39,751 nt of DNA from Actinomycetes bacterium (lineage in GTDB: Bacteria; Actinomycetota; Acidimicrobiia; Acidimicrobiales; SZUA-35), in NCBI GenBank assembly GCA_024276425.1, contig JAJRXF010000121.1, positions 1-39,751 on the forward strand, in the 5' to 3' direction. Positions 1 to 39,751 of the stretch are shown piece by piece. Both the position numbers and the translations under genes were made by a program. The stretch's first letter is position 1, and each line of letters opens with the position of its first letter. A model generated the notes under the pieces. It saw nothing but the letters and a program-made list of their open reading frames with translations, ran no database searches and was not told the origin of the DNA.

Positions 1-1031
1 AGGACGAGGCGATCGAATCCAAGATGGTTAGCAAGTCCGTCGAGCGGGCCCAAAACACCGTCGAGCAGCGAAACGCCGAGACTCGCAAGAACGTTCTGGA
101 ATACGACGAGGTTTTCAACGAACAACGCAAGGTTGTCTATGCCCGGCGCATGCAGGTGTTGGACAAAGGGGATCTTCGTGAAGAGACCCTCGAATCCATC
201 GGCAGCGTGGCCCAAGTTCTGGTCGAAACTCATTGTCTCGATGAGTTGGATGATGCCTGGGATCTCGAGGCGCTCCACGCCGATTTGCGAACCTTTTGGC
301 CGACTGAATTAAGCGTTGAGGACTTTGCCGAGGCAGAGAAGACGGGCGACTTGGTGGACATGATCGAGTCAGAAGGTCTGGCTTTCTACGAGGCCAAGGA
401 GGCCGAGATCGGACCGGATCTCATGCGTCAGATCGAACGCCAGATCACCCTCCAACTTTCCGACCAACGCTGGCGCGAGCACTTGACGGAGATGGATCAC
501 CTCCGCGAGGGCATCAATCTTCGGGCAATGGGCCAGCGAGATCCATTGACCGAATGGCAGCGCGAAGGGTTTGATCTCTTTAGCTCGATGATGACGTCCC
601 TGGCCGCAGACTTCGTCAAGTACATCATGCACGTCCAAGTGACCAAGCAGGTCGAGCAACCAGTGGTCGGCGTTGGTGACACTCCCGTCGCCGCAGCGGA
701 CCTCCTGCCCAAGAAGGCAGAAGCCCAGACCTCAAATTCCGCCAACGGTTCACAATCCACAGACCATGCCCAAAATGGAGAGAATCAGAGTCGTCAGGGT
801 CGGCAGGCCGAGCAAACTCAGCCAGCAAGGCAATTGGTGGGACGAGCTCCGGTAGCGACCAATGTCGTGGCAGCAAAGGCCGATGCAAAAAGCCTGCTAA
901 GTAAATCGAGTGAGCCAAAGGAGTCGCGGTCCAAGCAGCAAACGGTGGTCAAGGACGAATGGGACAAGACTGGCAGAAACGAACCCTGCCCCTGCGGTAG
1001 CGGCAAGAAATTCAAGCACTGTCACGGGTAG
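1..1031 (+). CDS. secA: Preprotein translocase ATPase SecA, C-terminal part (partial at window edge)
   Basis: This is the 3' end of secA; the frame is open from base 3 and the true start lies before the window. SecA is the cytoplasmic ATPase motor that pushes unfolded preproteins through SecYEG. Visible are the end of the helical scaffold and wing region (IESKMVSKSVERAQNTVEQR, then RKNVLEYDEV) and the second scaffold stretch (SDQRWREHLTEMDHLREGI). A low-complexity Gln/Ser/Ala-rich linker follows at about 690-940. The gene ends with the zinc-binding SEC-C motif, pattern CxCx8CH (CPCGSGKKFKHCH), which contacts SecB or ribosomes in other bacteria. prfB starts 12 bases after the stop, so the two are probably co-transcribed. 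Identification is near certain from the conserved motifs; only length and start are unknown. Confidence 0.97.
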   Translation, partial: DEAIESKMVSKSVERAQNTVEQRNAETRKNVLEYDEVFNEQRKVVYARRMQVLDKGDLREETLESIGSVAQVLVETHCLDELDDAWDLEALHADLRTFWPTELSVEDFAEAEKTGDLVDMIESEGLAFYEAKEAEIGPDLMRQIERQITLQLSDQRWREHLTEMDHLREGINLRAMGQRDPLTEWQREGFDLFSSMMTSLAADFVKYIMHVQVTKQVEQPVVGVGDTPVAAADLLPKKAEAQTSNSANGSQSTDHAQNGENQSRQGRQAEQTQPARQLVGRAPVATNVVAAKADAKSLLSKSSEPKESRSKQQTVVKDEWDKTGRNEPCPCGSGKKFKHCHG

Positions 1032-1043
1032 TTCGACCTTCCT

Positions 1044-2153
1044 ATGGCCGACCTGACCGAGAAGATCGCGCGTTTGGGGATCGAACTGGGCGAGGCGGAG
1101 CACTACCTTCGGATCGCTGAGTTGCGGAGGCGGCTTCCCCAACTCGAAGCTGAGATGGGTCGACCTGATCTATGGGATGATGCCGAGCGAGCTCGAAAAG
1201 TCCAGACCGAGTTCACTTCCGTCAAGGATGATCTTGATCTTTACGATCAGTTGGCACGCTCGGTCGACGACGTTGAGATTCTCTGGGAACTAGGCAAGGA
1301 GGAAGGCGACCAGGATTCGATTTCTGAGGCCGAGTCCTTGATCGAGGCCCTGTCTGTTGAGTTTCATAGCCTGGAGTTGCGGGCGTTGTACACCGGTGAG
1401 TACGACGAGGGCGATGCAGTCTGTGAGATCCATTCCGGAGCCGGGGGGACCGATGCCCAAGATTGGGCCAACATGCTCTTTGAGATGTACCGGCGCTGGG
1501 CCGACAAAAGCGGTTTCAATCTTACGGTTACCGAATGGCAGGATGGGCAAGAGGCTGGTCTTTCAACGGTTGGGTTTACGGTCCAGGGTCGTTATGCCTA
1601 TGGCATGCTGCAGGCCGAACGGGGTGTTCACCGCTTGGTGCGAATCTCGCCCTTCGACTCCCAGGCACGCCGTCATACTGCCTTTGCCAGCTTTAGTGTT
1701 TGGCCGGAGATCGAGGATGCAACGGATCAGATTCAGATCGAGGACAAGGAGCTTCGAGTAGACGTTTTTCGCTCTTCTGGGGCCGGTGGACAGCATGTCA
1801 ATACCACCGATTCGGCGGTTCGAATCACCCATCTTCCCACCGGCATCGTGGTTTCGTGTCAGAACGAACGCAGTCAGCATCAGAACAAGGATCGGTGTAT
1901 GCAGATGCTCTCGATCCGACTCGTTGCCCTAGAAAAACAGAAGCGGGAGGACGAACTAGCTGCTGAGGCTGGCGATTCACTGTCGACGGAATGGGGAAGC
2001 CAGATCCGCTCCTATGTGTTGCAGCCCTACCAACAGGTCAAAGACGAACGATCAGGCATGACCTCAGGGAACCCAGATGGCGTGCTCAATGGCGATGTCG
2101 GACCGTTTATGGAGGCTTGGCTTCGTTGGCGTCGGGCAGAAAATCTTTCCTGA
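1044..2153 (+). CDS. prfB: Peptide chain release factor 2
   Basis: Class I release factor (369 aa) that recognises UAA and UGA and triggers peptidyl-tRNA hydrolysis on the ribosome. The tripeptide anticodon SPF is at residues 202-204 ([13 protein letters not shown]), which marks RF2 rather than RF1. The catalytic GGQ loop is at 248-250 ([10 protein letters not shown]). The length is normal for the family and the reading frame is uninterrupted from the ATG. The programmed +1 frameshift at an early UGA that autoregulates prfB in E. coli and many other bacteria is therefore absent here. No strong Shine-Dalgarno is seen before the ATG. It lies in a secA-prfB-ftsE-ftsX order. The same genome appears to read at least one UGA as selenocysteine (18271), so RF2 would compete with decoding at that codon. 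Confidence 0.96.
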
Positions 2154-2193
2154 TGGCTACCGTAAGGACACCAAAGGTCCGACAGGAGAGCGA

Positions 2194-2871
2194 ATGATTA
2201 AGCTTGAGGATGTCACCAAGGAATACCCAGGACAAACGATTGCTCTCCGGAATGCTGATGCCGACATTGGTAAGGGGGAATTCGTTTTCCTTATCGGACC
2301 TTCAGGGTCGGGCAAGTCGACATTTCTGCGGCTGCTCAATAAGCAAGAGGCTCCCGATAGCGGGCGAATTTTTGTGGCGGGCAAAGACATCGGCAAGATG
2401 TCCAAGCGAGACGTCCCCAAGCTTCGTCGAAATATCGGAGCTGTGTTTCAAGACTACAAACTGTTGCAAAATAAGACTGTCAACGAGAACGTGAGTTTTG
2501 CCCTTGAGGTCATTGGTCGCCCCCGGCACGTGATTTCGACCCAGGTACCGGCCATTCTGGAGCTTGTTGGACTGGCCGACATGGCCCACAAGTATCCACA
2601 TCAACTGTCGGGTGGTGAGCAACAGCGCGTTTCGATCGCCAGAGCCTTCGTGAACCGCCCGTTGATTCTGCTGGCCGATGAGCCGACAGGGAACCTTGAC
2701 CCTCAGACTGCCATTGGGATTATGCGCCTTTTGGATCGGATCAACAAAACGGGAACAACGGTCCTCATGGCGACGCATGATCGCGGGATTGTTGATCAGA
2801 TGCGTCGCCGAGTCATCGAACTGGCCGATGGACATATTGTTCGCGACCAATCACGCGGCGTCTACGTCTAG
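2194..2871 (+). CDS. ftsE: Cell division ATP-binding protein FtsE
   Basis: ABC-type ATPase (225 aa) that pairs with FtsX at the division site and controls peptidoglycan hydrolases from the cytoplasmic side. All ABC motifs are present: Walker [10 protein letters not shown] near residues 35-43, Q-loop (AVFQDYKLL), signature LSGGEQQR near 138-145, Walker B LILLADEP near 157-164 with the D-loop GNLD, and the H-loop ATHD. The frame is open further upstream to 2077, inside prfB. The ATG at 2194 is preferred because an AGGAGAG ribosome-binding site sits just upstream and the protein then begins [11 protein letters not shown] as family members do. ftsX follows 9 bases after the stop, so the two are translated together. 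Confidence 0.96.
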
Positions 2872-2880
2872 GGAGCAGAG

Positions 2881-3774
2881 ATGGCTTTCCGAGCTGATTA
2901 CATCGCAAAAGAGACGGGCCAGAACCTGGTTCGCAATCCGTCTCTGGGTATCGCAACGGTCTTGACAGTCGCGGTTTCGCTGACCCTGCTTGGAGCAGCC
3001 ATGCTGGTTCGAGTCGGGGTGGCTGGGCTTAACGATCGGTTTCGAGATGATGTGGAGTTCATCATCTGGGTCGACCCTGACGTCGCCCCTGAACACCTTG
3101 CTCTGATTGAGGACACCCTTTCCGCCTCCGCCAGCATTTCCGATTCTCGCTATGTCACCCGGGAAGAGGTCTTTGCGGAGTTTCAGCAGTACTACAAGGA
3201 GACACCAACGGTTCTCGAGCTGGTGAAACCGGACGAGGTTCCAACCTATTTCGAGGTGGTACCGATCGAACCAGATCTGGCTGTTGTGCAGGCCCTTGGG
3301 GCGGAGTACCGCCAACTCCCCGGTGTATTTAAGGTTCAATACGCGGCCGAGTACATCAAGAAACTTAACGATTTCACCCGTTTGGCCTCCAGGGTCATGA
3401 TGATCGCGGCCGTTTTCTCTGCTGGCGCGTCCACCATGTTGATGTACAACACGATCCGTACCGCAATGTTTGCCCGGCGCCGAGAAATCGAAGTGATGCG
3501 TCTTGTCGGCGCCACCAGTTGGTTCATTCGGCTGCCCTTCATGCTCGAAGGCATGATTCAGGGAGCCATTGGCGCAGGGTTCAGCGTCGTTGCTGTTCTC
3601 CTACTTAATCGCGGCATTTCCAAACAACTGAATCAGAACGATCTGAAGCTCCTGGCCAGTTTCGACCTCAGTCAAAGCGACTTGCTGGCCATCAGCGGCT
3701 GGCTGGTTTTGTCGGGGGCCGTGATCGGTTTCTTAAGCTCAGGCATTGCAGTGACGAGATATCTGGACGCGTAG
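2881..3774 (+). CDS. ftsX: Cell division membrane protein FtsX
   Basis: Permease-like partner of FtsE (297 aa). The layout is typical: a short cytoplasmic N-terminus, one membrane segment at about residues 22-43, an extracytoplasmic domain to about 165, then three membrane segments near 168-190, 215-240 and 263-285. The cytoplasmic loop MFARRREIEVMRLVGATSW is the FtsX hallmark that couples to the ATPase. GGAG lies directly upstream of the ATG. In many actinobacteria ftsX is followed by a peptidase gene and smpB; here the operon ends and a ferredoxin gene follows instead. Confidence 0.95.
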   Translation: MAFRADYIAKETGQNLVRNPSLGIATVLTVAVSLTLLGAAMLVRVGVAGLNDRFRDDVEFIIWVDPDVAPEHLALIEDTLSASASISDSRYVTREEVFAEFQQYYKETPTVLELVKPDEVPTYFEVVPIEPDLAVVQALGAEYRQLPGVFKVQYAAEYIKKLNDFTRLASRVMMIAAVFSAGASTMLMYNTIRTAMFARRREIEVMRLVGATSWFIRLPFMLEGMIQGAIGAGFSVVAVLLLNRGISKQLNQNDLKLLASFDLSQSDLLAISGWLVLSGAVIGFLSSGIAVTRYLDA

Positions 3775-3836
3775 TCGGGCCTTGCTCGGGAGGGACCGAC
3801 TCGCTATTTGGGATCGGATTGTGCCAAGCTCTTCGT

Positions 3837-4034
3837 ATGCGTATCCATGTTGATTCAGACAAGTGCGAGGGCCACAATCGGTGCTACTCGATTGTGCCCG
3901 AACTATTCGACGTAGATGACTATGGCTATGCCACCGCCGCGGGTGATGGCGTTGTTCCAAAGGAGCTAGAGGACAAGGCGCGCTTAGCGGTGGACAATTG
4001 TCCAGAGTACGCCATAACAATCTCGGAGGACTAG
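3837..4034 (+). CDS. Small 3Fe-4S type ferredoxin
   Basis: A 65-residue electron carrier. Cysteines sit as CEGHNRC (Cx5C, with His in the place of the missing cluster ligand) near the N-terminus and as CPEYAI near the C-terminus. This is the pattern of [3Fe-4S] ferredoxins that commonly serve cytochromes P450 or Rieske-type oxygenases in actinobacteria. The intervening sequence (VPELFDVDDYGYA) is typical of the family. The frame also allows a TTG start at 3819, but the ATG at 3837 gives the usual MRIHVD-type beginning. No P450 or reductase gene is adjacent, so the partner must be encoded elsewhere. It lies alone between ftsX and a convergent exporter gene. Confidence 0.88.
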   Translation: MRIHVDSDKCEGHNRCYSIVPELFDVDDYGYATAAGDGVVPKELEDKARLAVDNCPEYAITISED

Positions 4035-4056
4035 CTGGAGTGGTCGGCCGGCCTCG

Positions 4057-4776
4057 CTATAGCAAGACGCGGGCTAGCGCGAAGCTGGCGGCGAGGCCAC
4101 ATGTGGCGAGGATGAGCGGTCGTAGCCGGTCATTGAAGTACGGGATGACCAGCGCTGAGGCATAGTTTCCTCCGACGGTGAAGGGAACGAGCGCGGCGCC
4201 GGTCAACAGGTCGGGCCGGCTCAGTCGGCCAGCCAGGACAAGGACCAGCAGTGATACTGGCGAGCCGAGAAGCATTTGAAGGCTGACGGTTGAGCGAAGG
4301 CGGTCCCCGGACTCATCCTGGTAGAGCAAACCAATTGGGGGGCCACCGATTCCGATTGAGGTGCCAAGAAGGGCAGAGGCTAGGCCTCCCGCGGCCAGGT
4401 TTTGCCGGGTTCGGTGGATAGTTGGCGCCCAAAGACTTAACCCGACGGCGGCGAGCACGCTGACGCCCCCAACAATAGTGAGATCTCGTTTGCTGAAGAG
4501 ACCAAGAACAACAATGGCCCCCACGTACCCGGGCATTCGTCCAACGTTGAACCAGGCAACTTCCCCCCAATCAGAGCTGCCGCGGGTGCGCCACGCCATA
4601 AGCAGAACGGGCGGGAAGGCAGATACCAGGGTGGTCTGCGGGATGAGGCTTGGTTCGACCATGATGAGTACGGGGTAGGCAAGAACGACCATTCCGAATC
4701 CAATGACTCCCTGAAGTACCGCGCCAACAAAAAGAGCAGCCGCAACTATGGCAAACTCCCATCCAATGATGTGCAC
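4057..4776 (-). CDS. TauE/SafE-family membrane transporter
   Basis: A 239-residue, very hydrophobic protein with about seven to eight membrane segments and two similar halves. It has the TauE/SafE marks: the N-terminal glycine-rich stretch GAVLQGVIGFGMVVLAYPVL and, in the second half, LLGTSIGIGGPPIGLLYQ. Members export sulfite, sulfoacetate or related organic anions, or act as permeases of unknown substrate; the substrate cannot be told here. The gene is convergent with the ferredoxin gene (22 bases between stops) and divergent from the crotonase gene, with which it could share a control region. Confidence 0.85.
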   Translation of the reverse strand: MHIIGWEFAIVAAALFVGAVLQGVIGFGMVVLAYPVLIMVEPSLIPQTTLVSAFPPVLLMAWRTRGSSDWGEVAWFNVGRMPGYVGAIVVLGLFSKRDLTIVGGVSVLAAVGLSLWAPTIHRTRQNLAAGGLASALLGTSIGIGGPPIGLLYQDESGDRLRSTVSLQMLLGSPVSLLVLVLAGRLSRPDLLTGAALVPFTVGGNYASALVIPYFNDRLRPLILATCGLAASFALARVLL

Positions 4777-4819
4777 ACAGGCTCCTTGGTTCGACCAACG
4801 ATCTGCCGGTTGGGAGCCG

Positions 4820-4875
4820 GTGTGGATGCTGGGCAGTGTGGATGCTAGGACTTCTTGATGCTAGACAGTGTGGTC
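4820..4875. repeat. 16-bp tandem repeat over the crotonase start
   Basis: Three imperfect 16-base units run at 4820-4835, 4836-4851 and 4852-4867, with a partial fourth from 4868. The first two share GTGTGGATGCT exactly. The third keeps GATGCTAGACA and contains the proposed ATG at 4858. The array places several near-identical GATGCT steps in front of the gene, so repeat-unit change could alter the leader. A comparable 16-bp array lies before the iclR gene at 29350. Confidence 0.6.
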
Positions 4876-5748
4876 GTGGAGTACGAGCAAATTCGTTATG
4901 ACGTTGTTGACCAGATCGCCACCATCACGCTGGACCGCCCAGATCGGCTCAATGCCTTCACGACCCGGATGATGAAAGAACTGTTGCATGTCTTTGATCG
5001 CACGGATGCCGATGACGCTGTCCGGGTTGTTGTGGTCACTGGCTCGGGGCGCGGATTTTGTGCCGGGGCCGATCTTGAGGGCGGAGGCCAGACCTTTGCT
5101 AGAACTTCCCCAAACAACAGCACCACCGGAGAAGGCTTTGAGTCGGGACTCCTCCGGGACGGCGGAGGGCGGGTGACACTGCGAATTTTTGACTCGATCA
5201 AGCCGGTCATTGCCGCCATCAACGGGCCAGCTGTTGGCATTGGGATAACGATGACCCTTCCAATGGATATCCGGATTGCATCGGAATCGGCCAGGATCGG
5301 ATTCGTGTTTAGCCGCCGGGGAATCGTGCCTGAGGCGGCCTCTTCCTGGTTCTTGCCTCGTCTCGTCGGGATGTCCACCGCAGCGGAGTGGTGCTACACC
5401 GGTCGGGTGATGGACGCCGCCGAGGCTGCCAGCGGTGGGCTTGTTCGTACTGTGCCCGACTCAGAGCTTCGCTCCGAAGTGTATGGCTTGGCTGGTGAGA
5501 TCGTGGAGAACGCAGCACCAGTGTCGGCCGCGACAACGAGAAGGTTGCTTTGGAGGGGGTTGACCCTTGGACACCCAATGGAATCTCACCGGGCCGATTC
5601 TCGAGCCATCCAAGAACTCGGTCGAGGAAGCGATGCCTTTGAAGGTGTGGCGAGTTTCCTGGAGAAGCGACAGCCAATTTGGACTATGAAACCAAGTGAG
5701 GACATGCCTCAACTATTTCCATGGCTTTCTGAGCCCGAGTTTGGCTAG
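4858..5748 (+). CDS. Enoyl-CoA hydratase/isomerase family (crotonase) protein
   Basis: A 296-residue crotonase-fold enzyme that should act on an acyl-CoA thioester. Oxyanion-hole elements are visible: GRGFCAGADLEGG and the second glycine stretch NGPAVGIGITMTLPMDIRIA. The two catalytic glutamates of classic enoyl-CoA hydratase are not at their usual places: the GGGCEL position reads GIGITM, and the residue before GTIP reads within FVFSRRGIVP. A conserved Glu in GIVPEAASSWFLPRLVG is present, so the chemistry may be isomerase-like or another crotonase reaction. The start is uncertain because it lies in a tandem repeat: ATG 4858 has AGGA at the right distance, but TTG 4855 and GTG 4876 are possible. 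It stands alone, with no beta-oxidation neighbour. Confidence 0.85.
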   Translation: MLDSVVVEYEQIRYDVVDQIATITLDRPDRLNAFTTRMMKELLHVFDRTDADDAVRVVVVTGSGRGFCAGADLEGGGQTFARTSPNNSTTGEGFESGLLRDGGGRVTLRIFDSIKPVIAAINGPAVGIGITMTLPMDIRIASESARIGFVFSRRGIVPEAASSWFLPRLVGMSTAAEWCYTGRVMDAAEAASGGLVRTVPDSELRSEVYGLAGEIVENAAPVSAATTRRLLWRGLTLGHPMESHRADSRAIQELGRGSDAFEGVASFLEKRQPIWTMKPSEDMPQLFPWLSEPEFG

Positions 5749-5829
5749 GGATTGGTTCGCTCGACGGTGGTCGGATTCGCTGCCAATGTGCTAGAACCTA
5801 AGGACCAACGGGGGTTCGCCGCTGTTGGA

Positions 5830-5896
5830 GGAGGTGTGGATGCGGAGAGTCGCCCCTTTTCATCCACGCCTCCAAACACCAAGTACCTGTGTTTGG
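5830..5896. terminator. Two hairpins between convergent genes
   Basis: The gap between the crotonase stop and the convergent DsbA-fold gene carries two inverted repeats. The first pairs 5830-5842 with 5861-5873 (13 bp, one G-T pair, 18-base loop containing CCCCTTTT). The second pairs CCAAACAC at 5872-5879 with GTGTTTGG at 5889-5896 (9-base loop). The two cannot form fully at once because they share bases 5872-5873. A bidirectional terminator is the simplest reading; there is no long T run. Confidence 0.45.
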
Positions 5897-5950
5897 GTGT
5901 CCCTGGATCGGCTTGTCGTCCTGGTCGCGGCTGGCCAATCTTCTGTAGAC

Positions 5951-6559
5951 TCATGGTGCGAAGCAGAGTTTGAATAGTTCGTTCATTGCAGGCTCATCAA
6001 TCTTGACTCGCAGATGATCGTCGTCTTTGGTGATGTCGAGCACCGGGCAGAACTGGGAACTCTCCCCGATCAGAAAGTGTGGGGACCCAACGACTCCCCG
6101 TAGCTTGCCAGCCTGGTATTCGGACTCCACCAGCGCCGGGTCTCCCAGGTCCGTTATGCCGAATTCGGCGGCAAGTTGCTGGAGCACTCTAGGATTGGCG
6201 ATGTCAAGGCCGTCTTCAAAAAGGGCTCGTCGTAGAGCCATAGCCACACCTTCTCCTACCTCGTCGCTGATTGAGTAGGCAGCGATAGTGAGAGCAAGGC
6301 TTGGAATGGATGTGCTAGGAAAGTTATCGGCTCTGAATCCGGTGAAGAGGTCCGGGGCGATTTGTGGGGCGATCTCGTCAATTTCGTGACCAATGAAACT
6401 GCCCGCTACTGGCTCACCGTTCACACGCTCCAGGGGCCAACTACGGATTCGGAAGCGGACGTCCTCGCGCCCAAGGGCAGAGCGCTCCTGAAAGAGTCGG
6501 ATGAGACCGACGTAAGTGAAGGGGCAGACAACATCGGCGTAGATCTCGATCTGGGACAT
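5951..6559 (-). CDS. DsbA-fold thioredoxin-like protein (FrnE/HCCA isomerase type)
   Basis: A 202-residue protein of the DsbA superfamily: an N-terminal strand (MSQIEIYADVVCPFTYVGL), an inserted helical domain, and the cis-proline loop VVGSPHFLIG near residue 168. The CxxC active site of FrnE-like oxidoreductases reads CPFT here, so the resolving cysteine is replaced by Thr. A redox role through an internal disulfide is therefore unlikely. 2-Hydroxychromene-2-carboxylate isomerases and kappa-class glutathione transferases of the same fold also lack the pair, so a thiol-cofactor-dependent isomerase is an alternative. No signal peptide; cytoplasmic. Neighbours give no pathway clue. Confidence 0.75.
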   Translation of the reverse strand: MSQIEIYADVVCPFTYVGLIRLFQERSALGREDVRFRIRSWPLERVNGEPVAGSFIGHEIDEIAPQIAPDLFTGFRADNFPSTSIPSLALTIAAYSISDEVGEGVAMALRRALFEDGLDIANPRVLQQLAAEFGITDLGDPALVESEYQAGKLRGVVGSPHFLIGESSQFCPVLDITKDDDHLRVKIDEPAMNELFKLCFAP

Positions 6560-6750
6560 GACTGCAATCTATCTCATGGGTACGGGCACTGGTAACAATT
6601 TGTCCGGACATTAGCTGAAGGTTTGATCTGTCGGGTGTCAGCAGTGCGATCCAACATTCTGACAGAAGCATCAAGAAGAATGAAGATGCTGCGCTAATGA
6701 ACAGGACGGGTGGGCCGAACCTGTTGGGAATCAGCGTCGATTGAGGACTC

Positions 6751-7623
6751 GTGACCGAGAACCGTCTTCTGGAACAGCAGTCGGGTTGCCCCCAACCCAA
6801 GAGTGGCGAGCTTTGTGGGGTCTTAATATCACCGAATCCAGACAAGCTGCCGAGCAAGCCCTTCCTCGACCTCGGCCGTTGGCGGCGCCTCGATAGTTCG
6901 ATCGTTGAAATCGACCCCCCTTTGGTCGATCTAGGCAATTCGGACGCCGTGGTGGTCGAGGTTCGGGGTGAGAGGGAGCTTGAGATTTGCCAGAGTTTGG
7001 CTCAGAATCTGATGCTTCGGCACCTTCCCCTCGTTGCGATCGTTCCTGAGGCGGACAGTCGGTGGTTTCACAGGGCTCTGCTATCGCTGTCTGAGATGGG
7101 CCTGAGACAATTCCTTCCACTTTCTCAAGTCGATACCAATCTCGCTCAACTTGTCCAAGATCTGGCCCACCGGGGGTCATGTCAGGTCGACCTGCGAGAG
7201 GCGGACATTGTTGCAACGGCTTGGCAATATGGTTGCCGGACTGTAGAGCAGTTTCTGGAACGGGCCGGGCGGGACAAGGTGTGGATCTCCGGGATTTGCG
7301 TGCAGCCCAGGCCGGGATCGGGGTCATCGAGGCAAGTCCTTAACCCGGGACTGCTCGAGGTGTTTGACCGAGCCAGAGGCGCCCTGAGCGAGCAAGGAAC
7401 GATACTGCAATGGGGGGAAGCTTCCTTCTTCATCTTTTGGAGCAGCGACCGAAGCGAAACCCCTGGAGAGTTTTGGGAAATACTTAGTCTCGCAAGAGCA
7501 ATGGCTGATCGGTCGCTGAGGATCACCCACATGCTTCCGGTTGTTCGACCTGATCTCAACCAGATCGTGGAGATGCTCGATAAACCTCGCGCCAATATCC
7601 CCGCCGACACTAGCCTCGTATAA
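6751..7623 (+). CDS. Uncharacterised protein with a receiver-like N-terminal half
   Basis: A 290-residue soluble protein I do not recognise. It starts at GTG 6751. Residues of about 40-135 alternate strands and helices (SDAVVVEVRG, HLPLVAIVPEAD, GLRQFLPLSQVD, LAQLVQDLAH) in a way that resembles a response-regulator receiver fold, but without a clear phospho-acceptor Asp and Lys. Residues of about 150-285 look like a second alpha/beta domain (KVWISGICVQP, GEASFFIFWSSDR, LRITHMLPVV), possibly a degenerate nucleotidyl-cyclase or GGDEF-like fold; this is only an impression from the strand pattern. No membrane segment. It stands alone between a minus-strand gene and a terminator-like hairpin. Confidence 0.6.
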   Translation: MTENRLLEQQSGCPQPKSGELCGVLISPNPDKLPSKPFLDLGRWRRLDSSIVEIDPPLVDLGNSDAVVVEVRGERELEICQSLAQNLMLRHLPLVAIVPEADSRWFHRALLSLSEMGLRQFLPLSQVDTNLAQLVQDLAHRGSCQVDLREADIVATAWQYGCRTVEQFLERAGRDKVWISGICVQPRPGSGSSRQVLNPGLLEVFDRARGALSEQGTILQWGEASFFIFWSSDRSETPGEFWEILSLARAMADRSLRITHMLPVVRPDLNQIVEMLDKPRANIPADTSLV

Positions 7624-7780
7624 CCGCACCAGTTTGTCATCCTGTTCGTTGGATTATCGGTGGGAGGCGACGGCCGATTCTCTGAAGTTTCTCAGTGCCT
7701 GTCTGTCACAATGTCGTTGCAGTCAGTTGGCTGTGGGTGTGAGGTTGGAGGACGCCGCTCTCTTTCTCACGCTCGTAGGA

Positions 7781-7818
7781 GGCCTCACAGCCCTTTGACG
7801 GCGGCTGTGAGACCTTTT
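7781..7818 (+). terminator. Rho-independent-type terminator
   Basis: An inverted repeat of 12 bases (7781-7792 with 7803-7814, one mismatch) closes a 10-base loop and is followed directly by TTTT at 7815-7818. It lies about 160 bases past the stop of the orphan gene ending at 7623 and probably ends its transcript. Confidence 0.6.
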
Positions 7819-7820
7819 CT

Positions 7821-7862
7821 GTGAGGGGTTGGCATGCCACGGCGGTGTCCCAGCCCCTCACA
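7821..7862 (-). terminator. Hairpin at the end of the GNAT gene
   Basis: GTGAGGGGTTGG near 7820-7832 can pair with CCAGCCCCTCAC near 7851-7862 (12 bp with one G-T pair). The right arm overlaps the stop of the minus-strand acetyltransferase gene, so it may terminate or protect that transcript. It partly abuts the plus-strand terminator at 7781. Confidence 0.4.
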
Positions 7863-8874
7863 TTGCTCTCGTTTTGAGCCCGGCGATTTCCATCTGCCAG
7901 AGACCCCAGGTGAGGAAGGGACTGAACCCCATGTCATTGTTGATGTCGAGCATGGGCCCGTTACTTTCAGCGTTTTCGGTATCCAACACCAAAACGTCTG
8001 GCCGGTCTGCCCTGAGCCAGTGATACATGTCTGCCTTCAGCCAGCGGCCGACCTTCTTCCCCCGGTGATTCGACAGCACAATGGTCCAGCCCTGGCTCGA
8101 AATAGCAGGATCATCCTCGTGAATGAAAACCTCGGTTAGGCCCACCGGGTTTCCGTCCGGATCGACGATGAGAATTCGTCGGTGTTCGAATCCTCGACGG
8201 ATGTTCAGAGCCTCGTTTTGGCGGATTTGGGCACCGGACCATTGGTCTGGTTCCCACTCGATGTCGTCGAGTGGAGCGTCAATGGAGGCGTCGCGAAGGG
8301 CGATCAGATGGGGGAGGAACTCTTCGGGGCAAGCACCGATTGATCGAATGAGTTGGTAGCCGACCGTTGGTCCGTGGCCACCAATCCAAGAGGCCATGAG
8401 ATTGGCATCGACAGCGTCAAGGTGGCAACGACTCTCCTTCTCGACCTGTCTCAGCTTGCACCCAGCGGAGGCCCAGAATCCTTTGGTGGCCTCACTGAGG
8501 GGATTAATGAGGAGGAGGCTCGATCGTTCGTCTTGTTTCGCTTCGGCAATGGTTGCCTGGATGAGGGCTCGCCCGATGCCTTCTCGGCGGGCCTGTGGGT
8601 GAACGGTGATGATCACCTCACCCTTGTCCCGGTTGGCCTTCAGGTGATTGAGGAACATTGTCGAAGTACCAAGGACCGTATTGCTGTCCAGGGCAACAAG
8701 TAATCGGCGGCTAAATATCGGATCGTCAATAAGATCGGATCGAAGCCGCCCGGCTGTTTTTGGTGGATGCTCTGGGTCGACCTCAAAATCGGTGGCGCGG
8801 ACGAAGCGCAAGAGATCGGCGAAGAGTTCGCTGCTCTCGTTGTCCTCGAGAAAGCGCCGGATCTGCAAAGTCAT
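7858..8874 (-). CDS. Tandem-domain GNAT acetyltransferase
   Basis: A 338-residue protein with two GNAT folds. The first has the acetyl-CoA motif VHPQARREGIGRAL at about residues 91-104 and a following FWASAGCK helix-strand. The second carries VLSNHRGKKVGRWLK at about 266-280 with EVFIHEDDP before it and NNDMGFSP after it. This two-domain arrangement resembles mycothiol synthase and related actinobacterial acetyltransferases, but the usual MshD sequence marks are not clear, so only the family is claimed. The substrate is unknown. ATG at 8874; no membrane part. The gene is downstream of the tmRNA locus on the same strand, separated from it by the 78-bp repeats. Confidence 0.85.
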   Translation of the reverse strand: MTLQIRRFLEDNESSELFADLLRFVRATDFEVDPEHPPKTAGRLRSDLIDDPIFSRRLLVALDSNTVLGTSTMFLNHLKANRDKGEVIITVHPQARREGIGRALIQATIAEAKQDERSSLLLINPLSEATKGFWASAGCKLRQVEKESRCHLDAVDANLMASWIGGHGPTVGYQLIRSIGACPEEFLPHLIALRDASIDAPLDDIEWEPDQWSGAQIRQNEALNIRRGFEHRRILIVDPDGNPVGLTEVFIHEDDPAISSQGWTIVLSNHRGKKVGRWLKADMYHWLRADRPDVLVLDTENAESNGPMLDINNDMGFSPFLTWGLWQMEIAGLKTRAM

Positions 8875-8936
8875 TGCCTTGTTCTAACAGAAAAGTCAAC
8901 CAAGACAGATTGAATTATTGGAGCTGCGAGTGCCAA

Positions 8937-9097
8937 TGTGGCGACGGGTCGTGGGGTTTTGGATGTTTTGGCGCCTTGGCGCCGAAACTCCGGTTTGAGC
9001 TGTCCCGAGGGGATGGGTGTGTGGCGACGGGTCGTGGGGTTTTGGATGTTTTGGCGCCTTAGCGCTGAAACTCCGGTTTGAGCTGTCCCGAAGGGAT
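8937..9097. repeat. 78-bp tandem direct repeat downstream of ssrA
   Basis: Two copies, 8937-9014 and 9020-9097, have a period of 83 bases and differ at only a few positions (for example GGCGCCTTGGCGCC in copy 1 and GGCGCCTTAGCGCT in copy 2, and CGAGGGGAT against CGAAGGGAT). Copy 2 reaches into the hairpin that follows the tmRNA gene. Copy 1 lacks the left arm of that hairpin. Open frames across both copies exist in several frames but have no start context or protein resemblance. Confidence 0.85.
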
Positions 9098-9104
9098 TGC
9101 TCAA
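9078..9104 (-). terminator. Terminator-like hairpin of the tmRNA gene
   Basis: Read on the minus strand, TTGAGC (9104-9099) pairs with GCTCAA (9083-9078), with an inner TCCC/GGGA stem around a TTC loop. It begins 5 bases after the mature tmRNA 3' end. There is no long T run after it, only a GTTT a few bases on, so termination strength is uncertain. Confidence 0.5.
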
Positions 9105-9108
9105 TACG

Positions 9109-9499
9109 TGGAGCTGGGGGGAATCGAACCCCCGTCCGCCAAGGAGTCACCGCACGTGCTACGACCATTCCCGAGCAATCGATGTTGTGGTCATCGCGCT
9201 GCCGGGTCAGCGGTCCGCTACAAGAGCGAACACGACCACATAGTCTTTCCTATGCGTCAGGGGTCTTTGCCTCCTGTCAATGGTCTTTCCCATCGTCCAC
9301 CATTGCTTCTGTTGCCGGGTTGCAGTGGTCGGACCCCGCGTGACCTCACGGCTCGCAGTTTTCCTCTAACTACCTAATGAATTAGGCGGCAAGAGCGAAG
9401 TCAGCCTTGTTGGCGCTTCTAAAAGCCCTGTTTAACGAGTCTGAGCAACTCGGGTCGCATGTACGACTTCTCGTCTCGACGTCGAAACCGGTCAGCCCC
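9109..9499 (-). ncRNA. ssrA: Transfer-messenger RNA (tmRNA)
   Basis: Rescues ribosomes stalled on truncated mRNA and tags the product for proteolysis. The mature 5' end GGGGCUG (9499-9493) pairs with the 3' sequence CAGCUCC (9116-9110), giving a 7-bp acceptor stem with a G-U pair at the third position, the alanine identity element; the unpaired A at 9109 is the discriminator. The T-arm GGGGGTTCGATTCCCCC is complete. The CCA tail is not fully encoded: only the C after the discriminator matches by chance. The tag frame lies at 9382-9414. Length is about 391 nt, normal for a one-piece tmRNA. smpB, often close to ssrA in actinobacteria, is not in this window. Confidence 0.95.
9382..9414 (-). other. 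tmRNA proteolysis-tag reading frame
   Basis: Ten codons from the resume codon GCC at 9414-9412 to TAA at 9384-9382 encode ANKADFALAA. With the alanine brought by the charged tmRNA the tag is AANKADFALAA. It ends in the ALAA degron recognised by ClpXP-type proteases and has the usual length of the family. Confidence 0.93.
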
Positions 9500-9506
9500 G
9501 TGTTTC

Positions 9507-9553
9507 GAAGAACGTGACATTCCGCCCTGTGAGGCGAAATAATGTCGTTCTTC
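9507..9553. other. Long imperfect hairpin just upstream of ssrA
   Basis: GAAGAACG at 9507-9514 pairs perfectly with CGTTCTTC at 9546-9553. Inside, ACATT (9517-9521) pairs with AATGT (9541-9545), and CGCC pairs with GGCG around a short loop. The structure ends 8 bases before the mature tmRNA 5' end. A TTGACA hexamer (minus strand, 9559-9554) adjoins its outer edge. It may be a pre-tmRNA leader element or the terminator of the regulator gene ending at 9631. Confidence 0.55.
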
Positions 9554-9630
9554 TGTCAAGTAGCGATCCCGAAGGAACTTTCTAACCTACCACCCCAGGT
9601 AGAAGTTCAGACCCCAGCCACAATGGCTGT

Positions 9631-10959
9631 TCAAACATGCTTCCCACCCTGTGGCCGGCTCATTGTCTGTAAGGCTCTTCCCATGAGCTTGCCAAGTATT
9701 GACGTAGCAAGTTCACGTTCCTTCGAATTCGGATCGAGACGATTTCGTTCCATGTTGCCGGCAGTTCCAATGCAGGACACTGTCCAGGCAAATCGGTGAA
9801 CGTCATTGGGTACAAACTCCCGACCGGCTAGATCGGCGACGAATTGGTAAGCCGGTATTCGGTGAGCGATAGCCATTTCCAGGAACTCGAGAAGAGATTG
9901 TGTAGCAGGTTGGGTGTTGAGCCAGGGCCATAGCGGTGCCTCAACTCGATCGATGCGATCGAGGTCTGAGGCTTGGATGTAGAGTTCGACCAGCGAAGGA
10001 ACCAGCGTGTCCCAGTCGGGAGCGGTTAGCAGCGCGACCTGCTCGAGGTCCTGGTTGAACGAAGCAATGTTTGCGGCACGAGCCTTGCGTCCTGCCTCCC
10101 CAATGGCGACTCGATTGAACTCGGCCAGAGTCTGAAACTGACGGTAAAAGGCCGAGAACCCGACACCGGAGCGTCGACAGATTTCGGCTACTGTCAGGTC
10201 TACGCTTGGCTTGAGGCGTCCCTGAAGAAGGAGTTCCGCCCCCGTTTCAATTGCACGCTGAAGCGAAGCTGATCGTTTTGGCCTTGTCTGGATTTCCGTG
10301 GCGGGGGTTAGAGGCTCAACCGGTGGGGAGCTCTGCAGACCTTCAAGCACGAACTGCAGACCTTCAGCGAAGGTGATTGTGCGATCCTCCGATGTTGAGC
10401 ACTGGTCCCCGCGAAGAATTGGTTCCACCGCCGCCGCACAAGCGGCAATCCACAAAGTCCTATGAAGGGCTGGGTTCTGCGCGTGTTGGCGCAGATCGAG
10501 TCCAGCGGCTGCGGCCACGGTGATGAGAAGAGGTGCGAAGCCTTGGTTGAAGGACCGAATGGCATGTTCGACCTGGTCTCGCTCCATGGCAGCCGGTCCC
10601 GCGGTTCCGATCACGAATGGTAGGACGGGGTCAGCGGCCAACTGGTGTGACACGGCATCAAGGAAGATCGCAAGGGCCGGGAGAAGCTTGTATTTGCGAA
10701 CAATGCTGTTCTGGGTGGCTTCCCAGACCTCAGCGGATGGAGAACTCTGAAATTGGGATAGTAGATGAGCCAGCGTGCGTTGACGAAACTCGTCGATGCC
10801 CCGGACGCTGGAGGTGACCGTTGAGGCTGATACTCCCGCTGCGCTGCTAGCCGCTTCGATGGTAAGCGCCTCAACCGGATGCTTGAGCGCATGCAGTTCG
10901 AACGCGACAGAATCCAAAATCAGTCTGGCCTGTTTCGATATGTCGTCATCGTCGCTCAT
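9631..10959 (-). CDS. Tandem TetR-like transcriptional regulator
   Basis: A 442-residue protein made of two TetR-type modules. The second is clear: residues of about 229-290 have the helix-turn-helix LTVAEICRRSGVGFSAFYRQFQTLAEF after the usual N-terminal helix (SASLQRAIETGAELLLQGR), followed by an all-helical ligand domain. The first (about 10-65) is weaker but parallel: ALTIEAASSAAGVSASTVTSSVRGIDEF, followed by its own helical domain to about 210. A Pro/Thr-rich linker joins them at about 211-228. TetR regulators are normally single modules of about 200 residues that dimerise; one chain with two DNA-binding heads could bind as a pseudo-dimer. ATG at 10959. Target and ligand are unknown. Confidence 0.8.
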   Translation of the reverse strand: MSDDDDISKQARLILDSVAFELHALKHPVEALTIEAASSAAGVSASTVTSSVRGIDEFRQRTLAHLLSQFQSSPSAEVWEATQNSIVRKYKLLPALAIFLDAVSHQLAADPVLPFVIGTAGPAAMERDQVEHAIRSFNQGFAPLLITVAAAAGLDLRQHAQNPALHRTLWIAACAAAVEPILRGDQCSTSEDRTITFAEGLQFVLEGLQSSPPVEPLTPATEIQTRPKRSASLQRAIETGAELLLQGRLKPSVDLTVAEICRRSGVGFSAFYRQFQTLAEFNRVAIGEAGRKARAANIASFNQDLEQVALLTAPDWDTLVPSLVELYIQASDLDRIDRVEAPLWPWLNTQPATQSLLEFLEMAIAHRIPAYQFVADLAGREFVPNDVHRFAWTVSCIGTAGNMERNRLDPNSKERELATSILGKLMGRALQTMSRPQGGKHV

Positions 10960-11275
10960 CGGTTGAAAGCTCTTCTATCAGCTAACGAGGGATCTTCGTG
11001 CAATATTAGGAACTGGTCCCAAACATTTTGACGGAATCTTTTTCCTCGAACGAAAATTCAGTCGATGGTGGGAACGTACTATTGGAAAATCGCCGCTATA
11101 TTCCAAGGCGGGAATTGCAGAGTGATCGCGGCGGGTCACGTGCATGTGATTCGGTGTGTGGATCCTGGTTCATACACCGAATCACAACCCATCCTTAGGT
11201 TGGTGTTCGAAGATGCCGATGAATCCGGGGTTGGCTTGGCCACGTGTTGTCGAACTCGGATAGAGGAACCCAAGG
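10960..11275. other. Intergenic region between divergent genes
   Basis: No gene was seen in these 316 bases. The part at 10985-11100 is AT-richer than its surroundings and is a likely site for divergent promoters of the TetR-like gene and the small gene at 11276, although no hexamer pair stands out. The right half carries the perfect inverted repeat at 11145-11186. A 73-codon open frame at 11065 has no ribosome-binding site or protein-like composition. Confidence 0.5.
11145..11186. promoter_or_regulatory. Perfect 13-bp inverted repeat
   Basis: TGTGATTCGGTGT at 11145-11157 is the exact reverse complement of ACACCGAATCACA at 11174-11186, with a 16-base spacer. There is no T run after either arm. 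It lies about 90 bases before the GTG at 11276. It could be an operator for the nearby TetR-like protein or an RNA hairpin in the leader of the small gene. Confidence 0.6.
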
Positions 11276-11662
11276 GTGAAACGTAATTTTGTCAAGATCG
11301 CGCGGATGCGCATCGAAGATGTTGAGATCGGCGACGTGGTGAACCGCGATCCCGAAAAAGAGGTCGGCTGGTTTGAAGTCGAGCGTATTAGCGTTCTGTT
11401 CAACGGTGAAATTCAGCTGGCGGACCGCACTTCGCTCATTACGATTTCGGGTCCGTACTTCACCTTGGTTGGCGTGCAGTTCGTGGCCGAAGCGGAGGTC
11501 CCAACTCAACCACCAAGTCCGTTGCCTTCACTGGAGGAAGACGGTGAGGCCGCTGAGGGCGACATAGCTGAGGACGGCGCAGCCGAAGACAGCACAGCCG
11601 AGGACAGCACAGCCGAAGAGCCAAGAATCGCCTCTGTCACACCGGCTGCCCTCGCTGGCTAG
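11276..11662 (+). CDS. Uncharacterised small protein with acidic repetitive tail
   Basis: A 128-residue protein that I cannot assign. The N-terminal 75 residues look like a compact beta-rich domain (VEIGDVVNRDPEKEVGWFEV, then NGEIQLADRT and SLITISGPYFTLVGVQF). The remainder is Pro-rich and then strongly acidic, with the imperfect repeat AEDSTAEDSTAEEP encoded by short DNA repeats at about 11570-11625. GTG 11276 is chosen, with GAGG upstream; ATG 11306 is possible. The regular, codon-like start and the conserved-looking first domain argue for a real gene. It is convergent with the kinase-like gene, with 9 bases between stops. Confidence 0.65.
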   Translation: MKRNFVKIARMRIEDVEIGDVVNRDPEKEVGWFEVERISVLFNGEIQLADRTSLITISGPYFTLVGVQFVAEAEVPTQPPSPLPSLEEDGEAAEGDIAEDGAAEDSTAEDSTAEEPRIASVTPAALAG

Positions 11663-11671
11663 TCCGCCCGG

Positions 11672-13132
11672 TCAGGGAAGTGTCAGCGTGATGGTTGGCA
11701 GGGTGATGGTTGGTAGGACAAGTTCTGTTGTGGTCGGCAGTACTACCAGAGAGGTGGTTGTCGGTTCTGTCGTTGAGGTGGTCGTTGTCGGGGGCTCAGT
11801 GGTCGTTGTTGGAGCGGTAGTTGGCGTCGCAGTCGTTGTTGGACCCGGCTTAATCGTGATTCCTTCGGTGGTCGAGGTCACCGGTTGGGTGGTTGGGAGA
11901 ATCGATGTCGTTGTTGGTTGTGTGACCTGAGTAGTCGTTGGGGCCGGTCGCGTGGTCGGCCGTCGGGTCGATCTAGGACTTGAAGTGATGGCTGATGGAA
12001 CTGTCGTCGAGGTTTCCGCCGTAGTTGGAGCGTCAGTTGGGTTCACTGGACGGATGGTCGAAACGGATTTCGGGGATGGCGAGGTGGACTCCGTTGGTGA
12101 CTCACTGATGGTGGTAGTTCCAAGGATTCGGATTTCTGAAGGGGCGCTGCTGCCCGAGGGCGAGCGCGAGGTGGCAAAGGCGGCGAAAGCTCCAAGACCG
12201 AGAAGGAATGTGGCGACGACGGCAACTCGTGGAACGAGGCCGAGGTTGAGGCTTGAACGAGTCTGAACGGCTGGAATGAACGCTGGTTGGTGGGCGATAG
12301 ATGGTGCTGGCCCGACGGCAGCCTCAAGGTCGGCGAGAAATTCTGATGCATCAACTTGGCGGTCGGCGGGATTCTTCGAGAGGGCTCGATGAATGAACTC
12401 TTGGACCTCGACCGGAATGTGATCGGGCAAGGGCGAGGGTTCTTCAGTTTGGATGCGGTGAATCAGTAGGTCATTGTCTGGCTCGTCTTCGAGAAAGGGA
12501 GCGAACCCACTCAGCCTGGCCCATAGAGAAATCGCTAGGCCATACACATCCGTCCTGGGTGTTGGTGGTTTGGCATCGATGGCCTCGGGGGCGCGGTAGG
12601 CCAAGGCTAGGCCTTGGTCGCTCCCAAGCGCCCGAAGCTTCTGCTTGGACTCAAAAAGGTAGAGCCCAAAATCGGCTATCGCGGGCGTCGCACCGGGGGT
12701 TAAAAGGATAGAATTGGGACTAATGTGGCCATGACTGAGTCCAGCATCATGAACCGGAACCAGCAGGCGTGCCGTTTCTCTTAGCACTTCCACTGCGGGT
12801 TGCCAGTTGAGGCTACTGGTCGGGCGTAGATCCCGTTGAAGTGGTGTGGCGGACAGGAGGGGGAAGGCGAAGAAGCTCAAGCCGCTGAGAGTTCGACCGG
12901 AATCTAGCGGGCGAACAAACTGCACACTGGCGCCAGCACTGTCCAGCTCCCGGATGAGGTTCAGATAGTCCTCGTGGAGTACTCGCTTGGTTGCGCTGGT
13001 ATGGGTCTTCAGTGTCACATGGCAGTCGAGTTCGGAGTGAACAGCGTGTTGGACGCGCCAAAGCCCTTCATCCGTCGCCTCACTACGTTCCGTGAGACTT
13101 TCGTCCCCGTGCATTTCCACCCCTAGACCCAC
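11672..13132 (-). CDS. Membrane-anchored protein kinase-like protein, probable pseudokinase
   Basis: A 486-residue protein with a Ser/Thr-kinase fold (about 20-275), one membrane segment (about 302-320) and an outside tail of about 165 residues made largely of Thr, Ser and Pro (TTTTEPPTTTT-type runs). Kinase landmarks: VAIK-type Lys42 (VTLKTH), DFG at 154-156, YRAPE near 179-183, DVYGLAISLW and the final Arg helix. The catalytic loop reads HGHISPNS at 134-141 where active kinases have HRDxKPxN: the proton-acceptor Asp, the Lys and the metal-binding Asn are all changed. No glycine-rich loop is seen. It therefore likely binds but does not phosphorylate, a signalling scaffold whose tail may sense or span the cell wall. 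ATG 13132 or 13114. Confidence 0.82.
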   Translation of the reverse strand: MGLGVEMHGDESLTERSEATDEGLWRVQHAVHSELDCHVTLKTHTSATKRVLHEDYLNLIRELDSAGASVQFVRPLDSGRTLSGLSFFAFPLLSATPLQRDLRPTSSLNWQPAVEVLRETARLLVPVHDAGLSHGHISPNSILLTPGATPAIADFGLYLFESKQKLRALGSDQGLALAYRAPEAIDAKPPTPRTDVYGLAISLWARLSGFAPFLEDEPDNDLLIHRIQTEEPSPLPDHIPVEVQEFIHRALSKNPADRQVDASEFLADLEAAVGPAPSIAHQPAFIPAVQTRSSLNLGLVPRVAVVATFLLGLGAFAAFATSRSPSGSSAPSEIRILGTTTISESPTESTSPSPKSVSTIRPVNPTDAPTTAETSTTVPSAITSSPRSTRRPTTRPAPTTTQVTQPTTTSILPTTQPVTSTTEGITIKPGPTTTATPTTAPTTTTEPPTTTTSTTEPTTTSLVVLPTTTELVLPTITLPTITLTLP

Positions 13133-13230
13133 CTAGTTCATGTCTTTCTGCCTCCGAGAGTCTAAGCCAATTTTGGGCCGCTCGGGTAACAGGACAGGGA
13201 GAAGTCTGTCTGGTCGGTAAAGTTTTTCTT

Positions 13231-13968
13231 GTGTCTAGAACCTTGGTGATCGTTACTGGTGCGTCGGCTGGGATCGGACGAGGCTTGGCTCAGGCTGCTC
13301 GAGCCACCGGGGCCGATGTTGCCACTTGCAGCCGGTCCGACCTGCCCGGTCCGCTTCACCAGAGTCTCGATCTCAGCTTGGTGTCCTCATGGGCCCAATT
13401 TGAACAGTGGGTCAATGGGCTTATCGCCTCGACCGAGTGGACTCGCGTCATGCTTGCCCATGGGGCAGCCACCATTGTCCCCGTTGGGTTTTCCGGCCAA
13501 GTCGACCCCGAACTAGCCAAAGCTGGGGTTTTGTTGAATGCGGCGGCCCCATTGCTACTGGGAGACGCATTCCTAAGGTCGCTAAAAAGGTCGGCCCCGC
13601 CCGACCAGTCTGCGGTGCTCATGCAGATCTCATCTGGGGCAGGAAAACGCCCGTTCCCCGGTTGGGCGACCTATTGCGCAGCCAAAGCTGGTCTCGATAT
13701 GTGGGTCCGGACTGTTGCACGAGAGCAGCAGGCTTTGGGCAGCAATGTTGGAGTGTTGTCGATTGGGCCCGGAGTGGTGGACACCGACATGCAGGCCGAG
13801 ATTCGGAGCAGCTCTACCGGCCAGTTCCCCGCGGTAGAAACCTTTCATGGCCTCCACCGTGACGGCAATCTTGCCGACCCGTCCGAGGTCGGAGAGAAAC
13901 TCTGGAACATAGCGAGCGGGGATCGCTGGCGATCCGGCGATGTGGTCGATATCAGCGACTTCGAGTGA
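13231..13968 (+). CDS. Short-chain dehydrogenase/reductase
   Basis: A 245-residue SDR enzyme. The N-terminal cofactor motif TGASAGIG is at residues 9-16. The catalytic residues are Ser134 or Ser135 (MQISSGAG), Tyr148 and Lys152 (YCAAKAG), and PG with VDTDM follows the active site. The basic CSRSD stretch after the second strand suggests NADP(H). Overall it resembles the sepiapterin-reductase-like branch, as the adenine/NAG region reads AHGAATIVP. The substrate is unknown. GTG 13231 is the only good start. It faces DUF454 convergently with a 36-base gap holding a short CCCTTAG/CTAGGG inverted repeat. Confidence 0.88.
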   Translation: MSRTLVIVTGASAGIGRGLAQAARATGADVATCSRSDLPGPLHQSLDLSLVSSWAQFEQWVNGLIASTEWTRVMLAHGAATIVPVGFSGQVDPELAKAGVLLNAAAPLLLGDAFLRSLKRSAPPDQSAVLMQISSGAGKRPFPGWATYCAAKAGLDMWVRTVAREQQALGSNVGVLSIGPGVVDTDMQAEIRSSSTGQFPAVETFHGLHRDGNLADPSEVGEKLWNIASGDRWRSGDVVDISDFE

Positions 13969-14004
13969 GAAACGTCCGTCCCTTAGAACTACATCCTAGG
14001 GCTG

Positions 14005-14394
14005 CTAAGCCTCTACTGTTGAGCTTGTCTCGGGGTAAAGGGGAGTTCGAACCCAGATGAACCAGCTACCGAGGAGCCCACTCGCAATCACGATGGCCTT
14101 TATCGGTACCGGTTCAATAGCCACAGTCACACTAAGGGCAATCGAAAGCCACATCATGATAGTGGCTTGGATTTTGACGTTTCTGCGCATGCCCAGTCCA
14201 GCGCGATAGTCGCGAACGTGAGGTCCGATCGTCGGTAGATCGAGCACCCACTGCTCGAACCGGGGGCTACATTTGGAGAAACAGCCGGCGGCAAAGACAA
14301 AAAAGCCAGTAGCTGGCAGGCCGGGGAGGACAATGCCCACTCCTCCGATTCCGACCATGATCCAACCCAAGGTAAACCAGAAGGCCCGAATCAT
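14005..14394 (-). CDS. DUF454 (YbaN-like) inner-membrane protein
   Basis: A 129-residue membrane protein with the DUF454 pattern: an N-terminal segment with FTLGWIMVGIGGVGIVLPGLP, then FVFAAGCFSKCSPRFEQWV, a short basic loop (MRRNVKIQATIMMW) and two more membrane segments. Function is unknown in the family. ATG 14394 gives the usual MIRAF-type start; GTG 14412 would add six residues. It is the last gene of the proS-lipoprotein-DUF6308-like series on the minus strand and is 49 bases from the preceding stop. Confidence 0.83.
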   Translation of the reverse strand: MIRAFWFTLGWIMVGIGGVGIVLPGLPATGFFVFAAGCFSKCSPRFEQWVLDLPTIGPHVRDYRAGLGMRRNVKIQATIMMWLSIALSVTVAIEPVPIKAIVIASGLLGSWFIWVRTPLYPETSSTVEA

Positions 14395-14443
14395 TGGTAA
14401 CCCGGGCTGCACCAGCTCTTGGGTAGGTTGTGGGCCCGTTGGA

Positions 14444-15109
14444 TCACGACCGGATCACGATGTCAAAGATTCGAAGATCACTGAGTCGGTTGGCTGCAGG
14501 CTCTTGTTGGGCTGCCGTGGCCCGGATGTCACCAATCAGGTCTGTGGCATCTGAATCGAGCACCAGTTTCCAGCGCTGCCACCAAACTTCATCCTTTTTG
14601 TAGCCTAGAGCCCGTCGTATCGTCCGGTCATCAATCGGGACAAGTCCCGGTCTCTTGGCTGCCAGGAGCCTGGTGGCACAGGCCTGGCTGAGGGATCTGG
14701 CTCGCTTTCGACCGGGCAGCTGGGATGATGGCCGTCGGATGAGATGAAATAAGTCAGCGATCCGGAGAATCGACTGAGGAGTGCAGGATTGAAGAGTGGC
14801 ATCGGGTGCAATGTCAGCCAGGATTTCCGCGCTTAACCACTGCCCCTGGTCGCTGAGCAACCAGGCAGCCGCCGCCGGAGGCACCGGTTGTGCGATCATC
14901 GACACTGCCAAAATATCCGTCGCGGTGATCTGGGCTGGGTCACTTCGCCAAGACAGCCGGTCGAACTGGCCACAAGTCGCCCCGAGATGGTCCACGACAG
15001 TGGCAACTGGATCTGGAACTTGCCGTACCTGGACAGTTGGTTGGCGCTTGAATGAGGCTGTTGGTTCGGTCGTCGTCACTCTAGTGAGATTAGCGAGGTC
15101 GGAGCACAT
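14444..15109 (-). CDS. DUF6308-like protein
   Basis: A 221-residue soluble protein. The order ITATDILAVSMIAQPVPPAAAAWLL near residue 61, a helical middle, and ATRLLAAKRPGLVPIDDRTIRRALG near 150 resemble the DUF6308 family of actinobacteria as I remember it, which has no assigned role. ATG 15109 overlaps the upstream lipoprotein gene by 20 bases; GTG 15079 would leave a small gap. The overlap suggests coupled translation with the lipoprotein gene. Confidence 0.6.
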   Translation of the reverse strand: MCSDLANLTRVTTTEPTASFKRQPTVQVRQVPDPVATVVDHLGATCGQFDRLSWRSDPAQITATDILAVSMIAQPVPPAAAAWLLSDQGQWLSAEILADIAPDATLQSCTPQSILRIADLFHLIRRPSSQLPGRKRARSLSQACATRLLAAKRPGLVPIDDRTIRRALGYKKDEVWWQRWKLVLDSDATDLIGDIRATAAQQEPAANRLSDLRIFDIVIRS

Positions 15110-16112
15110 AGGTTTGTTCGGTCTCCTGGCTGAGTGAGCGTTGGCCGTTTTCGGGATCTTCGAATTCTAAGCGCAGGGTGGAGGAGCCTGAAAGTTCATA
15201 GAGGGCCACAGGGAGTTCGACCCGCCAGGTGAGGCTTCCAACGAGGGTCGACTGCCCGCCAAGAATAGTAACCGGCCCACTCGGTAGCTGGGCATCGCCG
15301 GGAAGAAAGCTGATTCGAACAACCACATCGGCTTGGATCAAGTCCGGGCCGACCTCGGTAACGGTTGCCTGGCTACTAACCGATGAAGGCAAGCCCGATA
15401 CCAGCCGAGTCGCCGAAGCAGCCCAGCGGGCACCAAGCCCTACGGGCTCCGTTGGCACTGGGATCTGAGCCAAACTCAAGGCATCCTCGAAACTGGCGAG
15501 GGCGTCGCTTGTTTGCTGATCAGCCAGTGGTAGCTGGGGGCCTCGCTGGTGGTCGGCCCATTGTTTGGTCCAGCCCTGTTCGAACCACGCGTCACGGACC
15601 TCAGCCAGTAACTGGCTGAGGTCGTCATCGGATGTGGCCAAGCCAGCCCCGCCAACTCGCGACGGGCCCAGAGTTGTTCGAAGGGTGAACCTGTTCGAAG
15701 TTTGCTCCACCACTTCGAGCTGCAGGTCGGTCGAAAAGTTGGTCGTCACCATCGGCACGTTCGAGTCCGAACGCACAGTTGTTGTGTTGCCAAGAACGAA
15801 CCACTGATTGCTGACGTTTTCATAGACAAGCAGGTTGGGCTCATCCGTGATGGTGCCGGCCCTCAGCGATCGGCGCGGCTCCTCGCCTGCGCTCATGAGG
15901 ACAAGCTTGTCGGGAACGGGCACAAACTCTGTGGTTGAGGTGACGTCCTCAACCACAGGTTTAGTTGAGACAATGGAGATCGTAGTTGAGGTCTCGGCTG
16001 TGGAGGCAACGGCCCGCACACTCACCGTAGGTGGGGATGAGTCGGCAGCTGAACTGCAACCCGACAGCAGGAAGATCCCGGCGATAGCCGCTCTCCCGAG
16101 TTGGCCAGTCAT
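15090..16112 (-). CDS. Secreted lipoprotein, unknown function
   Basis: A 340-residue protein with a lipoprotein signal peptide: a basic start, a hydrophobic stretch and the lipobox LLSGC with the lipidated Cys at residue 19. A Thr/Ser/Val-rich spacer follows to about residue 60. The C-terminal domain contains IPVPTEPVGLGARWAAS and repeated beta-strand-like stretches, which loosely resemble DUF6263-type envelope proteins; that is a weak assignment. It should sit on the outer face of the cytoplasmic membrane. It lies 7 bases after proS and is probably co-transcribed, though no functional link is obvious. Confidence 0.75.
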   Translation of the reverse strand: MTGQLGRAAIAGIFLLSGCSSAADSSPPTVSVRAVASTAETSTTISIVSTKPVVEDVTSTTEFVPVPDKLVLMSAGEEPRRSLRAGTITDEPNLLVYENVSNQWFVLGNTTTVRSDSNVPMVTTNFSTDLQLEVVEQTSNRFTLRTTLGPSRVGGAGLATSDDDLSQLLAEVRDAWFEQGWTKQWADHQRGPQLPLADQQTSDALASFEDALSLAQIPVPTEPVGLGARWAASATRLVSGLPSSVSSQATVTEVGPDLIQADVVVRISFLPGDAQLPSGPVTILGGQSTLVGSLTWRVELPVALYELSGSSTLRLEFEDPENGQRSLSQETEQTYVLRPR

Positions 16113-16119
16113 CGCACAG

Positions 16120-17829
16120 CTAGACCTTCGCAGCCTTCACCAGATCCACCACACGACTGACGACATCGCCCAGGGCAATGTTCTCATTTGTGTCCGTTGC
16201 CCGGTATCCGAGTTCGGCCTCGCCGGCCTTCAGCCCCCTTGGCCCCAACGTGATTCGATAGGGGAATCCGCAGAGTTCGGCGTCGGCGAATTTAACCCCA
16301 GCACGGGCGTCGCGATCGTCCAGCAGAACATCGATTCCCTCGGCCAGCAGCTGATGGTAAATGCGTTCGCCCTCAGCCAGTGTTTCCTCATCAAGACGCA
16401 TCAGGGTGATGACAACCTCGTAGGGGGCAATGGAAACGGGCCAGACCATGCCCTTGTCGTCGTTGTTGGCCTCGACCGAAGCCGCCATATTGCGTCCGAT
16501 GCCAATTCCGTAGCTCCCCATGACCACTGGGACGGGCTTACCGTCAGCGTCTGAGACAGTGACATCGAAGACCTCAGAGAACTTCGTTCCCAGTTTGAAG
16601 ATGTGGCCGATTTCGATGCAGCGATCAACCTCGAGAGGCGATCCGCAGTTTGGGCAGGCCTCGCCTGGTTGTACTTCGCGCAGATCGGCCCACTGGCTGG
16701 TGTGAAGGTCGCGCGCAACGCTGACGCCTCGAAAGTGATAGCCATCCTCGTTAGCACCCGTGGTCATATTCACTCGCCCACTCAGGGCGATGTCGGTGAT
16801 CACTGGGTGGTGGTCGACGGCCACGGCTCCAAGGCTGCCAGGTCTGGCCCCAAGGGCGGCCTGTGTTTCCTCTGGACCAGCTGGTCGAATGTCGATCGCA
16901 GCAGTGGCGTCGGCCAGTTTCTGGAGGTTGAGTTGGTGGTCGCCCCGAAGTACGACAAGAGTAACAACCTCATCCAGGACCATGACCAGAGTCTTGAGTT
17001 GGCGCTCGGCGCTGGCTCCGCCATCAAACTCTTCCAACGCGGCGATGGTTAGAACTCCGGGAGTGGGGAACTTTTCGATTTCGGCAACTGAGTCACCGTC
17101 GTCGATTGTGGGCAGTGTCGATGTTGCCTTTTCGACGTTGGCGGCATAGTCGCAGGCCCGACAGACAATGACGTCGTCCTCACCGGCGTCGGCCACGGTC
17201 ATGAACTCGATCGAATCGGTCCCTCCCATGGCGCCATTGCTAGCTTCAACCCCGAATGCTGGGATCCCGAGACGGGCGAAGATGCGTTTGTAGGCCACGT
17301 CATGAGCATCGAAGGCCGCGTCTAGCCCAGCGGCATCAACGTCGAAGCTATAGGAGTCCTTCATAGCGAACTCGCGAACTCGCAGGAGCCCACTTTTTGG
17401 TCGTGCTTCGTCGCGAAACTTTGTTTGGATGTGGTACCAGATTTGAGGGAGTTGTTTATAGGAACTCAGCTCGGCTGCAACCGTGGCGAAGATCTCTTCG
17501 TGGGTGACGCCGAGGGCGACTTCGGCTCCCTTGCGATCCTGGAACCGAAACATGATGTCGCCCATGGTGTCCCACCGGCCAGACTCCATCCAGATGCTTG
17601 CGGGGTGCATGGTTGGAAGTAAGAATTCTTGACCGCCGATGGCGTTGATCTCTTCGCGAACGATTGCGGCCACTTTCTGGTGTACTCGCCAGCCGAGGGG
17701 AAGCAGCGAGTAATGACCGGCGTGGAGTTGGCGGATGAAGCCTCCACGGATGAGAAGCCGGTGGCTTGGGGCGACGGCATCGTTTGGGGCCTCTCGCAGG
17801 GTGGGGACGAACAACTTTGACCAGCGCAT
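16120..17829 (-). CDS. proS: Prolyl-tRNA synthetase, bacterial type
   Basis: Charges tRNA-Pro with proline. This is a 569-residue class II synthetase. Motif 1 is near HAGHYSLLPLGWRVHQKV, motif 2 at IQTKFRDEARPKSGLLRVREF, and motif 3 at GSYGIGIGRNMAASVEANND. Between motifs 2 and 3, about residues 220-410, is the INS editing domain that clears Ala-tRNA-Pro (ATAAIDIRPAGPEETQAALG). The anticodon-binding domain forms the C-terminus. ATG 17829. The intergenic space to the divergent formate dehydrogenase gene is 174 bases. Confidence 0.96.
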   Translation of the reverse strand: MRWSKLFVPTLREAPNDAVAPSHRLLIRGGFIRQLHAGHYSLLPLGWRVHQKVAAIVREEINAIGGQEFLLPTMHPASIWMESGRWDTMGDIMFRFQDRKGAEVALGVTHEEIFATVAAELSSYKQLPQIWYHIQTKFRDEARPKSGLLRVREFAMKDSYSFDVDAAGLDAAFDAHDVAYKRIFARLGIPAFGVEASNGAMGGTDSIEFMTVADAGEDDVIVCRACDYAANVEKATSTLPTIDDGDSVAEIEKFPTPGVLTIAALEEFDGGASAERQLKTLVMVLDEVVTLVVLRGDHQLNLQKLADATAAIDIRPAGPEETQAALGARPGSLGAVAVDHHPVITDIALSGRVNMTTGANEDGYHFRGVSVARDLHTSQWADLREVQPGEACPNCGSPLEVDRCIEIGHIFKLGTKFSEVFDVTVSDADGKPVPVVMGSYGIGIGRNMAASVEANNDDKGMVWPVSIAPYEVVITLMRLDEETLAEGERIYHQLLAEGIDVLLDDRDARAGVKFADAELCGFPYRITLGPRGLKAGEAELGYRATDTNENIALGDVVSRVVDLVKAAKV

Positions 17830-17918
17830 AGGCGGTTGAGGCTAGCGAGGAGAACGGGGTGGTTCGTTCGAATAAGGAAGCGATTGGGATCCGGTCCGGA
17901 AAACGGAACGAATCCACA

Positions 17919-17944
17919 TGGTGGAACAAGTAAAGACTCCACCA
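17919..17944. promoter_or_regulatory. Inverted repeat upstream of the formate dehydrogenase operon
   Basis: TGGTGGA at 17919-17925 and TCCACCA at 17938-17944 are perfect reverse complements with a 12-base spacer. They lie 60-85 bases before the proposed fdhA ATG, in the region that must hold promoters for both this operon and the divergent proS. An operator is plausible but not shown. Confidence 0.4.
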
Positions 17945-18003
17945 GTGAGAAACCATGGTCGATGAGGCGGCGTCCCTGTGGATTGGGTGCGATACTGACC
18001 AGC

Positions 18004-19959
18004 ATGCGATCGCCACGAAGTCCAAGGCACACCCCCAAGCAGCGTCTCACTCACCCCTGGGTGCGATACGACGGCGAGCTTCGCCCTGCAACCTGGGAGG
18101 AAGCTCTGGACAGAGTAGTCGCTGGCTTTCGAGCAACTAAGGAGACCAAGGGTGGATCCGGGTTCGCGGTTTTCTCTTGTTCGAAGAGTACGAATGAGAT
18201 GAACTACGCCGCTCAGAAGTTTGCTCGTGCCGTTTTGGGTACGAACAATATTGACTCTTGCAACCGAACTTGACACGCGCCAAGTGTCGTCGGTCTGGCG
18301 ACAGTCTTTGGTGCGGGCGGCGGCACCGTGTCCTACAAGGAGATTGAGGAGGTTGATGTCATTCTGCTTTGGGGATCCAATGCTCGTGAAGCCCATCCAA
18401 TTTTCTTTCATCACCTGATGTCTGGACTAGACAACGGGGCCAGAATGTACGCTGTGGACCCACGCCGAACCTCTTCGGCAACCTTCGCCGACGTTTGGCT
18501 GGGACTAAACCTTGGCTCCGATATCGCCATGTCCAATACGGTGGCTCGCGAAATCATCCATCAGGGTTTAGTCAACCAGAACTTCATTGACCACTCGACC
18601 ACCGGCTTTGATACTTACGCCGAATCGGTTGAACCATTCACGCTAGAGGTTGGGGCCGAGTTGACCGGGGTCCCGGCCGAGGCAATTGCGGAAATGGCTC
18701 GGGCGTATGCCACCGCGGACAAGGCTCAGATCTTGTGGACCTTGGGGATCACCGAGCATCACAATGGGGTCGACAACGTTTTTGCCCTCTGCAATTTGGC
18801 CTTGCTTACCGGTCATGTTGGGCGATGGGGAAGCGGACTGGTTCCTCTACGGGGACAGAACAATGTTCAGGGCGGAGGAGATATGGGAGCGCTCCCCAAT
18901 AAGTTCCCAGGGTTTCAGAACATCACTGATCCAGCGGCCCAGGCGAAATTTCGGACCGCCTATGGTGTCGATCTGCCGGATGAGGACGGTCTCCACCTCA
19001 CCCTGATGTTCGAGGCTATGGACCGTGGCGAAATAACCTCGGCCTACGTTATTGGAGAGAATCCCGCCGATTCCGAGGCCGATATCGAATTCGCCCGAGC
19101 GACGTTGCGCGGCCTGGACACCCTGGTGGTGCAAGATATTTTCATGACCCGCACCGCAGAGTTGGCCGACGTTGTTCTCCCGGCATCTGTGGGCTGGGTC
19201 GAGAGCGATGGCACCGTGACTTCCTCCGAGCGGCGAGTCCAGCGGGTACGGGCCGCGGTGAGTCCGCCGGGTGAGGCGAAGCATGATCAGGACATCATTG
19301 GCGAACTTGCCCGCAGGCTTGGCTATGACTGGGGGCGACCGGATTCGATCGAGCTTTGGGATGAACTGCGATCCCTTTCCCCCTTGCACGCCGGTATGTC
19401 CTATCAACGCCTCGATGCCAAAGGCCTTCAGTGGCCGTGCCCCTCCCTGGAACACCCCGGAACTCCGTTCTTGCATAGCTGGCTTTGGGACGATGATCTC
19501 GGGGGTCACCCCCCTGCACCCTTCACCGTCGTCGAAGCGGCTGGCCCAAAGGAGGAACTGAGTGTTGAGTTTCCGATGAGACTCACTACTGGACGTGCTC
19601 TGGATTCATTCAACACCGGAGTCCAAAGTGGTGGCTTTGACTCACCGATTCGTTATGGCGATGCGCTGGACATCAATCCTGCCGATGCCGCATCCCTAGA
19701 TCTGCTCGATGGGGAGCGAGTATTGGTTTCGTCTGCCCGGGGATCGGTTGAAATGCCAATCCGATTCCAACCGGAGATCCCCCGAGGTCTCACCTTTACC
19801 ACCTTCCACTTTCCAGAATTCGTTGACATCAACGTGCTAACCAGTGACGCATGGGACAAGAAGTCTGGCACCGCGGAGTTCAAGGCCGCCAGTATTCGGA
19901 TCGACAAGATTGAGGCTCCTGCCGCTGAGAACCACAGTGAGGTCGACCATCATGGCTGA
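18004..19959 (+). CDS. fdhA: Formate dehydrogenase catalytic subunit, selenocysteine-containing, body domain only
   Basis: Molybdenum or tungsten bis-MGD enzyme body (651 aa) oxidising formate to CO2. An in-frame TGA at 18271-18273, codon 90, falls in NNIDSCNRT-U-HAPSV, where relatives have Cys or Sec followed by the conserved His. A SECIS-like hairpin follows, and the frame then continues without break (VVGLATVFGAGGGT, LLWGSNAREAHPIFFHH, GITEHHNG, RGQNNVQGGGDMGA, VQDIFMTRTAELADVVLP, GVQSGGF). The N-terminal [4Fe-4S] domain normally in the same chain is missing; it is on the protein of 21748-22611. ATG 18004 is the best start, giving KQRLTHPWVRYDG, which matches the family just after the iron-sulfur domain; the ribosome-binding site is weak. 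The stop overlaps the next start by 8 bases. Confidence 0.93.
18271..18303 (+). promoter_or_regulatory. UGA selenocysteine codon with bacterial SECIS-like hairpin
   Basis: Counting the UGA as bases 1-3, bases 15-21 (18285-18291) pair with bases 27-33 (18297-18303) in a 7-bp stem with one G-U pair, closing a five-base loop GGUCU at 18292-18296. In E. coli fdhF the loop GGUCU also falls at positions 22-26 and a U at 17; here both are in the same places. SelB recognises this loop. Here U17 is paired rather than bulged. Confidence 0.88.
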
Positions 19960-21751
19960 TCTGCATCTGAGCGAGGATCTGGCCAGCGAAGCTGAAGTAT
20001 CGGCGATCGATTCCGCCATTGCTGAGCTTGGTCTTGATCCCGCCGTTGTTCAGGAGACCCCACGCCTTGTCCGCGGTGGGAATCGTCGCAGGGCAAGTCG
20101 TCGTCACGGACTCCTACCTGCTTTGCACGCACTTCAGCGTGAGTCCGGATGGATTAGTCCCGGCGGACTCAATCACATCTCGAAGGTCCTGCAGGTGCCT
20201 CCGGCGGAGGCCTACGGGGTTGCCAGTTTCTATGAGCTTTTCCGAGTCGATTCTCCTCCGGATCATGACGGCAATGTTGTTCATGTTTGTGTTGATGCGG
20301 CCTGCCAAATTGCCGGTTCGGCCAAGACTATTGCCTCCTTGGAGGCCCAGGGGGTTGCCGTGCATCGGAGTCCCTGCCTTGGTCAATGCGAACGTCCGGT
20401 TGCTCAGTTCATTCAGGGACGACAAAGGCCAGACTCAGTGGAAGCCGATGGCGTCGAGAATGGGAGCATCGATGGTGTGCTCTGGGACTTGCCCCAGAAG
20501 CACGATCCATCTCTGAAGCTCCTGGCCCGAGTCGGGCGAATCGATCCGACCAGTCTTGAGGCCTATGTGGGCAGCGGCGGCTACCGAGCCCTGGCCCGGG
20601 CCTTCACCCTTGGTGCCAGCAAGGTGGTAGAGGAGGTATTGTCCTCTGGCTTAGCGGGTCGAGGCGGTGCTGCCTTCCCTACTGGAATCAAGTGGCAGGC
20701 GGTTGCGGCCGAGTCTGGTCAGAAATACGTTGTCGCCAACGCCGATGAATCCGAGCCGGGAACATTCAAGGACCGAACCCTGATGGAGAATGATCCGTTC
20801 GCTTTGGTTGAGGCACTGACCATCGCTGGATTCGCTACCGGGGCGACAAAGGGGTGGATCTATGTTCGAGGGGAGTACCCCTTAGCCGTCCAACGACTTC
20901 AAAACGCCATTGATGCTGCCCGGGATGCTGGCTTTGTTGGCCAGGGAATCGCCCGATCCTCGATCGAGTTCGATATAGAGATTCGCCGCGGAGCCGGCGC
21001 CTACATTTGCGGCGAGGAGACTGCCCTGTTCAATTCCCTTGAGGGATTCCGAGGGGAGCCGCGGCAGAAGCCACCCTTCCCGACAACTCATGGATTGTTC
21101 GCCAGGCCCACCGCAATTAACAATCCGGAGACACTGCTCAATGTGTTATCTATTGTTCTTGATGGAGGTGAGGCTTACGCCGCCAGCGGGACCGAGGGTT
21201 CGTCTGGAACCAAGCTGTTCTGCTTGTCCGGAAACGTCGTTCGTCCGGGGATCTACGAGGTGGAATTTGGACCAACCTTGGGCGAAGTGCTCGAGTTGGC
21301 TGGGGGAGTAGTAGGCAATCTGAGAGCAATTTTGCTTGGTGGAGCGGCTGGTTCTTTCGTGGGTCCAGACATGCTGGATCTGCCACTGACCATGGAAGCA
21401 ACAAGGGATGCGGGCTTGTCTCTTGGGTCGGGAGTGATCATGGCGTTCAACGACGAGGTCGATCTTGGCGCCGTGGTTACTCGCATTGCAGAGTTCTTCC
21501 GCAATGAGAGTTGTGGTCAGTGCGTGCCTTGCCGGGTTGGTTCATTGCGTCAACATGAGCTCTTGGAGTCTTCGTTGTCCAGTTCCAGGGGTGAGGAACC
21601 GTTGGGGATAGTGAGCGGGAGTGCTCCGGCTCTGCTGCTAGAAGAGATGGACAGGGTCATGAAGGATGCCTCCATTTGTGGGCTGGGTCATACTGCGTCG
21701 ACCGCCGTGCGCTCGGCAATAGAACTTGGCCTGATGAGGAGTTCCCGGTGA
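19952..21751 (+). CDS. fdhB: Formate dehydrogenase diaphorase subunit, NuoE-NuoF fusion
   Basis: A 599-residue flavin iron-sulfur subunit that passes electrons to NAD+. Residues of about 50-155 are NuoE-like with a thioredoxin-fold [2Fe-2S] site: Cys113, Cys118, Cys142, Cys146 (CVDAAC, CLGQC). The rest is NuoF-like: GLAGRGGAAFPTGIKW (FMN/NAD), NADESEPGTFKDR, GAGAYICGEETALFNSLEG, and the [4Fe-4S] ligands in ESCGQCVPCR with a distant Cys in ASICGLGH. FdsB of soluble NAD-dependent formate dehydrogenases lacks NuoE, which is separate as FdsG; here both are fused, as in some hydrogenase and complex I-like modules. ATG 19952 overlaps the fdhA stop by 8 bases, and the stop overlaps the next start by 4. 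Confidence 0.93.
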   Translation: MADLHLSEDLASEAEVSAIDSAIAELGLDPAVVQETPRLVRGGNRRRASRRHGLLPALHALQRESGWISPGGLNHISKVLQVPPAEAYGVASFYELFRVDSPPDHDGNVVHVCVDAACQIAGSAKTIASLEAQGVAVHRSPCLGQCERPVAQFIQGRQRPDSVEADGVENGSIDGVLWDLPQKHDPSLKLLARVGRIDPTSLEAYVGSGGYRALARAFTLGASKVVEEVLSSGLAGRGGAAFPTGIKWQAVAAESGQKYVVANADESEPGTFKDRTLMENDPFALVEALTIAGFATGATKGWIYVRGEYPLAVQRLQNAIDAARDAGFVGQGIARSSIEFDIEIRRGAGAYICGEETALFNSLEGFRGEPRQKPPFPTTHGLFARPTAINNPETLLNVLSIVLDGGEAYAASGTEGSSGTKLFCLSGNVVRPGIYEVEFGPTLGEVLELAGGVVGNLRAILLGGAAGSFVGPDMLDLPLTMEATRDAGLSLGSGVIMAFNDEVDLGAVVTRIAEFFRNESCGQCVPCRVGSLRQHELLESSLSSSRGEEPLGIVSGSAPALLLEEMDRVMKDASICGLGHTASTAVRSAIELGLMRSSR

Positions 21752-22611
21752 GCAAAGAATCGATTGTCACGGTGTCTATAGACGGCAAAATGGTCTCTGT
21801 CGCGGCTGGAGCAACCCTGCTCGACGCGTGCCGACAAGCGGGAGTTGACACTCCGACCTTGTGTTACGCGGACAATCTCACGGCTGCCAACGCTTGTCGT
21901 GTGTGTGTGGTTGAGGTCGAGGGGTCTCGAACCCTGGTGCCATCGTGCTCTCGTTCGGCCGAGGACGCCATGGTGGTTCAGACTGACTCCGAACGGGTTC
22001 GGCATAGCCGCAAAATGGTGCTGGAGTTCCTTGGGTCGGGGGTTGACCTTTCCCAAGCCGACGATTTGGCCGGTTGGATTGACTACTACGGGTCTGAGCC
22101 GGATCGTTATGGTCCCGATCGGGCGATGATCAAGGAAGAAGTACGTATTCAGGACAGTCTCTATATTCGCGACTACGACAAATGTGTCCTTTGCTACAAG
22201 TGCGTTTCGGCCTGTGGTGAGGACGCCCAACATAGTTTTGCCATCGCCGTTGCTGGTCGCGGATTTGATGCCCGAATTCGCACGGAGTTTGATGTGCGCC
22301 TACCTGATTCGGCCTGCGTCTATTGTGGGAACTGCGTGGCGGTATGTCCCACCAACGCGCTCCAGTTCAAAACGGAGTTTGATCTACGCAAGATGGGCGA
22401 ATGGAAGCCAACTGAGCAAGCAGTTACCCGAACGGTTTGCTCCTATTGCGGTGTTGGTTGCAACCTTGAGGTTCACGTTCAAGACGACACCATCGTGAAG
22501 GTAACTTCGCCCGATGATCACGATGTCACAAGTGGTCATCTCTGTATCAAAGGGCGGTTCGGGTGGAGCTATGTTCAGCCTGGCCAGTCCGCCGCAGAGG
22601 AGGGTGACTAA
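21748..22611 (+). CDS. Formate dehydrogenase iron-sulfur subunit: detached N-terminal half of an FdsA-type protein
   Basis: A 287-residue electron-transfer protein carrying, in order, a NuoG-type [2Fe-2S] site (Cys39, 50, 53, 67), two [4Fe-4S] ferredoxin sites (Cys146, 149, 152, 156 and Cys190, 193, 196, 200), and the [4Fe-4S] domain that normally begins the molybdopterin subunit (Cys231, 234, 238 in CSYCGVGC, and Cys266 in LCIKGRFGW). It stops right after KGRFGWSYV, which is the point where FdsA would run on into the catalytic body. That body is the product of 18004-19959. The two proteins should assemble to rebuild the full wire from FMN to the metal centre. GTG 21748, with GAGGAG upstream and GTGA overlap with the preceding stop, is preferred over earlier starts. 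Confidence 0.92.
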   Translation: MSKESIVTVSIDGKMVSVAAGATLLDACRQAGVDTPTLCYADNLTAANACRVCVVEVEGSRTLVPSCSRSAEDAMVVQTDSERVRHSRKMVLEFLGSGVDLSQADDLAGWIDYYGSEPDRYGPDRAMIKEEVRIQDSLYIRDYDKCVLCYKCVSACGEDAQHSFAIAVAGRGFDARIRTEFDVRLPDSACVYCGNCVAVCPTNALQFKTEFDLRKMGEWKPTEQAVTRTVCSYCGVGCNLEVHVQDDTIVKVTSPDDHDVTSGHLCIKGRFGWSYVQPGQSAAEEGD

Positions 22612-22636
22612 TCGCCGAAAGGCCGTCTTGCTGGTT

Positions 22637-22651
22637 GTTCCATCGTGGAAC
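22637..22651 (+). terminator. Short hairpin after the formate dehydrogenase operon
   Basis: GTTCCA at 22637-22642 pairs with TGGAAC at 22646-22651 around a three-base loop, 26 bases past the operon stop. No T run follows, so it may be a weak terminator or part of the next gene's control region. Confidence 0.3.
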
Positions 22652-22699
22652 CGGTAGTCTCGGGGGTATCACCTGAACCGAGAAAGAAGTGTGGACAGT

Positions 22700-23320
22700 A
22701 TGGGCGTTTTTGATTTCGTGAAAGAGGCTGGCGCGAAAGTCGGCATTGGTGAATCTAAGGCAGAGGCGGCAGCACGCGAGGCCGCCGAGGCAGCGGCCGA
22801 GGCGAAGGCGCAAAAGGATGCCTCGGACAAGCGCGCACAGTCGGCGGCAAAGTGGGCTGCTGATCGCAAGGCGAAGGGCGACGCAGCGGACAAGAAAGAA
22901 CGCGACGCTCGGGCCAAGGAAATGAAGGAGAAGTACGCCGAGTCCCAGAAGGCAACTGGCCTTGAGAACTATGTCGAGAAGCTTGGGTTGAACGTGAAGA
23001 ACCTCGACATCCGTTTCGATGATGGGGTCGCCACGATCTCGGGCGAAGCTCCCGATCAGGACACCCGCGAACGCGTGATTCTCGCCGTCGGCAACACCGA
23101 TGGCGTTGAGACCGTTAGCGAAACGATTACCGTGGCCAGTGGCGGTGCCGAGTCTGCGCTGCATGTGGTGGTGAAGGGCGACACCCTGTGGGCCATTGCA
23201 AAGGCTCGCCTCGGCGACGGCAATCGCTATCCGGAGATCTTCGAAGCGAATCGTCCGATGCTCAGTGACCCCAACAAGATTTTTGTTGGTCAGGTGCTCC
23301 GTATTCCTGGCGGAAACTAG
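22700..23320 (+). CDS. BON-LysM protein, Kbp/YgaU-like
   Basis: A 206-residue protein. ATG 22700 is chosen because it gives MGVFDFVKEAGAKV, the beginning typical of the E. coli potassium-binding protein Kbp family; GTG 22691 is possible. After this comes an unusual helical, Ala/Lys/Glu-rich segment of about 60 residues (EAAAREAAEAAAEAKAQ), then a BON domain (about 82-140, GVATISGEAPDQDTRERV) and a C-terminal LysM domain (about 150-205, VVKGDTLWAIAKARLGDGNR). E. coli Kbp is cytoplasmic and binds K+. No signal peptide is visible. The highly charged inserted helix is not in E. coli Kbp. It is 88 bases after the formate dehydrogenase operon. Confidence 0.85.
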   Translation: MGVFDFVKEAGAKVGIGESKAEAAAREAAEAAAEAKAQKDASDKRAQSAAKWAADRKAKGDAADKKERDARAKEMKEKYAESQKATGLENYVEKLGLNVKNLDIRFDDGVATISGEAPDQDTRERVILAVGNTDGVETVSETITVASGGAESALHVVVKGDTLWAIAKARLGDGNRYPEIFEANRPMLSDPNKIFVGQVLRIPGGN

Positions 23321-23441
23321 TACTGGATCGACGTCGGGGATGGCTCGGTCCAACTGGATCGAGCCATTGTCGCGTCTTGGACTAGGAACTTCACGGGATA
23401 CCGGTTTCTTGCAATGGCTTTGCTCGGGTTAGCCTTGACCC

Positions 23442-24047
23442 ATGGATGCCTCGGAATGGAACAAGCGATACGCCGACAGCGAGTATGTTTGGACAATCAA
23501 GGTCAATCAATTCGTCGAGCAGCACCTGGCCGAGCTTGAGCCGGGAACTGCTATTGATTTAGCAGCCGGTGAGTGTCGAAATGCGGTCTGGCTGGCTTCC
23601 CGGGGTTGGGAGGTCACCGCAGTTGATTACTCTGAGGTTGGGCTCGACAAGGGACGCAAACTGGCACAGGACAATCTGAGTGACAAGGCATCCAACCTAC
23701 GCTTTGTCTGTGCCGATGCGACGACATGGCAGGCTCCTGAGCCGGTAGACCTCGTCCTGCTCAGCTACCTCCAGTTGGAAAACGACGAACGGACCGCAGC
23801 TCTTCGACATGCCAAGGCTTGGCTCAACCCCGGTGGGCGGATCTTTGTCATCGCCCACGATCAAACCAATGTGACAGAGGGCTACGGAGGGCCACCCTCC
23901 AAGGAGGTTTGCTATGACCTAGATGAGACGGTTGAGACGCTGAGCGGTCTACGAATAGAGGTTGCCGAGGTGGCAGAGCGAATCGTCGATAGGCCAGATG
24001 GCCGCCACATTGCCCTCGACACCCTGGTGATGGCTCGCAACGATTGA
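23442..24047 (+). CDS. Class I SAM-dependent methyltransferase, TehB-like
   Basis: A 201-residue soluble methyltransferase. Motif I (AIDLAAGECRNAVWLASRG, about 37-55) binds S-adenosylmethionine; AVDYSEVGLDKGRK is the acidic-end strand, VCADATTW and VDLVLLSYLQ follow, and WLNPGGRIFVIAHD is the post-motif region. It begins with WNKRYADSEYVW, usual for the tellurite-resistance/thiopurine-like branch. The substrate is unknown. ATG 23442; no strong ribosome-binding site is seen. Confidence 0.85.
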   Translation: MDASEWNKRYADSEYVWTIKVNQFVEQHLAELEPGTAIDLAAGECRNAVWLASRGWEVTAVDYSEVGLDKGRKLAQDNLSDKASNLRFVCADATTWQAPEPVDLVLLSYLQLENDERTAALRHAKAWLNPGGRIFVIAHDQTNVTEGYGGPPSKEVCYDLDETVETLSGLRIEVAEVAERIVDRPDGRHIALDTLVMARND

Positions 24048-24095
24048 AGCGTCGGTCCGTCTGTTTCCTAGGGGATATTGCCCAATCGAGAAACA

Positions 24096-24124
24096 TTGCG
24101 AAATCATAACAATTCAATTACGGT
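24096..24124 (+). promoter_or_regulatory. Possible sigma-70 type promoter
   Basis: TTGCGA at 24096-24101 and TACGGT at 24119-24124 are separated by 17 bases in a locally AT-rich stretch. The position, about 55 bases before the GTG at 24180, suits the monooxygenase-fold gene. Seen by eye only. Confidence 0.35.
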
Positions 24125-24179
24125 CAATGAAATCGGGCGATGAACTGAGTCCAGACCGCTACTAGCAAGAGGTCGAGTT

Positions 24180-24482
24180 GTGATCGCACGAACGTGGGTT
24201 GGTGAAGTGCCTTCGGACCGCTCCGAGGAGTATCTTCGACTGATGCGGGCAGTGGCGTTGCCTGCTCACCGAAAGACGCCAGGGAACCGGGGGGCGTGGG
24301 CCCTGAGGCAGGAGCGAGGTGACCGAACCCGCTTCACTCTTCTGTCGTTCTGGGATTCAACCGACTCGGTGGCTGCATTCGCTGGGGATGACCTTTCCCA
24401 GGTGCACTATTTCGACTTTGACGCTGACCTTCTGATTGAGATGTCTCCTTGCGCCGACCACTTTGAGCTCTACGATCGCTGA
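24180..24482 (+). CDS. Antibiotic-biosynthesis-monooxygenase-fold small protein
   Basis: A 100-residue protein with the pattern of the dimeric alpha-beta barrel (ABM) family: MIARTWVGEVPSDRSEEYLRL, then GNRGAWALRQERGDRTRFTLLSFWDSTDSVAAFAG. Members include cofactor-free monooxygenases, haem-degrading enzymes and many unknowns. No His/Asn haem pair can be assigned. GTG 24180; AAGAGG lies just upstream. Confidence 0.7.
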   Translation: MIARTWVGEVPSDRSEEYLRLMRAVALPAHRKTPGNRGAWALRQERGDRTRFTLLSFWDSTDSVAAFAGDDLSQVHYFDFDADLLIEMSPCADHFELYDR

Positions 24483-24529
24483 TTGGTCAATCTTGGCTGG
24501 CTTACTACCATTGGCGCTAACGTGCGTTG

Positions 24530-25447
24530 GTGACCGTGAAGCCAGCCAGCGTCCCAACAACAACGGAGCCCTCTGTGAGCGGAGGTCTGGCCGGTGCCGC
24601 GGTATCAGTAACTGCCTGGGGGGCGGGAAGTGTTCTGGCCAAGGGAATCGACATGGACCCCACTGCAATCGCTGTCTATCGCTTTGGCATATTCTCGATT
24701 CTCATCGTCATCTGGATGCACTATCGCGGTGACCGGCTAACCGGGAAGGTTCTTCGCCGCTCAATGTTTGGGGGCGTCTCACTTGGTTTGAACGTCGCAC
24801 TATTTTTTACCGCCGTCAAGTGGACTAGTGTCCTAAATGCCACGTTGATTGGTTCGCTTCAGCCGGTCTTCGTTGGCGTGGTTGCCTCCCGCTTTTTTGG
24901 CGAAACCATTCGGGTCCGAGATGCCCTTCTGTCTGTTGGAGCGCTCAGCGGTGTCGCACTAGCCATGGTGGTCTCGAAGGGTTCGCCAGAGTGGAGTCCG
25001 GCCGGAGATGCTCTGGCCTTCGCAGCCATGTTCTCCTGGGCCAGCTACTTCATAGCCTCCAAGCAGTCCAAGGGGCAGCTCAGCTCTACAGAGTTCACTG
25101 CGGGTACAGCCACTTGGGCCACAATATTGAATGTTCCCCTTGCCCTCGTGCTTGGTCAGGACCTGTCCTGGCCGGACGGCTCAAGTCTGGCCTGGCTGAT
25201 GGTGATGGTTCTTGTTGCCGGATTCGTCGGACATTCGGTCATGAACTGGTCACTCGTTCGCATTCCGCTGTGGGTCGGGTCGACCTTTACCCTGCTCATC
25301 CCCGTTGTGTCAGCGCTCATTGCCTGGGCGGTGCTTGGTGAGGGTATTGCGCTTGGCCAGGTAGGGGCAATGCTTGTGGTCTTCACCTCCTTGGCCCTTA
25401 TCGTCCGGGGACAGGCAACTCCTGCCCGGCGCCCCGCAACCAGGTAG
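24530..25447 (+). CDS. DMT superfamily transporter with two EamA domains
   Basis: A 305-residue inner-membrane protein with ten predicted membrane segments in two EamA repeats (about 20-150 and 165-295). The typical ends of each repeat are present: LQPVFVGVVASRFFGE in the first, and FTLLIPVVSALIAWAVLGE in the second. Such proteins export amino acids or other metabolites; the substrate is unknown. GTG 24530 is taken; TTG 24527 adjoins it. It is convergent with the corrinoid activator gene, with 4 bases between stops. Confidence 0.88.
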   Translation: MTVKPASVPTTTEPSVSGGLAGAAVSVTAWGAGSVLAKGIDMDPTAIAVYRFGIFSILIVIWMHYRGDRLTGKVLRRSMFGGVSLGLNVALFFTAVKWTSVLNATLIGSLQPVFVGVVASRFFGETIRVRDALLSVGALSGVALAMVVSKGSPEWSPAGDALAFAAMFSWASYFIASKQSKGQLSSTEFTAGTATWATILNVPLALVLGQDLSWPDGSSLAWLMVMVLVAGFVGHSVMNWSLVRIPLWVGSTFTLLIPVVSALIAWAVLGEGIALGQVGAMLVVFTSLALIVRGQATPARRPATR

Positions 25448-25451
25448 GTTC

Positions 25452-27485
25452 TTAGGCTGGCCTTCGTCGTCGACGCCCACGGTCAGCTTTGGGTCGCTCT
25501 AAAGATTCTGGCGCCGTGGGGAAGGCCATGGCGCGAACGAAGAGCTCCTGGAAAGCTGGCTCCATAGCGGTCTCGATCTTCGTGACCAACCCCACGACGG
25601 TCTCGATTTCGGATCGCTCGGCCCCCGAAAGAAGAAGCCGCAGAGCGCCGGTCCCGGCGGAGTTGCCCGGTGAAGTGACCGTTCCCGCAGATGCAGGAAT
25701 GAGATCGATGGCAATAGCAGCTTCCGGATCAATGTGAGCGCCAAACGCACCAGCCAAGCGGATGTCGTCCACCTCGGTCAGCTCGGCGTGCTGCATAAGA
25801 AGATCGATACCGGCCTTTAGGGCGGCCTTGGCTAGCTGGATTGCGCGAACATCGTTTTGAGTGATTCGCAGCTCTGCCTGAGCCCGCCTCTTCGATCCAG
25901 CAACCGGCGAAGACCCCGGTACCAGGATGTAGGCGAAGGTTCGCTCATCGGCCACGATTCGGCCCGAAGCTTCCGCTGCTGCCCCAATCATTGATCCGGA
26001 CCGGATGACGCCCTTACGGTCGAGAATCCCGGTGGACGCCATCTCTGCCAGGACCTCGATGACACCGGAACCACAAATTCCAATAATGCCGGTGGCCGGG
26101 GGCTCGAATCCTGGTTCGTTGCTCCAGGCGTCTACCCCAATAACCCGGTAGCTCGGGAGGAAAGTAAGGGGATCAATCCGCACGCGCTCAATGGCCCCAA
26201 CGGCGGCCCGAACCCCCGAGGACAGTTGGGCACCTTCAAAGGCCGGACCCGTTGGAGATGATGCGGCAAAAAGACCGGAGTTGTTGCCCAAGACAATTTC
26301 CGCGTTGGTTCCAACATCAACCAGGAGTTGGATGTTTTCAGAATGATGAGGGCGTTCGGCCACGATTGCTGCTGCAGTGTCCGCTCCCACATGGCCAGCA
26401 ATGCAGGGGGCGATGTAGACCGCGGCGTTCACACAATCGATATCAAGCTCTGAAGCGGAGATGTTTACTGCCTTGTCGGTTTCTAATACAAAAGGAGCCG
26501 TTCCCAGTGGCACTGTGTCGTAGCCCAGAAGCAGGTGATGCATTACTGGGTTTCCAACCATAGTCATTTCGAGAATCTTGTCCCGAGAGATACCGGCCTC
26601 ACCAACGAGTTCTCCGACGAGGTCATCAAGAGCGGTACGGACCGCAGAGGTGAGTTCCTCTTCACCGCCGGGATTCATCATGACGTAGCTAACCCGGCTC
26701 ATCAGATCTTCGCCGAAGCGAATCTGGGGGTTCATTCTGCCGCTCGAAGCCAAGACCTCACCGGTAGCCAAGTCGCAGAGATGACCAGCGATAGTGGTGG
26801 AACCGATGTCGATAGCGACCCCGTAGAAGACATCAATGAATCCGGGCCAAAGGGCGGCAACCTGTGGTAGCCCATCGCGAACCTGTCGAATGGCGACCGT
26901 AACCCCAATCGCCTGGGCCTCCACCTCGGAACCGGTCGAGTTCGAGAACCCGGATGGTAGGGCTTCGACGGTCTTGGCGATCTCGATCGCGACTCGGTCA
27001 GGTATCTCTACTTCGCCAATGTCCCAGTCGCGTGCCAGGCCGACCCTAAGGAGAAGCACCGGAGGAGCAACACCATCAAGTTCGATGTAACGGAGTTCTG
27101 TCACCGGGTCGATGGTGAGGCCATCAAGGTCGACCTCCTTGCGGACGACCTGCTTATGAATTTGGCTGGATTCGGGAACGTCCACGACGACATCGCCCAA
27201 TATCACAGCAGTACAACCAAGTCGATTGCCTTCACCCAAGGGGCGCTTACCGGCGTAAGTTTCCTCCACTGAACCGAATGGGCTCAGGGATTCTTCCAAG
27301 ACCTCGAGTCCCCACTTGGGGAAGGAACCCTTGGTGGGTATGACTTGGCAGCGACCGCAGATTCCACGTCCTCCACAGACCGAATCGATGTCCACCCCAA
27401 GCTTGCGGGCGGCGTCAAGGACGGTGCAACCATCCTCAACCTCGCCCTCGATGCCCGCTGGAGTGAAGACGACCCGGTTGGTCAT
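25452..27485 (-). CDS. Corrinoid activation protein: [2Fe-2S] ferredoxin plus ASKHA ATPase (RACo-like)
   Basis: A 677-residue reductive activator of corrinoid proteins. Residues 1-100 are a plant-type [2Fe-2S] domain with Cys37, Cys43, Cys46 (CGGRGICGRC) and Cys91. A linker and the DUF4445/ASKHA ATPase domain follow, with phosphate-1 loop VAIDIGSTTIAGHL, LVDVGTNAEIVLG, ICGSGVIEVLAEM and LAGAFGAHIDPE. RACo-type proteins use ATP hydrolysis to reduce inactive Co(II) cobalamin to Co(I). The frame is open to 27647, but ATG 27485 starts MTNRVVFTPAG, where the ferredoxin domain begins, and overlaps the preceding stop as ATGA. The C-terminus ends in a basic tail. It is the last gene of the operon. 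Confidence 0.92.
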   Translation of the reverse strand: MTNRVVFTPAGIEGEVEDGCTVLDAARKLGVDIDSVCGGRGICGRCQVIPTKGSFPKWGLEVLEESLSPFGSVEETYAGKRPLGEGNRLGCTAVILGDVVVDVPESSQIHKQVVRKEVDLDGLTIDPVTELRYIELDGVAPPVLLLRVGLARDWDIGEVEIPDRVAIEIAKTVEALPSGFSNSTGSEVEAQAIGVTVAIRQVRDGLPQVAALWPGFIDVFYGVAIDIGSTTIAGHLCDLATGEVLASSGRMNPQIRFGEDLMSRVSYVMMNPGGEEELTSAVRTALDDLVGELVGEAGISRDKILEMTMVGNPVMHHLLLGYDTVPLGTAPFVLETDKAVNISASELDIDCVNAAVYIAPCIAGHVGADTAAAIVAERPHHSENIQLLVDVGTNAEIVLGNNSGLFAASSPTGPAFEGAQLSSGVRAAVGAIERVRIDPLTFLPSYRVIGVDAWSNEPGFEPPATGIIGICGSGVIEVLAEMASTGILDRKGVIRSGSMIGAAAEASGRIVADERTFAYILVPGSSPVAGSKRRAQAELRITQNDVRAIQLAKAALKAGIDLLMQHAELTEVDDIRLAGAFGAHIDPEAAIAIDLIPASAGTVTSPGNSAGTGALRLLLSGAERSEIETVVGLVTKIETAMEPAFQELFVRAMAFPTAPESLERPKADRGRRRRRPA

Positions 27486-27820
27486 GGCGTCCGGTTGGCT
27501 GTCGGGTCGGGAGAATCTTGATCGAAGCCTCCGTTCGCTACCAGGATGTTCAGCCGGTCGAGAGGAAAGGCCTCCTCTAGGGCGGCAGCCAAGGTTGCGG
27601 CAGCTTCGGCGAAATCTCCACTCAAGGGCTCTTTCTCTTGCCGCCACTCATTGACGTAGTCTGATGAGGTGGTGATGTTGGCCACCATGGCGGCCCGATC
27701 GATAGCTTTCTGGAAACGGGGTTTGAGAAGTATCTGGTGCTTCTCACCCGGAGATCGGGCGTTTACCTGAGCGGGGATGTCCCGCCAATAGATCGTGATG
27801 AGTTGGGCGCCTCGTGCCAT
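27482..27820 (-). CDS. 'Virulence factor' domain small protein of corrinoid operon
   Basis: A 112-residue protein that begins ARGAQLITIYWRDIPAQVNA, then FQKAIDRAAMVAN and SDYVNEWRQE. This is the small domain filed in databases as virulence factor, despite no known role in virulence. From memory it often lies beside corrinoid methyltransferase and RACo-like genes, and here it sits in such an operon, so an accessory role in the corrinoid cycle is likely. ATG 27820 is 2 bases after the DUF1638 stop; its own stop overlaps the activator start. Confidence 0.8.
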   Translation of the reverse strand: MARGAQLITIYWRDIPAQVNARSPGEKHQILLKPRFQKAIDRAAMVANITTSSDYVNEWRQEKEPLSGDFAEAAATLAAALEEAFPLDRLNILVANGGFDQDSPDPTANRTP

Positions 27821-27822
27821 GT

Positions 27823-28515
27823 CTATTCGCTCAATGTCTGATTCGATGGGCCGGGGAACCCCGGCATCGGCTGGATGGTAACCGGCGTTGCCAAGGCATC
27901 ACGCAATCCTTCGAGCCCGCTGTGGCGCTGCTCGAAGGACAGCCCAAGTTTTGTGGCAGCTTCCTGGGCCAGAACACTGAGCTTCCGAAGCTGATCTTGG
28001 TCGTTGGTCTGGGAGAGATAGACAACTCGGCTGTAGTGGGCGAAATACATATCGCGAAGCTCGGGGTGAGTGTGCATCTTGAGTGGACGCCAGATCAGCT
28101 GATCGAAATGGCGGGCCAGATAATCAGTAAGGAAGAACGTACCGAGTTCTTCGTCATGCAAGGACCGAAAATTCTCAGCCCCAGTAAAAAAGGAGTAGCA
28201 ATGGTCGCCGGGGAGGCGTTCGATCGGAATCTCAAGCTCGCTCTGGAGACGAGCCATTCTGGAGTCCAGGAGCCCCCCGGTCCCACAATCGCCGTAGCCA
28301 AGCACGATGCGGGAGATTGTTGTTCCAGAGTTGCGAGCCTTCTCGATCGCCTCCGCTATGACAGATTCGACCGCGGCAGGTATCTTGGCTGGCTGGCTGT
28401 GGAGAGGAGCCGGGAGGTAGCTGGCCTTGACGCCAAGAGCCCGGAGTTCGCGGACCAGGGCGCCGCAGGCGATAATCAGGGTTTCTGCCTCATGAATTGG
28501 TGACGACTGGGCCAC
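27823..28515 (-). CDS. DUF1638 protein of corrinoid operon
   Basis: A 230-residue soluble protein with the DUF1638 marks: TLIIACGALVREL at the start, IVLGYGDCGTGGLLD near residue 70, and PGDHCYSFFTG near 102. Conserved Cys and His (CGAL, GDCGTGG, GDHCY) suggest a metal or cofactor site. The family is known from methanogen and bacterial methylotrophic clusters, with no fixed reaction. GTG 28515 has GGAGG upstream. It is 6 bases after the corrinoid protein stop. Confidence 0.85.
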   Translation of the reverse strand: MAQSSPIHEAETLIIACGALVRELRALGVKASYLPAPLHSQPAKIPAAVESVIAEAIEKARNSGTTISRIVLGYGDCGTGGLLDSRMARLQSELEIPIERLPGDHCYSFFTGAENFRSLHDEELGTFFLTDYLARHFDQLIWRPLKMHTHPELRDMYFAHYSRVVYLSQTNDQDQLRKLSVLAQEAATKLGLSFEQRHSGLEGLRDALATPVTIQPMPGFPGPSNQTLSE

Positions 28516-28521
28516 CGGGCT

Positions 28522-29256
28522 TCATCCTCCGGCTAGAGAGGAGCGACGAGCGGTGACAAGTTCCTTGGCCACTTCTGCTGCCACGGCGGCGTCAGAGCAG
28601 TATGCATCGGCCCCAACAGCATCACTGAACTCCTGATTGAGGGGAGCCCCACCGACGAGGACGATATAGTCATCCCGTCTGCCCAACTCAACGAGCGTGT
28701 CGATGACGACCTTCATGTATGGCATTGTCGTGGTTAGCAGGGCTGACATGCCAAGAATGTCGGCATCACTTTCGGTCAAGGCTTCGATGAAGTTGTCAAC
28801 GTCGGTGTTGATTCCGAGATCGACGACCTCAAATCCGGCCCCTTCCAACATCATCGCTACCAGGTTCTTGCCGATGTCATGGATGTCGCCCTTCACGGTG
28901 CCGATCACGACCTTCCCGATGGCCTCAACCCCAGTCTCGGCTAGCAGCGGTCGCAGGATCTCCATCCCGGCCTTCATGGCATTGGCGGCAAGGAGTACCT
29001 CTGGGACGAAGAGAATCCCATCGCGGAAGTCGTCGCCGACCACCCGCATCCCCTCAACCAGAGCCTTATTGAGGGTCGTCTCGGCCGTCCAGCCCCGGTT
29101 CAGGAGGATTTGGGTACCTTCGGCAATCTCGTTCTTCATTCCGTCGTAAAGATCGTCGTGCATCTGAGCCACGAGTTCGTCGTCGGTAAGGGTGGATAGA
29201 TCGAGATCGTCGACTTCCTCGTCGGACAGGTTTCCCTCAGCTGGCAAATCGGACAT
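28522..29256 (-). CDS. Corrinoid (cobalamin-binding) methyl-carrier protein
   Basis: A 244-residue methyl carrier of the MtbC/MtgC/MetH-B12 type. Residues of about 28-110 form the four-helix cap (LYDGMKNEIAEGTQILLNRGW, FVPEVLLAANAMKAGME). Residues of about 113-240 are the Rossmann B12 domain with the cobalt ligand motif DxHxxG (GDIHDIGKN, His126), SALL near 171 and VGGAPL near 202. It takes a methyl group from a substrate-specific methyltransferase and gives it to another, usually tetrahydrofolate. It has an acidic N-terminal extension. The frame opens earlier, at 29301; ATG 29256 has GAAAGG at good distance. It is the first gene of the operon; no partner methyltransferase is seen in the window. 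Confidence 0.93.
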   Translation of the reverse strand: MSDLPAEGNLSDEEVDDLDLSTLTDDELVAQMHDDLYDGMKNEIAEGTQILLNRGWTAETTLNKALVEGMRVVGDDFRDGILFVPEVLLAANAMKAGMEILRPLLAETGVEAIGKVVIGTVKGDIHDIGKNLVAMMLEGAGFEVVDLGINTDVDNFIEALTESDADILGMSALLTTTMPYMKVVIDTLVELGRRDDYIVLVGGAPLNQEFSDAVGADAYCSDAAVAAEVAKELVTARRSSLAGG

Positions 29257-29305
29257 GGGAGACCTTTCTGGCTTGGTGGTAGGACATCTGAAGGGAGCCA
29301 CATGC

Positions 29306-29338
29306 TTCCATCAGGTGGAAGAATACCGTATCGTGGAA
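29306..29338. promoter_or_regulatory. Candidate IclR-type operator
   Basis: TTCCA at 29306-29310 and TGGAA at 29316-29320 form an inverted pair with a 5-base gap; a third TGGAA follows at 29334-29338. The pair lies between the divergent corrinoid and iclR transcription units. IclR-family operators are often built from TGGAA/TTCCA half-sites, although in the opposite arrangement in E. coli IclR. Confidence 0.5.
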
Positions 29339-29349
29339 GAGTGGGTCAT

Positions 29350-29450
29350 GATGTAGGCAGTGGATGGTGTAGGCAGTGGGGAGGCACGCAGACAGTGGGA
29401 AGTACACGATATGGGCGGTGTGCAGTGAGTGGTTTGCAGTGAGTGGTGTG
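29350..29450. repeat. Degenerate GCAGTG tandem repeats before iclR
   Basis: TGTAGGCAGTGG occurs at 29352-29363 and 29368-29379 (period 16), and TGCAGTGAGTGGT at 29421-29433 and 29435-29447 (period 14), with degenerate copies between. They fill the iclR leader and include the likely GTG start codons. The 16-bp period and the GGCAGTG core recall the array at 4820. Confidence 0.6.
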
Positions 29451-30185
29451 CAGAGCGCCGGTCGAGCCTTTGCTCTACTTGAGGCCCTTGGATCAGAACC
29501 CTTAAGCCTAACGGAGTTGGCAAGACGAGTTGGTCTACCGGTTAGTACTGCCGCCCGTTTGCTGGGGACTCTCGAAGAGCTAGGAGCGATCGAGAGGCTC
29601 GAAGGTAATGCCTACCGAATTGGGCCCTCGATCTTGCAGATGGCCAGCGGGCTCGACCTGGTTAGTCGCCTGCAAGCGGCGGCCAAGGGAGAACTCGAGC
29701 AACTGTCGGAACAAGCCAAAGAGGCGGCGGGGCTGTCTGTCCCGGTTGGCAGACAAATGCATTTCGTCGCCCAGGTCGGAAGTTCCCAGCCCGTTCAGGT
29801 TCGCGACTGGGTCGGCGCTCGGCTGCCGATGCATCTGGTTGCCGCTGGACTTCTGGCATTGGCCTACCAGGATGAGAGGTTCGTGGAGGAATACCTGAGC
29901 GGTGACCTTGACTCCCCTACCCCATTCTCCGTGGTGAGGCCAGCACAAATCCTGCTTCGACTGGAGGCTGTTCGTCGAGACGGCTTCGCCTGGACGCGGG
30001 AGGAACTCGAAACAGATATCAACTCAGTGGCCGCACCGGTTTTTTCAAGGGACGGATCCTTTGTCGGGGCCCTCCACCTTCACGGCCCGGCAAGTCGGTT
30101 CCCGGGCTCAGGTCATCAAGTGTTCGAACGTGAGATTCTTCGCGCCGCCAGTCGACTGAGCAAGGCGATTCGAGGCATCGGGTGA
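29439..30185 (+). CDS. IclR-family transcriptional regulator
   Basis: A regulator of about 248 residues. The winged helix is at the N-terminus (SAGRAFALLEALGSEPLSLTELARRVGLPVSTAARLLGTLEELG), followed by an effector-binding IclR domain (LSVPVGRQMHFVAQVGSSQ, RLPMHLVAAGLLALAY, DINSVAAPVFSRDGSFVGALHLHGP). Start: GTG 29439 (SGVQSAGRAF) or GTG 29448 fits the family; the frame is open to ATG 29376, which would add 21 residues lying in repeats. It is divergent from the corrinoid operon with a palindrome between, so it is the probable regulator of that operon. It overlaps the next gene as GTGA. Confidence 0.9.
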   Translation: MSGVQSAGRAFALLEALGSEPLSLTELARRVGLPVSTAARLLGTLEELGAIERLEGNAYRIGPSILQMASGLDLVSRLQAAAKGELEQLSEQAKEAAGLSVPVGRQMHFVAQVGSSQPVQVRDWVGARLPMHLVAAGLLALAYQDERFVEEYLSGDLDSPTPFSVVRPAQILLRLEAVRRDGFAWTREELETDINSVAAPVFSRDGSFVGALHLHGPASRFPGSGHQVFEREILRAASRLSKAIRGIG

Positions 30186-31048
30186 TTTCATCGGATCGTG
30201 ATCTGGCACCGTTCGACATCGGGCCCTTCATAGAGGAAATCACCCACCTTGTCGTACGGGCCAGCCATAGGTCACTGGATTGGTTCCGTCTGCGGAGCGC
30301 TACCAGCGGGCTCGATGACACTGGCTCGGTCTTGGAGATTGGGAACAAGGCTGGTCCCGGGGCCTTTGATCCGGTTACCCAAGCTGATCGGGCAGTCGAA
30401 GACGAGATTCGGTCGGGTCTGAGCAGGCTCTTTCCAGACCATGCCATCGTTGGTGAAGAACGGGGAACGACCGGCTCCGGAGAGTTCCGTTGGATCATTG
30501 ACCCCATTGACGGCACGCGTTCTTTTATTAGTGGTTTACCTTCTTGGGGAACCCTCGTCGGTCTTCAGCAGAACGACACTCCAGTGGCGGGATGGTTGCA
30601 CCTACCGGTCATCAACGAGACCTATGTTGGAACCCTGCGAGAGTCATGGTGGGGATCGGACCATGAACGCCATGCATTGGGTACATCGGCGATATCAGTC
30701 TTGGGCGAGGCGACACTTTTGTGCACTCATCCATCGATGTTTGCGACCGAGTCGGAGCAGGTGGCTTTCGGTGCCCTTGAGTCGGTGGTGAAGATGACCC
30801 GGTACGGGGGCGACTGCGTGAACTATGCCGTGTTGGCCACTGGCTCGGTAGACCTCGTGGTTGAGAACCAATTAGAGCCATACGACATCGTTCCCCTCAT
30901 CCCGATTATCGAGTCGGCCGGAGGGGTGGTTACCAATCTGGAGGGCGAGCTTCCACTCGGTGGTGGTTGGGTAGTGGCCGCCGCCAATCGTGGGCTGCAT
31001 CGATTGGCCCTCGACATCCTGAATGGCACTGACCGGCAGGCTTGTTGA
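30182..31048 (+). CDS. Inositol monophosphatase-family phosphatase
   Basis: A 288-residue Mg2+-dependent sugar or histidinol phosphatase. Metal and active-site motifs are all present: FDPVTQADRAVE near 62-73, GEERG at 91-95, IDPIDGTRSFISGLP near 106-120 and EPYDIVPLIPIIESAGG near 230. The substrate could be an inositol phosphate, histidinol phosphate (HisN type) or another phosphate monoester; the sequence does not settle it. GTG 30182 overlaps the iclR stop by 4 bases, so the two are co-translated. It is convergent with the phospholipase D gene. Confidence 0.88.
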   Translation: MISSDRDLAPFDIGPFIEEITHLVVRASHRSLDWFRLRSATSGLDDTGSVLEIGNKAGPGAFDPVTQADRAVEDEIRSGLSRLFPDHAIVGEERGTTGSGEFRWIIDPIDGTRSFISGLPSWGTLVGLQQNDTPVAGWLHLPVINETYVGTLRESWWGSDHERHALGTSAISVLGEATLLCTHPSMFATESEQVAFGALESVVKMTRYGGDCVNYAVLATGSVDLVVENQLEPYDIVPLIPIIESAGGVVTNLEGELPLGGGWVVAAANRGLHRLALDILNGTDRQAC

Positions 31049-31072
31049 ACTTGACCGCTCGACCCGGGACCT

Positions 31073-32254
31073 TTAGATCAGGTCAGAAATCACCGAGGCC
31101 GCTCGCTCAGCTGCTCGCTGAACGACCCCGCGTTCGGCCCACCAAGAGGGGTCCACGACCTTGCTTGCTTCTAGATCGTCGGCGAAGTGGTCATCGAGAA
31201 CAGCAACAACCTCAGGATCGAAGATGACAAGATTCACCTCTTCGTCGTATTGAAATGAGCGCTGATTGATGTTGGCCGAGCCGACACTCGCAACTTGTCC
31301 GTCCACGGTCAGGATCTTGGCGTGCAGCATGGTCCGGTTATACATCCGAATAGAGATGCCCTCATCCAAGAGTTCGCCATAACGGGCCTCACCAACGATT
31401 TGAACGAAACGTTTATCGGCGTATTGCCCGGGGAGCAGAACCTCGATCTTCACGCCACGATTGGAGGCAGCGATGAGCAAGGCAGGCAGCTCATCATCGG
31501 GGTTGAAGTAAGCAGAGGTAATGCGGACGTGATCGTGGGCGGAGCTGATAAGCACTTCCAACATGATGGCAATGTCGTTGCCCCCGGCCTCCGCCGCGCC
31601 AGCGATGACCTGGATGGCGGACTTGCCAGTAACGTCGTGCGGAGGGAAGTGGTCAAACAACGCGTCCACTTGGAGTGGCCCAGTCTCGACCCAGTTGTCG
31701 ACGAACGCTCCCCGTAGTCCGTCGACGGCGGGCCCAACCACTCGAAAGTGAGTATCGCGCCAAGAATCGGGACCATCACCACTACCCGTCCACTCCTGGG
31801 CGATGCCGACTCCACCGGTGAACCCGATGACCTCATCACAAAGAAGGATCTTGCGATGGGTTCGGTGGTTGGCCCGGCGCAGTGGGCTATCAATTGCTCG
31901 AAACCAGCGAACGTCACAGCCAGAACGCTGCATGGCTTCCAACTGCTCCGGGGTGATGTGGCGTGAACCCAGCGCGTCGAGAAGCACCCGTACTCGAACG
32001 CCGGCCTCGGCCCTTTCACAGAAGGCGGAGACAAACCGGTCGGTAATCTCTCCTCTCCAGAAGACGAAGGTGAGGAAGTCGATGCTGCGGGAGTCATTGC
32101 CAATAGCTTCGAGCATTGCGGGGAAGATCTCGTCTCCATTGCGAAGTACGGTGACGGTGTTGCCATCGGTTGCTGGTACCCCAAGCAGCCCTTCTAGTCG
32201 GCGACGCCAGGTTGTCTCGCTCACCAAAGCCTCATCTCGTTCGCTTGACGACAA
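31073..32254 (-). CDS. Phospholipase D-family protein, cardiolipin synthase-like
   Basis: A 393-residue protein with two HKD sites, HRKILLCD in NHRTHRKILLCDEVIGFTGG and HAKILTVD in MLHAKILTVDGQVASVGSAN. Two HxKxxxxD sites with the flanking GGxNI-like stretches mark cardiolipin synthases and related phospholipase D enzymes. Unlike ClsA it has no N-terminal membrane hairpin, as in ClsB-type enzymes. The probable reaction is transfer of a phosphatidyl group to phosphatidylglycerol at the membrane face. ATG 32254. A small gene starts divergently 45 bases away. Confidence 0.88.
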   Translation of the reverse strand: MSSSERDEALVSETTWRRRLEGLLGVPATDGNTVTVLRNGDEIFPAMLEAIGNDSRSIDFLTFVFWRGEITDRFVSAFCERAEAGVRVRVLLDALGSRHITPEQLEAMQRSGCDVRWFRAIDSPLRRANHRTHRKILLCDEVIGFTGGVGIAQEWTGSGDGPDSWRDTHFRVVGPAVDGLRGAFVDNWVETGPLQVDALFDHFPPHDVTGKSAIQVIAGAAEAGGNDIAIMLEVLISSAHDHVRITSAYFNPDDELPALLIAASNRGVKIEVLLPGQYADKRFVQIVGEARYGELLDEGISIRMYNRTMLHAKILTVDGQVASVGSANINQRSFQYDEEVNLVIFDPEVVAVLDDHFADDLEASKVVDPSWWAERGVVQRAAERAASVISDLI

Positions 32255-32299
32255 CGATAACGGCGCCGCGATGGCTTGCTCGTCGGCTAGTTTGACCGG

Positions 32300-32548
32300 G
32301 TGAGCTATCTACGTCGAACTGTGAAACGCCGGTTCCCAATTGTTGCTCGACTTGGCGATGTGATGATCGTCGGGAATGCGGGCCTGAGGTTGGCCCATCG
32401 CCGTGGCTGGATTGATGATGATATGGCCAAGCGGTTCGGTGCGGAAACCAGCAGCGGCGGTTCTGGACTCTCACCCACCGAATTAGCTCTCATTGGCGGC
32501 GCGGCCCTTCGGCTTGTTACTCGGGCCCGCTCGAAGAAGTCCTCCTAG
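32300..32548 (+). CDS. Small basic uncharacterised protein
   Basis: An 82-residue protein that I cannot assign. It is basic at both ends (YLRRTVKRRF, TRARSKKSS) with two moderately hydrophobic stretches around IVARLGDVMIVGNAGLRLA and TELALIGGAALRLV. It may associate with the membrane. GTG 32300. It lies 6 bases before the threonine dehydratase start and is likely co-transcribed with it; no role follows from that. Confidence 0.6.
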   Translation: MSYLRRTVKRRFPIVARLGDVMIVGNAGLRLAHRRGWIDDDMAKRFGAETSSGGSGLSPTELALIGGAALRLVTRARSKKSS

Positions 32549-32554
32549 CCCACT

Positions 32555-33775
32555 GTGGGAACACCAACGGGCGATCCATGGGCAATATCGGTTCGACAAG
32601 CGTCTGAGGAGATCCGGGAGGGCATCGTCCGCACCCCGGCTTCCATATCCCAGACGTTGTCCGATCTTTTCGGATGTTCTGTCGCCCTAAAGTTCGAGAA
32701 CCTGCAGTTCACCGGGTCCTTCAAGGACCGGGGGTCGCTTTGTCGCCTGCTTCAGGTTGATGCTGCCATTTCAAACGGAGCGATTGCGATGTCGGCGGGC
32801 AATCACGCACAAGGTGTTGCCTACCATGGGGCGCGCCTTGGCGTATCCACCACAATCGTCATGCCCGAGCCTTCGCCCTTTGTGAAAGTGGCCAGGACGA
32901 GAGAGTTGGGTGCCACAGTAATCCTGGCTGGCGCCACGGTTGATGAGTCAGCCCAGGTCGCCCAACGCATTGCGACCGAAGAGGGATTGGAGTTCATTCA
33001 CCCCTTTGACGACGAGTTCGTAATTGCTGGACAGGGCACCGTGGGATTGGAGTTTGTCCAAGACCTGCCCGATCTAGAGGTCATCGTGGTCCCGGTTGGA
33101 GGTGGCGGTTTGGCCGCGGGGATTGTGCTGGCCATCACCGAACTGGGCCTGAACATCAAAGTTGTCGGCGTGCAAAGTGAACGATTCCCGTCGATGGTGG
33201 ACCGATTGAGTGGACGGGGACCAAGCGTCATCCCAGGACCCACTATTGCCGATGGCATTGCGGTGAAGGGGCCTGGTGAGATGACGAGCAAGATCTTGGC
33301 CGACTATGACGTTGAGATGTTGACGGTGAGTGAGGCGTCCATCGAACAGGCCGTCTCGCTGCTTCTCGAAGTTGAAAAGACTGTTGTCGAAGGTGCAGGC
33401 GCTGTGGGACTTGCGGCTGTAATTGAGCACGCAGATCGGTTCGCTGGTACCCGACTCGGAACCGTCCTATCTGGTGGCAATATCGACCCGCGCACGTTGG
33501 CGGTAGTCAGCCTGCGCGGACTTGGTCGCCAGGGTCGTCTGGTTCGCCTCCGAGCGGAAATGGATGATCAGCCTGGTCGTTTGGCCGAATGCACCACCAT
33601 TATTGGCGAGGCCGGAGCAAACATCGTGGAAGTCGATCACGAGCGTATGGGATCGGTCGGGGCAAGAAGCACCGTGGTCGAGTTTCTGGTTGACACCCTG
33701 GATGAGCATCACGCTGGGCGGGTCCAAGACATGCTTAGGGATGCTGGCTACGTGGTCAGCCGCATTGGTTGGTAG
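32555..33775 (+). CDS. ilvA: Threonine ammonia-lyase (dehydratase) with ACT domain
   Basis: A 406-residue PLP enzyme that converts L-threonine to 2-oxobutanoate and ammonia, the first step to isoleucine. The PLP lysine is Lys57 in FTGSFKDRG; SAGNHAQGVAYH is the substrate loop and VPVGGGGLAAGI the phosphate-binding glycine loop. A single C-terminal ACT domain (about 330-400, LRAEMDDQPGRLAECTTIIGEAGANIVEVDHER) suggests regulation by an amino acid. The length matches the short (about 400 residue) form rather than the two-ACT E. coli biosynthetic enzyme. GTG 32555 is the only good start. Convergent with threonine aldolase. Confidence 0.92.
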   Translation: MGTPTGDPWAISVRQASEEIREGIVRTPASISQTLSDLFGCSVALKFENLQFTGSFKDRGSLCRLLQVDAAISNGAIAMSAGNHAQGVAYHGARLGVSTTIVMPEPSPFVKVARTRELGATVILAGATVDESAQVAQRIATEEGLEFIHPFDDEFVIAGQGTVGLEFVQDLPDLEVIVVPVGGGGLAAGIVLAITELGLNIKVVGVQSERFPSMVDRLSGRGPSVIPGPTIADGIAVKGPGEMTSKILADYDVEMLTVSEASIEQAVSLLLEVEKTVVEGAGAVGLAAVIEHADRFAGTRLGTVLSGGNIDPRTLAVVSLRGLGRQGRLVRLRAEMDDQPGRLAECTTIIGEAGANIVEVDHERMGSVGARSTVVEFLVDTLDEHHAGRVQDMLRDAGYVVSRIGW

Positions 33776-33802
33776 CCGTCGCTCCCGCCTCCGGAATCCC
33801 TG

Positions 33803-34822
33803 CTAGCCGCTCAATTTCTCCAGGACATCGGACATGACGGTGACTGCTCGGTCGATGTCCTCACGTTCGATATCGAGATGGCAGACAAGGCGGACGCTGT
33901 CCCCAGAAAAGATCAGAATCCCCTGCTTCGCCAACTCCTCAGCCAGAACGGTGGTATCGATGCCCTCGAATTGAACGAACAGCATATTGGTATGGGGCCC
34001 ATCGACGGAAACGCCCGGTAGCGAACTCAGTGCGGCGGCTAGGTGGGCCGAATTGTCGTGGTCTTCTGACATGCGCGCAAGATTGTTGTCCAACGCGTAG
34101 ATTCCGGCGGCGGCCAAGATGCCCGCCTGGCGAGTTCCCCCCCCGAGCATCTTTCTCCATCGTCGGGCCTCCTCGATGATTTGTTCATCGCCAACCAAGA
34201 CCGAGCCGACTGGAGCACCAAGTCCCTTGGACAGGCACACCGAGACGGTGTCGAATCCGTCGACAACATCACCCGGAGTCCGACCGCTCGAGACTGCTGC
34301 ATTCCACATTCTGGCTCCATCGAGATGAAGGGCGAGGTTGTGGTCGCGGCCGATTTGCTGAACCTCTTCGATGTAGGAATGGGGCAGAACCTTCCCGTCG
34401 AAGGTGTTTTCGATGGATAAGAGCTTTGAGTGAGCCAGGTGGTGCATGCTGGGTTGGCGTTTAATCGCCCCATCGAGGGCCTTCAGGTCAAACATTCCGT
34501 GTTCGTCCAACTCCAATGGCTGGGGCTGCACGCCTCCGAGTACGGCCGCGCCACCAGCCTCGAAAAGGTAGGCGTGAGCTTGCTGGCCGACCAAGTACTC
34601 ATCTCCCCGTTGACATTGGGCGAGGATGGCCAGCAGATTGGATTGGGTACCACTGGACACGAAGACAGCGGCTTCCTTACCCAACAAGGCCGCAGTCTTT
34701 TCCTCAAGGTTGTTGACGGTGGGATCTTCGCCATAGACGTCGTCTCCGACTTCAGCCTCAGCTATGGCGGACCGCATACCGGCCGAGGGTCGAGTAACCG
34801 TGTCGCTACGAAAGTCGATCAT
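33803..34822 (-). CDS. ltaE: Low-specificity L-threonine aldolase
   Basis: A 339-residue PLP enzyme that splits threonine or allo-threonine into glycine and acetaldehyde. The start MIDFRSDTVTRPSAGMRSA is typical; VFVSSGTQSNLLA binds the cofactor phosphate, HLDGARMWNAAV gives the pyridine-nitrogen Asp168, and SVCLSKGLGAPVGSVL holds the PLP Lys199. The gene faces the threonine dehydratase gene, with 27 bases between stops, so both threonine-degrading routes lie together, though on opposite strands. Preceded on the same strand by the TetR regulator, 19 bases away. Confidence 0.94.
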   Translation of the reverse strand: MIDFRSDTVTRPSAGMRSAIAEAEVGDDVYGEDPTVNNLEEKTAALLGKEAAVFVSSGTQSNLLAILAQCQRGDEYLVGQQAHAYLFEAGGAAVLGGVQPQPLELDEHGMFDLKALDGAIKRQPSMHHLAHSKLLSIENTFDGKVLPHSYIEEVQQIGRDHNLALHLDGARMWNAAVSSGRTPGDVVDGFDTVSVCLSKGLGAPVGSVLVGDEQIIEEARRWRKMLGGGTRQAGILAAAGIYALDNNLARMSEDHDNSAHLAAALSSLPGVSVDGPHTNMLFVQFEGIDTTVLAEELAKQGILIFSGDSVRLVCHLDIEREDIDRAVTVMSDVLEKLSG

Positions 34823-34841
34823 TCCACGACCGTAGCGGCTG

Positions 34842-35423
34842 TTAGTGGCGTAGGCCTCGCCAAGCCAGAGTGGTCATCAACGCGAGAATTTCTTGGCGTC
34901 GAAACTCGATGGTCTCGTTCGCGATCCAATAGCGAACCATTCCCTCGACCAACCCGACAACACCGTGGGCCATGGCGAGTTGTTCTTGCTCGCTCAGACC
35001 TTCGATGGTGATCAGTTCGGCCACTGTCGCCGCCATTTTCTCCTCGAAATTCTGAGCCCAAACCCCGAACTCTGGATCCTCGCGGGTGGAGCCACTCAGG
35101 ATAATAGAGAAGCCCTCGCGGTCCGATTCGATAAAATCTAGATAGCCGGAGAAACCAGCTTCGACCCTTTCGAACGGCGATCCGGTACGGGTGGTTTTGT
35201 TGAACACTGCAGCATCCAAGCGGTGACCAATATCGGTCAGTACCTGCCCAAAGAGATCTCTTTTTGAGTCGAAATGCTGATACAAGACCGGCTTGGTTAC
35301 TCCAGCGTCATCGGCGATCTCGTTCATGGACGTGGCGTGAAATCCATTGTTGGCAAAGGCCTTTCGTGCCACCGCTAAGAGCTGGCTTCGCCGCTCGGAG
35401 CGTGGAAGCCTGGCGACGGTCAC
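34842..35423 (-). CDS. TetR-family transcriptional regulator
   Basis: A 193-residue single-module TetR protein. The N-terminal helix RSQLLAVARKAFANNGFHATSMNEIADDAGVTKPVLYQHFDSKRDLF contains a perfect family-type helix-turn-helix, and the rest is the helical ligand-binding domain. GTG 35423 overlaps the stop of the preceding small membrane protein gene as GTGA. The order is glycosyltransferase, membrane protein, TetR, threonine aldolase on the minus strand. Target unknown; the gene may control its own unit. Confidence 0.93.
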   Translation of the reverse strand: MTVARLPRSERRSQLLAVARKAFANNGFHATSMNEIADDAGVTKPVLYQHFDSKRDLFGQVLTDIGHRLDAAVFNKTTRTGSPFERVEAGFSGYLDFIESDREGFSIILSGSTREDPEFGVWAQNFEEKMAATVAELITIEGLSEQEQLAMAHGVVGLVEGMVRYWIANETIEFRRQEILALMTTLAWRGLRH

Positions 35424-35680
35424 CAGCTGTCGTCGCGGTCGGCTCGGTTCGCTGCCTTGACGCCATAGTTGAACACCATGGCCGGAGCGAGCAGCAGGGA
35501 ACCAACGACGAGCAGGGCAACGATGATATAAGTTTGTGCCCGGGTGAAGCCAGTGGCAAAACCAATGAAGAAGATGGTGCTGGCCACCACGTAGAGAGCC
35601 GTGCCCGCTCGCATTCCTTTGGAGACGAGGTTGGCGATCTTTTCTCGTTGAACCCGGATGGGGTCGGACGATTCGTTCAT
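35420..35680 (-). CDS. Small two-segment membrane protein
   Basis: An 86-residue protein with a charged N-terminus (SSDPIRVQREKIANLVSKG) and two membrane segments, about 27-46 and 50-70. No family is recognised with certainty. It overlaps the glycosyltransferase stop (ATGA) upstream and the TetR start downstream, so it is translated as part of a tight operon, which supports it being real. Confidence 0.78.
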   Translation of the reverse strand: MNESSDPIRVQREKIANLVSKGMRAGTALYVVASTIFFIGFATGFTRAQTYIIVALLVVGSLLLAPAMVFNYGVKAANRADRDDSW

Positions 35681-36714
35681 GCCGACCAGCCTGCCCGCTT
35701 TAGCAGCTGATCCAACCGATTCCGCACATGTTCGCTACTGAGATTTCGAGCGATGATTGTGAGATTGTGATCAATTCGCTGACGGTCCGGGTTGACCAGT
35801 TCCCTAGCCAAAGTATCGATCTCGCCTGGGTCAGGCCAGTCGAACCCCAGACTGCGAAGTTCCTCGGCGACGGGATAGTGGCTTACCGCCACGGGCTTTC
35901 CGTGGATAGCAGCTTCTATGGGAGGATTACCGAAGCCCTCCCATAGCGAGGGGAAGACAACGAGGTCGGCGGCCGCGTAGAGGTCTGACTGGCTCGGTGC
36001 TGGCTCATGGATAACCGGACAGCTCGCTTGAGCCAAGACTCGATCAAGAACGGGTCGGTACCCGTCCTCGGCTGGGCCGGTGAGCCAGTAGGTTGCTCCC
36101 AGTTGTTCGGCTAGCCGAACCCCCTCGGGAATTGCTTTGCGGGCAATTGCTCGAACCGGGTGGACTAAGAGTTTTTCGTCGCCTACACCTAGCCAGGCTC
36201 GGGTTTGGGCACGATCCCCCAGTGGGGCATCGAGGTCGAAGCCGTTGTAAATCGTGGTGGCCCGGAGTCCTCGCGCGAGAAACTCTGCTTCGGTGAGCTG
36301 GTTGATCGTGACGTGGATCCAAGCCGGGTCAGTTGCGGGAAGTTCCGTCACATGGACGAAACGGGATCGCTGCCACGGGGGGTCGTGGTGATGGAGGATC
36401 GCTCGTCGTCCTCGCAAACACTCAGCGGCCATGGCCGATGCCCGGAGGTTCATCGGGATGGTCAGTAGGTTCTCGACCACCACCAGGTTGGCGTCGCCGA
36501 TTGCCAGTTCGAACTCTCGCCTGTCTGCTGGCAAGTCGGCTTCGATCTCCAGTCCAGGAACGAGACGGTCGACCGGTCCTTGTCCTGCAACCGTTATGGT
36601 CTGCCACCCCAGTTGCTCGAACGCACGTTGCCAACTTCGGGTCACGATTGATACCCCGTCGGTTCCACCAAGCCGGAACGATACAAAGGCCACGATTGGT
36701 CTAGGTCCGGTCAT
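35677..36714 (-). CDS. GT4-type glycosyltransferase
   Basis: A 345-residue GT-B fold enzyme. The N-terminal domain begins IVAFVSFRLGGTDGVSI, and the C-terminal nucleotide-sugar domain has LLVHPVRAIARKAIPEGVRLAEQL and the GT4 retaining motif SLWEGFGNPPIEAAIHGKPV with two Glu eight residues apart. Donor and acceptor cannot be read from sequence. A GTG at 36723 would add three residues; ATG 36714 is preferred. It lies divergent from a glycoside hydrolase gene, which hints at a glycan or compatible-solute pathway. Confidence 0.88.
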   Translation of the reverse strand: MTGPRPIVAFVSFRLGGTDGVSIVTRSWQRAFEQLGWQTITVAGQGPVDRLVPGLEIEADLPADRREFELAIGDANLVVVENLLTIPMNLRASAMAAECLRGRRAILHHHDPPWQRSRFVHVTELPATDPAWIHVTINQLTEAEFLARGLRATTIYNGFDLDAPLGDRAQTRAWLGVGDEKLLVHPVRAIARKAIPEGVRLAEQLGATYWLTGPAEDGYRPVLDRVLAQASCPVIHEPAPSQSDLYAAADLVVFPSLWEGFGNPPIEAAIHGKPVAVSHYPVAEELRSLGFDWPDPGEIDTLARELVNPDRQRIDHNLTIIARNLSSEHVRNRLDQLLKRAGWSA

Positions 36715-36824
36715 TGAGTCCACGGTTTGGGACCGGCAGGGCGCGCCACAGAAGGGGTGCTTCCAGAAACTCCCGTCTTGGTCGCCAACTTGAGTGTGCT
36801 CACGAGACTTCTACGCTAATCGAA

Positions 36825-37955
36825 GTGAGTGACCTTGGCGATGACGTATTGGCGATGATGAACGCGGCCTGGCGTCCACCGGGATTTTGTGTGCCTCATC
36901 CCATGAGGTACCCGTTCCAGTGGCTTTGGGATTCGTGCTTTCATTCGATTGTTTGGGCGGAGTTCGGGGACGATCGTTGTTTGGCTGAGTTGGACAATAC
37001 GCTGGCTCACCAGGGTGCCGATGGTTTCGTTCCCCACGTGACCTATTGGTCGAAGCCGCCGGTGCTCGCCGATTTCTGGGGTCAGCCGATGACATCGACC
37101 TTGACCCAGCCGCCTATGTATGGGCATGCTGCAGCTCACCTAATTCGTTCTGGTTTTCCAGTCTCGGCCGATGTCCTAGATCGATGTCGTGCCGGTCTTG
37201 AGCATCTCACGCGTCATCGGCCGCGTGGGGATGCAGGTCTCGTACCCATTTTCCATCCCTGGGAGTCTGGGTGTGATGACTCGGCTCGCTTTGATGCCTG
37301 GCGGGGCGAGCAGGATCCCTCGGTCCATACCTGGTTCGAACGCAAAGGCGAAATGGTGAAGGCTTTGCTTCTTCGAGATGGTGCACCCCGAGAATCAGCC
37401 GCATTCGCGGTTGGTTCGGTTGGATTCAACGCCCTGATTAGCTGGAACATCGCCGAACTCGACTCCGTCGGCGAGGCGGGGGACTTGGTGGCGGACGGCC
37501 TAGAGTTGGCCAGCGCACTTGGCAATCGTTGGTCCGAGGCGGCTGGCACCTGGGTGGACGCCAACCCCGTCGGTGCCACAGGCTGGTCTGGTGCCGTTCG
37601 TACCCTGGATAGTTTGCTTCCTCTCCTGGTCGACCCTCGGTCAGTAGCGTTTCAATCACTGCTGGATCCTCAGGCTTTTGGCGCGCCCTATGGGCCGAGG
37701 GGTGTGCATCGGGACGAGGCGAGTAATGAACCGTCTAGCTACTGGAGAGGTCCGGCGTGGCCACAGTTGACATACCTGCTAGCCCAGGCGGCGATGGCTC
37801 ACGGAAGGACCAGCTTGGCGTACAGTCTTGCTCGGTCTTTGAGGACTGGGGCTATTCGGTCGAATCTGAGCGAGTATTGGAATCCGGAGACCGGGGAGGG
37901 ACTCGGAGCGCGGCCTCAAAGCTGGGCCGGGCTGGCAGTGATTGGGCTGAAGTAA
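36825..37955 (+). CDS. MGH1-like (alpha/alpha-barrel) glycoside hydrolase
   Basis: A protein of about 376 residues with the look of the GH63/mannosylglycerate hydrolase-like (alpha/alpha)6 barrel: YPFQWLWDSCFHSIVWAEFG near the start, FVPHVTYW, PIFHPWESGCDDS, and SYWRGPAWPQLTYLLAQA and LSEYWNPETGEGLG near the end. The Asp in LWDS and the Glu in WESG or EYWNPE are candidates for catalytic acids. The frame is open back to 36714, inside the divergent gene; GTG 36825 gives VSDLGDDVLAMMNAAW and is chosen, although no good ribosome-binding site is seen. Its 3' end overlaps the convergent DUF5317 gene by 104 bases. Confidence 0.8.
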   Translation: MSDLGDDVLAMMNAAWRPPGFCVPHPMRYPFQWLWDSCFHSIVWAEFGDDRCLAELDNTLAHQGADGFVPHVTYWSKPPVLADFWGQPMTSTLTQPPMYGHAAAHLIRSGFPVSADVLDRCRAGLEHLTRHRPRGDAGLVPIFHPWESGCDDSARFDAWRGEQDPSVHTWFERKGEMVKALLLRDGAPRESAAFAVGSVGFNALISWNIAELDSVGEAGDLVADGLELASALGNRWSEAAGTWVDANPVGATGWSGAVRTLDSLLPLLVDPRSVAFQSLLDPQAFGAPYGPRGVHRDEASNEPSSYWRGPAWPQLTYLLAQAAMAHGRTSLAYSLARSLRTGAIRSNLSEYWNPETGEGLGARPQSWAGLAVIGLK

Positions 37956-38679
37956 CCTGAGGCGCAGGGCTGGTGAGATCGATGACGGGTTCCGATGCCC
38001 GGCGCGGCAGAACGAGCACGCCTTCGGTTGCGGAGTCCTCACCAGGAGGTTCTCTGTCAAGCCCGATGGGATCAGTCCCTGGGAGGTCGTGATCGGGGCC
38101 GAGTGATGGCACTGTCTCGTCCAAAATCTCCTCGATGCTGATGCCGCTTCGGCGCGGCAAAAGCAAAAGGTTCATTGACAGAACGAGCAGGCCAGCGATC
38201 ATGATGAGATCACCGAAGGAGATCACCTGGTTGAGTACTGGCACCGGCACAATGTCGCCCAAGAAAGCCAGGGAGGTCTGGCTTGTCTCAATTTCACCGA
38301 CTGCTCCGATGCCTAGCACATCTTTGGGCGCGGTTGTTGTGGGGTCTACGTGACCAACCGAGACTAGTGAATCAAACCGAACTGGCACGTGTCCGTTAAA
38401 CACGAGGACGGTGAGGTTGAGCAAGAGCCCAATAGATACGATTGTCATCCCCTTGAGATGTAGGTTCCTTCCGAGGGCGACGATTAGGATGAACGAGCCA
38501 ATCATGAAGACGTTCGGGCCGCCGATGCCGCTGACTTGGTCGCCAACGGTTTGCACCACCAGTCCCAGGACCAGCAGCGGGATCCATCGCAGCCCGAGGA
38601 ATCGCAGGTTCTTTGGTTGCCCGCCTCGAAGGAGCCCGACCACGAGGCCGCTAACAATGGCGATGGGTGTGAGCAACAT
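37852..38679 (-). CDS. DUF5317 membrane protein with long disordered tail
   Basis: A 275-residue protein. About the first 175 residues have five or six membrane segments (LLTPIAIVSGLVVGLLRGG, then WIPLLVLGLVVQTVG and FMIGSFILIVALG) as in DUF5317 proteins of actinobacteria. The last 100 residues are polar, rich in Pro, Ser and acidic groups (EPPGEDSATEG, then SPAPQVTSAQSLPARP) and likely disordered. The end of this tail is encoded by the DNA that also encodes the last 34 codons of the convergent glycosidase. ATG 38679; CTAGG-containing leader, no clear Shine-Dalgarno. Confidence 0.75.
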   Translation of the reverse strand: MLLTPIAIVSGLVVGLLRGGQPKNLRFLGLRWIPLLVLGLVVQTVGDQVSGIGGPNVFMIGSFILIVALGRNLHLKGMTIVSIGLLLNLTVLVFNGHVPVRFDSLVSVGHVDPTTTAPKDVLGIGAVGEIETSQTSLAFLGDIVPVPVLNQVISFGDLIMIAGLLVLSMNLLLLPRRSGISIEEILDETVPSLGPDHDLPGTDPIGLDREPPGEDSATEGVLVLPRRASEPVIDLTSPAPQVTSAQSLPARPSFEAALRVPPRSPDSNTRSDSTE

Positions 38680-38803
38680 GACCTAGCCTCCGGTTCGCCA
38701 ATGGTAGTTGCCTCAGGACCGGTCCGCATACCGATCGAGATCTTTCGCAGTCATGTTGGTGGCATGTCTTGACCAGCCTCGAATCCGAGCCGTCGGGGTG
38801 TGG

Positions 38804-39433
38804 CTACGCAGTAGGCTCGACCCAGCAAACAACGGTTCGTTGGCCACGATTCCAGATTCCTTCGGTGGGGGTGAACTCCTTGGCGACCAGGTCAGATTGG
38901 CCATAGGACTGGCCGAAGCGTTGGGTGAAGCTCTGGAGGCATAGGCGCACGGCGGTTCGGCGGAGGGCTCGATCTCCGGGCCATTCGACCTCGACCGCAG
39001 GGTCACAGGCGGCAGGAACTAACTCGGGCTCGGTTGGATCATCTGCTTGGGGGTTGACGCCCAGACAAAATGTGGCAAAGACTTGACCGTCGTTGGTGCC
39101 TTCGCAGGCGACCTCGGCCACGACGGTGGGTACAGGGATGCTCGAAACGAGATCGCCAAGCGGTTCAGGGGCTGTCTGAGGCGTCTCGGATTCTTCTTCG
39201 GGTGAGTGCGGTTCGATCGTTGTGGCTGAGGTCACCGGCGGAGGCAGATCGGCCCAGCATTGGTCAACTTGAAGCTCAAGATTTGGGGTAAGTCCAAGAA
39301 TGACCGGCGGCAGGGTGGTGGAGGAGGATTCAACCTGTTGTTCGCCTGTGGGCTCCGGGGTCGAGGTTTCTGAGGAGGAACAGCTGGAAAGGACTAGGAC
39401 GAAGATAGCCAGAACATGCCAACCGAACCTCAT
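38804..39433 (-). CDS. Septum-formation-family-like lipoprotein
   Basis: A 209-residue protein with lipoprotein signal (HVLAIFVLVLSSC, lipidated Cys18), a Ser/Thr/Pro/Glu-rich spacer and a C-terminal domain. That domain has QVDQCWADL, VAEVACEGTNDGQVFATFCLG, WPGDRALRRTAVRLCLQSF, and RTVVCWV, the Cys spacing and order of the 'septum formation' domain of actinobacterial envelope proteins, in which VxCxxPHxxEVFA is replaced by VACEGTNDGQVFA. The exact role is unknown. The frame opens earlier (39586), but ATG 39433 fits the signal peptide and overlaps the upstream stop as TAATG. Confidence 0.72.
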   Translation of the reverse strand: MRFGWHVLAIFVLVLSSCSSSETSTPEPTGEQQVESSSTTLPPVILGLTPNLELQVDQCWADLPPPVTSATTIEPHSPEEESETPQTAPEPLGDLVSSIPVPTVVAEVACEGTNDGQVFATFCLGVNPQADDPTEPELVPAACDPAVEVEWPGDRALRRTAVRLCLQSFTQRFGQSYGQSDLVAKEFTPTEGIWNRGQRTVVCWVEPTA

Positions 39434-39751
39434 TAGAGGGCAGGGAGGAAGCGATCGAGGTGGGTGAAGAACGTGAAGAGTGCGATAAGAAATCCTGGTG
39501 TTGCCATCAGATAGGTTGGGAGTCGTTTCCAGAGCCGGGCGAGGACAATGGCGATCAGGGCGATAAGGGCGGTGACCGCTCCCCACAGGATGGTTGGCGT
39601 GCGCTCTTGGTAGTTCCAGCCCAGTGACTCATCCAGGGCATTGTCACTTATGCCTACGACGTTGCCCTCATCAAGCGCCAGTTCCTCGCTGGGGAGGTCT
39701 GCTGGTTCTTGGGCCACCTCGGTGATGTCCGGGACGGTGGTTGGCAGGGTC
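39433..39751 (-). CDS. C-terminal part of a membrane protein, possibly a sortase (partial)
   Basis: The frame is open to the window end, so this is probably the 3' end of a longer gene, although a GTG at 39717 would allow a 94-residue protein. Visible are a Thr/Pro/Glu spacer (TLPTTVPDITEVAQEPADL), LDESLGWNYQERTP, and two membrane segments (ILWGAVTALIALIAIVLARL and YLMATPGFLIALFTFFTHL). I recall similar C-terminal membrane pairs in class E-type sortases of Acidimicrobiia, but the catalytic domain is not in the window, so this remains a guess. It is coupled to the lipoprotein gene by TAATG. Confidence 0.45.
   Translation of the reverse strand, partial: TLPTTVPDITEVAQEPADLPSEELALDEGNVVGISDNALDESLGWNYQERTPTILWGAVTALIALIAIVLARLWKRLPTYLMATPGFLIALFTFFTHLDRFLPAL

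Follow-up and report, generated by a model that had tools for sequence, protein, structure and literature searches.

A probable selenocysteine formate dehydrogenase with its catalytic chain divided between two genes in an acidimicrobial genome

Three genes at 18004-22611, on the forward strand of the window (the whole 39,751-nucleotide stretch of DNA analysed here), divide between two of their products a catalytic chain that in the usual enzyme is a single polypeptide. From their sequences it is highly likely that together they encode one NAD-linked selenocysteine (Sec) formate dehydrogenase, with its Fe4S4 domain supplied in trans. Three points in this are inferred: Sec is inserted at an in-frame UGA, the two chains join to form a single catalytic unit, and the enzyme uses formate and NAD+.

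The catalytic gene and its UGA codon

The first of the three genes, 18004-19959, encodes a catalytic chain of 651 residues with Mo/W-bisPGD domains and without an Fe4S4 domain, and is very probably, on its family match and active-site residues, a Sec-containing formate dehydrogenase. Its codon 90 is a UGA (18271-18273) lying within the motif NRT-U-HAPSV. When TGA is read as Sec, 18004-19959 is a single frame, as the first-pass annotation had proposed, with no further TGA before the stop codon that ends it, itself a TGA; the companion claim, that the two sides of the TGA belong to one family protein, is borne out by a continuous match of the read-through product (residues 12-633) to positions 51-672 of the Fdh-alpha model TIGR01591, at 614.8 bits as against 390.6 for the runner-up model, NasC. 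The chain starts at ATG 18004, which by eye has no clear Shine-Dalgarno sequence, and in relatives the start falls near the same domain junction. Residue 90 (Sec, written as Cys), His-91 and Arg-283 do not vary among the 13 catalytic chains aligned. Catalytic roles in formate dehydrogenase belong to the Sec/Cys-His pair and to the arginine of the motif RGQNNVQG. The eight best solved relatives of the chain are all titled as formate or CO2-to-formate enzymes; the AlphaFold model of the chain itself is poor, with a mean pLDDT of 55.9. Automatic annotation had been predicted to split this gene, and plain ORF calling does fragment it (17836-18273 and 18328-19959), in line with a passage of PMC10100899, although the annotated E. 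coli record SK1144 labels fdhF as selenocysteine-containing.

The reading of codon 90 agrees with its relatives: the corresponding codon is TGA in each of the 80 named loci that are the best of at least 577 confirmed relatives, even though the scan used the pattern NRTCHAPS and was able to detect Cys forms. Among these best 80 of at least 577, the sole title other than that of a metagenome-assembled genome is Ilumatobacter nonamiensis (strain YM16-303, locus L081), whose catalytic chain is 75% identical and whose contig stops ahead of NuoEF; this agrees with an acidimicrobial origin. At 149 of 150 loci, a count in which some contigs figure twice and which takes in paralogous as well as fused genes, the codon at the Sec site is TGA in 143, TGC in five and TGT in one. 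A second Sec codon was considered for two relatives (L026 and L161) and rejected, the extra in-frame TGA proving on inspection of these two to be the terminal stop of the gene. One paralogue (L070, genome G037), 37% identical, has no NuoEF or third-gene match alongside it and was excluded from the SECIS counts given below.

Predicted selenocysteine insertion

A SECIS element lies downstream of codon 90, and its conservation supports it more strongly than its folding energy. The upper hairpin (18285-18303) pairs 18285-18291 with 18297-18303 around the loop GGUCU (18292-18296), which occupies nucleotides 22-26 from the UGA and is separated from it by 18 nucleotides; in the fold a lower stem, 18277-18281 with 18310-18314 (positions 7-11 with 40-44), enlarges the element to 18277-18314. 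The 24-nucleotide hairpin of 7 bp has a folding energy of -9.2 kcal/mol (z -2.94; one of 200 shuffles equally good), and the corresponding figures for the 50 nucleotides from the UGA are -22.9, z -2.38 and five of 200. Energy alone is weak evidence, since a related hairpin (L053) reaches only z 0.52 over 50 nucleotides (z -1.91, 10 of 200, for its 22-nucleotide hairpin alone) and E. coli fdhF itself z -0.08 over the same length. The description of the hairpin by the first-pass annotation as the same as that of fdhF stands for the letters GGUCU and for the distance of 22-26 nucleotides. It does not extend to the upper stem, which in E. coli has one bulged base in the fold and here is continuous, so that the phrase "E. 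coli-like SECIS" was an overstatement. The bulged U of the E. coli element has a role in the binding of SelB.

Among 114 distinct relatives, compared as 63-mers, pair 18-30 is formed in every one, as C-G in 102 and G-C in 12 (shuffle mean 92.4; none of 1000 as high), and pair 9-42 of the lower stem in 78 (shuffle mean 66.3; three of 1000 as high). The other core pairs are almost invariant or vary on one side. The outermost pair of the upper stem, 15-33, is formed in 39 (shuffle mean 28.9; none of 1000 as high); the seven-base-pair stem noted earlier does fold in this sequence, but the conserved stem is six pairs, not seven. An extension of the element through pairs 12-39, 13-36 and 14-35 was rejected, these being unconserved and formed in 14, 42 and 61 of the 114, respectively. 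A passage of PMC13188914 characterises bacterial SECIS elements by an apical loop of 3-9 nucleotides, an upper stem of 4-16 bp, a G in the first two nucleotides of the loop, a spacing of 16-37 nucleotides and a minimum free energy of at most -7.5; the present hairpin falls within these bounds, with a 5-nucleotide loop, a stem of 6-7 bp, a spacing of 18 nucleotides and an energy of -9.2 kcal/mol.

Synonymous codon choice points to the same stretch. With 12 loci excluded (L070, L183-L187 and L189-L194), 138 Sec loci remained, 119 of them distinct over codons 86-139. In a test over 256 codon positions, which ignores kinship, a factor common to all positions, the ten most biased positions all lie within codons 88-104. 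Codon 97 is GGT in 119 of 119 Sec forms, where codon use predicts 22.8, and codon 98 is CTG in all 119, where 45.6 are expected; four Cys-containing split homologues (L183-L186) have GGA or GGG at codon 97. The two codons adjoining the UGA on its upstream side (18265-18270 in the window) are, in these relatives, biased as strongly as the SECIS element: codon 88 is CGA in 75 of 119 (15 expected) and codon 89 is ACT in 87 (11 expected). The letters CGAAC found there could pair with GUUCG at positions 36-40, but such a helix would cross the lower stem of the SECIS.

The source genome (3.95 Mb in 203 contigs, 96.1% complete) holds a tRNA-Sec with anticodon TCA (65.7 bits, above the Rfam cut-off), adjacent genes for SelB (262.8 bits) and SelA (395.5 bits) on contig C147, and SelD (380 bits), all three proteins above their cut-offs, which supports the earlier statement that the organism decodes Sec. 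The selD gene (L019, C2:16019-16936) has an in-frame TGA of its own at GAG-U-GCK, which we take to be the usual Sec site of SelD, and SelD of this genome is probably itself a selenoprotein. SelA, at C147:6732-7895, shows a peculiarity seen across the order to which the window belongs: its match to the family model begins only at positions 22-73, as it also begins late in class groups f22 and f25, most other groups starting at 1-5; from the sequences the N-terminal region would appear to be divergent or missing. In the class, selA is present in 62 of 62 sampled genomes with the gene, as against 139 of 198 overall (hypergeometric 1.2e-12, ignoring kinship). Among 28 genomes selected out of the phylum search, selA (E up to 1e-20) accompanies 23 of 23 genes with TGA, in one of these as two pieces each below the cut-off, and one of four with Cys; it is also present in the one genome whose formate dehydrogenase gene breaks off before codon 90.

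Against this background, it is scarcely conceivable that the TGA is a sequencing error or the lesion of a pseudogene: it recurs throughout the best 80 of at least 577 relatives, a TGA lies inside all 62 class matches, and the hairpin downstream covaries. A UGA translated by a reassigned or suppressor tRNA, rather than as Sec, is just as improbable. Against it stand the tRNA-Sec and the selA, selB and selD genes found here and the association of the gene with selA across the class, and the loop codon GGU is kept throughout the Sec forms and replaced in the four Cys split forms. Reading of codon 90 as Sec is accordingly the interpretation adopted in what follows.

The three-gene order and its spread

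The second gene, 19952-21751, encodes a fusion of NuoE and NuoF, a diaphorase with NAD and FMN binding, in which the NuoE-type, NuoF and NuoF Fe-S Pfam domains are found above their cut-offs, while its matches to the NCBIfam NuoE and NuoF models are below the curated ones. The third gene, 21748-22611, starting with GTG, encodes an electron-transfer chain with [2Fe-2S] and 4Fe-4S ferredoxin-type domains, followed by a Molybdop_Fe4S4 domain (PF04879; 22420-22578) that carries CxxCxxxC...C and the lysine of CIKG. ATG 19952 overlaps the stop codon of the catalytic gene (19957-19959), and GTG 21748 that of NuoEF (21749-21751), an overlap at both junctions that suggests translational coupling.

Positions 1-49 of TIGR01591, absent from the catalytic chain, are matched by the end of the third chain (53.8 bits), so that the two matches are complementary, with one position between them; this division of the chain had escaped the first-pass annotation. 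The split falls between ...CIKGRFGWSYV and RLTHPWVRYDGELRPATWEEAL, a point at which the chain is continuous in E. coli FdhF and in L189. Cysteines 231, 234, 238 and 266 of the third chain, together with Lys-268, are invariant in all 21 aligned sequences, and Lys-268 corresponds to Lys-44 of E. coli FDH-H (motif CLKG/CIKG). According to a passage of PMC12176258, the substitution K44R left about 7% of the activity of the E. coli enzyme. The AlphaFold model of the third chain is middling (mean pLDDT 63.8); in a Foldseek search with it the best match was 6tg9, the alpha chain of an NAD-dependent formate dehydrogenase, which may be taken as supportive only. Long tails on the third gene of four relatives (L080, L090, L132 and L142) were rejected, the BLAST match having overrun a stop codon directly after the Fe4S4 domain; L137 has a genuine tail of about 32 residues.

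The proposed working of the enzyme is then as follows. SelB, acting on the hairpin just downstream, would direct the reading of UGA codon 90 as Sec, and Sec-90, as a ligand of Mo or W, would act with His-91, Arg-283 and the Mo- or W-bisPGD cofactor to convert formate into CO2, the metal taking two electrons. The third product would provide, in trans and from its C-terminal domain, both the conserved lysine and the proximal [4Fe-4S] cluster, and electrons would pass from the metal to this cluster, to the other clusters of the third chain, and through the NuoE-NuoF fusion to NAD+. A match to FdhD in the genome scores 133.2 bits, below its cut-off of 140.9.

An enzyme of a different make-up was also considered, in which the Sec chain is active without the Fe4S4 domain of the third gene, the third chain is a separate NuoG-like carrier, and the proximal cluster is missing or comes from another protein. 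The resemblance of the third chain to HoxU and to hydrogenase subunits would allow for this, but it is improbable: the domain in question matches the missing positions 1-49 of the formate dehydrogenase model and keeps its four cysteines and lysine in every sequence aligned, the third reading frame stops shortly past it, and the third gene is repeatedly found next to the catalytic one. Slightly less improbable, though still unlikely, is that the complex acts on some other substrate, or that it operates as a CO2 reductase, not a formate dehydrogenase. Its superfamily is a broad one, and the match lies below the equivalog cut-off; on the other side, Fdh-alpha is by far the best model, the titles of the solved relatives all concern formate or its formation from CO2, and residues 90, 91 and 283 do not vary. 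A formate dehydrogenase with its Fe4S4 domain in trans is the reading preferred here.

Judged by gene order and match scores, the split arrangement is common to many actinobacterial relatives. Within the family, 18 of 20 loci have the same gene order and strand, the exceptions being one locus that runs off its contig end and the paralogue. The order is likewise found at 69 of the 80 named loci, which are biased to near kin as the best of at least 577 confirmed relatives; in three of these 69 the third gene is truncated where the contig ends, and in one, L144, a gap of 2.5 kb follows the catalytic gene. At the remaining 11 the contig stops at most 0.65 kb past the last gene found. The titles of these best 80 of at least 577 are mostly Acidimicrobiia, -ales or -aceae, and those naming Spirochaetaceae (L135) and Acidobacteria (L150) may belong to misnamed bins. 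At 20 loci of the phylum, picked so that dissimilar types were represented, the gene is split in 14 (at L187 with the third gene only in part) and fused in six, of which L189-L191 are FdhF-like without NuoEF or the third gene and L192-L194 have NuoEF and one long alpha chain. By score, most genomes not having been inspected individually, 62 of 198 sampled class genomes have a match above 660 bits with one or two TGA codons inside each (their position unchecked), separated by a gap from the next matches at less than 570 bits; on the same basis 40 of 396 sampled phylum genomes have a match above 850 bits, 35 with TGA, four without a stop and one cut off.

A quick maximum-likelihood tree was built from 59 catalytic chains, 57 of them different; in it the 47 split chains form one clade with an SH-aLRT of 100, joined at 99 with its sister group, the fused Sec FdhF-like chains L189-L191; the tree has several long outgroup branches, and the tool warned of long branches meeting. 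Four Cys split chains, from one genus with genomes of 6-10 Mb, form a single clade within the split chains and group with two Sec chains on a branch of 92 that is not starred. The change from Sec to Cys is likely, though not proven, to have followed the split. One genome of that genus, G522 (locus L184, codon TGT), has a Cys-type split enzyme with selA still present, while selA was not found in the other three (G350, G380 and G506); G522 is possibly an intermediate in the loss of Sec. As to the origin of the split itself, a long alpha chain may have undergone fission and rearrangement, or a short FdhF may have handed its Fe4S4 domain to a partner. Identity does not tell which type was the source of the displaced domain, at 46-50% to L189-L191 and 43-47% to L192-L194. 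Somewhat less securely than the assignment of the present locus, but with the balance of the evidence in favour, the split enzymes would constitute a distinct class of formate dehydrogenase across many Actinomycetota lineages, with an active site assembled in trans, with the gene for the metal chain at the head of the operon, which brings the UGA close to the operon start, and with the upstream CGA-ACU perhaps aiding Sec insertion.

The neighbourhood of the three genes includes, on the reverse strand, a RACo-type corrinoid activator (25452-27647), a 230-residue protein without an NCBIfam match (27823-28515) and a corrinoid protein nearest to glycine-betaine MtgC models though below their cut-offs, and on these matches 25452-29301 is possibly a methyl-corrinoid island. 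The one-carbon units of methylated compounds may be the source of formate. Over 93 loci, with flanks of up to 10 kb and the window taken whole, recurrent neighbours are SerA (19), ETF subunits (14 and 10) and a DAO plus GCV_T protein (11). Near a split formate dehydrogenase of another actinobacterial family lies the start of a formate-tetrahydrofolate ligase (L163:4603-4887; PF01268, 104.4 bits). The window also contains a tmRNA gene at 9106-9499 on the reverse strand (97.9 bits).

Comparison with known formate dehydrogenases

Passages of PMC13188914 and PMC5029168 rank Sec formate dehydrogenase as the most widespread selenoprotein of bacteria or among the two most widespread, and an actinobacterial example with sel genes, from Corynebacterium aurimucosum, is described in a passage of PMC2830990. 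A Sec formate dehydrogenase accompanied by Sec machinery is thus ordinary in itself; the division of its catalytic chain is less so. No description of a split enzyme was found in the open-access literature searched, nor in passages of PMC7325909, PMC6147048, PMC10100899, PMC7331816, PMC13397495, PMC9751293 and PMC13188914, which is weak evidence of novelty, as subscription papers lay mostly outside the search. With a natural split at the junction of metal site and relay, one can ask whether the relay is able to dock from outside, and electrochemistry gains a scaffold in two pieces. Pipelines that apply the Fdh-alpha cut-off and treat UGA as a stop may miss such genes, which by score occur in about one third of the sampled Acidimicrobiia (62 of 198).

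Neither half reaches the curated Fdh-alpha cut-off of 666.25 alone. The unsplit L189 and L192 score 778.4 and 778.8 bits on TIGR01591, and the scores of the two pieces sum to 668.6, just above the cut-off, which is arithmetic and not a test. Since it has no Fe4S4 domain on the same chain and scores below the curated cut-off, the enzyme is filed here as a split variant and not as a plain FdhA equivalog.

The fused Sec enzymes of FdhF type (E. coli FdhF and L189-L191) share with it the Sec ligand, the UGA with a SECIS downstream, and the catalytic domains, but in these enzymes the one catalytic chain includes the Fe4S4 domain as its N-terminus; stretches of 10-17 kb around L189-L191 revealed neither NuoEF nor a third gene of ferredoxin type. 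The NAD-dependent multisubunit enzymes (Rhodobacter FdsA, 6tg9; Methylorubrum FDH1, 7vw6; L192-L194, L205 and L207) have, as here, a NuoF-type diaphorase and a NuoG-like Fe-S region. In them NuoEF comes first, and the Fe-S region, the Fe4S4 domain and the catalytic domains form one chain, whereas in the present locus the catalytic part has a gene of its own, which stands first. Of the features of the FdsABG/FDH1 type, then, the NuoE and NuoF diaphorase is present in the operon and the fusion of the Fe-S region to the catalytic domains is absent. Two of the fused NAD-type alpha chains, L192 and L193, from two genomes of one genus of the class, also have TGA at the Sec site. By length and title, a NuoG-like Fe-S chain apart from the metal chain also occurs in the tungsten-containing aldehyde oxidoreductase 9mqx (chain A, 247 residues), but the match to it stops at residue 259 of the query, the Fe4S4 domain lying at 249-301, and its title is that of an aldehyde enzyme. 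In the solved formate dehydrogenase chains that match both pieces (6tg9, 9wxb, 7vw6 and 7e5z), and in E. coli FdhF, a single chain holds the metal site together with the first Fe-S relay.
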